Positions 1 to 64,000 of a DNA stretch of 64,000 nucleotides are shown piece after piece (the stretch's first letter is position 1; the number at the start of each line of letters is the position of its first letter). The stretch lies in the NCBI RefSeq assembly GCF_009937955.1, contig NZ_AP018439.1:4712001-4776000 (forward strand), written 5' to 3'. The notes under the pieces are model-generated. The model saw nothing but the letters and a program-made list of their open reading frames with translations, did no database searches and had not been told where the DNA came from. Source of the DNA: Undibacterium sp. KW1. Its GTDB lineage: Bacteria > Pseudomonadota > Gammaproteobacteria > Burkholderiales > Burkholderiaceae_D. The translations under genes were made by a program, and so were the position numbers.

Positions 1-263
1 AACCCCTGGTCGTACAGATACTGGCAAAAGATGCGCAAACCATTGCCACTCTTCTCGGCCTCGCTGCCATCTGGATTGATGATGCGCAAACCAAAGTCGG
101 CATCATCAGGATAAGTAGGGCCAAACAACACGCCGTCGCTGCCTATGCCAGTACGAAAATCGCACAGACGCCTGATCTCGTCCGTGCCAATTTCCATGGC
201 AGATGCATCAACAACCAGATAGGCATTGCCGAGTGCCTGGTATTTTGCAAAACTGATTTCCAT
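1..263 (-). CDS. Diaminopimelate epimerase-like protein, N-terminal part (runs off window)
   Basis: The frame is open from an ATG at 263 to the left edge, giving 87 residues that read like the N-terminal half of DapF: KYQALGNAYLVVD near residue 7, GIGSDGVLFGP near 39, and DGSEAEKSGNGLRIF near 65. DapF converts LL- to meso-diaminopimelate for lysine and peptidoglycan synthesis using two catalytic cysteines, the first in a CGNG motif. Here that cysteine is Ser72 (SGNG), and the substrate-binding GND motif reads GNA. The fold is therefore clear but classical epimerase activity is doubtful; a DapF-like paralogue is more likely than the housekeeping enzyme. It lies about 100 bp downstream of the dehydrogenase gene on the same strand. 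A weak GGTGGA precedes the start. Confidence 0.75.
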   Translation of the reverse strand, partial: MEISFAKYQALGNAYLVVDASAMEIGTDEIRRLCDFRTGIGSDGVLFGPTYPDDADFGLRIINPDGSEAEKSGNGLRIFCQYLYDQG

Positions 264-365
264 ACCGGTATCCACCGCTTGTGTCATTAATACAGGCAAC
301 AAAGATACGGTAAACAATGCGCTTGTTCAAGCAGATTAGTGCAGGCGCAACTTTCGCCAAAGCCA

Positions 366-1322
366 TCACGCCATCGTAAACACCAGCCTCGGCATGTTGG
401 CATCCTTGCCCCAGTTCTCTTCCACCGCAGACAAGGGTGCTGTCTCCACCGCGATCTCGAACCCGCCTGGCACGGCAGCATGCAAGACTTCGCCTATCGC
501 TTTGAACAGGCGCTGGGACGGGATGCTGCCTATGCCGCTGCCCATGAGCACGATGGCGGATGAACGCAACACCGCACTTGGCAAATTGATGTCTTCTCCA
601 CTGACCGAACCCACCTGCACAAAGCGCACGGGTACAGCTTCTTTGCCTGCCTTGGCGGCGGCGATGAGCAGCAATTCTGCACTCTGCCCCCACAGGTAAT
701 CGACGACCACATCTACGCCCCCGGCAAACTGCTGTTTGAAGACTTCTTCCATGGCTTGTTTATCATCGCCCAGAGGGATTATCACGTCTGCACCTATGGC
801 TTGCAGTGCCTCCAGCGCCAGTTTGTTGCGGCCCGTGGCAATCACCTTCTTTGCGCCCAGGTACTTTGCAATCTGCACTGCCAGGCGGCCTGCTGAGCCA
901 GTTGCGCCGTTGATCAATACGGTTTCGCCCGCCACCAGTTTTGCCCTCTCCTGCATGGCGGCCCAGGCCGACATGCCAGGGTTGGCAAGGGCTGCCGCCT
1001 TGATATCATCAAGTGCATCTGGCAGGGCTATGCATTGCGCAGCCCTGACTACGGTCTTTTCAGCCATGCTGCCAAAGGGCGCTTGCGGCAGGGCAAAATA
1101 GACGTGGCTGCCATCTTCCAGACGCCCTACGCCATCAATGCCCACCACAAACGGCAGGCTGCCTGCAGAACTATAATGCCTGCCCGAGGCGCGGCTTTTG
1201 ACCACGGGGCTGAGCGCTGCTGCCGTCACCTTGACAATCACCTCGCCGTCACCTGCGACTGGCTCCTTGAAATCACCATAGACGGGTGGCTTGCCTGCTT
1301 CTACTACGATTGCTGCTTTCAT
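366..1322 (-). CDS. Zinc-independent MDR dehydrogenase / quinone oxidoreductase-like
   Basis: This 318-residue protein has the medium-chain dehydrogenase/reductase layout: a GroES-like N-terminal domain (about 1-110) and a Rossmann domain with the nucleotide motif GATGSAGRLAVQIAK near residue 140, typical of NADPH-dependent quinone oxidoreductases. The cysteine and histidine zinc ligands of classical alcohol dehydrogenases are missing, so it should be zinc-free. The substrate cannot be told from sequence. It is transcribed away from a MarR-type regulator, with 102 bp between the two starts, a common arrangement for a detoxifying enzyme controlled by its divergent repressor. The first residues (MKAAIVVEAG) match the usual family start. 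Confidence 0.85.
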   Translation of the reverse strand: MKAAIVVEAGKPPVYGDFKEPVAGDGEVIVKVTAAALSPVVKSRASGRHYSSAGSLPFVVGIDGVGRLEDGSHVYFALPQAPFGSMAEKTVVRAAQCIALPDALDDIKAAALANPGMSAWAAMQERAKLVAGETVLINGATGSAGRLAVQIAKYLGAKKVIATGRNKLALEALQAIGADVIIPLGDDKQAMEEVFKQQFAGGVDVVVDYLWGQSAELLLIAAAKAGKEAVPVRFVQVGSVSGEDINLPSAVLRSSAIVLMGSGIGSIPSQRLFKAIGEVLHAAVPGGFEIAVETAPLSAVEENWGKDANMPRLVFTMA

Positions 1323-1385
1323 ATCTGCTATCCTTTGCTGAAATTATTCAGATTTGGCCAAAATGGATGCCCCGAATATCCGTGC

Positions 1386-1412
1386 ATTATACACATATAT
1401 TGAAATGAGCAA
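1386..1412 (-). promoter_or_regulatory. Candidate promoter of the MDR dehydrogenase, in the divergent MarR intergenic region
   Basis: On the minus strand a perfect -10 hexamer TATAAT (1391 to 1386) is preceded by TTGCTC (1412 to 1407) with a 15-bp spacer. The site lies between the divergent dehydrogenase and MarR genes and overlaps the MarR ribosome binding region, so a MarR dimer bound here could control both genes. Only the -10 box is strong; the spacer is short. Confidence 0.45.
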
Positions 1413-1424
1413 GGACAAGGAAAA

Positions 1425-1877
1425 ATGAAGAAAGAAATTGGCGAACTGCGCGGTGCCCTGATGGATATCACCGGCGTGCTGAACCGCCCGCAGCCGGATG
1501 CCGCCCTCATTGCGGCGGCGGGCATCGATCTTGACCGCGCCCTCTTCCCCTTGCTGGTACGCATAGAACGCCTGGGGCCGATAGGCATAGTCGAGCTGGC
1601 CGAGCTGGTGGGCCGCGACCACAGCACTGTCAGCCGCCAGATCGCCAAGCTCGACAGCCTGGGTCTGGTCAGCCGCTGCCCCAGCCCGCAAGATGGCCGC
1701 GTCAAGGCCGCCGTCATCACCGAACAAGGCCGCGTCATGACAGATGCGCTCGATAGCGCGCGGCAAAAGATCATAGAAAAAATGCTGAGCGACTGGAAGA
1801 AAGAAGACGTGCGCGAACTGGCGCGCTTGCTACGGCATTTTGCGGATGATGCACTGGCCTGGGTGGGGGCTTTGTGA
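1425..1877 (+). CDS. MarR family transcriptional regulator
   Basis: The 150-residue protein has the MarR winged-helix fold: a dimerising N-terminal helix, then LAELVGRDHSTVSRQIAKLDSLGLVSR (the recognition helix carries HSTVSRQIAKL), then a wing PSPQDGRVKAAVITEQGR, and C-terminal helices ending in LARLLRHFADDALAWV. MarR proteins are usually repressors of neighbouring genes and are released by small aromatic or oxidising compounds. The divergent dehydrogenase at 366-1322 is the obvious candidate target. AAGGA at 1411-1415, nine bases before the ATG, supports this start. Confidence 0.9.
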   Translation: MKKEIGELRGALMDITGVLNRPQPDAALIAAAGIDLDRALFPLLVRIERLGPIGIVELAELVGRDHSTVSRQIAKLDSLGLVSRCPSPQDGRVKAAVITEQGRVMTDALDSARQKIIEKMLSDWKKEDVRELARLLRHFADDALAWVGAL

Positions 1878-1946
1878 AGTTGCGATGGCGTTGATCGGGT
1901 TTATGGATAAACACGAAATGTCATTGCCACTGCAGCTGATTAACCA

Positions 1947-2021
1947 GTAGGGTGCGCCGTGCGCACCGTTTGTATTTTCAAATCGCCGGATTTAAAAATT
2001 GGTGCGCACGGCGCACCCTAC
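1947..2021. repeat. Inverted pair of GTAG-headed REP elements (family B)
   Basis: Two copies face each other: GTAG followed by the palindrome GGTGCGC-CGT-GCGCACC at 1947-1967, and its reverse complement at 2001-2021, separated by 33 bp. The same unit recurs throughout the window. Such paired REPs (BIME-like) form cruciforms or RNA hairpins downstream of genes. Confidence 0.85.
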
Positions 2022-2416
2022 TGCGGAACGATACGGCAATAGCAGCGACACACCATAGCGACAAACGCCACTGGCGCGCCAGCCCGGTAGATTCCAGCCT
2101 GCGCTGGAATGACGACTTTAAGTTCAGGGTCTGATTAGCAGCGTAAAGTTTGATGATCCGCCCCCATCGCAACCTCATCCCAGCGCAGGCCGGGATACAT
2201 CTGCGCAAAATCCGTACTCCTGAAATGGCCAAGGATTTTGCAGATTGAATATCTGCCACTTCCAATCTGCTCGCACAAGCGCACATCCTTGACGCCACTT
2301 TAGCATCAAGATAATATCGCGCAACATTTTATCCTGCCGCAGGATAGATAAAAAAATCCAGTACCCTACCCGCATCAAGGCCAGCCAGTGACATCTCTCT
2401 TCCCATGCAAGACCTC
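2022..2416. other. Intergenic region with palindromic repeat, no gene seen
   Basis: No convincing reading frame is present. A perfect inverted repeat, ATTCCAGCCTGCGCTGGAAT, sits at 2091-2110 followed by GACG. It belongs to a repeat type common in proteobacterial intergenic regions. A related diverged half lies near 2176-2197. Confidence 0.6.
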
Positions 2417-3664
2417 TCAAGGCGCCAGCCTTCCCGGCCCCCGGTGAATAAACGTCGCCTCTTTAATCCCCGGCAAACCCAGAAACAAGGCAGTCAAGCG
2501 TGCCAGGCCCAGGCCAAAACCGCCGTGTGGTGGTGCTGCCAGTTTGAATGATTCCAGATAAAACTCCAGGCCCTTGCCTGTCAGCCCTTTCTCGGCAAGC
2601 TGCGCCATCAGGACATCGTATCTGTGTTCGCGTATGGCACCCGTGGTAATTTCTACGCCGCGATACAGCAACTCAAAACTCCGTGTCAGGCGTTCACCTT
2701 CACGCTTATGGTAGAACGGTCTTTGCTTCCATGGCACACGGGTCAGTGCCACCAGCTCGTGGCCCTGCTCTTGCATCATCGCACCGAGTCTTCGCTCTTC
2801 CTCGGCACTCAGTGATTCGTCGCCGGATACACCAAGCAAAGCCTGCGCTTCGGCAAATTCGAGAATATGACAAGCGGCTGGCACTGTCGCTTTGGGGTAA
2901 TGCAAAGCCAGCTCAGGGCCGATTCTGGTGATCACCTGCTGCAAGGCGGCAATGATCATTGCGCACTCAAGTTCTATGATCTCGACTTCGCTTTTAACAC
3001 CTTCGAGTTCCACGTCGAAGGAGATAAACTCAGTCGCGTGGCGCGAAGAAAAACTCGGTTCTGCCCTGAATACTGGCCCAACCTCATAAATCTTGCCCAG
3101 GCCCGCCATGATGGCAATTTGCTTGTAGATCTGCGGTGACTGGGCCAGATAAGCCCGTTCACCAAAGTACTTGACCTCAAACACCTCTGAACCAGATTCA
3201 GACGGCGCGCCCATGAGCTTGGGTGAATGAATGCCAATGAAACCCTGACTCCTCAGATAACTGGTCATCTCCATTTCGATTTCGCTCTGAACGATCAGCG
3301 CCAGCGCCTCTTTGCGATCACGGAAGCGCGCTGCTGGCCATGCCAGCCTGGTGCCAATTTCACTATCGCTGGATATAGGCCACTGTATCGTTGGTGACAG
3401 CAGCTCAATCGACTCTGCCTGTATCTCAAAGCCGCCTGGTGCCTGCGCTGATGAAACGACTATGCCTTCAACTGCCGCATACGCCTGCTGCATCAAGGCC
3501 TTCGCCTGTTCACGCGCCGCGCCCGATGCCACGACCTGCACCTTGCTCGCGCCCGACTGCATAATGACGAATGCCATTTTGCTCTGTATGCGGGTGGTCG
3601 CCACAAAGCCTTCTACTCTTACTTTTTTACCTGCCTGTACTGCGATTTCCTCGAATGTAAACAT
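2417..3664 (-). CDS. Aspartyl-tRNA synthetase, archaeal/non-discriminating type
   Basis: The 415-residue class II synthetase has an N-terminal OB-fold anticodon-binding domain (about 1-110) and a catalytic domain. LAQSPQIYKQ near residue 180 is the Asp-type active-site signature, motif 2 reads FRAEPSFSSRHATEF, and motif 3 reads GGFGLGLARL with the C-terminal RGPGRLAP. It lacks the GAD insertion and is much shorter than the usual bacterial AspRS (about 590 aa). It therefore belongs to the archaeal/eukaryotic-type AspRS group, whose bacterial members charge both tRNA(Asp) and tRNA(Asn), with GatCAB amidating the latter. The conserved Glu of motif 3 (ERL) is Ala here. A leader with Asn codons and a terminator lies directly upstream. 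An AGGAG box lies just before the ATG. Confidence 0.85.
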   Translation of the reverse strand: MFTFEEIAVQAGKKVRVEGFVATTRIQSKMAFVIMQSGASKVQVVASGAAREQAKALMQQAYAAVEGIVVSSAQAPGGFEIQAESIELLSPTIQWPISSDSEIGTRLAWPAARFRDRKEALALIVQSEIEMEMTSYLRSQGFIGIHSPKLMGAPSESGSEVFEVKYFGERAYLAQSPQIYKQIAIMAGLGKIYEVGPVFRAEPSFSSRHATEFISFDVELEGVKSEVEIIELECAMIIAALQQVITRIGPELALHYPKATVPAACHILEFAEAQALLGVSGDESLSAEEERRLGAMMQEQGHELVALTRVPWKQRPFYHKREGERLTRSFELLYRGVEITTGAIREHRYDVLMAQLAEKGLTGKGLEFYLESFKLAAPPHGGFGLGLARLTALFLGLPGIKEATFIHRGPGRLAP

Positions 3665-3720
3665 GTCCTGCTCCTTTGATTGCGGGTTGATAAAAATGCC
3701 GCCTTCGGATTCCGGAAATG

Positions 3721-3747
3721 AAAAAGCCCGGAATCTCCGGGCTTTTT
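3721..3747 (-). terminator. Intrinsic terminator / attenuator hairpin in the AspRS leader
   Basis: Read on the minus strand, the hairpin is AAAAAGCCCGGA - GAT - TCCGGGCTTTTT, a strong GC stem followed by five T residues, ending 57 bases upstream of the AspRS start codon. The symmetric A and T tracts would also let it terminate plus-strand transcription. Its position inside the leader of a synthetase gene, just after an Asn-rich reading frame, makes it a likely attenuator rather than a plain end-of-gene terminator. Confidence 0.8.
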
Positions 3748-3777
3748 GAATCGTGGTGTTCGCTATTTAATCTGATA

Positions 3778-3855
3778 CTAATCAAATACAGCGAAACGAC
3801 TCCAGCCCGGGTTCGAGTTGGAATCATTATTATTAATGCGGGCAACAAGCGACAA
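3778..3855 (-). CDS. Putative Asn-rich leader peptide controlling the AspRS gene
   Basis: This short frame ends at a TAG 30 bases before the terminator hairpin and encodes a C-terminal segment reading INNNDSNSNPGWSRFAVFD, with five Asn codons in eight positions (3834 to 3811). GCCCG at 3843-3839, CCGGGCT at 3810-3804, AGCCCGG at 3743-3737 and CCGGGCT at 3731-3725 can pair as 1:2, 2:3 or 3:4, the standard attenuator arrangement. The start is unresolved: TTG at 3855 has GAGG only two bases upstream, and an ATG at 3936 overlaps a possible -35 box. The Asn run and the pairing segments are seen directly; the control mechanism is inference. Confidence 0.6.
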   Translation of the reverse strand: MSLVARINNNDSNSNPGWSRFAVFD

Positions 3856-3918
3856 AACCTCGCAGCCACAGGCGAAGCTACGCAGGGAGCGTGGCTCCGG
3901 CGTACTTGCTATGCGTGG

Positions 3919-3948
3919 ATACAAAGTAGTTTGCATGATTGTTGTCAA
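3919..3948 (-). promoter_or_regulatory. Candidate promoter for the AspRS leader transcript
   Basis: A consensus -35 TTGACA lies at 3948-3943 on the minus strand, followed after 18 bp by a weak -10, TTGTAT. Transcription from here would start near 3912 and give a leader of about 250 nt covering the Asn-rich frame and the attenuator. Confidence 0.4.
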
Positions 3949-4054
3949 AAAATGGATGGGTGCCAGCGGCACACCGAGAAACTAGGCTATATCAAGATGA
4001 TCCAGGCTGTCAATAGCCAATGCTGATTTACTGCGAGAACTGTACTGACACACC

Positions 4055-5209
4055 CTACTGTCCTGACACACTCTCCAGCACAGCAGCAATACGCCCCGCC
4101 AATGGCTGCTGACCCGGCTCATAGTTGGACAGCACGACCACGGTATAGCCCGCATCGAGATACATGTCGAGCTTGCTATATACCCCCGTGAACTGCCCGC
4201 TGTGTCCCACGACCTTGCCCAGCGGGCCTGTGCTTAATTCGAAACAGTATCCATAGCTGCCCTTGTCTGCACGGCCTGCGCTCTGGTCTTGCCAGAACAA
4301 CTGGCGCGTCGCTGGCTTGAGCAGTTTGCCTGCCTGCAGTGCGTTGGCAAAGCGCAGCAGGTCATGCGTGGTCGAATAAGCCAGGCCATACGGCCCGCCG
4401 CGCAATGGTATGAGGACAGTGTTTTCTTTTCTGCCTGCCATCGCGGCTTGCTTGCCCAGATAACCGGTAGCGAGGTCTTCTACTCCCTCATCCCTGACAT
4501 AATTATCTGTACTGTTCATGCCTGCCGCCATAAACACATGCTGGCGCACATAGTCATAATAATTTTGTCCCGAGACTTTTTCTATGATGACACCAAGTAA
4601 AAACGTGCCCATATTGCTGTACAAATAATTGCTGCCGGGAGCAAACTCCAGCCTCGCTTCACGTGTGAATGGCTTGTAGTCGTCCAGGTTACGCAGCGCG
4701 ACCATCTGCATATACGGGCCGTTGAGAAACGTGCTATTGAAAAGATCGCCCAGGCCCGATGTGTGCGACAGCAACTGGCCTATGGTGATTTTTTTCGACA
4801 CTTCAGGCGACAACCAGCTAGCATCCACATAGTTGCTGACAGTATCTGCATACGACAAACGCCCCGCCTCTGCCAACTGGCCTATGGCCACCGCAGTAAA
4901 CATCTTGCCGACCGAGGCCACATTGAACCTGGTGTCTATCGTGTTAGCGACATGGTAGCGCTTGCTGGCTTCGCCACATGCCGCCTCACTGATGATCTTG
5001 CCGTTTTTTGCGACGAGGTAGGCACCTGAGAATTCATCTTTGGCGCAGGCGGTGTTGAACATGGTTTGCAGTTTATCTTTCAGTGCAGCTTCAGCAGCGG
5101 GCGACAGGACTGCATTTTTATCAGGCATTGCAGCCGTACTGGTTTGCGCAGTTGTAAGAGAAATCAGGAACAAACTCAATATGGCGGGCAGTGCATGGCT
5201 GGTGCGCAT
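4055..5209 (-). CDS. Secreted serine hydrolase of the beta-lactamase / class C-like family
   Basis: The 384-residue protein begins with a signal peptide (MRTSHALPAILSLFLISLTT, cleavage near TSTA) and has the three class C beta-lactamase/DD-peptidase motifs. SxxK is present as SVGK near residue 101, with the catalytic Ser and Lys. YxN is present as YSN near 197. The KTG-equivalent is HSG near 339. These enzymes act in the periplasm on peptidoglycan peptides, D-amino-acid peptides or esters; true beta-lactamase activity cannot be concluded. It is transcribed alone, converging on nothing downstream except the AspRS leader region. No strong Shine-Dalgarno is seen before the ATG. Confidence 0.85.
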   Translation of the reverse strand: MRTSHALPAILSLFLISLTTAQTSTAAMPDKNAVLSPAAEAALKDKLQTMFNTACAKDEFSGAYLVAKNGKIISEAACGEASKRYHVANTIDTRFNVASVGKMFTAVAIGQLAEAGRLSYADTVSNYVDASWLSPEVSKKITIGQLLSHTSGLGDLFNSTFLNGPYMQMVALRNLDDYKPFTREARLEFAPGSNYLYSNMGTFLLGVIIEKVSGQNYYDYVRQHVFMAAGMNSTDNYVRDEGVEDLATGYLGKQAAMAGRKENTVLIPLRGGPYGLAYSTTHDLLRFANALQAGKLLKPATRQLFWQDQSAGRADKGSYGYCFELSTGPLGKVVGHSGQFTGVYSKLDMYLDAGYTVVVLSNYEPGQQPLAGRIAAVLESVSGQ

Positions 5210-5453
5210 TGGTTTCCTTATCGGATGTATGGATGAGGGGCTGGCAAAATTTGTTGACCGCTATTGATAGCGTTGTGGATTTTATATGATTGTATTATTA
5301 AAATAAGCGGAGTTACGGTTCTTTGTATGCAGCCGCATGCAAGCGTCGTGCTGGCAACGGGCACGTCATGCGTAAGATAAGGCTGCATCCATCGCACTTG
5401 CATGGCTTACACCCCCAAGGCAATTTCAGTATCGCTGATAACCGTAGCTAAGC

Positions 5454-5843
5454 TCACTTTGCCGTTTTCCGTAACAATACAAAGGGTACTGCAAAGAATA
5501 TTGCGCATAGCCATTCCACAATGAAAAGCCAGCCTGATTGAATTCCCGCTTCTCCGTCCGCGATGGAAGGGATGCCAGGAATATAACCACAATACAAATA
5601 CACTGCGGCATAAATAAAGAAGACGATAAAACCGATTATGATTTGCGCCATCGACTTGGCAAATTGGGTCACCACTAGCCACATCAGTTGCGGAAAAGCC
5701 ATCACCATTACGCTGGTAAATATTGAATCAAACAATGTCAGGTTGAACGCTACGCTCTCCCATGCCATAAAGAATTTGAATGAGGCAAGCGCAGCGAACA
5801 AAAGTGTGAGTACAGCACCAGGATTTTTCATTTGAATTTTCAA
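5454..5843 (-). CDS. Small integral membrane protein, unknown function
   Basis: This 129-residue protein has about four hydrophobic segments (roughly residues 10-30, 36-60, 63-87 and 104-123) and ends in the basic tail RKTAK, suggesting a cytoplasmic C-terminus. No family was recognised. It lies between the serine hydrolase and a long upstream non-coding region. The ATG at 5843 is followed by MKIQMKN; MKN at residue 5 is an alternative start. Confidence 0.6.
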   Translation of the reverse strand: MKIQMKNPGAVLTLLFAALASFKFFMAWESVAFNLTLFDSIFTSVMVMAFPQLMWLVVTQFAKSMAQIIIGFIVFFIYAAVYLYCGYIPGIPSIADGEAGIQSGWLFIVEWLCAIFFAVPFVLLRKTAK

Positions 5844-6283
5844 GGATAGCTTGACAGAACCGCAATTAGCAGGATTCTACACAGGCAAGTGGCAAGCACC
5901 AAGCTGACTCTTCGTGGAAAACAACTCGTGCCAAATCCAGGTCATCATCTATTTAGGTCTATCTTGCGTCATCATCATACGTAATTTACCAAGTAGATAT
6001 AATCCACTTCACAACCACAATCATTGACTGTGCAGCACGCTTTTGAGCAGCGTGATACGCAAGTCGATGCTTGCTTCATCAAAAACTGCCGATCCATGTA
6101 GCGTGTTTACCCTTTTTGTGACATGCTTCCGCCCCGCTGAGAAAATTTCCTGACCATGGAAAATCGGTAGCTTTCATACCGGCAACTCTATGACATTTGC
6201 GTGACCAAAAATTTCGCTTGCATGTCAAATCGCACCAGATAGTCAAAAAAATGACGCCTAGTCAAGTTTAAGGAGTTGCGAAA
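5844..6283. other. Intergenic region upstream of the propeller-GGDEF gene
   Basis: No gene is visible. The segment separates divergent genes, so it must hold promoters for both. AAGGAG at 6270-6275 is the ribosome binding site of the downstream gene. No clear sigma-70 pair or operator could be singled out by eye. Confidence 0.5.
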
Positions 6284-9241
6284 TTGTATTGCTACACAGG
6301 TCAATTCTTACCTCGCTTTGCCCGCTGCAAGATACTGAAGTTGATGGTCGTATTGAAGTTGATGTTCGTGTTAACGCTGGCGATATGGGTAGTACCTGCC
6401 CGGTCGCAACAAATACCGCTACGCTACTACACCCAGCTCGACGGTCTGAGCAATCTCTCAGTCACGGCGATGGCGAGTGATGCTGACGGCTATATGTGGG
6501 TGGGCACAGAGAACGGACTATTTCGCTGTAACGGCGCAGAATTTCGTCGCTACGCCCAGGAACAAGGCTTGCCCGATCCATTCATCGCCGCCTTGTACGT
6601 GGATGAGCAGCGGCGGCTATGGGTGGGAAATAATGAAGGCCTCTTTCTCAAGCAGGGCGAGCGCTTTGTGCCTATGCTCCACAATGGCAAAAAACTGCCG
6701 ATTGCACCTGGCCAGAAATTCTATTCCTCACCGGACGGCAGCCTGTACTTCATCAGCCAGCAACATCTGTATGCGCTGAACATGGCCAGCGGCCAGCCGC
6801 AGTTGCAGGTGATACTTCCGAACCAGCAACATCTCGCGCAAGCAACGCCAGATACCCTGTATGGTCTTTATCGTGAAAAAAACGGTGATTTCTGGCTGGG
6901 TTGCGGTTCATCGATCTGTCAATACTCAGGCAATCAAATTCATGTATGGGATGCAGCGCAAGGTGTACCGGGCGACCAGTGGCTGAGTTTTCACCGCGAC
7001 AACAGCGGGCAACTCTGGGCCAGGGGCGAGCAGCATATCGTGGTTCTGCAGGCCAGCGAAAAACACTTCACCGACAGAACACCGCACGGCGACATCCTGC
7101 ATAAAAAAGGCCTGGTCACCTGGATATCGGCCGATGCAGAAGGACGCATACTCAGCAATGCCGACCAGTCACTGATACGCTGGAACAAAGACCATTGGGA
7201 CAATTTTGACCGGAAAAATGGCTTAAGAATAGCAGGCGGCCTGACTGCCCTACTGTATGACAAAGATGGTGGCATGTGGTTGGGTTCACGCGGGCTGGGC
7301 CTGATCAAATGGCTGGGTTCTGGCAATTGGGAAAGCTGGACCATGGCGCAAGGCATGCCTGACGATGTTGCTCTTTCCATGGTCAGGGATAAGGACGGGG
7401 TTTTGCATATAGGTACACGCTCTGGCCCGGCACAACTACGTCCCGGACAACGGCAATTCAGTAGCATGAATGCCAGACTGGAAAAGCTGGACCATCAGTG
7501 GTCAGGCATGGTGGTCGACAATTCTGGCGTGGTATGGGGCAGCACTTATTTCGGACAGTTGATGCGTTTCGACGCAAAGGCGCGGGTCTATCAACAACTG
7601 GCAAGCCTGCCCCAGATTTTTAGAATGCTGCCAGACCGCCAGGGCAACATCTGGCTGGCGACCATAGAAGGCTTGTTCGTCTTTGATGCCAGTGCCAGCA
7701 AGATCAATGTCGTGCGCCCCGCTGGCCTGGATGGTTTGCAGATTCCCAAGGGCGTCAATTTTCGGGATCTGTGCCTGAGCCCGAACGGCAACATCTGGTT
7801 TATGGCACGCGATCAACTGCTGCGCTTTGATGGCAAAAACTGGGCTACTTTCGAAGTGCGCTACAACGGCCAGTCACCTTATATGTCCGCCATCAGTTGC
7901 ACGGTAGAGAATGACTTGTGGCTGGGTACGCGTCACGCAGGCCTTTTACGTGCCACTGCCAGTGCCAGCGTCAACAACGGCGTCTTGCAGTTACGCCAGC
8001 AAGAGTCTCCCGTCTTAAAGAACAAGATCATCTTTTCCTTGCTGGAAGACAGCCGTGGCTGGCTGTGGGCAGGTACCGATGCCGGTATCGCCGTCTGGAA
8101 TAAAAAACAGTGGCGGCTATTCAATCAAAGCAATGGCTTCGTCTGGAACGAAACCAATGGCCACAGCTTTTATGAAGACAGCGATGCCGCCATGTGGGTG
8201 GCCACCAGCAACGGTATCTCACACATACTCAAACCTGAGAACCTGTTTAAAGAGCATGAGCTCAATACCCTGATAGAAAGCATACATAGAGATGGCAACA
8301 GCTATGCCAGCGATAAACCGCTGGCGCTGACCTGGTCACCACAGCCGCTGGAACTGGTGCTGGCCAGCCTTAATTTCAGGAACCGCAGCGCGCTGGAATT
8401 TCATTACCGGCTCAGCGGGCTGGAAGAAAACTGGTCAAGCTCAACGACACCCAAAGTGCGTTACACCGCGCTTGAACCTGGCAGCTACCGCTTTGAATAC
8501 TTTGTCAGCAATGCCGATGCCCAGCAAACCTCGGCGGTCAAATCGCTGGAACTAATCATACAGCCGCCGTGGTGGAGAACCATCTGGTTTTACACGCTGC
8601 TTGCCACCGCTATGCTGATGCTGGTTTTTACCCTCCACCGCTATCGCCTGCGCAAGCTGACCGAGCTACAGGCTCGTACTGAAGCCATCGTCCGAGAACG
8701 CACACGTGAACTGGAAATATCCCGCGAAGAACTCAAGGTGCGCGCTTTGCGTGATGGCCTGACATCTGCCTGGAACCGTTCTGCCATGCTGGAAATGCTG
8801 GACATGGAACTGGGCAAGGCACAACGCCAGCAAACGCCCTTGCTCCTGGCCCTGCTGGACCTCGATCACTTCAAGCGCATTAACGACACCTACGGCCACC
8901 CTGCTGGTGATGCCGTCTTGGTCGAGGTGGTGCGCCGCCTGAATGCCACCGTGCGTCAGTCAGACGCGGTTGGCCGCTATGGTGGCGAAGAATTCCTGAT
9001 CATCATCCCCGGGCTTGATGTCGCACATGGCAAAGGCCTCATCGAAAGACTGCTCAAATCAGTCCGCGAAAAAGAAATCATCATCAGCGAACACCAGTCC
9101 ATCGCCGTCACCAGCAGCTTTGGCGTCATCGCCTTTGATCCACAACACCCGATGACAGCCGCCGAACTCATCTCGCACGCCGACCAGGCCTTGTACCGAT
9201 CCAAACAACAAGGCAGGAACAGGGTTGAGTATGTGGAGTGA
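6284..9241 (+). CDS. Membrane diguanylate cyclase with periplasmic two-component-type beta-propeller sensor
   Basis: The 985-residue protein has a signal or anchor segment (about 20-42) and then a two-propeller sensor made of repeats such as GYMWVGTENGLF, RRLWVGNNEGLF, GNIWLATIEGLF and GWLWAGTDAGI (about 60-660). A Y_Y_Y-type domain follows (about 685-760), then a transmembrane helix near 765-785, a coiled-coil linker and a GGDEF domain. The active site is GGEEF near 900, and RQSD eight residues or so upstream fits an inhibitory c-di-GMP I-site. It should sense a periplasmic signal and make cyclic di-GMP inside. It starts with TTG, chosen because AAGGAG lies eight bases before it. Confidence 0.9.
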   Translation: MYCYTGQFLPRFARCKILKLMVVLKLMFVLTLAIWVVPARSQQIPLRYYTQLDGLSNLSVTAMASDADGYMWVGTENGLFRCNGAEFRRYAQEQGLPDPFIAALYVDEQRRLWVGNNEGLFLKQGERFVPMLHNGKKLPIAPGQKFYSSPDGSLYFISQQHLYALNMASGQPQLQVILPNQQHLAQATPDTLYGLYREKNGDFWLGCGSSICQYSGNQIHVWDAAQGVPGDQWLSFHRDNSGQLWARGEQHIVVLQASEKHFTDRTPHGDILHKKGLVTWISADAEGRILSNADQSLIRWNKDHWDNFDRKNGLRIAGGLTALLYDKDGGMWLGSRGLGLIKWLGSGNWESWTMAQGMPDDVALSMVRDKDGVLHIGTRSGPAQLRPGQRQFSSMNARLEKLDHQWSGMVVDNSGVVWGSTYFGQLMRFDAKARVYQQLASLPQIFRMLPDRQGNIWLATIEGLFVFDASASKINVVRPAGLDGLQIPKGVNFRDLCLSPNGNIWFMARDQLLRFDGKNWATFEVRYNGQSPYMSAISCTVENDLWLGTRHAGLLRATASASVNNGVLQLRQQESPVLKNKIIFSLLEDSRGWLWAGTDAGIAVWNKKQWRLFNQSNGFVWNETNGHSFYEDSDAAMWVATSNGISHILKPENLFKEHELNTLIESIHRDGNSYASDKPLALTWSPQPLELVLASLNFRNRSALEFHYRLSGLEENWSSSTTPKVRYTALEPGSYRFEYFVSNADAQQTSAVKSLELIIQPPWWRTIWFYTLLATAMLMLVFTLHRYRLRKLTELQARTEAIVRERTRELEISREELKVRALRDGLTSAWNRSAMLEMLDMELGKAQRQQTPLLLALLDLDHFKRINDTYGHPAGDAVLVEVVRRLNATVRQSDAVGRYGGEEFLIIIPGLDVAHGKGLIERLLKSVREKEIIISEHQSIAVTSSFGVIAFDPQHPMTAAELISHADQALYRSKQQGRNRVEYVE

Positions 9242-9267
9242 AGATAGAGCGGTAGGTCTGTAAAGCG

Positions 9268-9297
9268 GTAGGTACGATTAGCGAAGCGTAATCGTAC
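9268..9297 (+). repeat. GTAG-headed REP element, family A
   Basis: GTAG is followed by an imperfect palindrome with arms GTACGATTA and TAATCGTAC around a GC-rich centre. The same unit occurs about eleven times between 9 and 33 kb and flanks the RAYT gene. Confidence 0.85.
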
Positions 9298-9321
9298 AAT
9301 TCGTAGCAAATTATGCAGCCC

Positions 9322-9467
9322 GTAGGGTGCGTCTTGACGCACCGCTTATTGATCAAAAAATTTTAATACCCACGTACATAAAGGTGCGCCGAGACGCACC
9401 CTACTTCACTTTTCGATCAGAAAAATTCAAGGCAAACGCACATAAGGTGCGTCAAGACGCACCCTAC
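9322..9467. repeat. Cluster of three family B REP elements
   Basis: One copy reads forward at 9322-9343 and two read reverse at 9383-9404 and 9446-9467. The arms are GGTGCGTC and GACGCACC, with the outer GTAG or CTAC. The cluster fills the gap between the convergent propeller-GGDEF and metalloprotein genes. Confidence 0.85.
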
Positions 9468-9471
9468 ATCA

Positions 9472-10464
9472 CTATTTCTTTTCCGCTGGCATCTGATCCA
9501 CCGCCTGCGTTATCGCGTCCTTGAAATTCAACTGGCCTTCCAGATAAGGCTCCCATACCTGGTCTATCAAATCCAGATATTCTGGCCAGGCTTTTTGATA
9601 CAGGCCATTCTTCAATGCGTAGGGCTGGTAGTCCAGATTGGCGCTCTGCTTGAGCACATCCTGGGTCACTTTACCCACCGTATAAAATTGCAGCACATGC
9701 CATAAGTCAGACTCGCCTTGACGATGCGCGGCCTTCATCCTGTCGTTGATGGCAGCGACCAGGGTGTCAGTAACGGTAGTGTGCGATGCCTCGTGATACA
9801 GCATTTCCAGCGCCGCCAGGCCCTGATAATCTGGGCGGCCACTGGGCATGATGATCTGTTCATCGGTATAGGCGCCCTGCCTTGTACCCGTCAGCACGAC
9901 GATATCACTGCGTATGGGCTTGACCGGAAAAGCATGCACCATATACTTCTCTATGCGCGCCTGTATTTCCTTGCCATAGCTTGCGTCCAGCTGTTTAGTC
10001 TGCTTGATCCAGTCCTGGTTGCTTTTGTTCTGCGATGCCCAAATGCAGCGCGCATACACGGGCGCAACCCGGTTCAACACAGCAATGAGCGGCGCCGGAA
10101 TAGCCAGGCCAGTGGCGTCACGACGCTGGTCATCTACACTCAGGCCACGCTTGATGCCTTGCATGGTCGCGTCAAACAGCGGATCGCGTTTGGCATAATC
10201 AGCCAGGTAAAAATCAACGGCGTCTTTCAGGATGGCAAATTCTGCCTCGGCAGGTTTGTTATCCCATGGCAGCTCTTGCAGTGATTTGTTACTGACCGAC
10301 ACATCCAGCAGAAAATGGTGCAGGTTCATTAAAAACGCGCTGTGATACTCAAAGCTGGCACGCTGCATGGGCAAACCAGGCTTGCCGTTTTCTGCACTGT
10401 GGGCAGTCGTTAGGAATGAACAAGCAAGGGAAAGAGAGAGAAAAAACTTCAGAACAAGGCGCAT
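9472..10464 (-). CDS. Secreted protein with HExxH zinc-metalloprotease-like motif
   Basis: The 330-residue protein has a clear signal peptide (MRLVLKFFLSLSLACSFLTTAHS) and one recognisable motif, LEMLYHEASHTTV near residue 222, which fits the HExxH zinc site of gluzincin-type peptidases. No named family was recognised, and the rest is mainly helical. A downstream Glu-rich stretch (GESDLWHVLQFY) could provide the third ligand, but this is a guess. It would act in the periplasm or outside the cell. It is a single gene, converging on the upstream cyclase across a REP cluster. Confidence 0.65.
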   Translation of the reverse strand: MRLVLKFFLSLSLACSFLTTAHSAENGKPGLPMQRASFEYHSAFLMNLHHFLLDVSVSNKSLQELPWDNKPAEAEFAILKDAVDFYLADYAKRDPLFDATMQGIKRGLSVDDQRRDATGLAIPAPLIAVLNRVAPVYARCIWASQNKSNQDWIKQTKQLDASYGKEIQARIEKYMVHAFPVKPIRSDIVVLTGTRQGAYTDEQIIMPSGRPDYQGLAALEMLYHEASHTTVTDTLVAAINDRMKAAHRQGESDLWHVLQFYTVGKVTQDVLKQSANLDYQPYALKNGLYQKAWPEYLDLIDQVWEPYLEGQLNFKDAITQAVDQMPAEKK

Positions 10465-10686
10465 AGTAATTCGATGGGGAAAGGTAACAAACTGCTGACT
10501 TGGCTTAGGACTTGGACATACTTAAAGCATGCAAATTCTTATGCGGTCATTCTCTCTTAATTTTGCTGGCTCCTGTATTTTTATGCAATGCCAAATCCAC
10601 AATATTAAGAATGGAATTCAATTTACCAGCGCCATTGAAATATATTCGACAGAATTTTCATCAAAACATAGAATTTTGCACGGCCC

Positions 10687-11013
10687 TTATTTGCCCATCC
10701 ACTTCTTCAGAAAACGCTTTTTCAATGCCGCCCGCTCCTGCGGAGTACGCCCCTTTTGATTGGCACCAATTTCAGCCGCAGCGGCCATGTCGCGCGCAGA
10801 ATGATAGGAATGCCCGTCCTTACCCATCTTCCATACATTGCTGACTTGCCGCTCCTGCACAGGCAAATGAGCGTCCAACCCTGCTGGTGTTGCACTGACA
10901 AGTGCCACACGTTCAGTGCTACGCCAGCGACTGTGCCAGCGCTTCTTTTCTTCCTTCTCGCTTTGGCAAACACAGTGGCCCCAGACAGGGTTTTTACGGC
11001 GGCTATTACTCAT
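10687..11013 (-). CDS. Small basic hypothetical protein
   Basis: The 108-residue, strongly basic protein has an N-terminal MSNSRRKNPVWGHCVCQSEKEEKKRWHSRWR, resembling a widespread small uncharacterised family that starts with RRKNP and carries a KRWHxRWR motif. The C-terminus (QERAALKKRFLKKWMGK) is Lys/Arg-rich, which may mean RNA or DNA binding. No neighbour gives a function. The start has only a weak purine-rich stretch upstream. Confidence 0.6.
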   Translation of the reverse strand: MSNSRRKNPVWGHCVCQSEKEEKKRWHSRWRSTERVALVSATPAGLDAHLPVQERQVSNVWKMGKDGHSYHSARDMAAAAEIGANQKGRTPQERAALKKRFLKKWMGK

Positions 11014-11073
11014 GAGCTCATCTCACTTCTCAATTTTATGATAGCTGGTTGCAGTAAGTCCGAACTACACACA

Positions 11074-11505
11074 CTACCCGCCTGACTGTATAGTTCTGTA
11101 GCAATCAAGAAATCCGCCATCGCTCTTGATGGCGAACGATGCTATTTCTTGCAGCGTCCAGATCGCAGAATAAGTATCATCGACAACTCCGGGCAAGAAA
11201 CTGATGAGCCGCAGCGCGAATGCACTGGCATCATTCACACCTTTGTTGGCGCTAACCCTGCGCATCTCTATTGCCAGCGATACGCCTGGCATGCCCTGTA
11301 GTGCCTCTGTGACGCTGGTTATGTTTTCAGGCTCATACTCAGTGAGCATGTCATCATAAAAATAAATAGTCAGAGTGTAGTCTTCTCTATCGGGGTATCG
11401 CCATGTCTGTTTTACATACTCAATGGGAGTCGCCATGTGATCAACTACCTTATCAACAAACTGACGGTCTTGAGTACGAAGATGGACTATGATGGATTCT
11501 GCCAT
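11074..11505 (-). CDS. Hypothetical protein, unknown function
   Basis: This 143-residue soluble protein has no signal peptide or membrane helix. It is acidic in the first half (YPDREDYTLTIYFYDDMLTEYEPEN) and shows no recognised domain. Its size and lone position among REPs recall orphan immunity-like genes, but nothing in the sequence proves that. The intergenic region upstream holds a REP pair around a perfect 20-bp palindrome. Confidence 0.5.
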   Translation of the reverse strand: MAESIIVHLRTQDRQFVDKVVDHMATPIEYVKQTWRYPDREDYTLTIYFYDDMLTEYEPENITSVTEALQGMPGVSLAIEMRRVSANKGVNDASAFALRLISFLPGVVDDTYSAIWTLQEIASFAIKSDGGFLDCYRTIQSGG

Positions 11506-11551
11506 GGTGAGTTTTTCTGGTTGTCAGTGGGTACGATGGGTAGTTGCGATC

Positions 11552-11720
11552 GTAGGTACGATTAGCGCAGCGTAATCGTACAAATCGTGTTCACATCATA
11601 TGGCCATTTTCAGAAGAGTTTTCTCCCCCATCCCAATGACGTCAATGTTTCTTTTTTGGATCAGACTGTATATACAGTCTGCACAACATGCGTACGATTA
11701 CGCTGCGTTAATCGTACCTG
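11552..11720. repeat. Inverted pair of family A REPs enclosing a perfect 20-bp palindrome
   Basis: A forward family A copy (11552-11581) and a reverse copy (11692-11720) enclose about 110 bp. Inside lies CAGACTGTATATACAGTCTG at 11662-11681, a perfect palindrome. It is either a regulator site or a stem; the two neighbouring genes both read leftwards. Confidence 0.8.
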
Positions 11721-11731
11721 TGTGCGCTTTG

Positions 11732-12847
11732 CTAAGATTTTTGCATCGACCAGATATCAAACAAATTTTTTAGCTTAATCATTTCCACTGGATCGAAATA
11801 AAAATTTTCGTTTGCTTGGGCAATTCTATTCTTACGAATTTTGCCTATTTCATCTTCTGGCTGAGCATCAAGCGCAGATAGGTTTTCTTTGACGTAAGTC
11901 TCAAATAATCGTCGTTGCTCCTCACTTTTATATAAAATAAAAGCCGCTTGACTCATAGGTGAATGAAAATCATAAGTCCCTTTGGTCATGAAGTACAAAA
12001 ATGCACCGTCCCGTCCGTTTAACTCAAAGTACTGATACCAAATTTCGCGTGATTTAGTCCTAATACTAGCATTGGTGGGATCAACAAATTCTATACGAGA
12101 ATCATCACAGCACACGTACGCCAACGTAAAAAGAACTGTACTTAGATATCGAAATTTAGCTGTGCCAATAAACGACTTTTCACTTATGTAAAAGTAGCTA
12201 TATACGTCTTTGAATGCCTTCACCTCACCAAATTCTATTTGATATTCAGGGTAAAATTTGTGATAACAGAATCTTCCATTGCTAAAATCTTTTTCCCAAT
12301 CGTCTGGATGCTTTAATAGTTCTTCCATGCGCTGTGCAGGTTGTAAGTCCAAGCCAAATCGCTCGCGCCACATGGCTTCGATCCTGCGCAAATCGGCACT
12401 GGATGTTATTGGTGTATTCGTGTCTGAATTTCTACAGTAGATATGGTGTGCCTCAACTACTTTACCATTATCACGATAATCTTCAGTCAAATAGTATGGC
12501 TTGTTCGGATGGTCAAAAACTATGACGACATCAATTTCTACCCCTGCCATTATTAGGGTTCGCAATTCAATTTCGGGCCTAATATCACCAGCGAAATTTT
12601 TCGAACGTAAGAAATCTATTATGTCAGCCTGAGACCGCCTACCTTCACTAGGCACGCCTTTTATTTCACAGCCACTCGAGGGGTCAGATACGCCATAGAT
12701 AAGATATTTATTGCATTTGGTAATTGTATTTGCCAAACACAAAATATCATGTAACAAAACTGCTTTATTCTCATGATGGCGCTCTTTGAAATCCCAATAA
12801 TCACCCTCTCTCTGTGACGCGACTAAATCTTGTATTTTTTGACGCAA
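11732..12847 (-). CDS. Schlafen/AlbA_2-type putative ATP/nucleic-acid-binding protein
   Basis: The 371-residue protein begins with REGDYWDFKERHHENKAVLLHDILCLANT and continues with KYLIYGVSD, which fits the AlbA_2/Schlafen N-terminal domain found in transcription factors, helicase-linked proteins and some phage-defence genes. The rest (about 180-371) is unassigned. Base composition is clearly AT-richer than its neighbours, as is the following 1.5 kb, suggesting acquired DNA. The start is TTG at 12847, chosen because GGGAGG lies four bases before it. A defence role is possible but not shown. Confidence 0.65.
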   Translation of the reverse strand: MRQKIQDLVASQREGDYWDFKERHHENKAVLLHDILCLANTITKCNKYLIYGVSDPSSGCEIKGVPSEGRRSQADIIDFLRSKNFAGDIRPEIELRTLIMAGVEIDVVIVFDHPNKPYYLTEDYRDNGKVVEAHHIYCRNSDTNTPITSSADLRRIEAMWRERFGLDLQPAQRMEELLKHPDDWEKDFSNGRFCYHKFYPEYQIEFGEVKAFKDVYSYFYISEKSFIGTAKFRYLSTVLFTLAYVCCDDSRIEFVDPTNASIRTKSREIWYQYFELNGRDGAFLYFMTKGTYDFHSPMSQAAFILYKSEEQRRLFETYVKENLSALDAQPEDEIGKIRKNRIAQANENFYFDPVEMIKLKNLFDIWSMQKS

Positions 12848-14393
12848 GAGTCCTCCCTCATAGAAATCAAATTATTAATCGTCATCCCGGCCTTGTATCG
12901 TACCTGAAGACCTCATGCAAATGACTACAATCTCGCACACCGAAACAAATAAGTACAAGGTTTATGCGGTCAACCGAATGTAGCCAACTACGCTAGATCA
13001 TGTAGTGCATTGAATGCGACACCAATATTTCTCCAGCGATTTAAAAACAGTATTCGACACATTACAAGTTCATACATCTCGGCAAGTACCTAACCTGCTG
13101 GATATGTCCTAGCACAGGAAAAATAAACTCTGGCAAAGCTGCGCAGGGCGCACCCAACAAATACAACAGCTCCTGCAAAGCGCCCAAGACCACAGCAATT
13201 ATCTAGTCTGCTTACGATTGTACTTAACGAAGCAATACTTTTTGATCTGCACGTATAGGATGCAAGCGGACTACGCATGCGATAACGCCACGTACCGTAT
13301 CTACGCAAACGATCACAATGATGATGTCTATCGCGGGCATGGTAACTAACACGGACATGTTACTTTCGACTTTTTTCTGCATTGGTGACTGAGGAGAACA
13401 ATGCCCCTTAGCGTTCACTTTACTGGCTGAGAACACGCCTTGAGCAATACCGACAATCCTGATTATCATAGAATGCCCCACGCTCGCCAACCCTAATGAC
13501 ATGTTTGCGCTGCCTTTCAGGCGACCTGAATGCAGATATCAGCTCACTTGGCACGCAGATGATTTATCAACACCAGAAACTGCACATTAAAAAGCACGAC
13601 CACACACTTGCTTGCTGCATTTGTTTTTACCGACAAGCGCTGCTCAAACCACCGTTCCAAGTACATCCGGCGCCCAAAAATTTAGAGGCCAAATTCTAAT
13701 TCTGCGTCTGTTTAGTTGATGTGATTCACACAAAAAGAAATCCGCTAAAAAGCTGTATCACAACATCCATTTTTGCCTGTTTTTTTTACATAAACGACCG
13801 CAAAAAATGCGCAAACCGGCACAGGAAATGGGGATGGATATGCGCTTTTTGGGACGGTTTTGTTGCAATTTCACAACCATTTTCTACTGCTCACACATTC
13901 CTTTTCAGTAATGAAAGTATATCTTTTCCTCTATGAAAATAAGTTTTCATCAATTTCAAGGTAAATGATTAAAAAAATTTGTCTATACATAAACACTTAT
14001 TGCTTTTGACATATTGTTAAAGAATGTCAATAATTTGGCTCTGTTACAAAATGGCAAACTGGTATTGAACAGTTCCAGTGCCTATAAAAAATTCGGCAGT
14101 GAATATCGTCTTGCGCGGCTGTTGCCATGCGCAAGTGGTCTTACTATTGCCTGAAAGAATTGTTGTGTGGGGAAAATGATCAATTGCCTGCATGGCAATG
14201 TGGGACGAAGGGCGGGCCTCGCGCAGCCTGCCTGGGTGTCTCTGGATGTAGGGTAAAAGCGGTGCGGATACACCGCTTCTGTCTGTGCATCCATCCCTGT
14301 TTTGGGAAGAATGGGGATGAGTACTTAGCCAGACCGACGCCGCCAACAAGCTTCGGTCACATACTTCGTATCAAAAAAACAAGGAGAGAAGTA
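12848..14393. other. Gene-poor, AT-richer stretch; possible decayed sequence
   Basis: Several short frames exist but none shows family features, a ribosome binding site and a normal composition together. A minus-strand frame at 13224-13502 contains hydrophobic runs that could be the remains of a membrane protein. The last 350 bp are AT-rich and should contain the promoter of the S53 peptidase gene. Confidence 0.5.
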
Positions 14394-16685
14394 ATGCGTA
14401 CCAGCAGTAACCTACAACTACTAACCGGCATTTCCATGGCCGTTGCCATGCTGTTCAATACGGCACAGGCATCTGCCGAACAATGGGCGCCAACAGCGAC
14501 CAAGGCAACCAGGATACCTACAACGGTATCGTCGAAGTCAGTGGCAACGCTGATGCAGGCGGGCACACCAACGCAGATTTCGGTTGCCCTGAAGCTGCGT
14601 AACAAGGCTGAGCTTGATGCCATCACCACCGGCATCCTGAACGGCAAAAACGTGAAGACGATTTCGAATGCCGAATTCATGAACCGCTTTGCACCGACCA
14701 CAGCCCAGGTGCAATCGGTCGTGAATTACCTGAAGGCCAGCGGTTTCGTCAACATCACGGTGTCTGACAACCGCATGCTGGTGACTGCAAATGGTGCAGC
14801 AGCAACGGTAAAAACGGCGTTCAACACTGACCTGCAAACCTTTAGCATTGATGGCCGTACTGTGCATGCCAACACGACAGATGCACAGATACCGCAATCG
14901 CTGTCTGACATCGTGCTGGCTGTGCATGGTCTGCAAAACGTGCACACTTACCGCACTCACCTGGTCAGGCCCAATGCCAATACACTGGCCAGCACCGGGC
15001 ACAATCCTACCGAGTTCTCGGCGATCTATAACGCCAGTGGTCTGCCCAGCGCTGTGAATGCCACCATAGGCATTATCACGCAAGGCAGCATGACACAGAC
15101 CATCAAGGACTTGAACACGTTCACAAGCAAAGCCGGTTACCCGACTGCGAATGTGGAAACCGTGACGATAGGTTCACCCAGCACTGACACTTCCGGTGTC
15201 GGTGAATGGAATATGGATACGCAAGATGCGCTGGCAACTGCAGGCGGCACGATCAAGAAGATGGTGCTCTACACAGCCAACACACTGAACCTGACTGACA
15301 TCACGGCAGCCTATAACCGCGCGGTCAGTGACAACGTGGCCAAGGTCATCAACGTGTCTTTGGGTATGTGTGAAAACGATGCGCAAAATGGTGGTATCAC
15401 GGCCAGTAATGACCAGATATTCCAGACAGCGGTGGCACAGGGCCAGACTTTTGCAGTCTCGTCCGGTGACTCTGGTGCGTATGAATGCGGTGGCCCAGGT
15501 ACTTCGCAAAGCTATCCATCGGCTTCACCTTATGTGATCTCGGTGGGTGGTACCTTGCTCAATACTTCTGGCACAACCTGGGTATCTGAATCGGTATGGT
15601 CTTGCACCACGGCGGCAAATTGCCAGGCATCTGCCAGCGGCGGCGCTGGTGGCGGGCCATCCCTGACAGAATCAGCACCTAGCTGGCAAATCAGTTCTGG
15701 CGTTTTGGGTTCTGCAACCAAACGCGGCACGCCAGATATCTCGTTCAATGCTGACCCTGCCAGTGGCGCTTTGGTGATCGTCAATGGTTCCAACCAGCAG
15801 ATCGGTGGTACCAGCCTGGCTGCACCTATCTTCACCGGCTTTTGGGCTCGTGTACAGTCGATGAACAATAACAGCCTGCCCTTCCCTGCTGCTGCGATCT
15901 ATCAAAAAGCAGCCAGCACACCGGGCATGTTCCACGACGTCACCACCGGCAGCAATGGTGGTTATAGCGCCAAGGCAGGCTGGGATTATGCCAGTGGTTT
16001 TGGTAGCCTGAACATGGCTAACTTTGCCGCCGCCATGGGTTCTACACCGCCACCACCAAATGTACTGGTCAAGGATGTACCGATCACAGGCATCAACGTG
16101 GCAACAGGTGCCAACCTGGTATATACCTTTGCAGTGCCAGCCGGCGCGACTAACCTGAGCTTCAAAACCACAGGTGGCACAGGCGATGCTGATTTGTATG
16201 TACAAGTGGGTTCTGCTCCAACGACCACGACCTACCTGCAAAAATCTGATGGTTCTACCAGCACTGAAACCGTGACAATCGCATCACCAACAGCAGGCAC
16301 TTACTATGTCCTGCTGAATGGTTATACGACATCCAACGGCGTCAACCTGGTGGCAACTTACCAGACCGGCACACCAGGTAATGTATTGAACAATGGCGTA
16401 CCAGTCACAGGCATCAGCCTGGCCTCTGGCGCATCATCGGTCTATACCTTCGTGGTACCTGCTGGCCGCCCAACAGTGACATTCAAAACCAGCGGTGGCA
16501 CTGGCGACGCTGACCTGTATGTCAAACTGGGCTCTGCACCAACGACCTCGTCTTACCTGCAAAAATCTGATGGCGCCAGCAACAATGAAAGCATCACCAT
16601 CAATTCACCAGCAGGCGGCACTTACTATGTCATGGTCAAGGCCTATAGCGCGATCAGTGGCCTGAGCCTGGTCGCAACGGACTAA
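14394..16685 (+). CDS. Secreted S53 (sedolisin/pseudomonalisin) peptidase with two PPC domains
   Basis: The 763-residue preproenzyme has a signal peptide (1-27, ending AQASA) and an activation prodomain (about 40-185), then an S53 catalytic domain. The catalytic triad is visible: Glu271 and Asp275 in GEWNMDTQD and Ser474 in GGTSLAAP, with the oxyanion Asp359 in SSGDSGAYECG. Two tandem pre-peptidase C-terminal domains follow, each with GGTGDADLYV, and are usually removed after secretion. It should be an extracellular acid-active endopeptidase. The ATG at 14394 is chosen over a longer frame because AAGGAGAG is five bases upstream and the signal peptide begins there. Confidence 0.93.
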   Translation: MRTSSNLQLLTGISMAVAMLFNTAQASAEQWAPTATKATRIPTTVSSKSVATLMQAGTPTQISVALKLRNKAELDAITTGILNGKNVKTISNAEFMNRFAPTTAQVQSVVNYLKASGFVNITVSDNRMLVTANGAAATVKTAFNTDLQTFSIDGRTVHANTTDAQIPQSLSDIVLAVHGLQNVHTYRTHLVRPNANTLASTGHNPTEFSAIYNASGLPSAVNATIGIITQGSMTQTIKDLNTFTSKAGYPTANVETVTIGSPSTDTSGVGEWNMDTQDALATAGGTIKKMVLYTANTLNLTDITAAYNRAVSDNVAKVINVSLGMCENDAQNGGITASNDQIFQTAVAQGQTFAVSSGDSGAYECGGPGTSQSYPSASPYVISVGGTLLNTSGTTWVSESVWSCTTAANCQASASGGAGGGPSLTESAPSWQISSGVLGSATKRGTPDISFNADPASGALVIVNGSNQQIGGTSLAAPIFTGFWARVQSMNNNSLPFPAAAIYQKAASTPGMFHDVTTGSNGGYSAKAGWDYASGFGSLNMANFAAAMGSTPPPPNVLVKDVPITGINVATGANLVYTFAVPAGATNLSFKTTGGTGDADLYVQVGSAPTTTTYLQKSDGSTSTETVTIASPTAGTYYVLLNGYTTSNGVNLVATYQTGTPGNVLNNGVPVTGISLASGASSVYTFVVPAGRPTVTFKTSGGTGDADLYVKLGSAPTTSSYLQKSDGASNNESITINSPAGGTYYVMVKAYSAISGLSLVATD

Positions 16686-16862
16686 GAACCTGTACACAAT
16701 CTGTAGCGAGTGGGCGTCAGCGAGGAGAAGAGCAACGCAAACAGCGGAATGTCTCGAGTACATGAGCATGTTGAGCAGCACATGAACCTCGATCACGCCC
16801 GCGCAGTAAGATCGTGAACAGGGTTAAGGCACGTCCTGATTTGATTGAAGAGTAACGGCATT

Positions 16863-16897
16863 AAGGCCCCGGGGTAACACCTGGGGCCTTATTTTTT
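16863..16897 (+). terminator. Rho-independent terminator after the S53 peptidase
   Basis: The perfect 8-bp stem AAGGCCCC / GGGGCCTT with a 12-base loop is followed by ATTTTTT. It lies 177 bp after the stop codon. Confidence 0.85.
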
Positions 16898-16937
16898 GGT
16901 GTTTGGGTGTTTGGGTGTTTGGGTGTCTGGGTGTTTG
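16898..16937. repeat. Short tandem repeat, 8-bp unit
   Basis: Five consecutive units of GGTGTTTG occur, the fourth with one change (GGTGTCTG), directly after the terminator T-tract. The array may vary in copy number by slippage. Confidence 0.8.
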
Positions 16938-17368
16938 CGGTGCTTCAAGACCTCGCACCAAATTGGAGAGAAAGCTGTATGCGAACAGACTACGTTACTT
17001 AGGCGTTTGGCATGCCACGCGCATTCACTGCATCACCACAGGCGCACAGAAGCACAGAGCAAGGTCGCGCATTAGCTCCTGCATCGCAGAAGATGGACGG
17101 GTGTAGGTGGATGGCAATGCGCCGTTCGTCCATTGAATATGCGGTCGCCTGACTCGTTTCTTATCATTCACTTAAAAATACATTATCAAAAACCTCACAT
17201 GCCGGGCGTCAGTATTTTTTCGGCATCTACATTTCTCATTTGCAGTAACTTTGTCGAGGCGTGCATTTAATATCGCAACAGTTTCTTAAAAAGATGGCGA
17301 TCTTGTTTACAGAAAGTAACAGAGAAATCGCGTGAATTGACATATTATGGAAACGTTATCAGGCGAAT
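16938..17368. other. Intergenic region upstream of the GGDEF-EAL gene, no gene seen
   Basis: The only frame above 60 codons has no ribosome binding site or recognisable content. The last 200 bp are AT-rich and presumably contain the promoter of the downstream gene. Confidence 0.5.
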
Positions 17369-19393
17369 GTGTGTGCGGCTATGTTGGCTTTTAGAGTGCA
17401 AATTTGGCAAGAAGTTCTCCGTAATCATCCCAGAGGCCTGGTAGTGAATACGGCTGCAATTCTTGGCGTTGCAGCGATCGTCAACCCATCGGCATCAAAT
17501 TGGTTTTGGTGGTGGCTGGTTTGGTCCCTTCTTTACTCTGGCTTCCGCGTCAGCTGGTATTTCTACTGCCGCAAGCATGTCAACCAGCACCCCGACTTGC
17601 CGGTGCCCGAGCACCAAATCAAAATTCATCATGTTCTCGTCGTGGGCTCGGCAATAGTATGGGTCATCGTCGCATGGATGGGCTTACCTGTTTTTGCAGC
17701 CAAGGATAAATTTGCCATTATCATCATCCTTTCGGCACTCTCAGGCGGTGCAACGGGCTCACTTGCCTCCCTGCGAAGAACCGGGAAAATCTACATCGGA
17801 CTATTAATTATCCCCGCATGTATTCGAATGCTGATGCTGGACGACCCCAGTTTTATCACCATCGCTATTTTGGGTTTTATATTTGCCTGGGTAATGATAA
17901 GCAGCCACGAAAATAACTACAGGCTGCTTGAGCGTTCATTATTTTTATCCATGCGCAATGAGGATTTGATACAGCAGTTGTCGGGTAAAAATGCAGAAAT
18001 TACAAAAATAAATACCGAACTGGAGCAGATCGTAGAAGAGCGGACAAAGAAACTCCAGTACCTTGCCAATTATGACCTATTGACCAACCTGCTAAATCGT
18101 CGCGGAATAGCAGAAGATTCGTCCGAATCAGATAGTGCCCTGCAACACCAGCTTGTTTTATTCATTGATCTTGATCGCTTTAAACAGATCAACGATGGAT
18201 TAGGGCATGACTGGGGCGATCTCTTACTGCAAGCGGTATCCCAACGCCTGGCAGAATTGGTGGATGAATTGGCTTTGGAGTGGGGATCAAAGAGACATGC
18301 GGTTTGCCGATGGGGAGGTGACGAATTTGTAGTTACCCTGGTTGGACCAGAAGTCTCGGATGGACGCACATCGGCTGCATGCAAATATCTGCAAACCATG
18401 TTGTCCCAGCCCTTTCAGATAAATAGTCGCCAACTCCAGGTAGGGGCTAGCATCGGTGTATTTGAAAGATGCGCCTATTCGCTTGCAAAACTTTCTGAAG
18501 CAGTGAGTTACGCGGATATTGCAGCATCAGAGGCCAAGCGTTTGGGACGAGGCCGGGTTGTTTTCTATTCAGAGATACTGTCCGACATACAGCGACGAAA
18601 ATTGGCACTGACCATCGCCCTGTCGCAAGCGCACATGGACGGCTCACTAAAGCTCGTGTTTCAACCTATCGTATCTGCTTCTTCAGGCGAAGTCGTCGCA
18701 TTTGAAGCCTTGCTCAGATGGCATTCTTCAGAATTCGGCCCGGTTTCTCCCGTAGAGTTCATACCCTTGGCTGAAGAATCTGGTCACATCTTAAAAATAG
18801 GAAATTGGGTACTAACACAGGCCTGCAAAGAGGCGCAGCTATGGCGACAACAGCATCCGTCCGCAATAGCGCCAAAGGTAGCTGTCAATACCTCCATCAA
18901 GCAACTGATACAGGCAGATTATGTCAATGAAGTACGAACTGCCTTGAAAAACTCTGGCCTGCCAGAAAATCACCTCGTCATTGAAGTGACCGAGAGTGTA
19001 TTTGACGAAAGCAATATGGATCAGACATTAACAACACTCTCGGCTTTACATAATCTGGGCGTAGAAATTCATCTGGACGATTTTGGCACTGGCTATTCGT
19101 CATTGTCGCGCTTACGTAAGTTCCCTCTGGATGCTATCAAAATAGATAAAAGCTTTGTGATGTTTTCAGACGAAAAATCGATGGCCGTCATTGAAGGCGC
19201 ACTTTTGATTTCACATAAATTTGGCTTGCGGGTTATCGCCGAAGGAGTAGAAACGCACACGCAATTAGATAAATTGCGCGATTTGGGCGTTGACGAACTT
19301 CAAGGCTATTTATTAGGTAAGCCTTCAGAGATGACCCTAACGCATTTCATCAAAGAGGATGAGGTGCGTTCGCCTCATAACATGGGCAGGTAA
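17369..19393 (+). CDS. Membrane-bound GGDEF-EAL cyclic-di-GMP enzyme
   Basis: The 674-residue protein has five or six transmembrane helices (about 25-185) as a sensor, a short coiled coil, a GGDEF domain with intact GGDEF at 316-320, and an EAL domain with EALLRW from 446. The EAL metal and catalytic residues are present (VNTS, EVTES, DDFGTGYSS, KIDKSF, EGVET, QGYLLGKP), so phosphodiesterase activity is likely and both activities are possible. No I-site RxxD precedes the GGDEF. The proposed start is GTG at 17369, with AGG five bases before it; ATG at 17381 is an alternative. Confidence 0.9.
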   Translation: MCAAMLAFRVQIWQEVLRNHPRGLVVNTAAILGVAAIVNPSASNWFWWWLVWSLLYSGFRVSWYFYCRKHVNQHPDLPVPEHQIKIHHVLVVGSAIVWVIVAWMGLPVFAAKDKFAIIIILSALSGGATGSLASLRRTGKIYIGLLIIPACIRMLMLDDPSFITIAILGFIFAWVMISSHENNYRLLERSLFLSMRNEDLIQQLSGKNAEITKINTELEQIVEERTKKLQYLANYDLLTNLLNRRGIAEDSSESDSALQHQLVLFIDLDRFKQINDGLGHDWGDLLLQAVSQRLAELVDELALEWGSKRHAVCRWGGDEFVVTLVGPEVSDGRTSAACKYLQTMLSQPFQINSRQLQVGASIGVFERCAYSLAKLSEAVSYADIAASEAKRLGRGRVVFYSEILSDIQRRKLALTIALSQAHMDGSLKLVFQPIVSASSGEVVAFEALLRWHSSEFGPVSPVEFIPLAEESGHILKIGNWVLTQACKEAQLWRQQHPSAIAPKVAVNTSIKQLIQADYVNEVRTALKNSGLPENHLVIEVTESVFDESNMDQTLTTLSALHNLGVEIHLDDFGTGYSSLSRLRKFPLDAIKIDKSFVMFSDEKSMAVIEGALLISHKFGLRVIAEGVETHTQLDKLRDLGVDELQGYLLGKPSEMTLTHFIKEDEVRSPHNMGR

Positions 19394-19620
19394 AGGTAAG
19401 ACAGAGGCATCGTGCGCTTGCATACAGTGGCGCGGCGTCAAAGCCACTTCTTCGTTTGTTGATGGATTTCCATTCCCGCTTCCTGTGCCAAGGTCATCCC
19501 GGTGCAGGCCCGTACCCATCTTAGCAAAAGCCCTAAAGATGAAGTAACAAGCGGTTTGTGGGGTGCGTTATAACGTTCCCTGCAAATATGCAGCACAGCT
19601 ACACAATACCAAGGTCGTGA

Positions 19621-20346
19621 ATGAGCAACATGAATTTTGCAATCGAGACGAAGTATGAACACGGTGGCGGCTATGGCATCAATGAAGGTGAATTGCTGTA
19701 CGCGCTCAGGAAAAAGAGCAAATTAACGATGCTCAAGATCGTCATCCACGATGTCTCGCTGTGGTCTGTGCTGGTCAGCTTGTTCTTCTGGGGGCCGCTG
19801 CTGTGGAGTCTGATGCTGTATCCAGCTTTTGTGATCCTGGCTCTGGTGCTGCGCAATTTCATCGACATGCCAAATTCAGACATTAATATGTACGCTGTCT
19901 CACTGGCCTATGCGACTGGCGTCTGGCTGTCGCTGCGCAAGCAAACCCCGGTGCGTGATTACATGACCAGGAAGCAGCATGCCGCCACCAAGACCCTGCA
20001 TCTCGATTGCAGCCAGAAGCTGCTGGTGGCAGAAGAAGCCTATCGGTTTTTCCCCGCAAAAAACCGCACAGTGAAAGTGCCGTTTGAGCACATGCACACC
20101 TGGGTGACCTGGCAGCAGGCTGATAAAGAACGGGCAGATGATGATAGCTATCTGGATTCCGTCAGCATCTATCTCAGAATCAGACGCAACAGCCGCCTCG
20201 ACATGGACTGGGCCAACAAAAAAATCGGCGACCCGGTTTTTTATCATCAGTACGATAGCAGTGATGCCACGCAGAGTGCGCAGGCAAAAGCGAAGTTTGA
20301 TGAAGTCATGGCTTTGTTTGCGGATTGTGGCATAGAGCAGAAATGA
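19621..20346 (+). CDS. Hypothetical membrane protein
   Basis: The 241-residue protein has a soluble N-terminus, two or three hydrophobic segments (about 45-80 and 90-105), and a soluble C-terminal half with many charged residues (QADKERADDDSYLD). No family was recognised. AAGG six bases before the ATG supports the start. It ends about 100 bp before IS copy 1 and is intact. Confidence 0.55.
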   Translation: MSNMNFAIETKYEHGGGYGINEGELLYALRKKSKLTMLKIVIHDVSLWSVLVSLFFWGPLLWSLMLYPAFVILALVLRNFIDMPNSDINMYAVSLAYATGVWLSLRKQTPVRDYMTRKQHAATKTLHLDCSQKLLVAEEAYRFFPAKNRTVKVPFEHMHTWVTWQQADKERADDDSYLDSVSIYLRIRRNSRLDMDWANKKIGDPVFYHQYDSSDATQSAQAKAKFDEVMALFADCGIEQK

Positions 20347-20525
20347 AATTGCCAGATTTTTTTGGGTCAGGCCAAATTTATTGTGCCAAAAAAGCACAGA
20401 GAACATCCGTTGCCATCAAATGATCCCTGGCTTGTAGGGTAATGAAATGGACGCCCCCCTCCCAAACGGCATCGTGATGTGCCAAAGTAGAGTTTCGACA
20501 AACTACTTAACAGAAGGGAAGCGTC

Positions 20526-21566
20526 ATGGAAAAGATTACCGTAATTGGGTTGGATTTGGCAAAGAGTATTTTTCAAGTTCATGGTGCCAATGCCCGAGGC
20601 AAGAAGCTCCTGTCGAAGAAACTCAAGCGTAGCGAAGTCATGGGATTCTTTGCATCACAGCCACCGTGCCTGGTAGGGATGGAAGCCTGCGGAGGAGCTC
20701 ACGAATGGGCGCGGCAGATCCAGTCACTTGGGCATGATGTCAAACTGATGGCACCCCAGTACGTCAAAGGCTTTGTACAAGGAAACAAGACCGATGCCAG
20801 AGATGCCGCAGGTATCGCAGAAGCAGCAGTAAGAGAAAGTATCCAGAGAGTGACGATACGCAGCCGTGAAGAACAACAGATACAAGCCCTGCACAGAGTA
20901 AGAGAAGCCTGGGTCAAACACCGTACTGCGACCGCCAACCAGATACGGGGCCTGCTCGCTGAGTTTGGTCAGATACTCACTCCCGGCCTGCGCCACCTGC
21001 GCCGTGAAGTCGCCCTCTGGCAAGAGCAAAGCCGCGGCATGCTCGGCATACTCAACGGCCTGGTCGATGAGTTACTGCAGTATCTCAGTGAGTTAGAAGA
21101 AAGAATTGGTCAAGTAGAGAAACAGATCAAACAAGTACTGCAAAGCAATCCCGCCTGCAAACTGATAGAAACCATCCCCGGCGTAGGCGTCCTCACCGCC
21201 ACCGCCATCATCGGCAGCTTTGGACGGGCAGAGAACTTTACAGAAGGACGCAAGTTTGCCAATGCCCTGGGGCTGACACCGAGGGAACACAGCAGTGGTG
21301 GCAAACAAGTTCTGCTGGGGCTCAGCAAGCGAGGCAATGGTTATGTACGCAAACTCCTCGTCCATGGGGCCAGGTCCGTCTTGCAGGCCAGGATCAACAA
21401 ACCGGCCTATGCCGAAGACTGGGTCGTAAAACTGGCCAAAAGGCGGGGACACAACATCGCCGTGTGCGCTCTGGCAGCCAAGAATGCCAGGAGGATCTGG
21501 GCGATGCTGCAGAGCGGAGAAGTATTCCGTGCTGATCATGCGCAGACCAACGACGTCTGCACATGA
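20526..21566 (+). CDS. IS110-family transposase (copy 1)
   Basis: This is a 346-residue DEDD recombinase. The N-terminal RuvC-like domain holds Asp9 or 10 in VIGLDLAKS, Glu in VGMEACGG near 60, and the Asp pair in NKTDARDAAG near 90. The C-terminal Tnp20 domain has the IPGVG helix-hairpin-helix near 200 and SSGGKQVLLGLSKRGN near 250, whose serine is the catalytic nucleophile of the family. It works with an RNA encoded in the element to choose donor and target. GGGAAG lies upstream of the ATG. The protein is identical to that of copy 2, so both are probably functional and recently moved. Confidence 0.93.
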   Translation: MEKITVIGLDLAKSIFQVHGANARGKKLLSKKLKRSEVMGFFASQPPCLVGMEACGGAHEWARQIQSLGHDVKLMAPQYVKGFVQGNKTDARDAAGIAEAAVRESIQRVTIRSREEQQIQALHRVREAWVKHRTATANQIRGLLAEFGQILTPGLRHLRREVALWQEQSRGMLGILNGLVDELLQYLSELEERIGQVEKQIKQVLQSNPACKLIETIPGVGVLTATAIIGSFGRAENFTEGRKFANALGLTPREHSSGGKQVLLGLSKRGNGYVRKLLVHGARSVLQARINKPAYAEDWVVKLAKRRGHNIAVCALAAKNARRIWAMLQSGEVFRADHAQTNDVCT

Positions 21567-21737
21567 TCAGCACGGTTTGAAAGAACAGTAGCAACCACAA
21601 AGCAGGGGCGAGGCAGGAAGCCAGGTGAAGTAAAAACGTCATGCAGTAGCAGGAAAAATAGCAGCAAAGACAAAGAAACGGAGCACACCACCGATTGTTT
21701 GGGCAAACTCAAATGAAGACAGGACAGGTCAGACCGG

Positions 21738-21865
21738 GATGGTCAATAGCTCGTTCGGCGCACTGTGCGATCAGCACGATAGGGTGATTGAGCGACCATC
21801 AGCGTATTTCATCATGCGTCAGCAGTCATCAAGCGGCTGCAATAAAGACCGAATGTATGGCTGCA
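21738..21865 (+). ncRNA. Candidate bridge (seek) RNA core of IS copy 1
   Basis: A stem GATGGTC / GACCATC (21738-21744, 21794-21800) plus GCTC / GAGC encloses an internal loop. Its 5' side carries GGCGCA (21757-21762) and its 3' side TAGGGTG (21780-21786), with an apical GTGC-GATCA-GCAC hairpin between. TAGGGTG equals the REP sequence left of the insertion plus TG, and GGCGCA is complementary to TGCGCC on the right. Further on, ATTTCATCA (21806-21814) complements the left end of the element and ATGTATG (21853-21859) equals its right end plus TG. All four segments meet at the same TG core. IS1111-group bridge RNAs are known to lie in this right end; the exact RNA ends are not determined. Confidence 0.75.
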
Positions 21866-21989
21866 ATCGACTATGTCAGGTTTAATTTGAAAATGCTCTT
21901 GCAAATGGGGGGCGTCCATGTATGCGTTTCAACGCACCATCTCGTTAACCATCACGGATGCGATGAATAACGGTGAGTCAAGATGCACT

Positions 21990-22439
21990 CTACTTTCCGA
22001 CACCAGAAATCCACCGGGCTCCGTCGATTTCGATAAAAACATCATTTTGTAAAACTTTATTCTCCAAATCGCTTAAAGCAACAATGTAAGCAAGACCAGG
22101 ACAATGAAAAGTCAACAAATCAATATTCTGTTTGGCGAATTGAAGTGTGCATATCAAGCCTGGCTGTGATCCACTGAATATCACAGCTACATAAGTAAAC
22201 ACCCCCAAACGGGTGCTACTGACAAACAACTCTGTTTCTTCATCACTGACTTCATTCCAAGCTAATTTTTTGGCATTTGGTATATTTTTCCAATCAAGCC
22301 TGACTCCAGAAATATGCCAAGGATAATTTGCTTCCACATGAGCGGCAAACTGAGCGCACAAATCTTGCTCAAGTATGCTTGCGGTGCCATTTTCCAGCAG
22401 CTCTCGATTTTTGGGTAAATCAACGATTAAAGCGGCCAT
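21990..22439 (-). CDS. Hypothetical protein
   Basis: The 149-residue soluble protein has no signal peptide and no recognised family; it reads MAALIVDLPKNREL and ends in ARWISGVGK. The composition and position (a lone gene surrounded by REPs, next to an IS) resemble orphan accessory genes. ATG at 22439 is preferred to an in-frame TTG at 22454, though neither has a strong Shine-Dalgarno. Its 3' end is about 70 bp from the IS right end, and the gene appears complete. Confidence 0.5.
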   Translation of the reverse strand: MAALIVDLPKNRELLENGTASILEQDLCAQFAAHVEANYPWHISGVRLDWKNIPNAKKLAWNEVSDEETELFVSSTRLGVFTYVAVIFSGSQPGLICTLQFAKQNIDLLTFHCPGLAYIVALSDLENKVLQNDVFIEIDGARWISGVGK

Positions 22440-22554
22440 GACATTTTTTCTCAATCAAGTTTTCAAAGGTATGTTTAATCATTGCCGGCTAGTTCCCGAA
22501 AGTGCGATGTTTAACACTACAGCATATTATTGTAGTGCGCGGTAATGAATTTTA

Positions 22555-22740
22555 CCCGGCATGCGACGTTACCATACGGTGCATTACAACGCACCATCTC
22601 GTCGATCATCAGTAGCGCGAAGAACGATGGCGCGTCAAGACGCACCCTACTGGCTTGAGTCCTGGTCATACATCGCGACAGGCATGCAAGCACCTCATGC
22701 GGCGCATTACAATGCGCCCTGCGTCACGGTCATGCCGTGA
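22555..22740. repeat. Cluster of REP-like palindromes (families B and C)
   Basis: It includes a family B-like pair, GGTGCATTACAACGCACC (about 22576-22593) and a reverse copy ending CACCCTAC (about 22629-22650). A family C copy, GGCGCATTACAATGCGCC, lies near 22701-22718. The first pair resembles the sequence flanking IS copy 1 on its right, so the IS sits in the same kind of BIME. Confidence 0.7.
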
Positions 22741-22895
22741 TGTGCTTATAATTCCCCATCGGGGAAACAAGATACTTACACGCCGCAATCCCTGCTTTAG
22801 CCCCTGAAACCCCGGCAAAATCACAATAAACCGCTGCCACCGCCGTTATTCTATGATTAATCTTCAAAATTGATTACACTCATATACTGTCGTTT

Positions 22896-23594
22896 TTGCC
22901 CTATTTCCTTGATTTCCACCTGACCCTGCACCATAACGTGAAGCCCGCCATCAAGCCTGCCCATCAATTTATTGTCTGCCATGAATGCGACCTGGTCTGT
23001 GCGGATGTGCCGGTCGCCACGGGTGAGGCGGCGAGTTGTCCGCGTTGCCGGGCTATCTTGTACCGCAATGGCACTGCCAGCATTGACGTGGCGCTGGCGC
23101 TGGCGATCACTTCGGTGATCCTGTTATTACTGCTCAACAGCTTCCCGCTGCTGTCGCTGAAGGTACAGCAGGTCACGCGGGATACTACGCTTTTTCATGC
23201 GGCGCTGGCGATGTGGGATGATGGCATGCACATTCTCTCGCTGCTGGTGATCATCACCACCATGCTGGCACCGGCCCTGCAAATTTCGGTGGCGGTCTAT
23301 CTCTTGTATGTGATTCGTTTTGGTGATGCCAGGCTGGCGCTGGGTGCGCCCCTGCGTGCGCTGCAGACCCTGCGGCCCTGGAGCATGGTCGAGATTTTCA
23401 TGCTGGGCTTGCTGGTGTCGCTGGTCAAGCTGCAGCACATGGCCGACATCGTCATTGGCCCGGCCCTGTGGTCTTGCGCCTCGCTGATCTTTTTTACGGC
23501 AGCGCTGACCTCGGTGCTGACGCCGCGCAATATCTGGCTGTGGGCACACGCCGCCAAAGCCAGCAAGGCAGCCACCGGGGTGAGCCATGTCTGA
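22896..23594 (+). CDS. pqiA: PqiA-like inner membrane protein, first half
   Basis: The 232-residue protein has an N-terminal zinc ribbon (CHECDLVC ... CPRC) and four transmembrane helices of the PqiA family. In E. coli PqiA is one chain of about 417 residues with two such modules; here the two modules are separate genes overlapping by 8 bp, this one being the first. PqiA anchors the PqiABC lipid-transport machine in the inner membrane. The start is uncertain: TTG at 22896, or GTG at 22938 giving MKPAIKPAHQF; neither has a clear ribosome binding site. It opens a four-gene operon. Confidence 0.85.
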   Translation: MPYFLDFHLTLHHNVKPAIKPAHQFIVCHECDLVCADVPVATGEAASCPRCRAILYRNGTASIDVALALAITSVILLLLLNSFPLLSLKVQQVTRDTTLFHAALAMWDDGMHILSLLVIITTMLAPALQISVAVYLLYVIRFGDARLALGAPLRALQTLRPWSMVEIFMLGLLVSLVKLQHMADIVIGPALWSCASLIFFTAALTSVLTPRNIWLWAHAAKASKAATGVSHV

Positions 23595-24243
23595 GCAAGA
23601 ATACCGCCACATCCCCGCTACCGGGCTGGCAGGCCAGACCGGTGCCTCTGCCGGGCTGATCACCTGCGACATTTGCGAAGCCCTGTGCTGCACTCATGAC
23701 GAGGCCGCTACCCACTGCCCCGTCTGCGGTGCCTCCCTGCATTTGCGCCATAAAGACAGCCTGACCAAATCCCTGGCTTACCTGGTTGCTGCGGCGATAC
23801 TCTACATCCCCGCCAATCTCTTGCCCGTTATGCAAACCAATACCATCTTTGGTACGCAGGACGACACCATCATGAGCGGCGTGCTGGTCTTGTTATACAC
23901 CGGCTCATGGCCGCTGGCCTTGCTGGTATTCTTTGCCAGCATCGTCGTGCCTTTGCTCAAGCTGTTTTCCATCAGTCTATTGCTCTACACCTGCTGGAAA
24001 AAATCTGCCTGGAACCCCTTGCAGCGCACCCAGCTGTTCCGCATGGTAGAAGCGGTGGGCCGCTGGTCCATGCTGGATGTGTATGTCGTCACAGTGCTGG
24101 TGGCGCTGGTGCAGTTTAAATCCCTGGCAGCGGTACACCCCGGCGGCGGTGCGCTGGCCTTTGGTGCGGTGGTGGTGCTGACGATGCTGTCGGCACAAAG
24201 CTTTGATTCACGTTTAATCTGGGTAGCAAAGACGCATGAGTGA
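23587..24243 (+). CDS. pqiA: PqiA-like inner membrane protein, second half
   Basis: The 218-residue protein has its own zinc ribbon (CDICEALC ... CPVC, residues about 27-48) and four transmembrane helices, equivalent to the second module of PqiA. It overlaps the previous gene by 8 bp and the next by 8 bp, indicating translational coupling. The motif LYIPANLLPVM is characteristic of the family. It is expected to sit in the inner membrane beside the first module and support PqiB. Confidence 0.87.
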   Translation: MSEQEYRHIPATGLAGQTGASAGLITCDICEALCCTHDEAATHCPVCGASLHLRHKDSLTKSLAYLVAAAILYIPANLLPVMQTNTIFGTQDDTIMSGVLVLLYTGSWPLALLVFFASIVVPLLKLFSISLLLYTCWKKSAWNPLQRTQLFRMVEAVGRWSMLDVYVVTVLVALVQFKSLAAVHPGGGALAFGAVVVLTMLSAQSFDSRLIWVAKTHE

Positions 24244-25981
24244 TCCAACTTCAGAACATCCTGGCCCCGGGGCAGGCAAACCCGCCAACGCTGACAGCAG
24301 TGATGCCGCTGCCAGCACAGGCAATGCAACAGCAAGCACTATAGAAACCGTCGATGCAGTAGATGCCATCATCCCCGTCGTCAAGGTCAGGCCACGGCGG
24401 CGTTTGCCCTCGTTTGTGTGGGCCGTGCCTGTCATTGCCGCCCTCATCGGTATCTGGCTGGTGGTGCAAAGCGTGACCAGCCAGGGGCCGGTCATCACCA
24501 TCACCTTTAAATCGGCTGAAGGGCTGGAAGCTGGCAAAACCAAATTGCGCTATAAAGATGTAGATGTCGGCCACGTCAAGGCAATTGCCCTCTCGCCTGA
24601 CCGCAAGCGTGTGCTGATCACGGCGCAACTGATCAAGAGTGCCGCAGACATCCTCGCTACCGATACCCGCTTCTTCATCGTCAAGCCGCGCATCTCTGGC
24701 GGCTCGGTGTCTGGCCTCTCTACCCTGCTGTCCGGCAATTACATCAGCGTCGATGTCGGCACCTCATCAGAGACCACCAATGAATTCACCGGCCTTGAAG
24801 AACCACCACTGGTCAACCGCGATTCACCAGGCCGTGAATTTGTCTTGCATGGTGCACAGACCGGCTCGGTCAATTATGGCTCACCTATCTTCTTCCGCCA
24901 CATCAATGCCGGGCACGTCACCAAGTTCCAGCTTGACCGCGACGGCAAGGGCGTGACCATCCGCGTCTTCATCGATGCACCGTATGATCAATACGTGACT
25001 GAAGACACCCGCTTCTGGCATGCCAGTGGCGTCGATATGCAGCTCGATGCCAATGGCCTGCGCGTGACCACAGAATCACTGACCTCACTGATAGAAGGCG
25101 GCCTCGCCTTCCAGGAACATGATGATGCCCTGCCCGGTGGCAAACCCGCGTTTGAAGGCAGCGTCTTCCCCTTGTTTGAAGACCGCGAACATGCTATGCG
25201 CGCGCCGGATACCAAGGTGCGCAGCTTCCTCATGTATTTCCCAGAAAGCCTGCGCGGTTTGTCCAAAGGTGCCCCTGTCGATTTGCGCGGCATCGTCATC
25301 GGCGAAGTCAAATCCCTGAATGTGGAATTTGCCGAGAATGGCCGCCTGCCGCGCTTCCCGGTAGAAATCAGCCTCTACCCAGACCGCCTCAAGGCCAGGG
25401 TCAGGACAGGCACGCGCCTGCCTGATGACGATACCGAAGCCAAAGAAAGATCGCTGCTCGACCACCTCATCACCCGAGGCCTGCGCGGCCAGCTACGCAG
25501 TGGCAACCTGCTGACCGGCCAGTTGTATATCGCCCTTGATTTCTTCCCCGATGCACCGCAGGCAAAAATGGACTGGCGCACCGACTACCCCGTGCTGCCC
25601 ACCGTCGGTGGCGGCCTGGCCGAAATCCAGGAAACCGTAGGCCGCATCGCCAAGAAAATCGACAAGCTGCCTTTCGATAAAATCTCTGGCGAGCTCGTAC
25701 AGGCGCTCACCAAACTCAACACCACCCTCGCCAGCACAGAAAAACTCGTCCATCGTCTTGATGTAGAAGTCACGCCCGAGCTGACCTCCACTCTCAAAGA
25801 AGCGCGCAGCACCCTGAACAGCGCCAACGCCCTGCTGGCAGAAGACGCACCGCTGCAACAAGACATGCGCGAATCACTGAAGCAAGTCGCCAAGTCCGCC
25901 CGCGCCGTCGCCAACCTGGCCGACATGCTGGAACGCCATCCAGACGCCCTGGTGTTTGGCAAACAAAAGGTAAAACCATGA
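24236..25981 (+). CDS. pqiB: PqiB, MCE-domain lipid transport protein
   Basis: The 581-residue protein has a cytoplasmic N-terminus, one transmembrane helix (about 58-80) and three MCE (MlaD) domains, starting near VITITFKSAEGLEAGKTKLRYK, REFVLHGAQTGSVNYGSPIFFR and SFLMYFPESLRGLSKGAPVDLRG. A long helical C-terminal region follows (about 460-570). In E. coli, PqiB hexamers stack MCE rings and form a helical needle bridging the periplasm for lipid movement between membranes. The length and order match. It overlaps the second PqiA gene by 8 bp and PqiC by 4 bp. Confidence 0.93.
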   Translation: MSDPTSEHPGPGAGKPANADSSDAAASTGNATASTIETVDAVDAIIPVVKVRPRRRLPSFVWAVPVIAALIGIWLVVQSVTSQGPVITITFKSAEGLEAGKTKLRYKDVDVGHVKAIALSPDRKRVLITAQLIKSAADILATDTRFFIVKPRISGGSVSGLSTLLSGNYISVDVGTSSETTNEFTGLEEPPLVNRDSPGREFVLHGAQTGSVNYGSPIFFRHINAGHVTKFQLDRDGKGVTIRVFIDAPYDQYVTEDTRFWHASGVDMQLDANGLRVTTESLTSLIEGGLAFQEHDDALPGGKPAFEGSVFPLFEDREHAMRAPDTKVRSFLMYFPESLRGLSKGAPVDLRGIVIGEVKSLNVEFAENGRLPRFPVEISLYPDRLKARVRTGTRLPDDDTEAKERSLLDHLITRGLRGQLRSGNLLTGQLYIALDFFPDAPQAKMDWRTDYPVLPTVGGGLAEIQETVGRIAKKIDKLPFDKISGELVQALTKLNTTLASTEKLVHRLDVEVTPELTSTLKEARSTLNSANALLAEDAPLQQDMRESLKQVAKSARAVANLADMLERHPDALVFGKQKVKP

Positions 25982-26595
25982 TGCGAAGCACACACGTTCT
26001 GACGATTTCCCTGGCCAGCCTGGCGACCTTGTTACTGGCCGCCTGCGCCACGCCACCAGTAGAACACCTGTACCGCCTCGACTACCCCGTGGCCAGCAGC
26101 AGCCAGGCAGAGGCACAGTATGAACTCGTCGTCGCCACCGTCAAACTGCCAGAGGCAGTGAACCGCCAGCAACTCGTCATCCAAAAATCTGCCACAGAAT
26201 CCATCGTCAGCGACGAACAACGCTGGCTGGCCCCGCTGGACGAACAACTGACCAACGCCCTCACCGCCCACCTGCGCAAAAACCTGCCCGACGCCTGGCT
26301 CTCCTCCGACATCGGCATCAACGCAGGCGTAGCCACGACACCAGGCAACAGCCTGCCCCGCTACCAGGTCAAGGTACAAGTCGATCAGCTACTCATCCAA
26401 AGCGGTGATCAGCTCACACTGGAAGCCAGCTGGGTCGTGCTCGACCAAGGCCGCAAACTGCTCAAGCGCGAACACCAAGTGTTTACCGTGCGCCTGAACG
26501 GCCCAGCTTATGAAGCCGTAGCTCCGGCATTGTCAGAAGCGGCGCGGCAATTAGCCGAGCAAGTTGGGGCGAGTGTGGCTGGCGTGCGCAAGTAA
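25978..26595 (+). CDS. pqiC: PqiC outer-membrane lipoprotein
   Basis: The 205-residue lipoprotein has a signal sequence ending in the lipobox LLAAC and a DUF330/ABC-type auxiliary domain (YRLDYPVASS, LPEAVNRQQLVIQ, DEQRWLAPLDEQLTNAL). PqiC sits in the inner leaflet of the outer membrane and meets the tip of the PqiB needle. The start overlaps the PqiB stop by four bases (ATGATG). It is the last gene of the pqi operon. Confidence 0.92.
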   Translation: MMRSTHVLTISLASLATLLLAACATPPVEHLYRLDYPVASSSQAEAQYELVVATVKLPEAVNRQQLVIQKSATESIVSDEQRWLAPLDEQLTNALTAHLRKNLPDAWLSSDIGINAGVATTPGNSLPRYQVKVQVDQLLIQSGDQLTLEASWVVLDQGRKLLKREHQVFTVRLNGPAYEAVAPALSEAARQLAEQVGASVAGVRK

Positions 26596-26648
26596 AGCAA
26601 ACCTGTCACCGCGTACCTACACAAGCTGTAATATTCGAAGGACTCATC

Positions 26649-26969
26649 ATGCATGAATGGATTAAATTGACAAGCCGTTGGGGCGTGGAAAAGCAGAATC
26701 CGGAGCTTACTGATCTAAAGGATGCGCTCAATGAATTATTTGCTGCGCACGATGACGAACATCCAGACGCGTGGCTGGAATGTGGTAGCGAGAACGGCCC
26801 TCTGCATGTAGCCTCGATATTTTCAAGTGGCTATGCAATATTCACCAAATATAGCGATGCAGACATGGGAGAGGAATTGCAAAAAACAAAAATGGACAAC
26901 ATCAATCTCGAATCCGGTTTGAGATTGTGGGAAAATCTTATCGCTGAAAATTATGAAGTAATTTCTTGA
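26649..26969 (+). CDS. Small acidic hypothetical protein (immunity-like)
   Basis: The 106-residue acidic protein (MHEWIKLTSRWG ... NPELTDLKDALNELFAAHDDEHPDAWLECG) has the size, acidity and pattern (an early helix followed by short strands with a Trp) of Imm1-like immunity proteins. No toxin gene is adjacent, so it would be an orphan, and the assignment is weak. AAGGA precedes the ATG by about eight bases, giving a good start. It is followed immediately by a family A REP pair. Confidence 0.55.
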   Translation: MHEWIKLTSRWGVEKQNPELTDLKDALNELFAAHDDEHPDAWLECGSENGPLHVASIFSSGYAIFTKYSDADMGEELQKTKMDNINLESGLRLWENLIAENYEVIS

Positions 26970-26990
26970 ACATTTCCCAAGCAAAGACCC

Positions 26991-27198
26991 GTAGGTACGA
27001 TTAGCGCAGCATAATCGTACGCATGAGATGTCTGAAATAGCTACAGGCCTCAAGCAAATCCCATGATCACCGCCCATCCTTCTTTGCATAAGTGTGATGT
27101 ATACTTGATTCAACATCATAAAGCAGCCATGCTTTTGAAGCAGCCTAAAAAATTACGGCTGACCATGCGTACGATTACGCTACGCTAATCGTACCTAC
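26991..27198. repeat. Inverted pair of family A REPs
   Basis: A forward copy at 26991-27020 and a reverse copy at 27169-27198 each have GTAG or CTAC at the outer edge, enclosing about 150 bp with no gene. One arm base differs from the consensus (GCATAATC), leaving the hairpin largely intact. Confidence 0.85.
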
Positions 27199-27271
27199 AC
27201 GAGCGGACCATCACCAAATCAGCCACACCGATTCGCGGAAAAAAATAACTCAGTATAGAAACTAAGAAGTA

Positions 27272-27697
27272 ATGACCAGTTCAAACCAGACACCGTCGGG
27301 CAAGCTCAAGACCTTACGCATTTTAAAAGCCCTGATTGCAGCAGGACTATATGCCGCCATTTTTCTTCCTGTCTTCTTTTTCTCAGTACTCTGCATCATT
27401 TTAACGGTTGGCAGCGGCAACGATTTCACCAACGCACTTGTCAATTTGTCGGGTGAAATCATAAAAATCCCTGTAAGAGTGCTGAATATGGACGACGGAG
27501 GTAGTATATTCCCGGCCAGTTTTTTTTGGTCGCTGGTATTGTATGCAGTTGTATTTCTACGAGTTTTTTTCTTCACCCGGATAGCCCCCATTGACGAGGA
27601 TGAAGCCGCCAAGAAATACTACGAAATGAAAACCCCTGCTCTTCTATCTTTGCTGTTCCTGTTGATGTCTTTGGCAGTTTTAGTAAAATGGAAGTAG
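27272..27697 (+). CDS. Small membrane protein, unknown function
   Basis: The 141-residue protein has three hydrophobic segments (about 20-47, 76-95 and 119-137) separated by charged loops, including IDEDEAAKKYYEMK. No family was recognised. It lies between two family A REP clusters, directly upstream of the RAYT gene. The start has little ribosome-binding signal, only a purine-rich AGAAGTA. Confidence 0.55.
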   Translation: MTSSNQTPSGKLKTLRILKALIAAGLYAAIFLPVFFFSVLCIILTVGSGNDFTNALVNLSGEIIKIPVRVLNMDDGGSIFPASFFWSLVLYAVVFLRVFFFTRIAPIDEDEAAKKYYEMKTPALLSLLFLLMSLAVLVKWK

Positions 27698-27701
27698 GCT
27701 C

Positions 27702-27748
27702 GTAGGTACGATTAGCCCGTAGGTACGATTAGCGCAGCGTAATCGTAC
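27702..27748 (+). repeat. Family A REP, one partial and one full copy, upstream of the RAYT gene
   Basis: A truncated head (27702-27716: GTAGGTACGATTAGC) is followed by a complete copy at 27719-27748. It ends 43 bp before the RAYT start and forms the left flank of the RAYT unit. Confidence 0.9.
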
Positions 27749-27791
27749 GCATGATCCCCCGTAAAATCACCTGAGCCCACCAAAAATACAC

Positions 27792-28322
27792 ATGCCCAAC
27801 TACCGCCGCGCATTCGTCCCGGGAGCCACATGGTTTTTCACCGTCAATCTGCTGCAAAGACACGGCAATGATCTGCTGGTACGCAAGATTGGACTCTTGC
27901 GGCAGGTGATCAAAAATGTGCGCAGTAAATATCCCTTTCATATAGATGCCTGGGTAGTTTTGCCAGAACACATGCATTGCATCTTCACCCTGCCTGAAGG
28001 TGACAGCAATTTCAGCCTGCGCTGGCGGCTCATCAAGAGTGGTTTCTCACGCGCCCTGCCCAAAACAGAATCCCTCTCCGCTGCACGGCTGGCAGCAGGT
28101 GAGCGCGGTATCTGGCAGCGCCACTATTGGGAACATCTGATACGCGACGAGCTGGACTTTCAAAGACATGTCGATTACGTACATGCCAATCCATTAAAAC
28201 ACGGCCTGGTCCAACGCGTTTGCGACTGGCCCTATTCCACTTTTCACCACTATGTGCATGACGGCGTGTATCCTGTAGATTGGTGCGGCGACATGGCGGT
28301 GGAGATTGGTGGTGGCGATTGA
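27792..28322 (+). CDS. REP-associated tyrosine transposase (RAYT, TnpA-REP)
   Basis: The 176-residue Y1 HUH nuclease carries the metal-binding HxH at His60 and His62 (PEHMHCIF), the RAYT-typical WQRHYWEHLIRDE near 108-120, and the catalytic Tyr129 in VDYVHANPLKHGLV. RAYTs descend from IS200/IS605 transposases, nick at a GTAG or GGAG next to a hairpin, and are thought to spread REP sequences. Here the gene is bracketed by family A REPs at 27719-27748 and 28337-28366 in opposite orientation, a classic single-gene REPtron, so family A is its probable substrate. The protein appears full length with all catalytic residues. Confidence 0.95.
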   Translation: MPNYRRAFVPGATWFFTVNLLQRHGNDLLVRKIGLLRQVIKNVRSKYPFHIDAWVVLPEHMHCIFTLPEGDSNFSLRWRLIKSGFSRALPKTESLSAARLAAGERGIWQRHYWEHLIRDELDFQRHVDYVHANPLKHGLVQRVCDWPYSTFHHYVHDGVYPVDWCGDMAVEIGGGD

Positions 28323-28336
28323 TATGTGTGTGCCAT

Positions 28337-28366
28337 GAACGATTAAGCTGCGCCAATCGTACCTAC
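28337..28366 (-). repeat. Family A REP downstream of the RAYT gene
   Basis: A reverse copy starts 15 bp after the RAYT stop codon and ends with CTAC (the complement of GTAG). One arm is diverged (GAACGATTAA), so its hairpin is weaker than that of the upstream copy. Confidence 0.85.
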
Positions 28367-28399
28367 GTATAGTCAAAAAAAGACCGAAAGAAATGATCG

Positions 28400-29518
28400 A
28401 TGTACGCATTCAAATTCACCGCCAAAGACAGTCAAGGCCGCATCGTCACAGATCGTGTAGAAGCCAGTTCCATTGAAGCTGCCTACGACAAGCTGGAGAA
28501 GCAGGCGTACCGTGATATCCGGGTTATAGACAGCCAAAAAACTGCGGTCAATCTTGACAACATCAACTCTAGACTGCGACTGAGAACAAGTGCCTACCAT
28601 GAGCTACAGTTGCAAAAACAATCCAGTCTGGTTGTCACACTCGCCATGCTATATGCGAATACTGCGGGCATCTGGGGCCCTTTATTGGCGTGGTGGGTGA
28701 TCGCCGCTGCGATACTTGGCGGCCATAGTGTAGGGTCACTAATACCCGCGCTGTTGTTTGTCATCCACCTGCTCTGGTTTATCTGGGCGATTACTCCAAC
28801 GGTTTTATATCATCGTGCACTGGATGCCCACACAATGTTACGCTGGGCAGAGGTCGAGCGTACGATGCATTTTATGGCGCGATGGAAGTCTTGGTTCAAG
28901 ACACCGATCTCCAATCATGAAATCATTTTTCGCCTGGCATCGGCAGAAGCCGGTCAAGGCCGACTTGATGCGGCCCTGGCCCGTCTTGAGCCATTAAAAG
29001 GCGACCACACTCTGGAACCTGGTTTATATGAGAGAAAGCTCGCTTCGGTGTATTTTGTGACAGGTCAATTTCAGCAAGTGGCAATAGCTCAGCATGCTGC
29101 CTACAAGCTCAAACCTAACTTGGCCAATACGGTTGATCTCGCCACGACGCTGGTGCGCAGGCTGGACAATACCGAAGGAGCCGCCTTGCTGATGGCAGAG
29201 ATTGAAGGCGCCAAACAGTCGGATTTGCAGCGCGTCTTCGTGCTGTATTGCCTGGGCTTGATCCGTCTCAAGAATAACAAAGCCAAAGAAGCGCTGAATT
29301 TACTCACACTCTCACTGGAGTTGAGCAAAGACTTTGGTTCACCGACCATGAAGTTTATTGCGGTTGAAATCCAGGCCCATCTGGCCCTCGCCTTGTGCGC
29401 CTGCCAGCGCCACCAGGAAGCCACCCCGCTTTTCTCAGCGGCACGCCCGTTTATAGAAATATGGAAAGATACAGACTTGCTGCGGCTATGTGATCAGGCG
29501 CAAGCTGGTGGGAAATGA
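28400..29518 (+). CDS. Membrane protein with GspF-like N-terminal segment and TPR-like C-terminus
   Basis: The 372-residue protein opens with YAFKFTAKDSQGRIVTDRVEASSIEAAYDKLEKQAYRDI. This resembles the short N-terminal segment of type II secretion / pilus platform proteins (GspF/PilC), but the GspF membrane domain does not follow. Instead there are two transmembrane helices (about 75-125) and a helical region with TPR-like periodicity (about 165-360). It is probably a membrane-anchored scaffold of unknown partner. The ATG at 28400 lies 33 bp after a family A REP; GAAAGAAATGATCG upstream gives a weak binding site. Confidence 0.6.
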   Translation: MYAFKFTAKDSQGRIVTDRVEASSIEAAYDKLEKQAYRDIRVIDSQKTAVNLDNINSRLRLRTSAYHELQLQKQSSLVVTLAMLYANTAGIWGPLLAWWVIAAAILGGHSVGSLIPALLFVIHLLWFIWAITPTVLYHRALDAHTMLRWAEVERTMHFMARWKSWFKTPISNHEIIFRLASAEAGQGRLDAALARLEPLKGDHTLEPGLYERKLASVYFVTGQFQQVAIAQHAAYKLKPNLANTVDLATTLVRRLDNTEGAALLMAEIEGAKQSDLQRVFVLYCLGLIRLKNNKAKEALNLLTLSLELSKDFGSPTMKFIAVEIQAHLALALCACQRHQEATPLFSAARPFIEIWKDTDLLRLCDQAQAGGK

Positions 29519-29544
29519 ATAACTGATTGTGCAACCTACCATGC

Positions 29545-29574
29545 GTACGATTACGCTGCGCTAATCGTACCTAC
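29545..29574 (-). repeat. Family A REP, reverse copy
   Basis: This is a full-length, consensus copy lying 26 bp after the stop of the TPR-like gene. No forward partner lies nearby, so it is a single REP. Confidence 0.9.
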
Positions 29575-29647
29575 TTATTACTTGCTGCATCTATCGTCGG
29601 TGAACGTGGGCTGTGATTTTGTTTCTTTGCAAGAGATCTCCGCACGC

Positions 29648-30136
29648 TTATTTCCATACACTGATTTCCCGCGCTGACTGATCCCTGTAATCATACACAT
29701 CAACTATCCTTGTCAACTCACCAGACCAGCCGCCAAAGTGGCCTTGATGGTTCTTATTAAATCTGGCGATGATGGTCGCGGTTTTTTTATTGAATTTTTC
29801 AAGCGCTGCCAGTTTCTTGAAGATTCTCTCCTGATCAGCATCACTGGTAGTGGGGCCAGAATCGATATTGATCCAGACGCAGTCCTTGCTGGACACTTCG
29901 ACCGGGTAAGGACAGACGACCATCTTTTCCGGGCCAACGAAAATATAGCCTGTGACGTTCACCAGCTTGCCGTGATAGCGCTCTGGCGTTGCAATCAGAT
30001 TGATCAGCGACAGATCCAGTGCCTGCTCAGGGGTCTTGACCTTGGTTTTAGCCGCAGCAGCAGTCGCAAACAAGGTGATCGTCGCCAGCAGGCATGCGGA
30101 CAACAGATGGCGCGACAGGTGATAAGGAATTTTCAT
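29648..30136 (-). CDS. Secreted small OB-fold-like protein, unknown function
   Basis: The 162-residue protein has a signal peptide (MKIPYHLSRHLLSACLLATITLFATAAAA). The mature part contains PERYHGKLVNVTGYIFVGPEKMVVCPYPVEVSSKDCVWINI, a pattern seen in small periplasmic OB-fold proteins; two cysteines could form a disulphide. The ATG at 30136 is preferred to an upstream GTG because GGAG lies eight bases before it. It is transcribed alone, divergent from the next gene. Confidence 0.6.
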   Translation of the reverse strand: MKIPYHLSRHLLSACLLATITLFATAAAAKTKVKTPEQALDLSLINLIATPERYHGKLVNVTGYIFVGPEKMVVCPYPVEVSSKDCVWINIDSGPTTSDADQERIFKKLAALEKFNKKTATIIARFNKNHQGHFGGWSGELTRIVDVYDYRDQSAREISVWK

Positions 30137-30306
30137 GCGATGCACTCCATTTTATTCAAATGAGGGATAAAATCAGCACATGATAACAGGGCTTTAGCTT
30201 GGCACGATCTGGACGATTTTTTGCTACGCCTGATCTGCACTCTCAAAAAAGCCATCAAAAATAATCGATTAAAAATAAGCGATCAAAACATAAAAAGGGG
30301 AGCCGG

Positions 30307-31068
30307 ATGACACGGGTACTGTTGTTATTGATCTGCACCCTGCTGCCGCTTGCAAGCTGGGCAGACACGATTTTGTACGAGCAGAGCCTGCCTGAAAATA
30401 TCATCCAGCTGATCCGCTCGGCTTTTCCTGAGACGCAGCAATGGCGAGATGCCCGACCATTTGTTGAGCGGTACCGGGGTGAAGGCAAGGTGGCGGGCAA
30501 TTTTACCCATGCCCTGATTGTCAGCTTCAGGGATGATGAACTGGTTCGTCATTCTGCCCTGGTGGTACTGCAAAACACAGACAAGCGTGCGAAAGACACT
30601 GACCTTAACCGGAGGAGCGATATCAGCATCGTGGGCAGGTCAAAGCTTTGGCCAGACCTGTTCGGCGCAAGACAGGGCATCAACAGTTCCAGCACGTATG
30701 CGAGGATAGATAATGGCAGTGTGTTTATCGATGCCATCGATTTTCAGGATTGCTGCGAGCAAATCACCTATTCTTACCAATTCAGGAAAAAGGGAGAAAA
30801 GCTGATACTCGCCGGCATGAAGGCAAAGCAGATCAGGACTGATGACAAGATAGAGCGCATCCTGCACGAGCTGGCCGGATGCAGTATCAACTATCTCGAC
30901 AACAGCCAGGTACGCTGGTCATACAATGGCAAGCGCCGTGTGGAAGAAAAGTCTGCCGCTTTTGCGCAACTACCCGCCCCTCTGCCTTTGCATGAATTCA
31001 CACTTGCCCGCAAGCCGGATGCGTGGCCAAAAGACAGCGCGGCGCAGACCTGCCAGGGCGGGGAGTAA
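30307..31068 (+). CDS. Secreted hypothetical protein
   Basis: The 253-residue protein has a signal peptide (MTRVLLLLICTLLPLASWA) and is otherwise unassigned. A cysteine cluster (FQDCCEQITYSYQF) and further cysteines (AGCS, QTCQ) suggest disulphides in the periplasm. GGGGAG seven bases before the ATG gives a good start. It is divergent from the OB-fold-like gene and followed by a family A REP pair. Confidence 0.6.
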   Translation: MTRVLLLLICTLLPLASWADTILYEQSLPENIIQLIRSAFPETQQWRDARPFVERYRGEGKVAGNFTHALIVSFRDDELVRHSALVVLQNTDKRAKDTDLNRRSDISIVGRSKLWPDLFGARQGINSSSTYARIDNGSVFIDAIDFQDCCEQITYSYQFRKKGEKLILAGMKAKQIRTDDKIERILHELAGCSINYLDNSQVRWSYNGKRRVEEKSAAFAQLPAPLPLHEFTLARKPDAWPKDSAAQTCQGGE

Positions 31069-31110
31069 GTGTGATTGCCCCCTAAAAACACTCACGACAG
31101 GCATACTCAG

Positions 31111-31340
31111 GTAGGTACGATTAGCGCAGCGTAATCGTACCCATGAGTACGCATGAATGCCTCAAAATAAATATGCAGCCCTCAAATTAGCGAAGAAAAA
31201 ACAATCTCAACAACTTTGCACTCCCTTTGCCAAAAACGCTGCATCGTCGCCACTGTGACTTTCAATCCCCTCAGATAGCGACGCTTGACATGCGTACGGT
31301 TACGCTGCGCTAACCGTACCTACGTACTAACCGTACCTAC
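31111..31340. repeat. Inverted family A REP pair with a compensatory-mutation copy
   Basis: The forward copy at 31111-31140 is consensus. The reverse copy at 31294-31323 has GTACGGTTA and TAACCGTAC, that is, matching changes in both arms that keep the stem. A second partial tail (31326-31340) repeats TAACCGTACCTAC. Confidence 0.85.
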
Positions 31341-31387
31341 GACTACCCCCCTGCGTGCGCATAAAGCTGCCTACGGGTGGCTGTATA

Positions 31388-31843
31388 TTATATGGCCTCC
31401 CCATGCCTCAGCACATAGCCAGATGCGCTGAAACCTTCATTGCCTGCGAGCTTGCCATGGGAGTGTTCAACGATAGTAAAACCTTCGCTGAGATAAAGCG
31501 CGAGTGCGGCTTCATTGCCTTGCAAGACTTCGGTATCGAGCTGGCCTTCATGGGCGGCGATGGCGTGGCGCAGCAACTGCCTGCCTGTGCCTTGCCTGAA
31601 ACTGGCTGGATCAACATAGAGCCAGGTCAGCTCGCCTTGGCACCAGGCGGCAAAGCCTTGCACCTCTCCATCTATTTCAGCGACGACGATGTCGCCATCG
31701 AAGAGGCCTTCATTCTTGCCGGTTTGTTCCAGGCTCAGGTAGGCGTCTGGCAAACCCGCGGCTTGCAGTTCAAAGACGCGTGCGGCGTCGTGGATGGCAC
31801 ACAGGCGTGGCCAGTCGTTGTTGGTGTAGGTTCTGATGTTCAT
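31388..31843 (-). CDS. GNAT family N-acetyltransferase
   Basis: The 151-residue GNAT protein starts MNIRTYTNNDWPRLCAIHDAA. It has acetyl-CoA-binding motif A in LTWLYVDPASFRQGTGRQLLRHAIA (the QGTG loop), and motif B in EVLQGNEAALALYLSEGFTIVE. The substrate is unknown. A longer reading frame extends upstream, but the family start and the AGAAG stretch ahead of the ATG at 31843 favour the shorter form. Confidence 0.85.
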   Translation of the reverse strand: MNIRTYTNNDWPRLCAIHDAARVFELQAAGLPDAYLSLEQTGKNEGLFDGDIVVAEIDGEVQGFAAWCQGELTWLYVDPASFRQGTGRQLLRHAIAAHEGQLDTEVLQGNEAALALYLSEGFTIVEHSHGKLAGNEGFSASGYVLRHGEAI

Positions 31844-32248
31844 CGTATGTCGTCTTCTGTAAAGTAGTTGCATCAGGCAGCTTGCATGGGGCATGCCCAC
31901 GCCTTTGCCAGCCTGCCGTTGCAGGCATTGGCACGCTGCCTGGCTCTTTGCGCAAGCTTGCCGGAGTGGCTCACCCACACTTGGGAACACTGATTTTGAC
32001 TATACGAACATAAAAAACATTGTTACACCTTTGCTCTATAACGACTTGCGCTATTTTGCCCACTCTATTGAGGTCCGCAGATAAAACTCCAGCTCAACAA
32101 AAACCATCTACCCTACCTGGTAGTGCTGTTGGCCCTGCCGTCTTGCCCTGATGCGCCGGGCGCATGTCTTTCACTCTCGATTCCACTGTTGCAGTCCACT
32201 AGTCCTGCATACGATTGCGCTGTGCTGATCGTATCTGCTGACTATATA
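31844..32248. other. Intergenic region with repeat remnants
   Basis: No gene is seen. The segment around 32140-32203 resembles the right half of the 159-bp palindromic element found inside the helicase-loader gene (TTGCCCTGAT ... CGCCGGGC ... TTTCACT ... GCAGTCCACTA). A degenerate family A REP follows at 32209-32237. Confidence 0.55.
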
Positions 32249-32611
32249 TTACCTGACAAAAGTATGACCATAGCTAAACTTGATGATGTAAGCCGCATCT
32301 CTTATGTCATTGCCTTTGGAAGTTCCGGTACCTGTGCCGGATGAGGGATCAGGGCGGTAGTCGGGGATGCGGAATTGATCATTCTGTCCACCGTAGCGGT
32401 AACCAAGCACTGCAAACAATTCGGGGTAATGGCTAGGCTCAAGCGTGCGTCCATCACAAACCATCCAGCCCAAGAGTTCGATGGGCGAAATATTTCGTGG
32501 CTCACCTTCAGGTGAGCTGGTCTCACCTGCATAAATCAGCACTGATCCCACCGGAGCATCGCCAAAGGTAGACCGTATAGGGAATGGATTATTCATGCCA
32601 TGTACTTCCAT
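32249..32611 (-). CDS. Phage tail-collar-domain protein
   Basis: The 120-residue protein has the short tail-fibre/collar pattern: GSVLIYAGE near residue 22, GWMVCDGRTLEPSHYPELFAVLGYRYGGQNDQFRIPDYR near 48-86. This matches the phage collar domain (also in MdpB/microcystin-dependent proteins), in which a single domain trimerises at fibre tips. It is alone, with no other tail genes nearby, so it could be a domesticated collar protein. AGGACG before the ATG at 32611 supports this start over a longer frame. Confidence 0.75.
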   Translation of the reverse strand: MEVHGMNNPFPIRSTFGDAPVGSVLIYAGETSSPEGEPRNISPIELLGWMVCDGRTLEPSHYPELFAVLGYRYGGQNDQFRIPDYRPDPSSGTGTGTSKGNDIRDAAYIIKFSYGHTFVR

Positions 32612-32762
32612 CGTGCGTCCTTTTTCTGTTGAGTTTGAATCGGCAAATCTGTCGCCCGGCCAGGTGCCCCATCCACAATTTGCCCATCGCGTCAGGGGAA
32701 ATGCCTGTTGATTTCTAGTGAATAATAAACTAAAAATTTTACCCAGGACACTTCGCGGCAAC

Positions 32763-32809
32763 AAAAAAAATCGACGTGCGCTCCAAACCGGAGGCACGTC
32801 GATTTTTTT
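32763..32809. terminator. Bidirectional intrinsic terminator
   Basis: The long hairpin has stem TCGACGTGC / GCACGTCGA, with an inner CTCC / GGAG extension, flanked by eight A and seven T residues. It ends the Ala-rich gene at 32861-33187 on the minus strand. Confidence 0.9.
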
Positions 32810-32860
32810 AATTGCAACCCTTGCGGCTGTGTTAGCCCACCCGGGTGCAGTCTTAGCGGC

Positions 32861-33187
32861 TTACTTCGATGCTGCTGGCGTGGATGCTGCTGGTGCAGCT
32901 GCCTTGGCATCGTCCGCTTTCTTGTCCGTGTGTTCTTTCTTGTCATGCTTCACATGCTTTGCTTTTTTCTCTACCGCAGGTTTGACTTCTGCTTTGGATT
33001 CTGCTGCTGGCGCCGCTGTTGCTGGTGTTGAAGCCATGGCCGATGCCGATGCGACTTTTGCAGCGGGTGCCGGTGTGCTGGCAACAGCAGAAGCAGAGGC
33101 TGCCTTGGCTGGTGCAGCAGGCGTTTGTGCAAATGCGCTGCCCATCAAAACAGTAGAAGCGATCAGGGCGGTAATGAGCTTGTTCAT
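32861..33187 (-). CDS. Ala-rich, Lys/His-tailed secreted protein (paralogue 1)
   Basis: The 108-residue protein has a signal peptide (MNKLITALIASTVLMGSAFA) and a low-complexity mature chain. An Ala/Pro/Ser-rich part is followed by a basic segment, VEKKAKHVKHDKKEHTDKK. This resembles the make-up of acid-shock-type (Asr-like) periplasmic proteins, but orthology is not claimed. A paralogue with near-identical signal peptide lies 110 bp upstream, showing a tandem duplication. A strong terminator follows. Confidence 0.65.
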   Translation of the reverse strand: MNKLITALIASTVLMGSAFAQTPAAPAKAASASAVASTPAPAAKVASASAMASTPATAAPAAESKAEVKPAVEKKAKHVKHDKKEHTDKKADDAKAAAPAASTPAASK

Positions 33188-33296
33188 GGTGATAATCCTT
33201 AATATGTCTGTGAGCGGTTTGTTTTTTGATTCACCGGCAGCGTCTGGCTGCCCGCATGCAATCTGAAGCTATACTTATTTGATGCTTATTTAAGAC

Positions 33297-33635
33297 TTAT
33301 TTCGATGCTGCGCTGGCTGCGGCAGATGCGCCTGCTGCTTTCACTTCTTTTTTACCATGCTTGACATGTTTTTCATGTTTGGCTGGCTTGGCTTCTGGTG
33401 TAGAAGCTGCTGGTTTGCTTTCTGCTGCTGGCGTTGCTGCGCTGGCAGATGCTGTGCTGGCAGATGCTGAAGCTGCGACCACTTTAGCGGCTGGTGCAGA
33501 TTTAGCGACGCTCGCTGCGGCAGCGGCTGCTGCTGGCTTGGAGGCAGCAGTGGCAGGTGCAGAAGCTGGAGTTTGTGCAAATGCGCTACCCATAACAACT
33601 GTGGAAGCGATGATGGCGGTGATCAGTTTGTTCAT
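33297..33635 (-). CDS. Ala-rich, Lys/His-tailed secreted protein (paralogue 2)
   Basis: The 112-residue protein shares with its neighbour the signal peptide (MNKLITAIIASTVVMGSAFAQT) and the Ala-rich body with the basic segment AKHEKHVKHGKKEVK. The ATG at 33635 has GAGGG seven to ten bases upstream, preferred to a longer frame. The low-complexity Ala/Ser repeats make the region prone to slippage and expansion. Function is unknown; an acid-stress or chaperone-like periplasmic role is a guess from composition. Confidence 0.65.
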   Translation of the reverse strand: MNKLITAIIASTVVMGSAFAQTPASAPATAASKPAAAAAAASVAKSAPAAKVVAASASASTASASAATPAAESKPAASTPEAKPAKHEKHVKHGKKEVKAAGASAAASAASK

Positions 33636-33844
33636 GATATTTCCCTCTTTATGTTTGGGTTGCTTGCTTGGTTTTGCGTTTCGTATTTCATTTCGTAGTG
33701 TCGCTACGTAAGCCAAAAACGCCAGTCGGATACTTTGCGTTGACGCAAAAAACCACAGAATGCGGGGCTTAGTGTTGTTGTTCTAAACGGCATGTCGCCT
33801 GTCAACCGATCACCAGGCTCATGCGTTACGCGGGTAGGAATAGC

Positions 33845-33882
33845 AAAAACGACGCCTGCTTGCTGCATGGCGTCGTTTTTTT
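33845..33882. terminator. Intrinsic terminator hairpin
   Basis: The stem AACGACGCC / GGCGTCGTT with a 12-base loop has A and T tracts on both sides. It is followed at once by a family B REP (GTAG at 33883). Confidence 0.85.
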
Positions 33883-34229
33883 GTAGGGTGCGTCTTGACG
33901 CACCATATCGCCAACGATCAGGGCAAAAAGCGGCGCGTCAATCATCAGGAGCGGGCAAAGCGAAAGACGGTGCGTCAAGACGCACCCTACTGATTTGCTA
34001 CCAACTGTAGGGCGCATTGCAATGCGCCGCATGTGATCGCCGCATTCCCAAGCCAAATATCTTTGCCGTGCACGAACTTGACATGCGGCGCAATACATTG
34101 CGCCCTACCTTACGGCGTTAATCCTGATATGTGTGTTCGACGTCCGGTAGGGTGCGCCGTGCGCACCGGGTTTTGAATTGGATGCCTGCAAAATATTGCG
34201 CATACAGCGGTGCGCATGGCGCACCCTAC
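33883..34229. repeat. Array of REP pairs, families B and C
   Basis: Three nested pairs occur: family B at 33883-33904 and 33969-33990, family C at 34013-34034 and about 34084-34106, and family B again at 34147-34167 and 34209-34229. In each pair GTAG is at the left edge and CTAC at the right edge. The array fills the space between the Ala-rich genes and the next GNAT gene. Confidence 0.85.
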
Positions 34230-34403
34230 TTTACGGTTACGTCGGGCTTGGAGTGCTCTATTTTCATGGCCGGGTTTTACAAGACTTGTGTGCGCATTTT
34301 TTGATGGCCGGATGGATTTGACAGCAATGCCCACAAGCCAGGGAACAAGCATGGGCAATACGAGCTGGGTATAATAAAACAACCCACACTCAGGGATGAA
34401 TCA

Positions 34404-35117
34404 ATGAGCACGCACCTCAATACACAAGGCCAAGACCATCAGTATCTGAATTATCCAGAAGAAGACCATGCAGCCTCGCTACAGGCAGACCCTGAGCTGG
34501 TCGGGCGCTGGCTCAAGGGCTGGGCGCTGGCGCGGGGCACCGCAACGCCTGTCGCTGAGCATGGTGGCTGGTTTGTCGATGTAGGCTGGCCTGAGCAAAA
34601 GGCGCGTTATGTCTTCCCAGCTGTGCTGCCGGGCATTGCAGACCTGGCCCATACCATCAGCGAACCCTGGATTTTTTTGAAGACCTGCGCATCCGCCGCG
34701 GCACTCAGGGCCATGCTGCCTGCACACTGGATCATGCAGCGTCCCGGTTACATGATGACACTGGCGTCCAGCATGCCAGAAGTGCCGGATTTGCCAGCTG
34801 GATATAAACTCGATGCCACACTGGCGCAGTCCATCTCAACGGTGCGGGTGCTGACGATAGATGATGAAATAGCTGCCTCAGGGCGCATCGTGCTGGTCGA
34901 TGGCCTCGCCATCTATGACAGCATAGAAACGCAAGCGGCACACCAGCGGCGTGGACTGGGGCGTTTACTGATGAAACAACTGGAGTCCATCGCTGCCGGG
35001 CACGGCATCCACGGCGGCGCACTGGTGGCAACACCCCAGGGCCGCACACTGTATGCCAGCCTGGGCTGGGAATTGCATTCACTGTACAGCACAGCCGTCA
35101 TCCAGGCACCGGCCTGA
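34404..35117 (+). CDS. GNAT family N-acetyltransferase
   Basis: The 237-residue protein has an N-terminal extension (about 1-120) and a GNAT domain. The acetyl-CoA loop is in LAIYDSIETQAAHQRRGLGRLLMKQLES near 172-194, with a C-terminal ALVATPQGRTLYASLGWEL. The family acetylates amines on proteins or small molecules; the substrate here is unknown. AGGGA lies about eight bases ahead of the ATG. It is a single gene between REP clusters. Confidence 0.85.
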   Translation: MSTHLNTQGQDHQYLNYPEEDHAASLQADPELVGRWLKGWALARGTATPVAEHGGWFVDVGWPEQKARYVFPAVLPGIADLAHTISEPWIFLKTCASAAALRAMLPAHWIMQRPGYMMTLASSMPEVPDLPAGYKLDATLAQSISTVRVLTIDDEIAASGRIVLVDGLAIYDSIETQAAHQRRGLGRLLMKQLESIAAGHGIHGGALVATPQGRTLYASLGWELHSLYSTAVIQAPA

Positions 35118-35221
35118 AACCAACACAGGAACAGGAGGAAAATGACACTGTGCAGACTGCAGTGTGCGGGCATTTGCACCGGATTTTTAATTGGATAGTT
35201 GCAAAATATTGCACGGGAAAC

Positions 35222-35393
35222 GGTGCGCATGGCGCACCCTACTGGCGATATGACATCATTTTTGTATGCCATTTTTTTTAAATGCCGTGATGCAGGGCGC
35301 AATATAGTGCGCCGCAGGTGAGCCTTGTGCACGGCAATGAATGCGAACACGGAAATACAAATATCTCATGCGGCGCATTGCAATGCGCCCTAC
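35222..35393. repeat. REP elements, families B and C
   Basis: A reverse family B copy lies at 35222-35242. A family C pair follows, near 35293-35313 (GGCGCAATATAGTGCGCC) and 35372-35393 (GGCGCATTGCAATGCGCCCTAC). It separates the GNAT gene from the lipoprotein gene. Confidence 0.8.
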
Positions 35394-35425
35394 CCTGCCT
35401 GGCCGATTTTAGGTACCATAGGCTG

Positions 35426-35938
35426 ATGAAAAACCTCATCCGATCCTGCGCAAGCTACCTGCCCGCCGGCCTCATGCTGGCCTGCCTGAGTGCTTGCAGC
35501 ACTGTTCCACCTAACCCTGTCGTACTGTTCAAGGCAGCGATTTATGATATCCGCCCTGGGCCGCCTTATCCCAAATCGACCAAGCCCAATACGATAGACT
35601 TTACCAGCTATTTCTGGGTCGATTTCATGTTGCAGGAGAACCTGATCGGGCATGTCGAAGATACGCGTGGCCCGGCCTTGCTGTGGGCCTGGCACATGCC
35701 TTGGGAGGGCCATTGGGACAAGTACGATTTTTACGTACTCGCGCGCCAGGATAAGGAAGGGAAATTGCAAACCGTGTGGTGGAGCTTTGCCATTCATGGC
35801 TTTTGCGTGGACCAAGAACTTGCACAGGAGCTGGACATACAAAGTGAAATGCAGGCCCTGTACCAAAGCGGGAAACTGGCCTGCTCCGTTCTCGATAAAC
35901 TGGGTTATGACCTGCCCACGATGAAGAAGAAAGACTGA
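35426..35938 (+). CDS. Hypothetical lipoprotein
   Basis: The 170-residue lipoprotein has signal MKNLIRSCASYLPAGLMLACLSACS, with lipobox LSAC. The mature part is rich in aromatic residues (DFTSYFWVDFMLQENL, ALLWAWHMPWEGHWDKYDFYVLA) and has no recognised family. A longer frame upstream overlaps a REP and is not believed. No clear Shine-Dalgarno is visible before the ATG at 35426. It may be attached to the inner or outer membrane, facing the periplasm. Confidence 0.65.
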   Translation: MKNLIRSCASYLPAGLMLACLSACSTVPPNPVVLFKAAIYDIRPGPPYPKSTKPNTIDFTSYFWVDFMLQENLIGHVEDTRGPALLWAWHMPWEGHWDKYDFYVLARQDKEGKLQTVWWSFAIHGFCVDQELAQELDIQSEMQALYQSGKLACSVLDKLGYDLPTMKKKD

Positions 35939-36181
35939 ACTGTGGCGACAAGGATTCATCGCTGCCGCGCAGGTAGAGGGAGATTGCCGCGCGTGGCCCT
36001 ACTTTACTGGAGCGGGAGCGGTAACAGTGGCGTCAAGAGTGAAAGGTTTGTGACCAGTTTTGCATGGTGCGTCATGACGCACCATTTCTCCACAATGAAA
36101 ATATGTTTATTCGGTGACCTGGTGCATTGCAACACAAACATGCGGAAGCCTGCGATGCAAGTCGAGGCTGTTCTTGGTGCT

Positions 36182-36613
36182 TCAAACACCCCATTCAGCC
36201 AAGGTGACTTTAAAGTCAGGGGAGATGTCAAACCCAGGAGCCCAGTCGTCTTCAGGATAAGCATCAAGCCTGACAAAAAAACTGCCCTCCTCGTACAAAA
36301 TCAAGGAAGATATTTTCGCGTTGAGGAGCCGGTAATTTGGGTGCTTGCTCCTCCACTCTTCAGTTGGTGCGTCTGGCAAATTGGATGAAGCAATGATTTC
36401 AGGCAGCAGTGCAATCAACTCTTTAAACCTGCTCATTTGCGCAATGTCTGGTTCATTGCCCTCTGCCGCTATATTGATTGGGTAATCAAGATCGCCAAGA
36501 ACAGTATCAGCACGCCAGCCACCATGTTTACGGCGCGCATAATTGCCAACGAGAGGGTGTTCATGCAACTCGAAATACAAGGAGGAAGATGGATGATTAT
36601 TTTGTTCAGTCAT
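36182..36613 (-). CDS. Probable immunity protein, tandem copy 2
   Basis: The 143-residue acidic protein is about 80 percent identical, counted by eye, to the gene just upstream (36692-37123). Differences cluster in the first 40 residues; the last 100 (GNEPDIAQM ... ILYEEGSFFVRLDAYPEDDWAPGF) are almost unchanged. No named family was recognised. It has no signal peptide, so it would act in the cytoplasm, which suits a neighbouring deaminase toxin. AAGGA eight bases before the ATG at 36613 gives the start. Confidence 0.65.
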   Translation of the reverse strand: MTEQNNHPSSSLYFELHEHPLVGNYARRKHGGWRADTVLGDLDYPINIAAEGNEPDIAQMSRFKELIALLPEIIASSNLPDAPTEEWRSKHPNYRLLNAKISSLILYEEGSFFVRLDAYPEDDWAPGFDISPDFKVTLAEWGV

Positions 36614-36691
36614 TTGATTTTTCCTTGTGATGGACGCCAAGCTGCTTTTTCTGCTAAAAGCCTGTACGTGTATTGCCACCTATTTTTTGAT

Positions 36692-37123
36692 TCAAACACC
36701 CCATTCAGCCAAGGTGACTTTAAAGTCGGGGGAAATATCAAACCCAGGGGCCCAGTCGTCTTCAGGATAAGCACCAAGCCTGACAAAAAAACTGCCATCC
36801 TCGTACAAAATCAAGGAAGCTATTTTCGCATTGAGGAGTCGGTAATCTGGGTGCTTGCTCCTCCACTCTTCAGTTGGTGCGTCTGGCAAATTGGAAGCAA
36901 CAATGATTTCTGGGAGCCGCTCTATCAATTCGGCAAATCTGCCCATTTGAGCAATGTCTGGTTCATTGCCTTTTGCTGCTATATTGATTGGGTAATCAAG
37001 ATCGCCAAGAATAGTATCAGCACTCCAGTCGCCTTGTTTCCAGCGCTCATACCTCCCAACGAGAGGGTGTTCATGCGACTCTGAACTCCAGCGTGAAGAC
37101 GGCTTATTTTCTAGATCGGACAT
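36692..37123 (-). CDS. Probable immunity protein, tandem copy 1
   Basis: This 143-residue acidic protein is the first of two tandem copies downstream of the deaminase toxin gene on the same strand, the usual toxin-immunity order. A palindromic mobile element separates it from the toxin gene. The most divergent part between the copies is the N-terminal third, where toxin-specific contacts might lie. The immunity role is inferred from position, size, acidity and duplication. A GGGGAAA run precedes the ATG. Confidence 0.65.
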   Translation of the reverse strand: MSDLENKPSSRWSSESHEHPLVGRYERWKQGDWSADTILGDLDYPINIAAKGNEPDIAQMGRFAELIERLPEIIVASNLPDAPTEEWRSKHPDYRLLNAKIASLILYEDGSFFVRLGAYPEDDWAPGFDISPDFKVTLAEWGV

Positions 37124-37312
37124 TTGGTTTCCCCTGTTAAATTAGCGTGTGGATAGTCTTTTGATTTATCTTTTGCGTCAATTTAAAATGCGTGTGTGTG
37201 ACTTGCTCGTTCAATTCAATAAAAAGACGTAAATGCAGTTGCCATTTTTCGATCTGCAAAATTTTTCAGCGATGTTTCGACTATATCTCAAAATTGACAA
37301 CTTCATTGTAGC

Positions 37313-37581
37313 TAGAACTCATTTCATAAATAGGGTGAGATGCGTTTGCCTCATAGCGTGGGCTGGCAAGGCGGACGAGGCAGTCAATAGCTTTGCCTAT
37401 TGATAACGAGTCCAACGCTGTCCAGCACACGCTATGAGGTAAACCCTCCGGGAACAGACGATTTGGGCGCATTGCGGCGTTGTGGCCCTCGCTAAGGCAG
37501 GAGCCTTAGCAGCGGACCACGCCTTGCACTGCATCCCAAATCGTCTTGTTCGCACTCATCCTATTTATGAAATGAGTTCTA
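37313..37581. mobile_element. Palindromic MITE-like element between toxin and immunity genes
   Basis: The 269-bp element has near-perfect 27-bp terminal inverted repeats beginning TAGAACTCATTTCATAAATA. The left one is at 37313-37339 and the right one at 37555-37581, with one mismatch. Inside are further palindromes (CCTCATAGCGTG / CACGCTATGAGG-like arms and GCTAAGGC / GCCTTAGC). It encodes no protein. The ends are compatible with a TA target duplication, as for non-autonomous derivatives of IS5-like elements. Confidence 0.8.
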
Positions 37582-37637
37582 ACAATAACAAATGGAATTT
37601 ATATCAGCCGACAAAAATAAAGTGACGCAAAGATTCT

Positions 37638-39290
37638 CTATTTTTTGGGAGGTATGACTCCCAAATTTTCGTCTCGATAACCAACACCAAAATAGCGATT
37701 AACCGAGCCGCAATTACGGCAGGCAGCCCGGATATTACCTGTCGGATCATGGAACTGAGCTGCCCCCATGAAGCCCCAGGGTTGTTCATTATTATTCAAC
37801 AACTGGGAATACACCTGGGGTTCAGCGCAAACACCACGATATCCTGCGGTATCGGGATGTAAATTGTTTTTGTTGATCAGGTCTTGTACAAAAGAATTTT
37901 CCAAATAAGGTAACCCCAAGTCTTTACGAGGATTCTTACTATAACCAAGCGTCACTTTACCTTCTCTGTCAATGAAGGCCGCTGCCATTCCGGTTCGTGC
38001 TTCTTTTTGTGCTTCTTTCACCGCCTGTTGTGCCATACCCTCTGCATTGTTCTGGCTGGGGAACATTCTGAATTCATTCAGCTTGTTTGTCCAGTCAGGT
38101 GGCAGGGTATCTATTGAATAGGGATGTTTGAATTTAAATAAGCCTTCAGACTGCAACTCGCTTTCTGGCAACATGACATCGTGCGCCACCTCCGGCACGG
38201 TGAGTGATTTCTGACTGGCACTGTATTTGGCATCCGTGGCAAACGCGCGCCCTGGCGACAGGTAATCAGGGGCAGTTCTGGGGCCTCTTATTGTGTACGA
38301 TGCAGCTCTCGGTACATTGAACGCAGCGCTTAATACACCATCGGATGCGAATTGTGCTGCGCCCGTAGCCAGGAAACGCCACATGCGGTAGTCCAGATCC
38401 GCGAGATATTCTTTTGTTCCCGGATCATTCTGTACTAAGGGACTACTCCATGGCGTAATCACGGCCGGGGAAATGTAATTGACGCCAGCGCCTGTCATTG
38501 GATCTCTGCGTTGATACCCACTTAAAACCGGGTGAATACTTGTACCCGCATAGGTATATCCAGAGTGAAGATTAGGGTCGTAGACAGTAGGTACCACCGA
38601 ATCGGGCGGCGTAGCAAGGTATTTTGCTCTTGAAGCAGTCAGATTGGATGCTCGGGACGCAATCGCCGACATCTGGCGGTATTCTTCCGCGGCATCTCTT
38701 TGATCGCTGTCCTTGAGGGTGGCATATCCGTTGTTGAAGCTTTCTGCATGCGTGCGTAGCTGATCGTTGAGGCGTTCACATTCGTCTATAGTCTTGCAAG
38801 CCGCTGCCCGCGCATAGGTTTGCATCGCATAATCATCCAGCCTGCTATTGCTACTTTTTTTTAGGGGAAAGTCAGGTTGGCTTGCGTTAAGAGGTAAAGC
38901 GCTTCTACTTTTTTCGTTTGGTCTAGTCGCAGAAGTGGCTTTTCCAAAGGTGTAGTGAGGGTTTGCAACAGTATCACTCATCGGCACGGGAAATCGGGAA
39001 TTTTCTGACGCATATCTCAAATCCATCTCTGCTGGCATGAAGCGTGTTCTGGTGCCATCCGCTACGTCAAAAATTTGTGGCTTATAGCCGCCCGCATCAA
39101 AGTTGTCCTTGCTCTGGTAAATGTCATCCTGCAAAAGACGGATGCTGGTGTCAAGATCAGACAATTGCAAGTCGTCCACCATTTTCCTGTTGTACGCTTG
39201 TATGTTGAAATCACTGCTCCCGTCAAATTCGTCAAAATCGGGGATGCGGTAGTACAGGCCATCGCGGCCTAGTATGCTGCTGTTTGGCAT
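37638..39290 (-). CDS. Polymorphic toxin with C-terminal deaminase domain
   Basis: The 550-residue protein has a long, Tyr/Ser-rich N-terminal region of unknown type and a C-terminal deaminase-like domain (about 425-545). The zinc and catalytic residues are visible: Cys488 and Glu490 in YRGVCAEPQ, and Cys524 and Cys527 in AACRNCGS. A CAE plus CxxC pair is typical of toxin deaminases (YwqJ/SCP1.201-like), which deaminate nucleobases in nucleic acid of a rival cell. No signal peptide is present, suggesting export by a dedicated system such as type VI secretion. Two immunity-like copies follow. It lies next to a phage-like replication module. Confidence 0.75.
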   Translation of the reverse strand: MPNSSILGRDGLYYRIPDFDEFDGSSDFNIQAYNRKMVDDLQLSDLDTSIRLLQDDIYQSKDNFDAGGYKPQIFDVADGTRTRFMPAEMDLRYASENSRFPVPMSDTVANPHYTFGKATSATRPNEKSRSALPLNASQPDFPLKKSSNSRLDDYAMQTYARAAACKTIDECERLNDQLRTHAESFNNGYATLKDSDQRDAAEEYRQMSAIASRASNLTASRAKYLATPPDSVVPTVYDPNLHSGYTYAGTSIHPVLSGYQRRDPMTGAGVNYISPAVITPWSSPLVQNDPGTKEYLADLDYRMWRFLATGAAQFASDGVLSAAFNVPRAASYTIRGPRTAPDYLSPGRAFATDAKYSASQKSLTVPEVAHDVMLPESELQSEGLFKFKHPYSIDTLPPDWTNKLNEFRMFPSQNNAEGMAQQAVKEAQKEARTGMAAAFIDREGKVTLGYSKNPRKDLGLPYLENSFVQDLINKNNLHPDTAGYRGVCAEPQVYSQLLNNNEQPWGFMGAAQFHDPTGNIRAACRNCGSVNRYFGVGYRDENLGVIPPKK

Positions 39291-39524
39291 ATTGTTCCTT
39301 ATCTGTTATTGAATGGGTGATGCAGGTTTTTGCAGCGCAGGAGAGATGTGATATCGCGCATGACGATGCGCTCTGCAATCGCTTGTTGTAGGGTGCGCCG
39401 TGCGCACCAGGTGTTGATTTGGATAGTAAAAATTGGATGGGGACGGATGAAGATATGGGATGGTGCGTTACAACGCATACCCTACTCCATAGCCTATGTG
39501 CAGGGTGCGCGTATTTGCCCGAAT

Positions 39525-39950
39525 CTACAAAACCAGCTTGCGTTCTTCGACGATGTAGAGCAATTCGTCGAGTGCGTTCAGGAAGGCTTCTTGCGGATCG
39601 AGCTTGGGGTATTTCCAGAAGTTCATGAGGCCGAGATGCTTGCAGATGGCCCAGTAGGTCCAGGGTTGTTCAAGGCGCAGGTCGTTGATGAGGGCGTCAA
39701 CCTCTTTGACTTTTTTATCCCTTTCTATATCCCAGACGGCGTGGCAATCGTCGGCAGCAACGGAATAATTGCTGAGGGCATTCTTGCCGATGACGCCGCC
39801 ACCGATGCCGGTGTCGCGGGCTATTTCTGCGTGGTTGTTGTTCATCCACATGGCCCATTGGTCGAGCCAATAGGTCAGCAGGTCTTTTTGCTGCTTTTGT
39901 GGGTCATTGTTGTTGGTCACTGTGTGTGCAAAATTCTGACGTGCGTTCAT
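39525..39950 (-). CDS. Phage-associated protein, possibly Q-type antiterminator-like
   Basis: The 141-residue protein starts MNARQNFAHTVTNNND and contains LTYWLDQWAMWM and then DDCHAVWDIERDKKVKEVDALINDLRLEQPWTYWAICKHLGL. The latter resembles the sigma-like helix-turn-helix of small phage antiterminator (Q-like) proteins. It is the last gene of the minus-strand replication cluster (42.5-39.5 kb), the position where Q normally sits. The next gene downstream is the deaminase toxin, not phage late genes. Confidence 0.55.
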   Translation of the reverse strand: MNARQNFAHTVTNNNDPQKQQKDLLTYWLDQWAMWMNNNHAEIARDTGIGGGVIGKNALSNYSVAADDCHAVWDIERDKKVKEVDALINDLRLEQPWTYWAICKHLGLMNFWKYPKLDPQEAFLNALDELLYIVEERKLVL

Positions 39951-40016
39951 GCTTGCTCCTTGTTGTGCATGGGCTGTAGAGGTGTTGCTTGCGTATTTTT
40001 TTAGACTTTAAAACTT

Positions 40017-40290
40017 TAAGACCTCTCAACACAGAGGCACGGAGACACAGAGGGGCACAGAGGAGGGGTGGGCGTATGTTTATTGCGTAGGTTGGGCCGG
40101 GCCTCGCTAGGCTACGGGGTATCAGCCCAACACTCGGCCTTTGATAACCTATAACGTTGTTTTGAAGCCGAGTGTTGGGCTGGTAAAACGTAGCCCAACC
40201 TACAAGTACTTCAACACTTCCACTTATCTTCCTCTTCGCTTTTCTCTGTGCCCCCTCTGTGCCTCCGTGTCTCTGTGTCCAATGGTTTTG
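40017..40290. repeat. Dispersed repeats: CTC-ACACAGAGG type flanking a GTAG-headed family E pair
   Basis: The purine-rich repeat CCTCTCAACACAGAGGCACG (from about 40021) and its inverted counterpart (about 40235-40280) flank a family E pair. That pair reads GTAGGTTGGG at 40087 and CCCAACCTAC ending at 40204, with internal AGCCCAACACTCGG / CCGAGTGTTGGGCT arms (about 40124 and 40172). A matching set lies at 42703-42890. Confidence 0.8.
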
Positions 40291-40298
40291 TTCAATAA

Positions 40299-41246
40299 CT
40301 AAACCACCCGCCGGTACGATTCCCAATCAAACACCACGGCCTTGCCGCCGCCTTCGCGTAGCCTGTCCATGGAGCGGGTGCCGATGTAGTGTTCCAGCTC
40401 AGCCAGGCCCAGATTGCTGATGAGGATGCTGGGTTTCATGACTTCGTAGCGGCCGTTGATGATGTCGAACAGCAGCATTTTTTCTGTGTCGCTGCCAAAC
40501 TGGACGCCGACTTCGTCGAGTATCAGCAAGTCTGGCTCTACAAATTCCTGTATCAGTTCCGTCTCGGTATGAGGGCTGTCGCGGCGGTAGCTTTCTTTGA
40601 TGCGGCGTACTGCTTTCAAAACGGAACTCATGACGGCCTGTTTGCCTGCATCCATGATGTGCCTGGCAATGCCCACCGCCAGATGGGTTTTGCCGGTGCC
40701 TACACTGCCGCAAAAAATCAGGCTGCGGCCAGACTTGAGGACAACATCAAACTCTTGCGCATAGGCCTGGCAAGTGCGCAATGCCTGCTCTGCGGCGGCG
40801 CAGGTCGGGCGATAATTTTGCAGGCTGCGTTCTGCAAAGCGTGCCGGTATGGCGGCACGGCCCAGGCGTTTTTGCCACAGCGCGGCTTGTTGTGCCTGCC
40901 GCTGTTGCCGCATGCTGGACTGGCGTTGTTGCGCATCGCTGGCTTGCTGGCATTGCTGGCAGGCAGACCAGATGCCGCTCTTGTGCGAGTAGGCGGTGTA
41001 GCTGCCATGCTGCTGGCAATGCCTTTGCTCGCTACTGAGTATTAGTGGACTGTAACCGTTGAAAACAGAGTGCCTTCCGCTTGCGCAACGATCATGACTG
41101 CGTTGCAAATGCTCGCGATAGTTCACTATCGCTGTGCTTTGCGCCTTGCCCTGATCGCCGGGCAAGCGTCTTTCACTTCTGTTTTCACGGTTACAGTCCA
41201 CTATGCCGCCGACGCGGACAAAACTGCTGGTGTCAGAATGAACCAT
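40299..41246 (-). CDS. DnaC-like helicase loader with an in-frame insertion element
   Basis: The 315-residue AAA+ protein carries Walker A GSVGTGKTH, Walker B DLLILDEVGVQ and sensor ISNLG, as in DnaC/phage helicase loaders. A zinc-binding N-terminal motif, CQQHGSY ... WSACQQC, is typical of phage DnaC homologues. The ATG at 41246 overlaps the preceding replication gene's stop, so it is translationally coupled. Codons 15-68 are encoded by a 159-bp palindromic repeat (41044-41202) that keeps the frame open, lengthening the N-terminus by about 53 residues. Whether the enzyme still works is unknown. Confidence 0.8.
   Translation of the reverse strand: MVHSDTSSFVRVGGIVDCNRENRSERRLPGDQGKAQSTAIVNYREHLQRSHDRCASGRHSVFNGYSPLILSSEQRHCQQHGSYTAYSHKSGIWSACQQCQQASDAQQRQSSMRQQRQAQQAALWQKRLGRAAIPARFAERSLQNYRPTCAAAEQALRTCQAYAQEFDVVLKSGRSLIFCGSVGTGKTHLAVGIARHIMDAGKQAVMSSVLKAVRRIKESYRRDSPHTETELIQEFVEPDLLILDEVGVQFGSDTEKMLLFDIINGRYEVMKPSILISNLGLAELEHYIGTRSMDRLREGGGKAVVFDWESYRRVV
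41044..41202. mobile_element. Short palindromic element inside the helicase-loader gene
   Basis: The 29-bp inverted ends start AGTGGACTGTAACCGTTGAA and end with nearly its complement (one indel and one further change). The length of 159 bp is a multiple of three, and no stop occurs in the host frame. A diverged right half of the same element lies at about 32140-32203, so it is a dispersed, probably non-autonomous repeat. Confidence 0.75.
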
Positions 41247-42081
41247 CCTGGGCTATTCCCTGTGCGTAGTTGGTGTTGGCAAACCCTGCGTGCTTGCTGC
41301 TGGCGGGTGGTGCGTGGTGGGCAGGCATGCTCCAGTCGGCCTTGTAGTGCTCGTAGGGGCCAAAGAAGGTGGCAGCATGCTTGACGAATTTGGGGGCTTG
41401 CCCGCTGGCGGCGATGTAGGCGGCATAGCGCTTCACGCCATCGACCATGAGGGCGGCATCGACACCATCACGCCGTCGCGCCAGCCAGGCTTGCCAAGCT
41501 TCTTTTTTGCTGGCACCGGGTCGGCGTGGATAGGCTTGCCAGGCGGTTTCAAATTCAGCAGGGCATTCGTCGAATTTGCCTGGTTTTTTTGGCTTGGCAG
41601 GTTTTGATTCTTCACCATCGATTTCCTGGCAGGGCGAAGTCGTGCCAGGTTTTATAAAATTACAGGAATCAGTAATCAGATTATATGAATCAGCCGGAGC
41701 AGCATCCGTTAACTCTGGTGCAGGGTTGGTAGCTTGCACAGTACTTGCACTGTGCTGACCTGGTGCTGGCAGCGCACTGGGAGGTTCATTCCTGTGCGGA
41801 TGCTGATGGGATTTGAACTTGCATATCTGAATATATCCTATACCATCCACCACATAACGCTCGATAAAACCATGTTTGGCCAATGAGTTCAGCAGGCCAT
41901 CAATATCGCAATCGTCATAAGACATGATCTCGCTTCGGATTCTTTTATGGCGATCTTCAAGCCGGCCCTCTCTGTCAGCCATAGTCCATAAGCCAGCGAA
42001 CAGCAAGCGGCCAAGAGGAGGGATTTCAGCCAGCAAGTCATTTTTGAAAAAGCTGTGTTTAATATTTCTTGCGCGGGGCAT
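41233..42081 (-). CDS. Phage-type replication initiator (O-like) protein
   Basis: The 282-residue protein begins MPRARNIKHSFFKNDLLAEIPPLGRLLFAGLWTMADREGRLEDRHKRIRSEIM. This is the winged-helix-like N-terminal domain common in phage replication proteins (residues 1-95); a Pro/Ser-rich linker and a C-terminal FETAWQAYPRRPGASKKEAWQAWLAR segment follow. It overlaps the helicase-loader gene by 14 bp, matching the lambda O-P gene order. The ATG at 42081 is chosen because AGGA lies eight bases upstream and the family start is MPRARNI. Confidence 0.8.
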   Translation of the reverse strand: MPRARNIKHSFFKNDLLAEIPPLGRLLFAGLWTMADREGRLEDRHKRIRSEIMSYDDCDIDGLLNSLAKHGFIERYVVDGIGYIQICKFKSHQHPHRNEPPSALPAPGQHSASTVQATNPAPELTDAAPADSYNLITDSCNFIKPGTTSPCQEIDGEESKPAKPKKPGKFDECPAEFETAWQAYPRRPGASKKEAWQAWLARRRDGVDAALMVDGVKRYAAYIAASGQAPKFVKHAATFFGPYEHYKADWSMPAHHAPPASSKHAGFANTNYAQGIAQDGSF

Positions 42082-42328
42082 GTAAAAATTCCTTTTAATA
42101 CTGGTTGAATCTGGCCACACAGGACCTGCAGGTTGAACCGGGCCTCGCCAGGCTACGAGGTATATGTCCGACACTTCGTTTTCTCTGTGAAACCTATGTG
42201 GTGTAGCAGGAAGGTTCATGTGCATGCCACATGCCTGCGTAACGAAGGCTGCCTGCAAGCAGCCTTTCCTTCCTCTGTGTCTCGGTGGTGAGTGGTTTTA
42301 AGTCTGGTCCCAGACTTATCTACTACTT

Positions 42329-42532
42329 CTACCCACCACGACATAATTTGCAATACGTATACACAGGCTGATTCTGCGCATTGCAAAACTGCCGTATTGA
42401 TCGCATCTGCCCACTCCCATGACGACAGCGCGGGCCTTTGCATAAACGACGCGGTGTGATGGTGTGGGTGGGCGAAATCACCCGGTTGTCCAGGTGCTGC
42501 CAGTCGGTGGTTGCGGGTGACTGGCTCAGCAT
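42329..42532 (-). CDS. Small zinc-finger-like phage protein (tentative)
   Basis: The 67-residue frame starts MLSQSPATTDWQHLDNR and ends in LCKGPRCRHGSGQMRSIRQFCNAQNQPVYTYCKLCRGG, with two CxxC-like knuckles and further Cys residues suggesting zinc binding. It lies upstream of the replication genes on the same strand, where phages often carry such proteins. No ribosome binding site is clear, and an upstream ATG at 42592 would add 20 residues. The call rests on the cysteine pattern only. Confidence 0.45.
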   Translation of the reverse strand: MLSQSPATTDWQHLDNRVISPTHTITPRRLCKGPRCRHGSGQMRSIRQFCNAQNQPVYTYCKLCRGG

Positions 42533-43304
42533 GGGCAGGCCCTTGCTTGTGTTGATACTTGATTTTTTCCGCAGGCGTACCCTATAGGGCATGCGCGTGC
42601 AGACACCTGACGCAGGATGTCATTTTGTATTGTCATGTTGTTGTCGTGTGGCTGCGTGGGCAGCTTTATTAATGGTGCGGTTGTATAAAACCGGAAGACC
42701 TCTCAACACAGAGATGCAGAGGTGCGCAGAGAAAAAAAGCGGTAGAGAAACGAAATGTTGGCAAGTGCGTAGGTTGGGCTACGGGGTATCAGCCCAACAC
42801 TCGGCATTGAAATAACGTCATCGCTTATCAAAAGCCCAGTATTGGGCTAATGAACCGTAGCCTAGCGAGGCCCGGCCCAACCTACGAGGGCGCCAACATT
42901 CTCGTTTTTCCAAGGATTCGCTTTTCTCTGTACATCTGTATCAAGAGGTCTTCATCGTCAAATTTATGCCCCATGCATACGGGGCTTCGGTCGCCAGAAA
43001 GACGACAAAATCATCAGCCGGATAGCCAAAACCACAGGCGGCTGATGGTAACCAGGGAATCCTGGTGGAGTAAGTAGATGGTTAAACAGTATTCGCGCGG
43101 TAACAGATCAAGGCAGGCGAACGGCTAGTATGTTTAAGGTTGAAGGATAGGTGGGTTGATAACTTCGCTACATTGCCAGATGCATACCTGATTAAAGTAA
43201 GCGAGCGCCTCCCCACAAGTTCAATTATATACATTTTCGTATTACCATCCAAGTTTTTTTCACTAATTCTTGGCATTTTTAATGCGATAACGCATAATGC
43301 AGTC
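42533..43304. other. Regulatory region between repressor and replication genes, filled with repeats
   Basis: No gene is seen over about 770 bp. A CTC-ACACAGAG repeat begins near 42707 and a family E pair follows (GTAGGTTGGG near 42770, CCCAACCTAC near 42886), duplicating the arrangement at 40.0-40.3 kb. The AT-rich part next to the repressor start (43200-43300) should contain its promoter and operators; no operator symmetry stood out. Confidence 0.6.
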
Positions 43305-43997
43305 ATGGACGCTAAAACTAATATCAAATATCTCATGGATAAGTCGGGCATGAACCCGACTTCGTTGGCAACTGCCCTGGAAAAAATGTTCCCTGATGAA
43401 GTCAGGGTGCCGCAGGCGACGATATTCCGTATCGTCGAGGGCATCACCAAGGACCCGCGCACCTCGTCGCTGGCGCCGATTGCCAAGTTCTTTAATGTCA
43501 CCCTGTCTGACTTGCGCAGCAAGGATTTGCGCGGGCATGAGAGCAGCCAGCCTGTCGCTGCCAACGATGAACAGATCAGCATTGCTGCTATTAATTACTA
43601 TGCGGCCAAGGGCTCTTGCGGCGGCGGCGCGCATAATGAAGATGCCGAACCCAAGGGCCAACTGATTAAAGAGCTGGGCTTTTTCAAGAAATATGGCGTC
43701 AAGCCTGAGAACCTGGCTGCCATCTATGCTGATGGCAGCTCGATGGCTGACTTTATCGTCGATGGCGACATGGTCATTATCGACCAGACCAAGACTGAGC
43801 CGCAGAGTGGCAAAATCTTTGCCATCCAGCATCCTGATGGCCTGCGCATCAAGCAATTACGCCGCGAAATCGACGGTACCTGGGTGCTGGAAAGCCGCAA
43901 CCCCGATAAACGCACTTATCCCGATGAGCGCATCACGCCTGAGAATGTAGGCTTGCTGAAAATCATAGGGCGCTTTGTTTACAGACAAGGCGGCTGA
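43305..43997 (+). CDS. S24/CI-type phage repressor with self-cleaving peptidase domain
   Basis: The 230-residue repressor has an N-terminal helix-turn-helix (NPTSLATALEKMFPDEVRVPQATIFRIVEG, about 17-46) and a C-terminal S24 peptidase domain. The catalytic Ser146 is in ADGSSMADF and Lys183 in GLRIKQL; the Cys105-Gly106 bond in KGSCGGG is the probable cleavage site, as in UmuD. Such repressors keep early genes off until RecA filaments provoke self-cleavage. It is divergent from the replication genes. The frame extends 55 codons upstream, but MDAKTNIKYLMDKSG matches the family start. Confidence 0.85.
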   Translation: MDAKTNIKYLMDKSGMNPTSLATALEKMFPDEVRVPQATIFRIVEGITKDPRTSSLAPIAKFFNVTLSDLRSKDLRGHESSQPVAANDEQISIAAINYYAAKGSCGGGAHNEDAEPKGQLIKELGFFKKYGVKPENLAAIYADGSSMADFIVDGDMVIIDQTKTEPQSGKIFAIQHPDGLRIKQLRREIDGTWVLESRNPDKRTYPDERITPENVGLLKIIGRFVYRQGG

Positions 43998-44001
43998 TTT
44001 T

Positions 44002-44034
44002 TTGTGATGGGTTTGTGATGGGTTTGTGATGGGT
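44002..44034. repeat. Tandem repeat, 11-bp unit
   Basis: Three perfect units of TTGTGATGGGT are followed by a diverged TTGTGACGATG. It starts just after the repressor stop codon. Confidence 0.85.
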
Positions 44035-44186
44035 TTGTGACGATGCGCAGACCCTGGCATGGCGGCATGCATATCTGTACACCCGCCCATGCCAATTTGC
44101 TATGATAGCTGCTTGTCTGCAGGGTGATACGCCCGGCGCCCTGCCCCTGCTCTCTGTAATTCCACCACGATGGATGATCAAGCTTC

Positions 44187-44753
44187 ATGCAAACTGTACT
44201 CTCGCAAGCCCTCCACACCCCGCGCCTGATCGTGCGCACCATACAGGAAGACGACCTGCCTGACTTGTTCAAGGTATTTTCTGACGACACCGTCACCCGC
44301 TTTTTACCGTATATCACCTGGACAGATACCCTCGCTGCTCATAGCTGGTATGCCCGCGTCAAGGAAATGGCAGCGCAGGCATCCGCCGTGCAATGCGTGA
44401 TGGTCGATAAAGAAAGCAGCCAGGTCATTGGTTCTTGCCTGCTGTTTCGCTTTGATACTGATAGTGAACGCTGTGAGCTGGGCTATGCCCTGGCGCAATC
44501 GCACTGGGGTGGCGGTTACATGGCCGAAGCCCTGCGCGCCCTGCTGACGCACGCCTTTGGCGAGATGGGCATCAACCGCATCGAGGCAGAAGTCGATCCC
44601 CGCAACCCCGCCTCTGCCCAGCTCTTGCGCAAACTGGGCTTCACCCAGGAAGGCTTGCTACGCCAGCGCTGGAAGATGAAGGGCGAAATCAAGGACACCT
44701 GGATGTTTGGCCTTTTGCGCGATGAATGGCAGGCGGCGAACCGGCCAGGCTGA
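44187..44753 (+). CDS. GNAT acetyltransferase, RimJ/RimL type
   Basis: The 188-residue protein starts with the family-typical LHTPRLIVRTIQEDDLPDLFKVFSD. The acetyl-CoA site is in LGYALAQSHWGGGYMAEALRALLTHAF (about 92-118), and the C-terminal IEAEVDPRNPASAQLLRKLGFTQEGLLRQRWKMKGE is diagnostic. RimJ/RimL relatives acetylate protein N-termini or small molecules. It is not phage-like and probably unrelated to the repressor gene upstream. GGATGATCAAGCTTC before the ATG gives only a weak binding site. Confidence 0.9.
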   Translation: MQTVLSQALHTPRLIVRTIQEDDLPDLFKVFSDDTVTRFLPYITWTDTLAAHSWYARVKEMAAQASAVQCVMVDKESSQVIGSCLLFRFDTDSERCELGYALAQSHWGGGYMAEALRALLTHAFGEMGINRIEAEVDPRNPASAQLLRKLGFTQEGLLRQRWKMKGEIKDTWMFGLLRDEWQAANRPG

Positions 44754-45310
44754 TTTTGCAATTGGCGGACATGACAAACCTGAAATGATGCATGCTAACT
44801 CGTGGGGGCGGCTTTCGCCGCGAATAGCCGCCACGGTACGCTGTTCGCGGCTAACGCCGCTCATATGGGATGTCATTTCCAGATTGCAGGGCGCATTGTA
44901 ATGCGCCGTATGGCATGGTCGCACGCGGCAATTTAATTTACCGGCAATAAGCAATGCCAGACAAGCAGGGGGCGCCGTGCGCAGCATAGCCTGGCAATAT
45001 GGGTTGCGATATTGCTTGTAATATTGCTTGTAATATTGCTTGTAATATTGCTTGTAATATGGATTGTGATATCGCTTGAGAAGCGCAGCCTGCCATTTGG
45101 TGCGCATGGCGCACCCTACTCCCGCAAATTGCTGTAGCCATCATTTACGTCAAATCAAACCGCCTTATACCCATTCCCACACTTTTCTCCGTTTACATAT
45201 AACCAACAATTCCATACGAAATCATACCTTTTAATGCATTTTCGTATTGACTCGATCAATACAAAAGCGTATAGTTCTACTCATGGTCAGACAAACAAAG
45301 AAAGCGACAC
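44754..45310. other. Non-coding region with REPs and a 12-bp VNTR
   Basis: It contains, in order, a family D-like fragment (GGCTTTCGCCGCGAA / TTCGCGGCTAACGCCGCTC, about 44811-44862), a family C copy near 44888, and a diverged family B half near 44971. A tandem array (44999-45070) of four perfect ATTGCTTGTAAT units with diverged units on both sides follows, and then a reverse family B copy (45099-45119). The VNTR fills the loop of the family B pair. The last 190 bp are AT-rich promoter-like sequence. Confidence 0.75.
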
Positions 45311-45526
45311 ATGAGCACGCAAACTTATTTTGGATTACCCAAAACCTATTATGCCCAACCGGCCACTGCATCCACTGCGGTGCTGATCAACGGGCAAAAC
45401 CTGATCGACGCCTTTGCTGAATGCAGCATGGAACAATGCAACAAAATGGCCAGCCTGCTGGACCAGGGGCGGTATGAAAACTTTGGCAGGATGATGGCGA
45501 AAGTCATGCAAGACTGGCAGCAATAA
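45311..45526 (+). CDS. Small hypothetical protein of the phage-like block
   Basis: The 71-residue soluble protein (MSTQTYFGLPKTYYAQPATASTAVLINGQNLIDAFAECSMEQCNKMASLLDQGRYENFGRMMAKV) has no recognised family. It is the first gene of a plus-strand run leading to SSB. The start is at an ATG after AAGAAAGCGACAC, a weak ribosome binding site. It may be an early phage-type gene; that is inferred from its neighbours only. Confidence 0.5.
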   Translation: MSTQTYFGLPKTYYAQPATASTAVLINGQNLIDAFAECSMEQCNKMASLLDQGRYENFGRMMAKVMQDWQQ

Positions 45527-45528
45527 AT

Positions 45529-45632
45529 AGGGGCCGACGAAAAACCGCCCCAGCTGCGTTGCAGCTCCTAGCCGTACTAAAGTACTGTCTTCGTCGCTGA
45601 CGCCTTGCTGGAACGATTTTGCGTCAGCCCCT
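45529..45632. repeat. Short repeat with inverted ends
   Basis: It begins AGGGGCCGACGAAAA and ends TTTTGCGTCAGCCCCT, imperfect inverted ends of about 16 bp, with an internal CAGCTGCGTTGCAGCTCC palindrome. It starts directly after the preceding stop codon. No second copy was noticed in the window. Confidence 0.5.
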
Positions 45633-46036
45633 TAGAACCTAAGCATGTAAGCGCATAGCACGCAAAAAAGAATACGCTGGTGAAATCGGTTCGCGGCCCA
45701 TTTCACACTTGCCGGAGTAGCGTCCGGCACCTTGTCTGCGCTGGCCTTGCACCTTCTGCTGCCGCGTTCACCCGCGGCGGGCAAGGCCAGCGCATCACAT
45801 TGTCACCTGTTTTTTTCCGGCATCAACAGCCAGCCGCAATGGCGAGCTAAAGCAGCACAGCATGAGCAGTACAGCATCAACGATGAAGTATCACCCGGCA
45901 TCACCAGGTATCACCCTCGAGCATCACCCTTACAGTATCACCCTTACAGCATCACCCAAAAACTACATTGATTAACACGAGAACGAGTGCGTTTTTCTGT
46001 GCGTATGCGCTCGCCCAAAATTTTGTGAGGACTAGT
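45633..46036. other. Intergenic region, no gene seen
   Basis: Near 45887-45957 there is a run of degenerate copies of GTATCACCC / GCATCACCC (about seven). Otherwise nothing is recognised. GAGG six bases before 46037 is the binding site of the next gene. Confidence 0.5.
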
Positions 46037-46360
46037 ATGAAAACATCCCTGACAGACTGGCTGGTCACTGCCCTGGCGTATATCGTCATCTGCACTGTGC
46101 TCAGCATCATCAATAATGAAGAAGACAAAATACCAGGCGCCGAGCAGCTTGAGCAGCCTGAAAAACAGGCGGCACCCGCCAGCCGGGCGGCGGCGAGACT
46201 GCATGCCTCAGTGGCTGCCTCAGTGACTGCATCTGCGAGCACATCAATCAATACACAGCTTGCAAAAAAAATGCCTGAGCAAGGCACTGCGCGTAGCGAG
46301 CTGAGCCAGCTGGCGCAAGAAGCAGAACGCATGACCGGCTTTGGCGCGAGGGTGCAATGA
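46037..46360 (+). CDS. Small membrane-anchored hypothetical protein
   Basis: The 107-residue protein has one N-terminal transmembrane helix (WLVTALAYIVICTVLSIINN) and an Ala/Ser/Glu-rich tail. A longer frame begins at 45968, but the ATG at 46037 has GAGG upstream. It overlaps the next gene by four bases (ATGA), so the two are coupled. No family was recognised. Confidence 0.55.
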   Translation: MKTSLTDWLVTALAYIVICTVLSIINNEEDKIPGAEQLEQPEKQAAPASRAAARLHASVAASVTASASTSINTQLAKKMPEQGTARSELSQLAQEAERMTGFGARVQ

Positions 46361-46671
46361 AGCATAGCCGCCAGTTACATGCCGTGGGCAATGCCCTGTT
46401 CGATACACGCAGCAGCCAATGCATGGCGATCGCTTACGGCTGGCAGGCCGAGGCGCATTACGATGCCAGCGGCAAGATCTGCAACCCCGATGCCCTGCAA
46501 CCGTCTGATGAAGCCATTGCCAACGCCCGCCTGTGGGCCAAGGCACCCGAGCTGCTGGACAAGGCGCAGGCCCTGGCAGCCAGGCTGCCACAAGATGATC
46601 ACTGGTTTGCTGCCCATGAAGCACAAGCCCTGCGCGAACTTTGCCTGTCTTTAGAGAAAGCCACAACATGA
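46357..46671 (+). CDS. Hypothetical protein of the ssb operon
   Basis: This 104-residue protein (MKHSRQLHAVGNALFDTRSSQCMAIAYGW ... DEAIANARLWAKAPELLDKAQALAARL) resembles small phage proteins of unknown function that carry an NARLWAKAPELL-type helix. It is coupled to the genes on both sides through ATGA overlaps. It is part of a compact run ending in SSB. Confidence 0.6.
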   Translation: MKHSRQLHAVGNALFDTRSSQCMAIAYGWQAEAHYDASGKICNPDALQPSDEAIANARLWAKAPELLDKAQALAARLPQDDHWFAAHEAQALRELCLSLEKATT

Positions 46672-46796
46672 ACGATACACATGCTCTCATCAACCACCTG
46701 CACATGCGTGTGCGCATCAAGTGCGCCGTATATCGCATGATACGCGACCTTGGTTACAGCCGCCTGGCGGCATGCAAGACTGCGTTGCAACATTGA
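46668..46796 (+). CDS. Very small protein of the ssb operon
   Basis: This 42-residue frame (MNDTHALINHLHMRVRIKC ... ending AACKTALQH) starts in an ATGA overlap with the preceding stop codon and ends 43 bp before ssb. It is basic with a helical look (MIRDLGYSRLAACKTAL). Coupling and position argue that it is translated; the function is unknown. Confidence 0.5.
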   Translation: MNDTHALINHLHMRVRIKCAVYRMIRDLGYSRLAACKTALQH

Positions 46797-46839
46797 TTTT
46801 TGAAATTTTTAAAAATTTTCACACAAGGCGATAACACGA

Positions 46840-47277
46840 ATGGCATCCGTCAATAAAGTGATCCTCGTTGGCAACCTGGGCCGCGACCCTGAAACCCGCT
46901 ACGCCCCCAGTGGCGAAGCCGTCAGCAACATCACCATTGCCACCACCGACAACTGGAAAGACAGAACAACTGGTGAACGCAAGGAGCGCAGTGAATGGCA
47001 CCGCATCAGCTTCTTTGGCCGCCTGGCAGAAGTGGTCGCCATGCACCTCAAGAAAGGCGCGACCGTCTATGTAGAAGGCAGCCTGCGCACCCGCAAATAC
47101 ACAGACAAAGATGGTCAGGAAAAATTCATCACTGAAGTACGCGGCGACACCATGCAGATGCTCAGCAGCAGATCAGCAGCCCAGGCAGACGGCGCGGATG
47201 GCACACCGGCAAAACCCCGCCAGCCCGCCCGCGCACCTGAGACCTGGGACAACATGGATGATGATTTACCGTTTTGA
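46840..47277 (+). CDS. ssb: Single-stranded DNA-binding protein
   Basis: The 145-residue protein has the canonical OB-fold ([42 protein letters not shown] ... [14 protein letters not shown], residues 1-110), a flexible linker and the acidic tip MDDDLPF that binds DNA-repair partners. SSB coats single strands during replication and recombination. Its place after small phage-type genes suggests a mobile-element copy rather than the chromosomal ssb beside uvrA. The spacer upstream is AT-rich; ACAAGGCG lies before the ATG. Confidence 0.93.
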
Positions 47278-47396
47278 GTGACAGTCAACACCGCACGCGA
47301 AACAAGACAACAAGGTAGCAATCAACAAGAGAGCAATTTCGTCTCCTTCAAGTATCAAGGAGAGCGCTTACAACCACACCGCCGAAAGGACACAAC

Positions 47397-47708
47397 ATGA
47401 GAAACGACATCGCCGTACGCTATGCCCAGGTGGCGCAAATCCTGAGTGACAAATTCCTGTTCATCGAAGACATCATGCGCGAGCTGCGCACTTCGGAAAA
47501 TTATGCGCGCAAGCTCATCAGTGACCTGTGCTTCTCAGGCCACGTCGTACAACGCGCCACGCCCACGCCCCGTGGCCGCAGCAAGCTGCAGTTTGGCTGG
47601 CACAGCGGCAAGCCCGCACCGACCATCTACACACGCCAGATCAAACCACCAACAGACAAGATACGCCGCACTGATCCGCTGATGATTGCCTTGTATGGTG
47701 AGGCCTGA
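47397..47708 (+). CDS. Small winged-helix-like protein
   Basis: The 103-residue protein (VAQILSDKFLFIEDIMRELRTSENYARKLISDLCFSGHVVQRATPTPRGRSKLQFGW) follows the layout of a small winged helix: helices in the first half, then a wing with basic residues. It could bind DNA as a regulator of the block, but no family was recognised. GAAAGGA lies about seven bases before the ATG. It lies 119 bp after ssb. Confidence 0.55.
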   Translation: MRNDIAVRYAQVAQILSDKFLFIEDIMRELRTSENYARKLISDLCFSGHVVQRATPTPRGRSKLQFGWHSGKPAPTIYTRQIKPPTDKIRRTDPLMIALYGEA

Positions 47709-47757
47709 GCATCGTTCATCGCACGCATGGTCTTGCGGTGCAAGCAGTAACTGCACC

Positions 47758-47823
47758 GTAGGAGCGGCTTTAGCCGCGAATGGTCGCCACGACCTGCTGG
47801 GTCGCGGCTAAAGCCGCTCCTAC
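47758..47823. repeat. Family D REP pair
   Basis: GTAGGAGCGGCTTTAGCCGC faces its complement GCGGCTAAAGCCGCTCCTAC, with an inner CGCCACGACC / GGTCG stem. The whole 66 bp can fold as one hairpin. It precedes the large effector-like gene. Confidence 0.85.
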
Positions 47824-47913
47824 AGAGAAAAAATGCCCGTCAGCAGGGTGCGCCCAAACATACCTGGAAGAAGTAGCAAAAACACCGCCCCAAAAAAACA
47901 CCACAGGAACATC

Positions 47914-50253
47914 ATGCCAATGAAACGCATCACAGGCCCGGACGGCCTGCCCTACCTCATCGAGACACAAGAAGACGACGAGCAATCGAATAACTGGGCC
48001 ACCCCCGATTTTCAGCCAGCCATGGAGGATACAAGCAGTTTGCCCTCATTTTCTGGCATACCCCGTAACAGCGAGAAGCTCGACAATCTCATGAGATACT
48101 TTCCGGTTGCAATGGACGGGGCCACAGACTGGGCCACAAACAGAGAAGACAATGAACAGTTTATTGATCATCTGGTGCACAAGTTCCCTTCTGACATGCA
48201 AAAGCTGGCACCGTCTGAGTTACTCCCTTATCTGCACAGGGGTTGGTCCCGGGGTGCAGACAGCAAGAACGCTGAGCAGTTCTTGCCAGCTTTCATCAAC
48301 AGGGCTGCACCAGGAGAAGAAGGCCTGACGCCATCTGAGCTGCTCCCTTATCTGCGCAGGGACTGGCCCCGCACAGACAATAAGGGCTTGGCCCAGTTCC
48401 TTCCCGATACCATCAACATGGCCGCACCGGGAGCAGACGACGCACAAATTCAAGACCAGGACTTTCTCTCACGTCTGCCTGACATGCAGGGTTTGACACC
48501 ATTAGATTTGCGTCCCTCTATGTATAAAGAGCTAAGCCTCGAAGATGCACGCAAATATATACGCTTGTTACCAGGCACGATGAGCGGCGACGTAGATCCA
48601 TTTGCCGGGCTCCAATTTTCCAGAAGGCCAAACCCGGATTATGAGCAAAAGCTGGCCGCGCTAGAGGGCAGTGGAGATGGTATGCAAGCGGCCCCACCGA
48701 CGAGAGGCTTGCTCCTGCGTGCCATGGCGGCTAATGATGATATTGGTCCAGATGAAAATCTGACTGGGCAAAGCCGCCGTGCAGATGATGACATGTCACC
48801 TGGCTCCGGCGCACAGGGTACCATCGGCAATCAATTAGGCTTATTGAACAAGTTCAGTTTTCCTCAGTCAAGCGCGGTCAAATCTGTACCAGCCTCGTTC
48901 ATCCGGCAATCTGAACTTTATGCACGCACGCACTCAGCCCTGCCATTGTTCGATGAGGATGTAGATATCAATCCCTCGCGCTTTCCGCACGATCCTTACA
49001 TGCCCTCTGATATGCGCCTTGAAAATGATGTTGGTGGCCGTGCTATATCGGGAGATGCAATCAATCAGGGACAAGAAAAGGCATGGGATGAAGGCTTAAG
49101 ACTCTACGATGATCCTGCCACTGACAATAAGGTGAGCGATGAAGAAGGCGAAAGGCGCACAGCCAAACTCTTGCGCTCGAGACTATTACAGGCACGTGAA
49201 GACAGCGACAAAGCACTGACTCCCATAGGGGCGCGCGTAACAAACAGCCCCGAAGCAATCGCCGTTGCGATGGGACAGGATGTCGTCCGCATGAAGAAGG
49301 GAATGACCGGCAAGGATATGAAGGCCGACCGTGCCACGTTCAATAAAAATACCGTGGACGAACTACACGAACTGGATGCAATAGCAGATCGTGAAGGCTA
49401 TAGCGCGGCGAACAGAGCCATGTTGAAGAACACTTATGCGCTGGCACGTTACGGCGCATTAAACAAAGACAATCCAGACTTCATGTGGACAAAATTAGGC
49501 ATCTTTGCGGCCAATACTGTTCGCCACGGCCTGGTGCAATCCCATAATTCTGCAGATGCCCTTGACGGACTTGGACCCATCCTCCCATTGATGTCCGGCG
49601 CATCGGGAATACTGGGCGGCATGAGCGTCATTGAGGCCGCAAAATTAACGCGTGCCATGGCAGACGAAACCCTGAAAGGCCAGATCGATGTACTCAAAGA
49701 TGTCGGCGGCTTATCGGTCATGCACAAGATGTACGGATCTGCCGCCATGCAGGATGCTGCTTTTGAAAGCATGTCTGATGCCGCCAGAGATTCTTTTAAA
49801 CTGCAAAGGCAAGCTGAAGAGGCGCGTGATCGTGGCGACATGCAAGGTTTTTACCGGCTGCAGACCGATGCAGCCATAGAGATGGGGCGTCACGAACAAA
49901 GCAATTTGCAAACAATGTGGGACAAACCATCCATGGCAGCATTTTCAAAATTAAATGCTATGTTATTGAAAGAAACGGGCATGGCACTGGTTCACCCAGA
50001 TATCTACATAGGAACCAATCGTGATACCGACAAAACAAACAGCAAGAATATTACCGTTCCACAAGGCAGTGAAGACCTGACCTCGCTTGAGAACCGTGTT
50101 AACATCGCACGTAATGGTTTTAATACAATTAATGAAATGCGGCAGACGCCTGAGGGAAATAATTTACTCAACTTCCACCAGCGGCAATTGGGCAGTGGCA
50201 GCAGGCTGATAAAACCTTTCTTTAAACCCGACTGGTGGAAATTCAATACATAA
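47914..50253 (+). CDS. Large effector-like protein with tandem 40-residue repeats
   Basis: The 779-residue protein starts MPMKRITGPDGLPYLIE, recalling the GRDGLYYRIPD opening of the deaminase toxin at 37638-39290. Residues about 95-225 contain three repeats of about 40 residues around LxPSELLPYLxR and AEQFLPxFINxAAPG. The rest is helical with no known catalytic motif. There is no signal peptide. The following gene encodes a signal-peptide-bearing protein, a typical effector-immunity order, so a secreted effector is plausible. AGGAA six bases before the ATG at 47914 supports this start over 47833. Confidence 0.6.
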   Translation: MPMKRITGPDGLPYLIETQEDDEQSNNWATPDFQPAMEDTSSLPSFSGIPRNSEKLDNLMRYFPVAMDGATDWATNREDNEQFIDHLVHKFPSDMQKLAPSELLPYLHRGWSRGADSKNAEQFLPAFINRAAPGEEGLTPSELLPYLRRDWPRTDNKGLAQFLPDTINMAAPGADDAQIQDQDFLSRLPDMQGLTPLDLRPSMYKELSLEDARKYIRLLPGTMSGDVDPFAGLQFSRRPNPDYEQKLAALEGSGDGMQAAPPTRGLLLRAMAANDDIGPDENLTGQSRRADDDMSPGSGAQGTIGNQLGLLNKFSFPQSSAVKSVPASFIRQSELYARTHSALPLFDEDVDINPSRFPHDPYMPSDMRLENDVGGRAISGDAINQGQEKAWDEGLRLYDDPATDNKVSDEEGERRTAKLLRSRLLQAREDSDKALTPIGARVTNSPEAIAVAMGQDVVRMKKGMTGKDMKADRATFNKNTVDELHELDAIADREGYSAANRAMLKNTYALARYGALNKDNPDFMWTKLGIFAANTVRHGLVQSHNSADALDGLGPILPLMSGASGILGGMSVIEAAKLTRAMADETLKGQIDVLKDVGGLSVMHKMYGSAAMQDAAFESMSDAARDSFKLQRQAEEARDRGDMQGFYRLQTDAAIEMGRHEQSNLQTMWDKPSMAAFSKLNAMLLKETGMALVHPDIYIGTNRDTDKTNSKNITVPQGSEDLTSLENRVNIARNGFNTINEMRQTPEGNNLLNFHQRQLGSGSRLIKPFFKPDWWKFNT

Positions 50254-50272
50254 AACACGTCACAGGATAATC

Positions 50273-51106
50273 ATGAAAATCATCAAATTGTGTGCATGCC
50301 TGATTTTGCTTCATTTTTCCGTTGCCTGCGCTGACCAGGCAAAGCCTGTCCTGCCTGTCATACAGTTACGCATGGACGCACCCGTCAGTGAAGTGCAAGC
50401 CAAATCAAGTTACCAATTTGATCAAAAATTCCTGAAGGGCGTACCCGGTAAAGAATATATCACCACGCCGCATGTACTTTTCTACAAAGATGCGGACCTG
50501 GAATTTCGCGTAGAAAAAAAGGGGGATATCCGCAGCCTGGCGACATATCTGGGTTATGAAATACGTCATTTTGAAGGTGCCCCCGAATCACTCATTTCAC
50601 ATTTCTCGTTTTTCCCCATTGATGACTACGTCGATGCGCGCACCGCCGTTGAACAGATAAAAAAATTCAGGGATGATTTTATTTCTCAAGGCTTTATATC
50701 AACAGATAAACCATGGCTAGACTCTTATGTCATCAGTAGTGAGCAACCGCAGAAGTATTTGACGTCATTGGAAGGACTGGAATCACTTTTCCTCAATTCT
50801 CAATCCTACGTCAAAGAAATCAGGGCAGTTGTATTAAAAAAGAATAGCATCGAGATCAAAATAGATATTGTCAACCTCAGGAGAAAATATGGGAGCCGTA
50901 CCGACGCAGATGATGATCGTCATGCACGCATCGAAGACAGGATTGCCCGCGAAATCAGAAGCCTGACGCCAGCAGAGTTAAAAACCGAACCTTCTTACTC
51001 GGTACAAATCATATTTTCACCAACGCGGGAACGGTCTAATCAACGATCAGAAGAAATTGACATATTCAGGCGAGCTGCATCATTGAATGAGCGCAAAGAA
51101 AAGTAA
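50273..51106 (+). CDS. Secreted protein, possible periplasmic immunity partner
   Basis: The 277-residue protein has a signal peptide (MKIIKLCACLILLHFSVACA) and a mixed alpha/beta mature part with no recognised family. It starts 20 bp after the 779-residue protein and is clearly co-transcribed with it. Periplasmic location and gene order suggest it protects against or chaperones the upstream protein; this is inference. CACAGGATAATC precedes the ATG. Confidence 0.55.
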   Translation: MKIIKLCACLILLHFSVACADQAKPVLPVIQLRMDAPVSEVQAKSSYQFDQKFLKGVPGKEYITTPHVLFYKDADLEFRVEKKGDIRSLATYLGYEIRHFEGAPESLISHFSFFPIDDYVDARTAVEQIKKFRDDFISQGFISTDKPWLDSYVISSEQPQKYLTSLEGLESLFLNSQSYVKEIRAVVLKKNSIEIKIDIVNLRRKYGSRTDADDDRHARIEDRIAREIRSLTPAELKTEPSYSVQIIFSPTRERSNQRSEEIDIFRRAASLNERKEK

Positions 51107-51305
51107 TAGCCGATATCGCTTGATTTTTATCATGTTCATCATTGTATGGCAGGGACATTGACTGGCTCGCTAATAATCCATCGGTTCCATCTCGTTGGAA
51201 TACGATCCAATTTTCATTCCACGGAAGGCAGGCAATGAAATGAATCCCGTTGTAAAAATCGATCGCAGTAAAATGCCAAAAGCTAACGACTCTCAAAAAT
51301 AAAGT

Positions 51306-51701
51306 ATGAATCCCACCCTCAAAAAAATAGCGGGCATTCTTGTTTTAATCTTCCTCGCCGTACTCCCGCTGCTTGTATTTATTTTCTTTCTGGGGCATGA
51401 GTCAGGGGAAGAGGTGCGTGAAATTTATTCGTTTGAAGATCAAAAAACACGGGGTGGACAGCTTGTAACTATCTCCAAAGACGGGACACACAATCTTAGA
51501 TATAGCAGCGAAACTGAGCGCTATGTATTGAATGTTTCATTTTCCCGAAGAGAGATCAGCCTTGACATTTCATTGTTCAACCACGATGAAGATATCATTT
51601 CTTATTTAAGGAAATGCAAGGTCATTGAAACAAACGAAGGCCTTACTTTTTTGCAGCCCTCAGGCTATTCGACTTTCATACCACGGTCAGAGCTTCCATG
51701 A
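51306..51701 (+). CDS. Membrane-anchored hypothetical protein
   Basis: The 131-residue protein has one N-terminal transmembrane helix (ILVLIFLAVLPLLVFIFFLG, about 10-30) and a periplasmic beta-rich domain. No family was recognised. It lies between the two effector-like genes and could be an immunity or accessory protein. AAATAAAGT upstream is a poor ribosome binding site. Confidence 0.5.
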   Translation: MNPTLKKIAGILVLIFLAVLPLLVFIFFLGHESGEEVREIYSFEDQKTRGGQLVTISKDGTHNLRYSSETERYVLNVSFSRREISLDISLFNHDEDIISYLRKCKVIETNEGLTFLQPSGYSTFIPRSELP

Positions 51702-51831
51702 CACTTTGCCTGAGCGTAGCGGCTGACCGGCCTGGTAATGCACCACATGTGGAGTGTGCATACGCAATCAATGTGCAGGATAATGCGAGTATCCATCTCA
51801 GTATACTGCTCAGGATATTGTAATAGCAGAT

Positions 51832-52608
51832 ATGACCAATAATTCGCAGACCAGCAAACCCGGCGAGACTTCGGCCTCCCCGGCTTCGCCCTATGATGCC
51901 AGGAAGCACCCTATCAACGCATTTGACGATAATCAAATACTGAACGGCAAAGAGAACCCTTTGCCTTATTCTTCTGCCAGCATTGACGATAAAAATAAGG
52001 TCATCAACGTCAAAGTACGCATGAACTATGACACGCCCTCATTTTTTACGCGCATGATAGGCCTCACCAGCAAACCCAGTGATGAGCAGTTTGAAAAATA
52101 TGCCAGGCTGGCCGATGACGGTATTGCAAAATACTGGAGCAGAACTGTCAAACTCAATGGGGATGACTGGACTGTCAACGTAACACCAGAAAGATCAACA
52201 GAAGGTATGCCACTGACCCTGGCGAACCCAGGCAGCACCATACTTGGTGATTTGAGCAGACGCTCCCGAAATCCGCATCCAGTGTTTACCGGCACTTTAT
52301 ATTATGATACAGATACACTGGATCCTGAGCGCTCTTATGGAATGACTGCGGCACATGAATTTGGCCATCCATTTTTAACACATGCATATGGCATGAAATA
52401 CTCTTGGGGACATGAAGGTACATCGTCGATGCTGGGTAGCAAACACGATGATGCGCCAGAATATCCCGCGCAAGGCGAGATTAACCTCATGCCTTATCAC
52501 AGAGATAATTCCAACACCAGAGTTGGACATGACGACATTTTTAAAAGGAGCATTGCGAGTGAAAACGACGTTAAAACGCTTATTCATATTTCTGGTCGTC
52601 ACAAGTAA
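51832..52608 (+). CDS. Putative metallopeptidase effector (HExxH)
   Basis: This 258-residue protein has no signal peptide. Its C-terminal half carries a zinc-protease site, MTAAHEFGHPFLTHAYG, with His175, Glu176 and His179, and further His in WGHEG and KHDD. The N-terminal part (PASPYDARKHPINAFDDNQILNG) is of unknown type. The next gene overlaps its end and encodes a signal-peptide protein, the expected order for an effector acting in the periplasm with its immunity protein. It is similar in architecture to type VI secretion metallopeptidase toxins, but no secretion tag was identified. Confidence 0.65.
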   Translation: MTNNSQTSKPGETSASPASPYDARKHPINAFDDNQILNGKENPLPYSSASIDDKNKVINVKVRMNYDTPSFFTRMIGLTSKPSDEQFEKYARLADDGIAKYWSRTVKLNGDDWTVNVTPERSTEGMPLTLANPGSTILGDLSRRSRNPHPVFTGTLYYDTDTLDPERSYGMTAAHEFGHPFLTHAYGMKYSWGHEGTSSMLGSKHDDAPEYPAQGEINLMPYHRDNSNTRVGHDDIFKRSIASENDVKTLIHISGRHK

Positions 52609-52963
52609 TTTCTTTATCGGTTTGCCAGAGGCTAAGGCATTGGTACAAAAATTTGATCTCAAGATTGCCGTCCTCAACTCGACAAGTCATGCCATTGAAT
52701 TTTGTTTTGACGAGCAATCTTGCAAACTGCTTGAAGCGAATAAACAAACTTTTGTAGACGCCTACCAAACTGATAACCAGCCACAAAGATTTGTAGATAA
52801 AGTGATTCCGGGATCATTCTTCAAACTATGCGATAAAACGATACCAGCAAAGCAAATGCTGACAGAAGCAGTCCTGGAAAAAGCCTGGTGGAGAAATTAC
52901 ACTTATAAAATGACGATATCCGAAATGGACTATCGTCTTGCTTGCGGTGACGTCAAGCAGTAA
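52559..52963 (+). CDS. Putative periplasmic immunity protein, overlapping the metallopeptidase gene
   Basis: The 134-residue protein has a signal peptide (MKTTLKRLFIFLVVTSNFFIGLPEAKA) and several Cys (EFCFDEQSCK, KLCDK, RLACGD). It starts with GTG at 52559 inside the end of the metallopeptidase gene (50-bp overlap) and has a strong AAGGAG eight bases before. The coupling and export signal make it the likely immunity protein against the adjoining effector in the periplasm. No named family was recognised. Confidence 0.65.
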   Translation: MKTTLKRLFIFLVVTSNFFIGLPEAKALVQKFDLKIAVLNSTSHAIEFCFDEQSCKLLEANKQTFVDAYQTDNQPQRFVDKVIPGSFFKLCDKTIPAKQMLTEAVLEKAWWRNYTYKMTISEMDYRLACGDVKQ

Positions 52964-53158
52964 CCACCGATCAGTTTTTGGTTCGTCTGAAGCCAAGTGG
53001 GCAGGGTACATCGTCACGCGCCGGATGAATGGTCGGTAACACAGACCACTCTTTAAAAAGCAATCATGGTACATGTACACAGCCCCACTGCGCAAAAGTG
53101 TTGCAAAGGCGCAGGCAGCCCTCGGCTATAATCTGCGTTTTGAAACGCACTTTACATC

Positions 53159-53725
53159 ATGCAAGACCAGCTCACCGCCCTGCTACTGGCACATACGGCC
53201 AGCGACGCCACAGAAGCCATGCATTTGACAACCGCGCTGGACTTTGTGCGTACCACCGCCGACTGCGCCAGCCGTGCCACCCTGGCCGGACATGTCACAG
53301 CATCCGCCTGGATACTGCACCCCGATGGCCAGTCTGCCCTGCTGACACATCACAAGAAACTCAACCGCTGGCTGCAACTCGGCGGGCATGCCGACGATGC
53401 CGACACCAGCATACAGGCCGCTGCCTCCCGCGAAGCGCGGGAAGAAAGCGGCATGGCAGACTTGCGCCTGTTGAGCGATGCGCTGTTTGACGTTGATGTA
53501 CACCCCATCCCCGCCCGAGGCAGCGAGCCCGCACACTATCATTACGACGTGCGATTTTTATTCCAGGCACAGCATGTGGATTTTAATGTCAGCGAAGAGT
53601 CACATGCCCTGGCCTGGGTGCCGTTGGCTATGCTGGCGGCAGAAGATGGCAATGCGTCGGTTGCCAGGATGGCGAGGAAGAGTTTGGGGGTGTCAGGGTT
53701 TGCGCAAGTAGCGGCGGCCACATAA
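53159..53725 (+). CDS. NUDIX hydrolase
   Basis: The 188-residue protein has a Nudix box, GGHADDADTSIQAAASREAREESGM (about 76-100), which retains the REAREESG metal-binding core. The GGHAD start is shared by one NUDIX subgroup; the box has one extra residue and Asp or Thr in place of the first Glu. NUDIX enzymes cleave nucleoside diphosphates linked to other groups; the substrate is unknown. The gene stands alone, with a terminator-free AT spacer upstream. Confidence 0.88.
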   Translation: MQDQLTALLLAHTASDATEAMHLTTALDFVRTTADCASRATLAGHVTASAWILHPDGQSALLTHHKKLNRWLQLGGHADDADTSIQAAASREAREESGMADLRLLSDALFDVDVHPIPARGSEPAHYHYDVRFLFQAQHVDFNVSEESHALAWVPLAMLAAEDGNASVARMARKSLGVSGFAQVAAAT

Positions 53726-54141
53726 CAGGCGATGGTAAAACATAGAGGTGTGCAGGTTGCGTTGCTACGCAACATACCCGTTAGTTAAAAATTCTAGCAT
53801 ACCCATTTTACGTAGCGGCCCCATCCCGTCATGCCGGACTTGATCCGGCATCCAGCGGCGTTGTTTGTACACTGATAGCGCACACTCACCGCGCCGCAAT
53901 ACGCCGCCCTGCCGCTGTCCTCGCAGATAAACACCGTACGGCTTGAAGACTAACGACACTGGATGCCGGATCAAGTCCGGCATGACGGGTGGTGGTTTAT
54001 GCGCGTTGCCAACTTTGTGCGGTATTGTCTTGTACTGCAATTCAAAATAAGATGCTGACAGTGGCTTGTGAATTCTGAGAAGACTGATACGTGCGGTGCG
54101 CACGGCGCACCCTACTTTACTGCTGCCCAACCACACAAATC
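53726..54141. other. Intergenic region with family F and B repeats
   Basis: A family F pair (CCCGTCATGCCGGACTTGATCC near 53825 in two halves, and its complement near 53962-53990) encloses about 110 bp. A reverse family B copy lies at 54095-54115. No gene was recognised. Confidence 0.65.
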
Positions 54142-54885
54142 TCAATCCGCCACACATGCCCGTTTCGCCTTGTCGGTACGCAAAAAGCTGGCGCCATTCG
54201 CAAAACTGGCGCGGGCACCGCAGTGTGAACTGCATCCATCACCCGTGGCTGACAAGACGAGCTGGTGTTGTTTGACGGTCAGCTTGATCTGGCAGTTGTG
54301 GATATCGTTTTCGCCTTTGCCTGGCAGGTAGCTATACACATTGCCAGCCAGCGCGAACTTGCCATTGAGGCTGCAATTGTGCCCATTCGATTGCACGAGT
54401 ATGGTATTCACCTGTGCCTGGGCATTGCCTGTGCTTTTGATAGTCAGGCAGTCTTGCACTGTCGAGTGGGTGCCATTGGCAAATTCCATGTCATGGCTGA
54501 ACTCGTAGTTACCATCAAGCTTGCCGTCTATCTTGCTGTTTGCTGTTTCGTCTTCATTCCATTGCACAAGAAATGCAATGCGCCCGACATAGGCATTCTC
54601 CAGGCACCGCACAGTCTTGCAGGCATCGCGGGTAGTGCGCAACCAGCGTTGCTGGCTGGATTTGAGTAGCTCGCTGGTATCGGTACCTGTGGCCGGGCTG
54701 GCCGCTTTCATCATGGCCTTGTAGGCACCGGCAAGCTGTTCATCGAGATTAGAGAGATTGCTTGTCTCACATATCATGCGTTCCACCGGTTTGGCGGCCT
54801 TGCTGCAATCAAAGCTGGCGCCTTGCGTGGTGCTGGCCAGGGTGGTGAATAAAGCGATGAGGGTAAAGGTATAGAGTGTGCGCAT
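54142..54885 (-). CDS. LprI-like (DUF1311) secreted protein
   Basis: The 247-residue protein has a signal peptide (MRTLYTFTLIALFTTLASTTQGA). The LprI/DUF1311-type domain follows: FDCSKAAKPVERMICETSNLSNLDEQLAGAYKAMM ... QQRWLRTTRDACKTVRCLENAYVGRI (about 24-110), with the conserved cysteines. Some members inhibit lysozyme. The C-terminal half (about 120-247) is unassigned and Cys-containing. ATG at 54885 is preferred because the signal peptide starts there. Confidence 0.8.
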   Translation of the reverse strand: MRTLYTFTLIALFTTLASTTQGASFDCSKAAKPVERMICETSNLSNLDEQLAGAYKAMMKAASPATGTDTSELLKSSQQRWLRTTRDACKTVRCLENAYVGRIAFLVQWNEDETANSKIDGKLDGNYEFSHDMEFANGTHSTVQDCLTIKSTGNAQAQVNTILVQSNGHNCSLNGKFALAGNVYSYLPGKGENDIHNCQIKLTVKQHQLVLSATGDGCSSHCGARASFANGASFLRTDKAKRACVAD

Positions 54886-55167
54886 AAGTGTTATATCCAG
54901 GTGGATTGTGCGGATGCGCATGGCGCAGTTCATTGATGATGTTGAAGCGTTATATATTCAAGCCTTCAAACACATCGGGCATTCATTCTTGCAGCGATGT
55001 CAGTCAATGCATGGCCGTAGGGCGCTTTATAATGCGCCGCATATGTGCGTCGTTCACGGCGATGTTTGCCATTGCGTAGGGTAATGAAATGGACGCCCCC
55101 CTCCCAAACGGCATCGTGATGTGCCAAAGTAGAGTTTCGACAAACTACTTAACAGAAGGGAAGCGTC

Positions 55168-56208
55168 ATGGAAAAGATTACCGTAATTGGGCTGGATTTG
55201 GCAAAGAGTATTTTTCAAGTTCATGGTGCCAATGCCCGAGGCAAGAAGCTGCTGTCGAAGAAACTCAAGCGTAGCGAAGTCATGGGATTCTTTGCATCAC
55301 AGCCACCGTGCCTGGTAGGGATGGAAGCCTGCGGAGGAGCTCACGAATGGGCGCGGCAGATCCAGTCACTTGGGCATGATGTCAAACTGATGGCACCCCA
55401 GTACGTCAAAGGCTTTGTACAAGGAAACAAGACCGATGCCAGAGATGCCGCAGGTATCGCAGAAGCAGCAGTAAGAGAAAGTATCCAGAGAGTGACGATA
55501 CGCAGCCGTGAAGAACAACAGATACAAGCCCTGCACAGAGTAAGAGAAGCCTGGGTCAAACACCGTACTGCGACCGCCAACCAGATACGGGGCCTGCTCG
55601 CTGAGTTTGGTCAGATACTCACTCCCGGCCTGCGCCACCTGCGCCGTGAAGTCGCCCTCTGGCAAGAGCAAAGCCGCGGCATGCTCGGCATACTCAACGG
55701 CCTGGTCGATGAGTTACTGCAGTATCTCAGTGAGTTAGAAGAAAGAATTGGTCAAGTAGAGAAACAGATCAAACAAGTACTGCAAAGCAATCCCGCCTGC
55801 AAACTGATAGAAACCATCCCCGGCGTAGGCGTCCTCACCGCCACCGCCATCATCGGCAGCTTTGGACGGGCAGAGAACTTTACAGAAGGACGCAAGTTTG
55901 CCAATGCCCTGGGGCTGACACCGAGGGAACACAGCAGTGGTGGCAAACAAGTTCTGCTGGGGCTCAGCAAGCGAGGCAATGGTTATGTACGCAAACTCCT
56001 CGTCCATGGGGCCAGGTCCGTCTTGCAGGCCAGGATCAACAAACCGGCCTATGCCGAAGACTGGGTCGTAAAACTGGCCAAAAGGCGGGGACACAACATC
56101 GCCGTGTGCGCTCTGGCAGCCAAGAATGCCAGGAGGATCTGGGCGATGCTGCAGAGCGGAGAAGTATTCCGTGCTGATCATGCGCAGACCAACGACGTCT
56201 GCACATGA
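55168..56208 (+). CDS. IS110-family transposase (copy 2)
   Basis: The 346-residue protein is identical to the copy 1 product, with the DEDD residues in GLDLAKS, GMEACGG and KTDARDAAG, and the Tnp20 serine region SSGGKQVLLG. The two nucleotide differences (an early T to C and a C to G in the first 30 codons) are silent. Near-identity of the copies points to recent transposition within this genome. Confidence 0.93.
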   Translation: MEKITVIGLDLAKSIFQVHGANARGKKLLSKKLKRSEVMGFFASQPPCLVGMEACGGAHEWARQIQSLGHDVKLMAPQYVKGFVQGNKTDARDAAGIAEAAVRESIQRVTIRSREEQQIQALHRVREAWVKHRTATANQIRGLLAEFGQILTPGLRHLRREVALWQEQSRGMLGILNGLVDELLQYLSELEERIGQVEKQIKQVLQSNPACKLIETIPGVGVLTATAIIGSFGRAENFTEGRKFANALGLTPREHSSGGKQVLLGLSKRGNGYVRKLLVHGARSVLQARINKPAYAEDWVVKLAKRRGHNIAVCALAAKNARRIWAMLQSGEVFRADHAQTNDVCT

Positions 56209-56379
56209 TCAGCACGGTTTGAAAGAACAGTAGCAACCACAAAGCAGGGGCGAGGCAGGAAGCCAGGTGAAGTAAAAACGTCATGCAGTAGCAGGAAAAA
56301 TAGCAGCAAAGACAAAGAAACGGAGCACACCACCGATTGTTTGGGCAAACTCAAATGAAGACAGGACAGGTCAGACCGG

Positions 56380-56507
56380 GATGGTCAATAGCTCGTTCGG
56401 CGCACTGTGCGATCAGCACGATAGGGTGATTGAGCGACCATCAGCGTATTTCATCATGCGTCAGCAGTCATCAAGCGGCTGCAATAAAGACCGAATGTAT
56501 GGCTGCA
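56380..56507 (+). ncRNA. Candidate bridge RNA core of IS copy 2
   Basis: The sequence is identical to the candidate in copy 1. The target guide TAGGGTG is at 56422-56428 and the donor guides at 56448-56456 and 56495-56501. For this copy the right target (TGCGCC) pairs perfectly with GGCGCA, while copy 1 has TGCGTT, needing two G-T wobbles. Confidence 0.75.
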
Positions 56508-56656
56508 ATCGACTATGTCAGGTTTAATTTGAAAATGCTCTTGCAAATGGGGGGCGTCCATGTATGCGCCGTGCGCACCAACTTTGAATGACGAAAGTGC
56601 TTGCGTGATGAAAGCCGGTGCGCATGGCGCCCCCCGCGAAGTAGTACAGCCATTGT

Positions 56657-57034
56657 TTACATCACCGCAATCAGCCGCACTTGTACTGCGTTTTCTTCTG
56701 CCTCTTTGCAACGGTGGCCGATGATCTGCAATTCTTCGAGTACTTCGTTGTTGTCGCCTGATTCGCTCAGCGCCGCTTCGAGTGCGCGTACGCAGATCAG
56801 CAGCTCGGTGGGGCTGACCCATTTGGCGTTTTCGGCTGGCCAGTTTTCATCGAGGTCTTCTTCGCTGATGTTGTATTCAACGTCAGAATAATCGACAAAT
56901 TCGCTCAAGGCCTGCACGCCCAGTTCTTCACATTGGGCGTCGATGTCTTCGAGCTCGTCGAGCAAATAACCGAGATCGTCTGGTGCAACATCGTCGCTGT
57001 CGCTTTCAAGCTGTATCCACAAGACCATGCTCAT
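56657..57034 (-). CDS. Highly acidic hypothetical protein
   Basis: The 125-residue protein is very rich in Asp and Glu (MSMVLWIQLESDSDDVAPDDLGYLLDELEDIDAQCEELG), soluble and without a signal peptide. No family was recognised; acidic small proteins of this size are often immunity proteins or anti-partners. It lies 39 bp downstream of the ExbD-like gene on the same strand and may be co-transcribed. The start follows GGAAACC, a weak binding site. Confidence 0.5.
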   Translation of the reverse strand: MSMVLWIQLESDSDDVAPDDLGYLLDELEDIDAQCEELGVQALSEFVDYSDVEYNISEEDLDENWPAENAKWVSPTELLICVRALEAALSESGDNNEVLEELQIIGHRCKEAEENAVQVRLIAVM

Positions 57035-57073
57035 GATTTGGTTTCCGTTTCTGAGAGGGCTTATCTGTTTTGA

Positions 57074-57499
57074 TCAAGACAGCATGCCGCCGTTGACCAC
57101 ACTGACCGAAGTCAACCCGTAGCGCTGGGTTAATGCCAGCACTGTCATCACTTGCTGGTAGGTGGTAGTGCGGCTGGCGCGAAGATGCACGTCGTGACGA
57201 CTATCCTTGTCCTTGGTCAGGCCTTGAAAATAATCTTCCAGTTGTGCCGTTGTCACTGCCTTGCCATTCCATTGCAGGCTGCCGTCGAAATCAATGTCAA
57301 CATAGCTTACGTCTGTCGTCCGGCCAAAACTGAGCGTACAGCCACCTTGGCCATATTCAACCAGATGCCTTGCTGGCGGCACAGCCATGACCAGCATGGC
57401 GATCAGCGCCAGCAAGATACCTATCATGGGTGTGCTGTCCATAGTCAGCAAGACCTCATCTTCTCTTTGCCTGCCCTGGGCTGCCCGTGCGTGCATCAT
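57074..57499 (-). CDS. ExbD/TolR-like membrane protein lacking the key Asp
   Basis: The 141-residue protein has the ExbD/TolR layout: a short cytoplasmic N-terminus, one transmembrane helix (about 24-43) and a periplasmic domain ending in LTLALTQRYGLTSVSVVNGG-type strands. The helix reads MDSTPMIGILLALIAMLVMAVPP. In ExbD and TolR the residue after PMI or PLV is the essential proton-carrying Asp, but here it is Gly. No exbB/tolQ or tonB gene is adjacent. It may be a non-energising relative, or the proton path may differ. Confidence 0.75.
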   Translation of the reverse strand: MMHARAAQGRQREDEVLLTMDSTPMIGILLALIAMLVMAVPPARHLVEYGQGGCTLSFGRTTDVSYVDIDFDGSLQWNGKAVTTAQLEDYFQGLTKDKDSRHDVHLRASRTTTYQQVMTVLALTQRYGLTSVSVVNGGMLS

Positions 57500-57843
57500 G
57501 TCTTTGTCCTCGTTGTTACTGCGGGATTACTGCTGGAACAGTTGCCGCAGTCATATTACACATTTTATAAAGCTGTTGCAAAGCGGGCAAGCTCAAGTGA
57601 AGAGAACAGCTAGACTGGCTGCCAGGACCAATGACTATTGTACCTATCGGGCAATAAAGCTGCCCATGCCTGTCCGTTTTTAGCATCAGCCCGGCAGGCA
57701 AAAGAAATTCATCTTGATGTTCTAAGACAAGTTCTGGGGACTGTGGCATTATATTTTAGAAGTAATTGAGAAGTAGACTAAAACCACAGCATAAGTAGCC
57801 CTGAAGTAAATAAGCCAGTCTCACACCTGTAAAGGCGCGAAGC
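57500..57843. other. Intergenic region, no gene seen
   Basis: Only shadow frames occur. The last 100 bp are AT-rich and should drive the 57844 gene. No REP was found here. Confidence 0.5.
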
Positions 57844-58308
57844 ATGAAAATCTATTCGGAAATCATCGTTCTGTATGACCACGTCGCCATGCCTGGCGAA
57901 GATGATTTTTGTCCGGCGTTCTGGCAGGCAGAAGAGTTTGATTCAGATGGCGATTTTTATGGCGATGATGAATCGAAGGAATGGACCACGCTAAAGCTGA
58001 CCAAGCACTATGCGAATGGCCGCAATAGTGACTTTCAATTGTATGTACATCGCGAAAAAAGTGGCGATGCCGCGCATGAGCTGGCCCGCTATTTTCAATA
58101 CCGCAATGATGGCCAGTACAAAGAAAAAAAGAATGTGCAGGAAGCCAAAAACCTGTGCGTAGCCTCGCTTGAAATCAAGGCCGCCTCGCTGGAAGACTAC
58201 CGCGAATTTTTACGCACCGTGCTTTTTTTCCTCGAACACACCGGCGGCATCGCTGCCAATGTGGGCGGTTTTGATGCGTGGGATTTCAAGACGGAGTTTG
58301 TGGATTGA
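57844..58308 (+). CDS. Hypothetical soluble protein (immunity-like)
   Basis: The 154-residue acidic protein (MKIYSEIIVLYDHVAMPGEDDFCPAFWQAEEFDSDGDFYGDDESKEW) has no signal peptide and no recognised family. It is similar in size and acidity to the immunity-like proteins elsewhere in the window, but no toxin is next to it. The ATG follows AAAGGCGCGAAGC, with AAGG nine bases upstream. Confidence 0.5.
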   Translation: MKIYSEIIVLYDHVAMPGEDDFCPAFWQAEEFDSDGDFYGDDESKEWTTLKLTKHYANGRNSDFQLYVHREKSGDAAHELARYFQYRNDGQYKEKKNVQEAKNLCVASLEIKAASLEDYREFLRTVLFFLEHTGGIAANVGGFDAWDFKTEFVD

Positions 58309-58421
58309 TGCTGGGGGCGTTGTAACGCACCCCACATGACTTAATATTCTTTTGGAGTGCCACATACCATTTACCAAGTCTCCTCAACGCGTCATCGACA
58401 ATTCGGTAAAGAGTCGAAAAA

Positions 58422-58820
58422 ATGAAAAAATTATTGTTGCTTTGTACCTTCCTGGCGGGATGTTCAGCGCAAGTGCAAATGATGCCCAGGGATTCTGGAA
58501 AAATATATACTGGTCAGGTCACTGGCAACGGTATGGGTGCAGCCAATATAACGATCACCATCGAAGGTGAGGTTTATGTGGGCACGGTGATACGCACATC
58601 GTCAAATGATGGCTTCGGCTTAATACAGCAGTTTGGCAGAAATGGCTCCAGCTTTTCCACGGTCGTCACCAGTGGTGGTTCGTCGAACTTGAAGGCTATC
58701 TTGTCATCCCAAAACAGCCGGGGTTTGCGTTGCGACTTGATTTCGAATGGTAATAACGGTGGCGGCGGCGTTTGCATAGATGATCAATCGCGAATTTTCG
58801 ACGTGATCGTCACCAGGTAA
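58422..58820 (+). CDS. Small lipoprotein, unknown function
   Basis: The 132-residue lipoprotein has signal MKKLLLLCTFLAGCS with lipobox FLAGC, then a Gly/Ser/Asn-rich beta-type chain (GQVTGNGMGAANITITIEGEVYVGTV). Two cysteines in the mature part (LRCDLI, GVCIDD) could form a disulphide. The start is ATG 58422, preceded by GAGTCGAAAAA. It probably faces the periplasm. Confidence 0.7.
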   Translation: MKKLLLLCTFLAGCSAQVQMMPRDSGKIYTGQVTGNGMGAANITITIEGEVYVGTVIRTSSNDGFGLIQQFGRNGSSFSTVVTSGGSSNLKAILSSQNSRGLRCDLISNGNNGGGGVCIDDQSRIFDVIVTR

Positions 58821-58888
58821 TATTTAACAAAATCTGAGCGACATTGTGCGTCGTTACCGGTCTGGAGTCTGGCGATAGGCATTCTTCG

Positions 58889-58952
58889 GTGCGCATGGCG
58901 CACCCTGCAAATCAGCAAATCAGCAAATCAGCAAATCAGCAAATCAGCAAAT
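58889..58952. repeat. Family B REP followed by an 8-bp tandem repeat
   Basis: A reverse family B copy (GGTGCGCATGGCGCACCCTG) at about 58889-58908 runs straight into five units of AAATCAGC (58909-58948). The array may vary in length. Confidence 0.85.
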
Positions 58953-58994
58953 GATAATGCCTGCATGATAACGCGCACGAAATCACATCCCCAA

Positions 58995-59031
58995 ATAAAA
59001 AACCGCCACGGAGGGGGAATTCCGTGGCGGC
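58995..59031 (-). terminator. Intrinsic terminator of the LysR gene
   Basis: On the minus strand the stem CCGCCACGGA / TCCGTGGCGG is followed by TTTTTT. It lies about 155 bp beyond the LysR stop codon. Confidence 0.8.
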
Positions 59032-59185
59032 AAAATACCTAAGGAGACACAACAATCATAGAATATCGGATTAATGTTACACAAGTATGACGACGATATT
59101 TTACAATTGCTTACAAGCATGTAATTAACGCCTATTTGTGTCTGCTGCTCAATGCATCTCTGCTGCAAGGCCGCGCAAGGCCATC

Positions 59186-60184
59186 TCAGCCAACCCGCAT
59201 CTTGCCGGGATGCGGTATGCCAAGCTCCCTGAGTTTTTCTTCATGGATGCGGAAAGGGCAAGTGCCCAGCCACATGTCTTCTTCCGGGTGGGGGAATTTG
59301 CTGGCGACGAAATCGACAAAGCGCCTGACCTTGGCCGACAACTGGCGGCGGCTGGGATAGACCATGGAAATCGACACCGCACCAAAGCAGTGTTCAGGAA
59401 ACAGCCTGACCAGCCTGCCCTGCGCCAGGTCATCATCAATCTGGAAAGACGTGCGCAAGACCAGGCCCATGCCCGCCAGGGCGCAGGCGCGCAGCACGTC
59501 GGCATTATTGCTGATGACCTTGCTCTGGATAGGGATGTTGCGGTAAGAGTCGCGGCCTACGCGTTTGTCAAAGGCCATCCAGTTATCGCGCAAAAAATCA
59601 TAATTGAAATTGAGGCAGCGGTGGCCAGAGATATCCTCAGGCGTGGTGGGCGTGCCATGTTCCTTGAGGTAGCTGGGCGAGGCACACAGCAGCACTTCAG
59701 ACGTGGCCAGCTTGCGCGAGATCATGCTGCCGTCTATCTTTTGCAGGTCCAGGTAAAAGCCGACATCAATACCCTCCTCGACCAGATCAACCTGGTGGTC
59801 AGTGATTTTGATATCGAGCATGACGTCGGGATAATCCCTGGCAAATTCGGGTAAAAGCTGCGCCAGTTGCGCTTTGCCGAAATGCGGCACAGAATAGATG
59901 CGCAAGGTGCCGCTGGGTTTTTTGGCCGCATATGAGGCGATGGCATCGGCATCGTCAATATCGCTCAGGATGGCACGCACCCTGTCCAGATACACCAGAC
60001 CCGTCTCTGTCAGCGACAATTTACGGGTAGAGCGGTTCAACAATCGCGTGCCCAGATGGCTCTCCAGATCCGCGATATAACGGGTGACAACGGCGTTAGA
60101 CATGTCCAGGGCCGTAGCTGCCTTGGCAAAATTGCCCAGCTCTACAACCTTGGCAAAAGTACGCATTGATTGCAATCTGTCCAT
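59186..60184 (-). CDS. LysR family transcriptional regulator
   Basis: The 332-residue LysR regulator has an N-terminal winged helix-turn-helix (MRTFAKVVELGNFAKAATALDMSNAVVTRYIADLESHLGTRLLNRSTRKLSLT, about 7-60) and a substrate-binding domain (about 90-295). LysR proteins bind as tetramers and respond to small metabolites; the effector is unknown. No divergent enzyme gene is adjacent, so its target is not obvious. The ATG at 60184 is used; an in-frame TTG at 60190 is less likely. Confidence 0.9.
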   Translation of the reverse strand: MDRLQSMRTFAKVVELGNFAKAATALDMSNAVVTRYIADLESHLGTRLLNRSTRKLSLTETGLVYLDRVRAILSDIDDADAIASYAAKKPSGTLRIYSVPHFGKAQLAQLLPEFARDYPDVMLDIKITDHQVDLVEEGIDVGFYLDLQKIDGSMISRKLATSEVLLCASPSYLKEHGTPTTPEDISGHRCLNFNYDFLRDNWMAFDKRVGRDSYRNIPIQSKVISNNADVLRACALAGMGLVLRTSFQIDDDLAQGRLVRLFPEHCFGAVSISMVYPSRRQLSAKVRRFVDFVASKFPHPEEDMWLGTCPFRIHEEKLRELGIPHPGKMRVG

Positions 60185-60429
60185 TTTCAAGCCCCTTATT
60201 GTTCCTGATTCAGCAATAGTATATTCCCATTTTCATACTTTATTGTTGAATCCGAAAAGTCTACACTTCTCTCCATCGGTGCAGTGCAACATAAATCAAG
60301 CTCTACACCGCGCCGCTGGCGACGACTTGTTTCAGTTGTTATCGGAAGTGAAATTTCACTTCTCATGACAATTGAGCAAGATCACCGAGGCGGCTATCTC
60401 TGAAAACTTACTTATTGATAGGAACGATC

Positions 60430-60720
60430 ATGAATGCGAAACAACTCTTTTTGGCAACCAGCCTGACATTTTTGACAGCAACTTCTGTTTTTGCTGCTGA
60501 CAACAACGCTGAAAGCACTGCACCAAAAACCCGCGCCCAAGTTTTGGCAGAACTGCAAGAATCCCGCGCCAACGGCGAAGAAATCGGCATGGAAGGCTAC
60601 TCCTGGTACCCAGCCCAAAAAGCTGCCCTGGTCAAAGCCAATGAAACACGTCTGGCAGCAGAAAAAGCCAATGCTGAAAAAGTAGCGACTTCCAAAGCAC
60701 AAAAATCGGCACAGAACTAA
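60430..60720 (+). CDS. DUF4148-family periplasmic protein
   Basis: The 96-residue protein has a signal peptide (MNAKQLFLATSLTFLTATSVFA) and then KTRAQVLAELQESRANGEEIGMEGYSWYP. This is the pattern of DUF4148, a small family almost limited to Burkholderiales. The function is unknown. AGGA about eight bases before the ATG at 60430 supports this start over a longer frame at 60415. A terminator follows. Confidence 0.85.
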   Translation: MNAKQLFLATSLTFLTATSVFAADNNAESTAPKTRAQVLAELQESRANGEEIGMEGYSWYPAQKAALVKANETRLAAEKANAEKVATSKAQKSAQN

Positions 60721-60771
60721 TTTGACGGTTCGGCTGGCCAGGTCATTAACTGGCTGGTCTTTGGAATGATG

Positions 60772-60810
60772 AAACCCGGTGATCAGTGATCAGCCGGGTT
60801 TTGTTTTTTT
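60772..60810 (+). terminator. Rho-independent terminator after the DUF4148 gene
   Basis: The stem AAACCCGG / CCGGGTTT encloses a loop containing TGATCAGTGATCA, followed by TTGTTTTTTT. It lies 52 bp beyond the stop codon. Confidence 0.85.
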
Positions 60811-60831
60811 GATGTTACGGTTCTTTTGGAA

Positions 60832-61016
60832 GACCTCTCAACACAGAGGCACAGAGTCACAGAGGGGGCACAGAGAAAACCTAAGATGCCATGCAAACTC
60901 CTGTAGGAGCGGCTTCAGCCGCGAACATTTACACCGTATCGACCATTCGCAGCTGGAGCCGCTCCTGCAATTACTCTGCCCTTTTCTAGGTCAAGCCAGA
61001 CTTGATCTGGCATCCA
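60832..61016. repeat. Dispersed repeats: ACACAGAGG type, family D pair and family F copy
   Basis: CCTCTCAACACAGAGGCACA begins at 60834. The family D pair is GTAGGAGCGGCTTCAGCCGC (60903) with its complement near 60947-60968. A diverged family F element (AGCCAGACTTGATCTGGCAT) follows near 60993-61012. Confidence 0.75.
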
Positions 61017-61042
61017 GTGGTTCTGCAATCATGCAAAAACGC

Positions 61043-61477
61043 TTAGTCTGATCGTCCAGAAGTTTGCACTTTGTAGTAGGACTCGATATCTTCTAGTGCC
61101 ATTCCCTCCAAAGGTTCATCTATATCGTGTTCGCGCGCAAAAAATACGAAACTCCGGGCAACAGTCTCAAACTGCAGAATAGCGCAGCCTAAATCCATAA
61201 AATACAGCGATCCACCCTGAGCCTGCCCATAGTCAGCGCTGTGGCCAGCAACATAGAGCGCAGCTTGAAGCTTACCCATTTGGAGGACATCTTCTCCAGA
61301 AAAAAATAGATGTTTTAAGTCATCTGGATAAAGCTCAATCGCGCTAAGTTTTCCTTCCTCATAGTCGCATGATCCAATGCCATCCATCGTCGTTTGAATA
61401 AGTTCTACTTCCGATTCCGACATGCCAAATTTCAGCGCCCCTACTCCAACGAAAGGTTCAAAAACAAGATCCATCAT
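61043..61477 (-). CDS. Acidic hypothetical protein (immunity-like)
   Basis: The 144-residue acidic protein (MMDLVFEPFVGVGALKFGMSESEVELIQTTMDG) has a C-terminal FVFFAREHDIDEPLEGMALEDIESYYK. It has no signal peptide and no recognised family. Size, acidity and lone position fit an orphan immunity-type gene, but no toxin is adjacent. AAGGA six bases before the ATG at 61477 supports this start. Confidence 0.5.
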   Translation of the reverse strand: MMDLVFEPFVGVGALKFGMSESEVELIQTTMDGIGSCDYEEGKLSAIELYPDDLKHLFFSGEDVLQMGKLQAALYVAGHSADYGQAQGGSLYFMDLGCAILQFETVARSFVFFAREHDIDEPLEGMALEDIESYYKVQTSGRSD

Positions 61478-62233
61478 TAACATTCCTTACCATTTCCTGA
61501 GCACACTAGCTCGCTTTTTTTCAGACCATCTAACTTCAAACAGGGTGAAAAAAATCCGTTTAAACTGGCTATGCAATTTGCTTTTTAATACTGAATTGTA
61601 AAGCATCTCAGAATATACTGCATTTGCATTCAGAAAACAGAGTCAGGTTTTATATACACACATTTCTTTTACGTAGTTATGTTTGAGCTGCCCGCGTTTT
61701 CCCCAACCGAAACCGCAAAAGCAGTTGAATGCCAGCAGCAAGACACCCTGACCGTGCATGACCAACGCCGCTGGATGCCGGATCAAGTCCGGCATGACGG
61801 GTTCAGAGGTGCTGCTTAAAAAAACCTTTGCCTGTTTGCACAGCACCGTGATGCAGCTGTAACGGCAGATACATTGCAATGCGCCGCATGAATTCTGCCT
61901 ACTGCCTGCTTCATTTTCCCTGCCATACAAAATCCGACCCCGTAGGAGCGGCTTTAGCCGCGAACAAATGCGTAGTGGTGGCGATACACGGCCAAAGCCA
62001 CTCATGCAAACCTTGCACCACCGCCCGATGCATGAGTTGTTTTTTGCATGGAGGAATGCATTCGACATTGCAAATATCATTATATTAAATAACAATATAC
62101 GAAGACTGATTTGAAGATAGGAACAAGAGCCGATCAGTTGCCTTGCTTCGTCGCATGCAGCGAAGCGGTCTGGGCGTTTTGCTGTTCTGTTCCTGAATCC
62201 AAGCCTGGTTTTGCCAAACTCAAGGAGAAGTCC
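61478..62233. other. Intergenic region with repeats, no gene seen
   Basis: It contains a family F copy (TGCCGGATCAAGTCCGGCAT near 61776), a family C half (ATTGCAATGCGCCGCATG near 61873) and a family D half (GTAGGAGCGGCTTTAGCCGC at 61942). The frame upstream of 62234 is open but shows no coding features. AT-rich sequence near 62050-62110 is a likely promoter. Confidence 0.6.
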
Positions 62234-63775
62234 ATGGATGTCTTGTCCACCGCTGTCACCACCTCAGCCGCTACCTCAGTCCCTACCCCCGCCCGCCGCC
62301 GTTTCTTGCAGACATCCACCGCCCTTGCCACAGCCAGCATGCTGGGTATGTCGGGCGAGGCCAATGCTGCACCGGCACTGCACAGCAAACACAACCTGGC
62401 GGCGCTGGCACGCAGTATGGCCGGGCGCCTGATTTTGCCGGGTGAGCTGGGTTATATGATGGCCGCAGCGCCGAATAACCAGCGCTATGCCGACATCCTG
62501 CCCATCGCCGTTGCCATGTGCGCCAATGACAGAGATGTGCAGTTGTGCCTACGCTGGGCCATCGACAACCGCAAGCCCTTTGCAGTGCGCTCTGGTGGTC
62601 ACAATTACGCAGGCTTTTCTACTACCAGGGGTTTGCTGATTGATGTGAAGGCCATGAATGGCATCAGGCTGGATGAAAAAGAGAATACCTGCACCATCGC
62701 CGCCGGTGTCAGTAACCAGGATATGGCCAACTTTTTTAGCGGCAGCAGCCTGGCTGTGCCGTCTGGCCGTTGCCCGACCGTGGGTGCGGCGGGTCTGGTG
62801 CTGGGTGGTGGCTGGGGGTTTTCTGCGACCCATGCAGGCCTGACTTGCGACAGCCTGAAATCTTCAGAAATTGTTTTACCCAGCCAGCAACTGGTAGTGG
62901 CCGAAGACAAGGGCAGCTATCAGGATTTATTTTGGGGACTGCGCGGCGGTGGTGGCGGCAATTTTGGGGTGAATACCTCGTTCACCTTTAACCTGGTCGA
63001 CGTCTCGCACAACGTCACGATTTTCAATATCCTCTGGCCTGCCCAGCTGCAGCTGGAATTATTTTCTGCCTTGCAGGACCTGCAGCAAAATAATCCCACC
63101 ACGATTTCTACCCGCAGCAAAATCGTGCCGCGCCGTGCTGGTACCAACTACACCATGGCAGATTTGCAGGTCACGACCCTGGGCCAGTTCTTTGGTGGTA
63201 AAGAAGCCGCGCTCAAGGCTTTGGAACCGGTATTGAAAATGCTCACGCCTGCCAAGGCTGACATTCGTGAAATGACTTACTGGCAGGCGCGTGATTACCT
63301 GATCACCGATGACCCCAATGGCATGTATGACCTGCGCTCATCCTATGTGGGCGAAAAAATGTCACCAGAGGGCATGGAAATGATGCTGCGCTGGATGCTG
63401 AAATGGCCTGGCGGTTCACTTGTGCCAGAAAACATGGGCATCCTGTTTGCGATTGGTGGCAAGGTGCGTGAAGTGCCAGTCAATGCCACCGCCTACCCCC
63501 ATCGCAATGCCAATTATATTTTTGAAATGGAAGCCGCCTGGGGGCCGATAGACAAGCTGGACGTAGTGCAGAGACAGCAACAATGGCTGCGCGATTACTT
63601 TACTGCCATGAGCCCTTTTGTACTGCCGCAAGCCTATGTCAATTTCCCGAACCGCGAGCAACCAAATTGGGCAAGGGCTTATTATGGCCCTAACCTGGAT
63701 CGTTTAAAGCTCGTCAAACACAAATTCGATCCGCACGATTATTTCAAGTTTGAGCAGAGTATTCCGCAGAAGTGA
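62234..63775 (+). CDS. Tat-exported FAD-linked oxidase (berberine-bridge-enzyme type)
   Basis: The 513-residue protein has a Tat signal (PARRRFLQTSTALATASML, near residues 19-37), a PCMH-type FAD-binding domain and a C-terminal BBE segment. FAD attaches at the His of RSGGHNYAGFST and probably also at the Cys of SGRCPTVGAAGLVLGGGWGF, giving bicovalent flavin. The BBE tail is recognisable in YVNFPN ... YYGPNLDRLKLVKHKFDPHDYF. These enzymes oxidise carbohydrates or alkaloid-like alcohols with oxygen; the substrate is not evident. AAGGAGAAG before the ATG at 62234 fixes the start. Confidence 0.9.
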   Translation: MDVLSTAVTTSAATSVPTPARRRFLQTSTALATASMLGMSGEANAAPALHSKHNLAALARSMAGRLILPGELGYMMAAAPNNQRYADILPIAVAMCANDRDVQLCLRWAIDNRKPFAVRSGGHNYAGFSTTRGLLIDVKAMNGIRLDEKENTCTIAAGVSNQDMANFFSGSSLAVPSGRCPTVGAAGLVLGGGWGFSATHAGLTCDSLKSSEIVLPSQQLVVAEDKGSYQDLFWGLRGGGGGNFGVNTSFTFNLVDVSHNVTIFNILWPAQLQLELFSALQDLQQNNPTTISTRSKIVPRRAGTNYTMADLQVTTLGQFFGGKEAALKALEPVLKMLTPAKADIREMTYWQARDYLITDDPNGMYDLRSSYVGEKMSPEGMEMMLRWMLKWPGGSLVPENMGILFAIGGKVREVPVNATAYPHRNANYIFEMEAAWGPIDKLDVVQRQQQWLRDYFTAMSPFVLPQAYVNFPNREQPNWARAYYGPNLDRLKLVKHKFDPHDYFKFEQSIPQK

Positions 63776-63867
63776 GCAGGTTTGCAGTGCATGCAAAGAT
63801 CGATATTTTGTTGCAGGAAAGGCTTTAGCGATGATTTGCCAATGCAAGTTGATTTTGAAAGTGATGG

Positions 63868-64000
63868 ATGATGTCCAGTAAAAGTCTCAATTCACGTATA
63901 CCAGCTTATAAAGCCGCATTCTCCGATGGAGAACTGCAAAAGACATACCAGGATTTAGTGGGGATTGTGCAAAATCTTAGAACAGAATTCACCAAGAAGT
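63868..64000 (+). CDS. DUF7000-like protein, N-terminal part (runs off window)
   Basis: The frame starts at ATGATG (63868) and encodes SSKSLNSRIPAYKAAFSDG and then ELQKTYQDLVGIVQNLRTEF to the window edge. The early AYKxxxxxGxLQKTY pattern, continuing LxxFTKK, resembles the small DUF7000-type family, but this rests on 44 residues only. GAAAG lies a few bases upstream. Confidence 0.5.
   Translation, partial: MMSSKSLNSRIPAYKAAFSDGELQKTYQDLVGIVQNLRTEFTKK

Follow-up and report, generated by a model that had tools for sequence, protein, structure and literature searches.

What is encoded in the long non-coding right end of this insertion sequence, and how does the element find the sites at which it is inserted? 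The preliminary description of the locus had proposed a bridge RNA that programs insertion into GTAG-headed REPs, and this proposal is supported by covariation between guides and targets and by the REP-like nature of the targets. On the strength of sequence comparisons, we consider it highly probable that the region encodes a bridge (seek) RNA belonging to an autonomous element of the IS1111 type, with guides that read the REP target. The features are collected in Table 1; "the window" denotes the whole 64,000-nucleotide stretch of DNA that was analysed.

Table 1. Features of the insertion sequence, its predicted RNA and its target (window coordinates unless a locus is named).
Feature	Position	Strand	Basis or remark
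Whole insertion sequence, IS1111 type, 1483 bp	20440..21922	+	7/3 rule, four copies, joined flanks against relative
Left part of target REP, GTAGGG	20434..20439	+	
Left terminal extension TAATGAA, 7 bp	20440..20446	+	
Left subterminal inverted repeat ATGGACGCCCCCC	20447..20459	+	
Transposase gene, 346 aa	20526..21566	+	PF01548 and PF02371, NF033542
Predicted bridge/seek RNA region	21720..21879	+	covariance model R1, 103.2 bits
Target-loop stem, 5' side, GATGGTC	21738..21744	+	covarying pairs, with 21794-21800
Right target guide CGGCGCA, complement of TGCGCCG	21756..21762	+	
Left target guide TAGGGTG, target left side and core	21780..21786	+	
Target-loop stem, 3' side, GACCATC	21794..21800	+	covarying pairs
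Left donor segment ATTTCATCA, complement of (TG)ATGAAAT	21806..21814	+	
Right donor segment ATGTATG, right end and target core	21853..21859	+	
Right subterminal inverted repeat GGGGGGCGTCCAT	21907..21919	+	
Right terminal extension GTA, 3 bp	21920..21922	+	
Right part of target REP, TGCGTTTCAACGCACC, variant of TGCGCC...	21923..21938	+	
Same predicted RNA in the window's second element copy	56362..56521	+	103.2 bits
REP-associated tyrosine transposase gene, 181 aa	L123 409-954	minus	facing GTAGGGTGCGYY pairs on either side

Judged from its sequence, the element is an autonomous member of the IS1111 type, every testable feature of which was found. Its layout reads GTAGGG/TAATGAA-ATGGACGCCCCCC ... 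GGGGGGCGTCCAT-GTA/TGCGTTT (here and below, the slash marks the insertion point). The subterminal inverted repeats (11–13 bp in IS1111 elements) match at 13/13 positions in three genomic copies and at 12/13 in the fourth, and the left and right extensions are present without target duplication; extensions of 7 bp and 3 bp outside the subterminal inverted repeats are described for IS1111 elements in the available part of the seekRNA report (PMC11187229). The transposase gene is the single intact gene of the element and is followed on its 3' side by 356 nt of non-coding right end, the long downstream non-coding region of the type. Its translation matched NF033542 (NCBIfam, IS110 family RNA-guided transposase) with 334.8 bits and contains GLTPREHSSG, which fits the IS1111 motif GL-P----S(T)G, and the length fits the expected ~330–350 aa. 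By these family matches, length and motif, the transposase is assigned to the DEDD (RuvC-like) type. A 75-residue transposase fragment with 96% identity was found at a contig end in Undibacterium hunanense, where it stops at GTA/TGCGCC; this fragment aside, the closest transposases encoded in the genomes and plasmids that were searched are ~50% identical over their full length.

Four copies of the element were found in the genome, with 359-nt right ends that are 100% identical among all. In a repeat-to-repeat comparison (1469 bp), two copies differ from the window copy by 2 and 3 bases, and the fourth has a left repeat one C shorter. All four were observed in the same orientation, with GTAGGG/TAATGAA at the left and GTA/TGCG at the right, as is typical of IS1111 elements, which use one orientation and one target. 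The right flank continues as TGCGCC at three copies and as TGCGTT at the window copy (TGCGTTT, 21923–21929). Thus, the earlier statement that GGCGCA complements TGCGCC to the right of the element holds for the three other copies but not for the window copy, and comparison of the guides with the flanks of every copy yielded GTAGGG/TGCG at four of four but TGCGCC at three only; at the window copy, the right guide would therefore pair with two G·T wobbles. This guide had been placed correctly (GGCGCA, 21757–21762), but it is one base longer, CGGCGCA. The joined flanks of all four copies were found to align across the join to a same-genus genome (G027) with nothing lost or gained, the counterpart sites reading GTAGGG/TG at three and GTAGGG/CG at one. 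Insertion was therefore clean, and the TA at the left end, correctly seen in the preliminary description to stand in place of TG opposite ATTTCATCA, is element sequence. A search of G027 for the transposase returned a best E value of 1.3e-8, with 10 of 17 candidates scored. Beside one IS copy, a short stretch (L011, ~469–503) recurs at dozens of positions across five genomes of the genus and is apparently another dispersed repeat.

Positions 21725–21870 gave a predicted fold with a z score of −2.9, 1 of 200 shuffled sequences being at least as stable. Alignment A1 comprises 22 elements, namely the window element and 21 relatives with transposase identities of 39–52%. The consensus fold, obtained from this alignment alone, contains a stem whose apical hairpin separates the two target guides, with the target-loop stem as in the single fold, and a multiloop that two invariant G-C pairs close around both donor segments. 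The hairpin of GATGGTC and GACCATC around a two-sided loop is present in both the single and the consensus folds, at the place where it had been described. In the consensus fold, 92.3% of 636 cells are paired and 21 of 29 pairs are changed on both sides. Covariation was calculated to be 0.562, against 0.179 (sd 0.015) for shuffled alignments, of which 0 of 500 were as high, and ≤0.108 for slid versions, over which the fold has an advantage because RNAalifold picked it on this same alignment. The inner donor stem of the window element has C-C at its second pair, a point against the bridge-RNA reading. An Rfam search of the 64-kb window found no family at its gathering score. The covariance model built from A1 gave 33 matches at E ≤ 1 over the window and 32 loci, the two weakest with E values of 0.048 and 0.96; the 103.2-bit match of 21720–21879 arises by construction, because a copy of the same element (L013) is among the 22 of the model.

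Do the guides follow the target? The 65 loci examined comprise 53 that come from other genomes or plasmids and 12 views of the genome's own four copies. By the finder used, 19 of the 53 lack a canonical subterminal repeat, and 21 of the 34 left entered A1 with one own copy. The near duplicates L054 and L055 and the loci with divergent RNAs (L024–L030, L034, L039, L040 and L041) were left out of A1, a choice made for alignability after the guide search, and the excluded loci include some without clear guides. An unconstrained guide search over the whole non-coding region of 36 elements was noisy, with the own target unequalled in 15 of 36 and at least one foreign target scoring as high in 21 of 36 (worst in L041, L039, L022, L029, L024, L012, which is the window copy, and L028), and was therefore replaced by a test in fixed columns. 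In the fixed-column test of the 22 elements, the guides were found to match their own target at 186 of 242 letters, the best of 100,000 shuffles reaching 115. With a register slack of one base, allowed to own and foreign targets alike, the match was 204 of 220 letters against ≤139, and the own target ranked first in all 22 elements, in 19 of them without a tie. For example, L064 carries TACACCA...CGAATCTG and has the target CGAATC/TGGTGTA, and L051 carries GAGCGAA...GTCGCTT and has the target GTCGC/TTCGCTC. The weakest guides are the left guides of L048 (2/5) and L019 (3/5) and the right guide of L022 (3/5).

Since the rows of A1 had been chosen after the guides were seen, a held-out test was run. 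The A1 covariance model matched 62 (own genome included) of 274 genomes of the class at E ≤ 1e-4, and the 29 best-scoring new loci among the matches were fetched. Eighteen were dropped by rule, 4 in which no repeat was found and 14 with a repeat not starting with ATGGAC, some of these 14 looking genuine, and 11 were used. In these 11, the guides match their own target at 82 of 110 letters, whereas 100,000 shuffles averaged 46.9 and reached 70 at most; here as in the 22-element test, shuffling treats the partly related elements as independent. The right half of L100, which ends two bases past the element, was left unscored. The own target ranked first in all 11 elements, in 8 of them without a tie.

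The guide letters therefore change with the target among relatives, as in IS1111 seekRNAs and bridge RNAs. The preliminary description had made its proposal depend on whether relatives with other targets keep TAGGGTG and GGCGCA; at the same two places of the fold, they carry other letters, matching their own different targets. These letters also bear on another account of the locus, according to which the REP-like letters are a REP remnant captured in the right end that has no guide role, the transposase recognising REP DNA itself. Capture would fit the presence in the RNA of CGGCGCAC and TAGGGTG, both also found in REP, and the abundance of REPs in the genome (82 GTAGGGTGCGYY sites against 5 for the reversed control). 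However, the letters at these places vary with the target among the relatives, and the guides stand in the order of IS1111 seekRNAs, the complement of the right half first and the left half second, flanking the insertion point. We regard capture as very improbable and retain the guide reading. In terms of exact letters, the REP target scores 14/14 against the non-coding region of the element; among 4755 random 12-mers of the window, 23 scored 13 and one scored 14, the latter being itself a REP copy at 39389. The window copy's own flank has an ordinary score of 11, reached also by 1652 of the 4755, and the case therefore rests on the other copies and the relatives.

The targets of the element are REP-like, being GTAG-headed palindromes present in many copies and having an associated tyrosine transposase gene. 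The GTAGGGTGCGYY sites often form facing pairs, roughly 50–70 bp apart. The tyrosine-transposase family PF01797 has 12 matches in the genome, and the weakest (23.1 bits) is the 181-aa gene of Table 1, a REP-associated tyrosine transposase according to NCBIfam NF047646 (194.8 bits). Within ~0.85 Mb of the 6.69-Mb genome (G000 C1, 4.23–5.08 Mb, window included) lie 59 of the 82 sites and also three of the four IS copies. Other IS1111-type elements were observed after GTAGNN in L024, L025, L029, L099 and L107, at GTAGGG/CG (twice), GTAGGG/TG, GTAGCC/CG and GTAGGT/TG, and the left guide is TAGNN in all five; separate IS1111-type lineages may have come to target REP heads repeatedly. The right flanks of L039, L040 and L041 contain GTTAGG, which resembles the ends of integron attC sites.

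Does the RNA also read the ends of the element? The segments first described as the right end plus TG (ATGTATG) and as the left side of the target plus TG (TAGGGTG) were both confirmed at their positions. Over the 22 elements, the right donor segment agrees with 109 of 110 right-end letters (shuffles ≤105) and with 40 of 44 letters of the target core (shuffles ≤38); its core equals the target core in 19 of 22, the cores TG, CG, TT, AG and GA being covered. The left donor segment matches at 100 of 110 letters (shuffles ≤99), and barely exceeds the shuffles because the element ends are conserved. From the seekRNA view, the RNA would act only through its target loop, ATTTCATCA and ATGTATG being structural, and recognition of the ends would depend on the inverted repeats and on the target DNA that flanks them. 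The near invariance of the left donor segment would suit this view, as would the movement of ISEc11, for which an 82-nt seekRNA suffices and flanking target is required, as stated in the accessible text of PMC11187229. It is nevertheless unlikely, considering that the right donor segment tracks both the right-end letters and the target core and that both donor segments are located inside one multiloop of the consensus fold. A donor loop is favoured, but not proved.

All four segments had been described as converging on one TG core. This assumption has to be revised, as the left end carries TA. Among the 22 aligned elements, the left end and the target agree at core position 1 in 19 of 22; at position 2, the left end has A in 22 of 22 and the target G in 20 of 22, with agreement in 1 of 22. 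The split is less marked in the more distant held-out set, where 7 of 11 elements carry the left-end A and 5 of 11 show agreement between left end and target at position 2. Joining GTA to TAATGAA gives TATAAT, with a 16-bp spacer after TTGCAA (4/6 to consensus). Scored by the −10 and −35 consensus letters, of which the third −10 base is tolerant, the junction −10 box of 30 elements matches at a mean of 5.3/6, against 4.37 with the target dinucleotide, the left-end dinucleotide being better in 26, equal in 4 and worse in 0. The best junction −35 box averages 4.27/6, against 2.86 with shuffled right ends. In scans of 20300–22100, no promoter-like site was found on the + strand; two promoter-like sites (1.2 expected) and two terminator-like sites (2.2 expected) were found, all on the minus strand. 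Expression therefore rests on the putative circle. Promoters created by circle junctions are described in the available sections of two papers (PMC11187229; PMC11208160).

The left-end A occupies position 4 of the junction −10 box and would be retained for that reason, and we infer that this explains the difference between A at the left end and G in the target. That donor and target share no two-base core in this clade, with the left-end A held by the circle-junction promoter (TA/NAAT), is a tentative reading to which we give somewhat less than an even chance. If it is true, a single base serves both the recombination site and the −10 box, and strand exchange has to proceed with a shared core of one base or through a heteroduplex with a mismatch, which perhaps gives insertion its direction. 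As far as our searches show, the difference at core position 2 between the left end (A) and the target and guides (G) in this clade is modestly new, no mention of it having been found in the literature texts searched; it may be visible in Extended Data Fig. 10c of PMC11208160.

Overall, the bridge RNA would work as follows. By its sequence, the RNA has two parts: a target loop, in which CGGCGCA corresponds to the right half and TAGGGTG to the left half of the REP TAGGG-TG-CGCCG, and a multiloop, in which ATTTCATCA corresponds to the left end and ATGTATG to the right end with the target core. By analogy with experimentally studied relatives, the transposase would bind the RNA, the target and the circle junction would be paired around the core, and the element would be inserted without duplication. 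Circularisation would join GTA to TAATGAA and so form the TATAAT promoter, from which the transposase gene and then the RNA would be transcribed.

How does this element compare with known systems? Insertion into REPs by ISPa11, ISPpu9, ISPpu10 and others was described in 2006, as the accessible part of that paper indicates (PMC1525189). In the available text of Durrant et al., bridge RNAs are predicted for 93.0% of IS1111 elements; most of these RNAs lie in the right end, and many have potential donor letters in a multiloop (PMC11208160). REP-targeting IS1111 elements with such RNAs are already published: ISPa11, an IS1111 family element found in Pseudomonas aeruginosa REPs, likewise combines a downstream non-coding RNA with a REP target, and its RNA is described as co-purifying with the transposase (PMC11187229, available part). 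ISPa11 belongs to another host group, and the likeness is drawn from its description rather than from sequence letters. The seekRNAs of ISEc11 and ISXne4 similarly place the top-strand complement before the bottom-strand match, and the letters of their guides change along with the target among relatives (PMC11187229, available part); unlike the present element, ISEc11 has a short linear target and no REP, by the same source. The closest solved structure by sequence is the ISCro4 transposase (PDB 9t56, E 2.1e-14), a likeness that concerns the protein only and lies mainly in the C-terminal residues 189–337. The transposase of IS621 (IS110 group; PDB 8wt6) is also related (E 1.6e-11), and the IS621 bridge RNA likewise has a target and a donor loop around a core. 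As described in the sources at hand, however, IS621 carries its RNA in the left end, has a subterminal repeat of only 2–3 bp, and shows a CT core that is highly conserved in donor and target alike, whereas here the left end has TA and the target TG. Because every testable IS1111 feature is present, the element would be expected to work like the published seek/bridge RNAs. To these systems it contributes a REP-targeting IS1111 element documented in detail, a comparative data set that allows both target guides and one donor segment to be read straight from genome sequences, and, in the difference between the donor and target cores, a concrete testable question on strand exchange by these enzymes.
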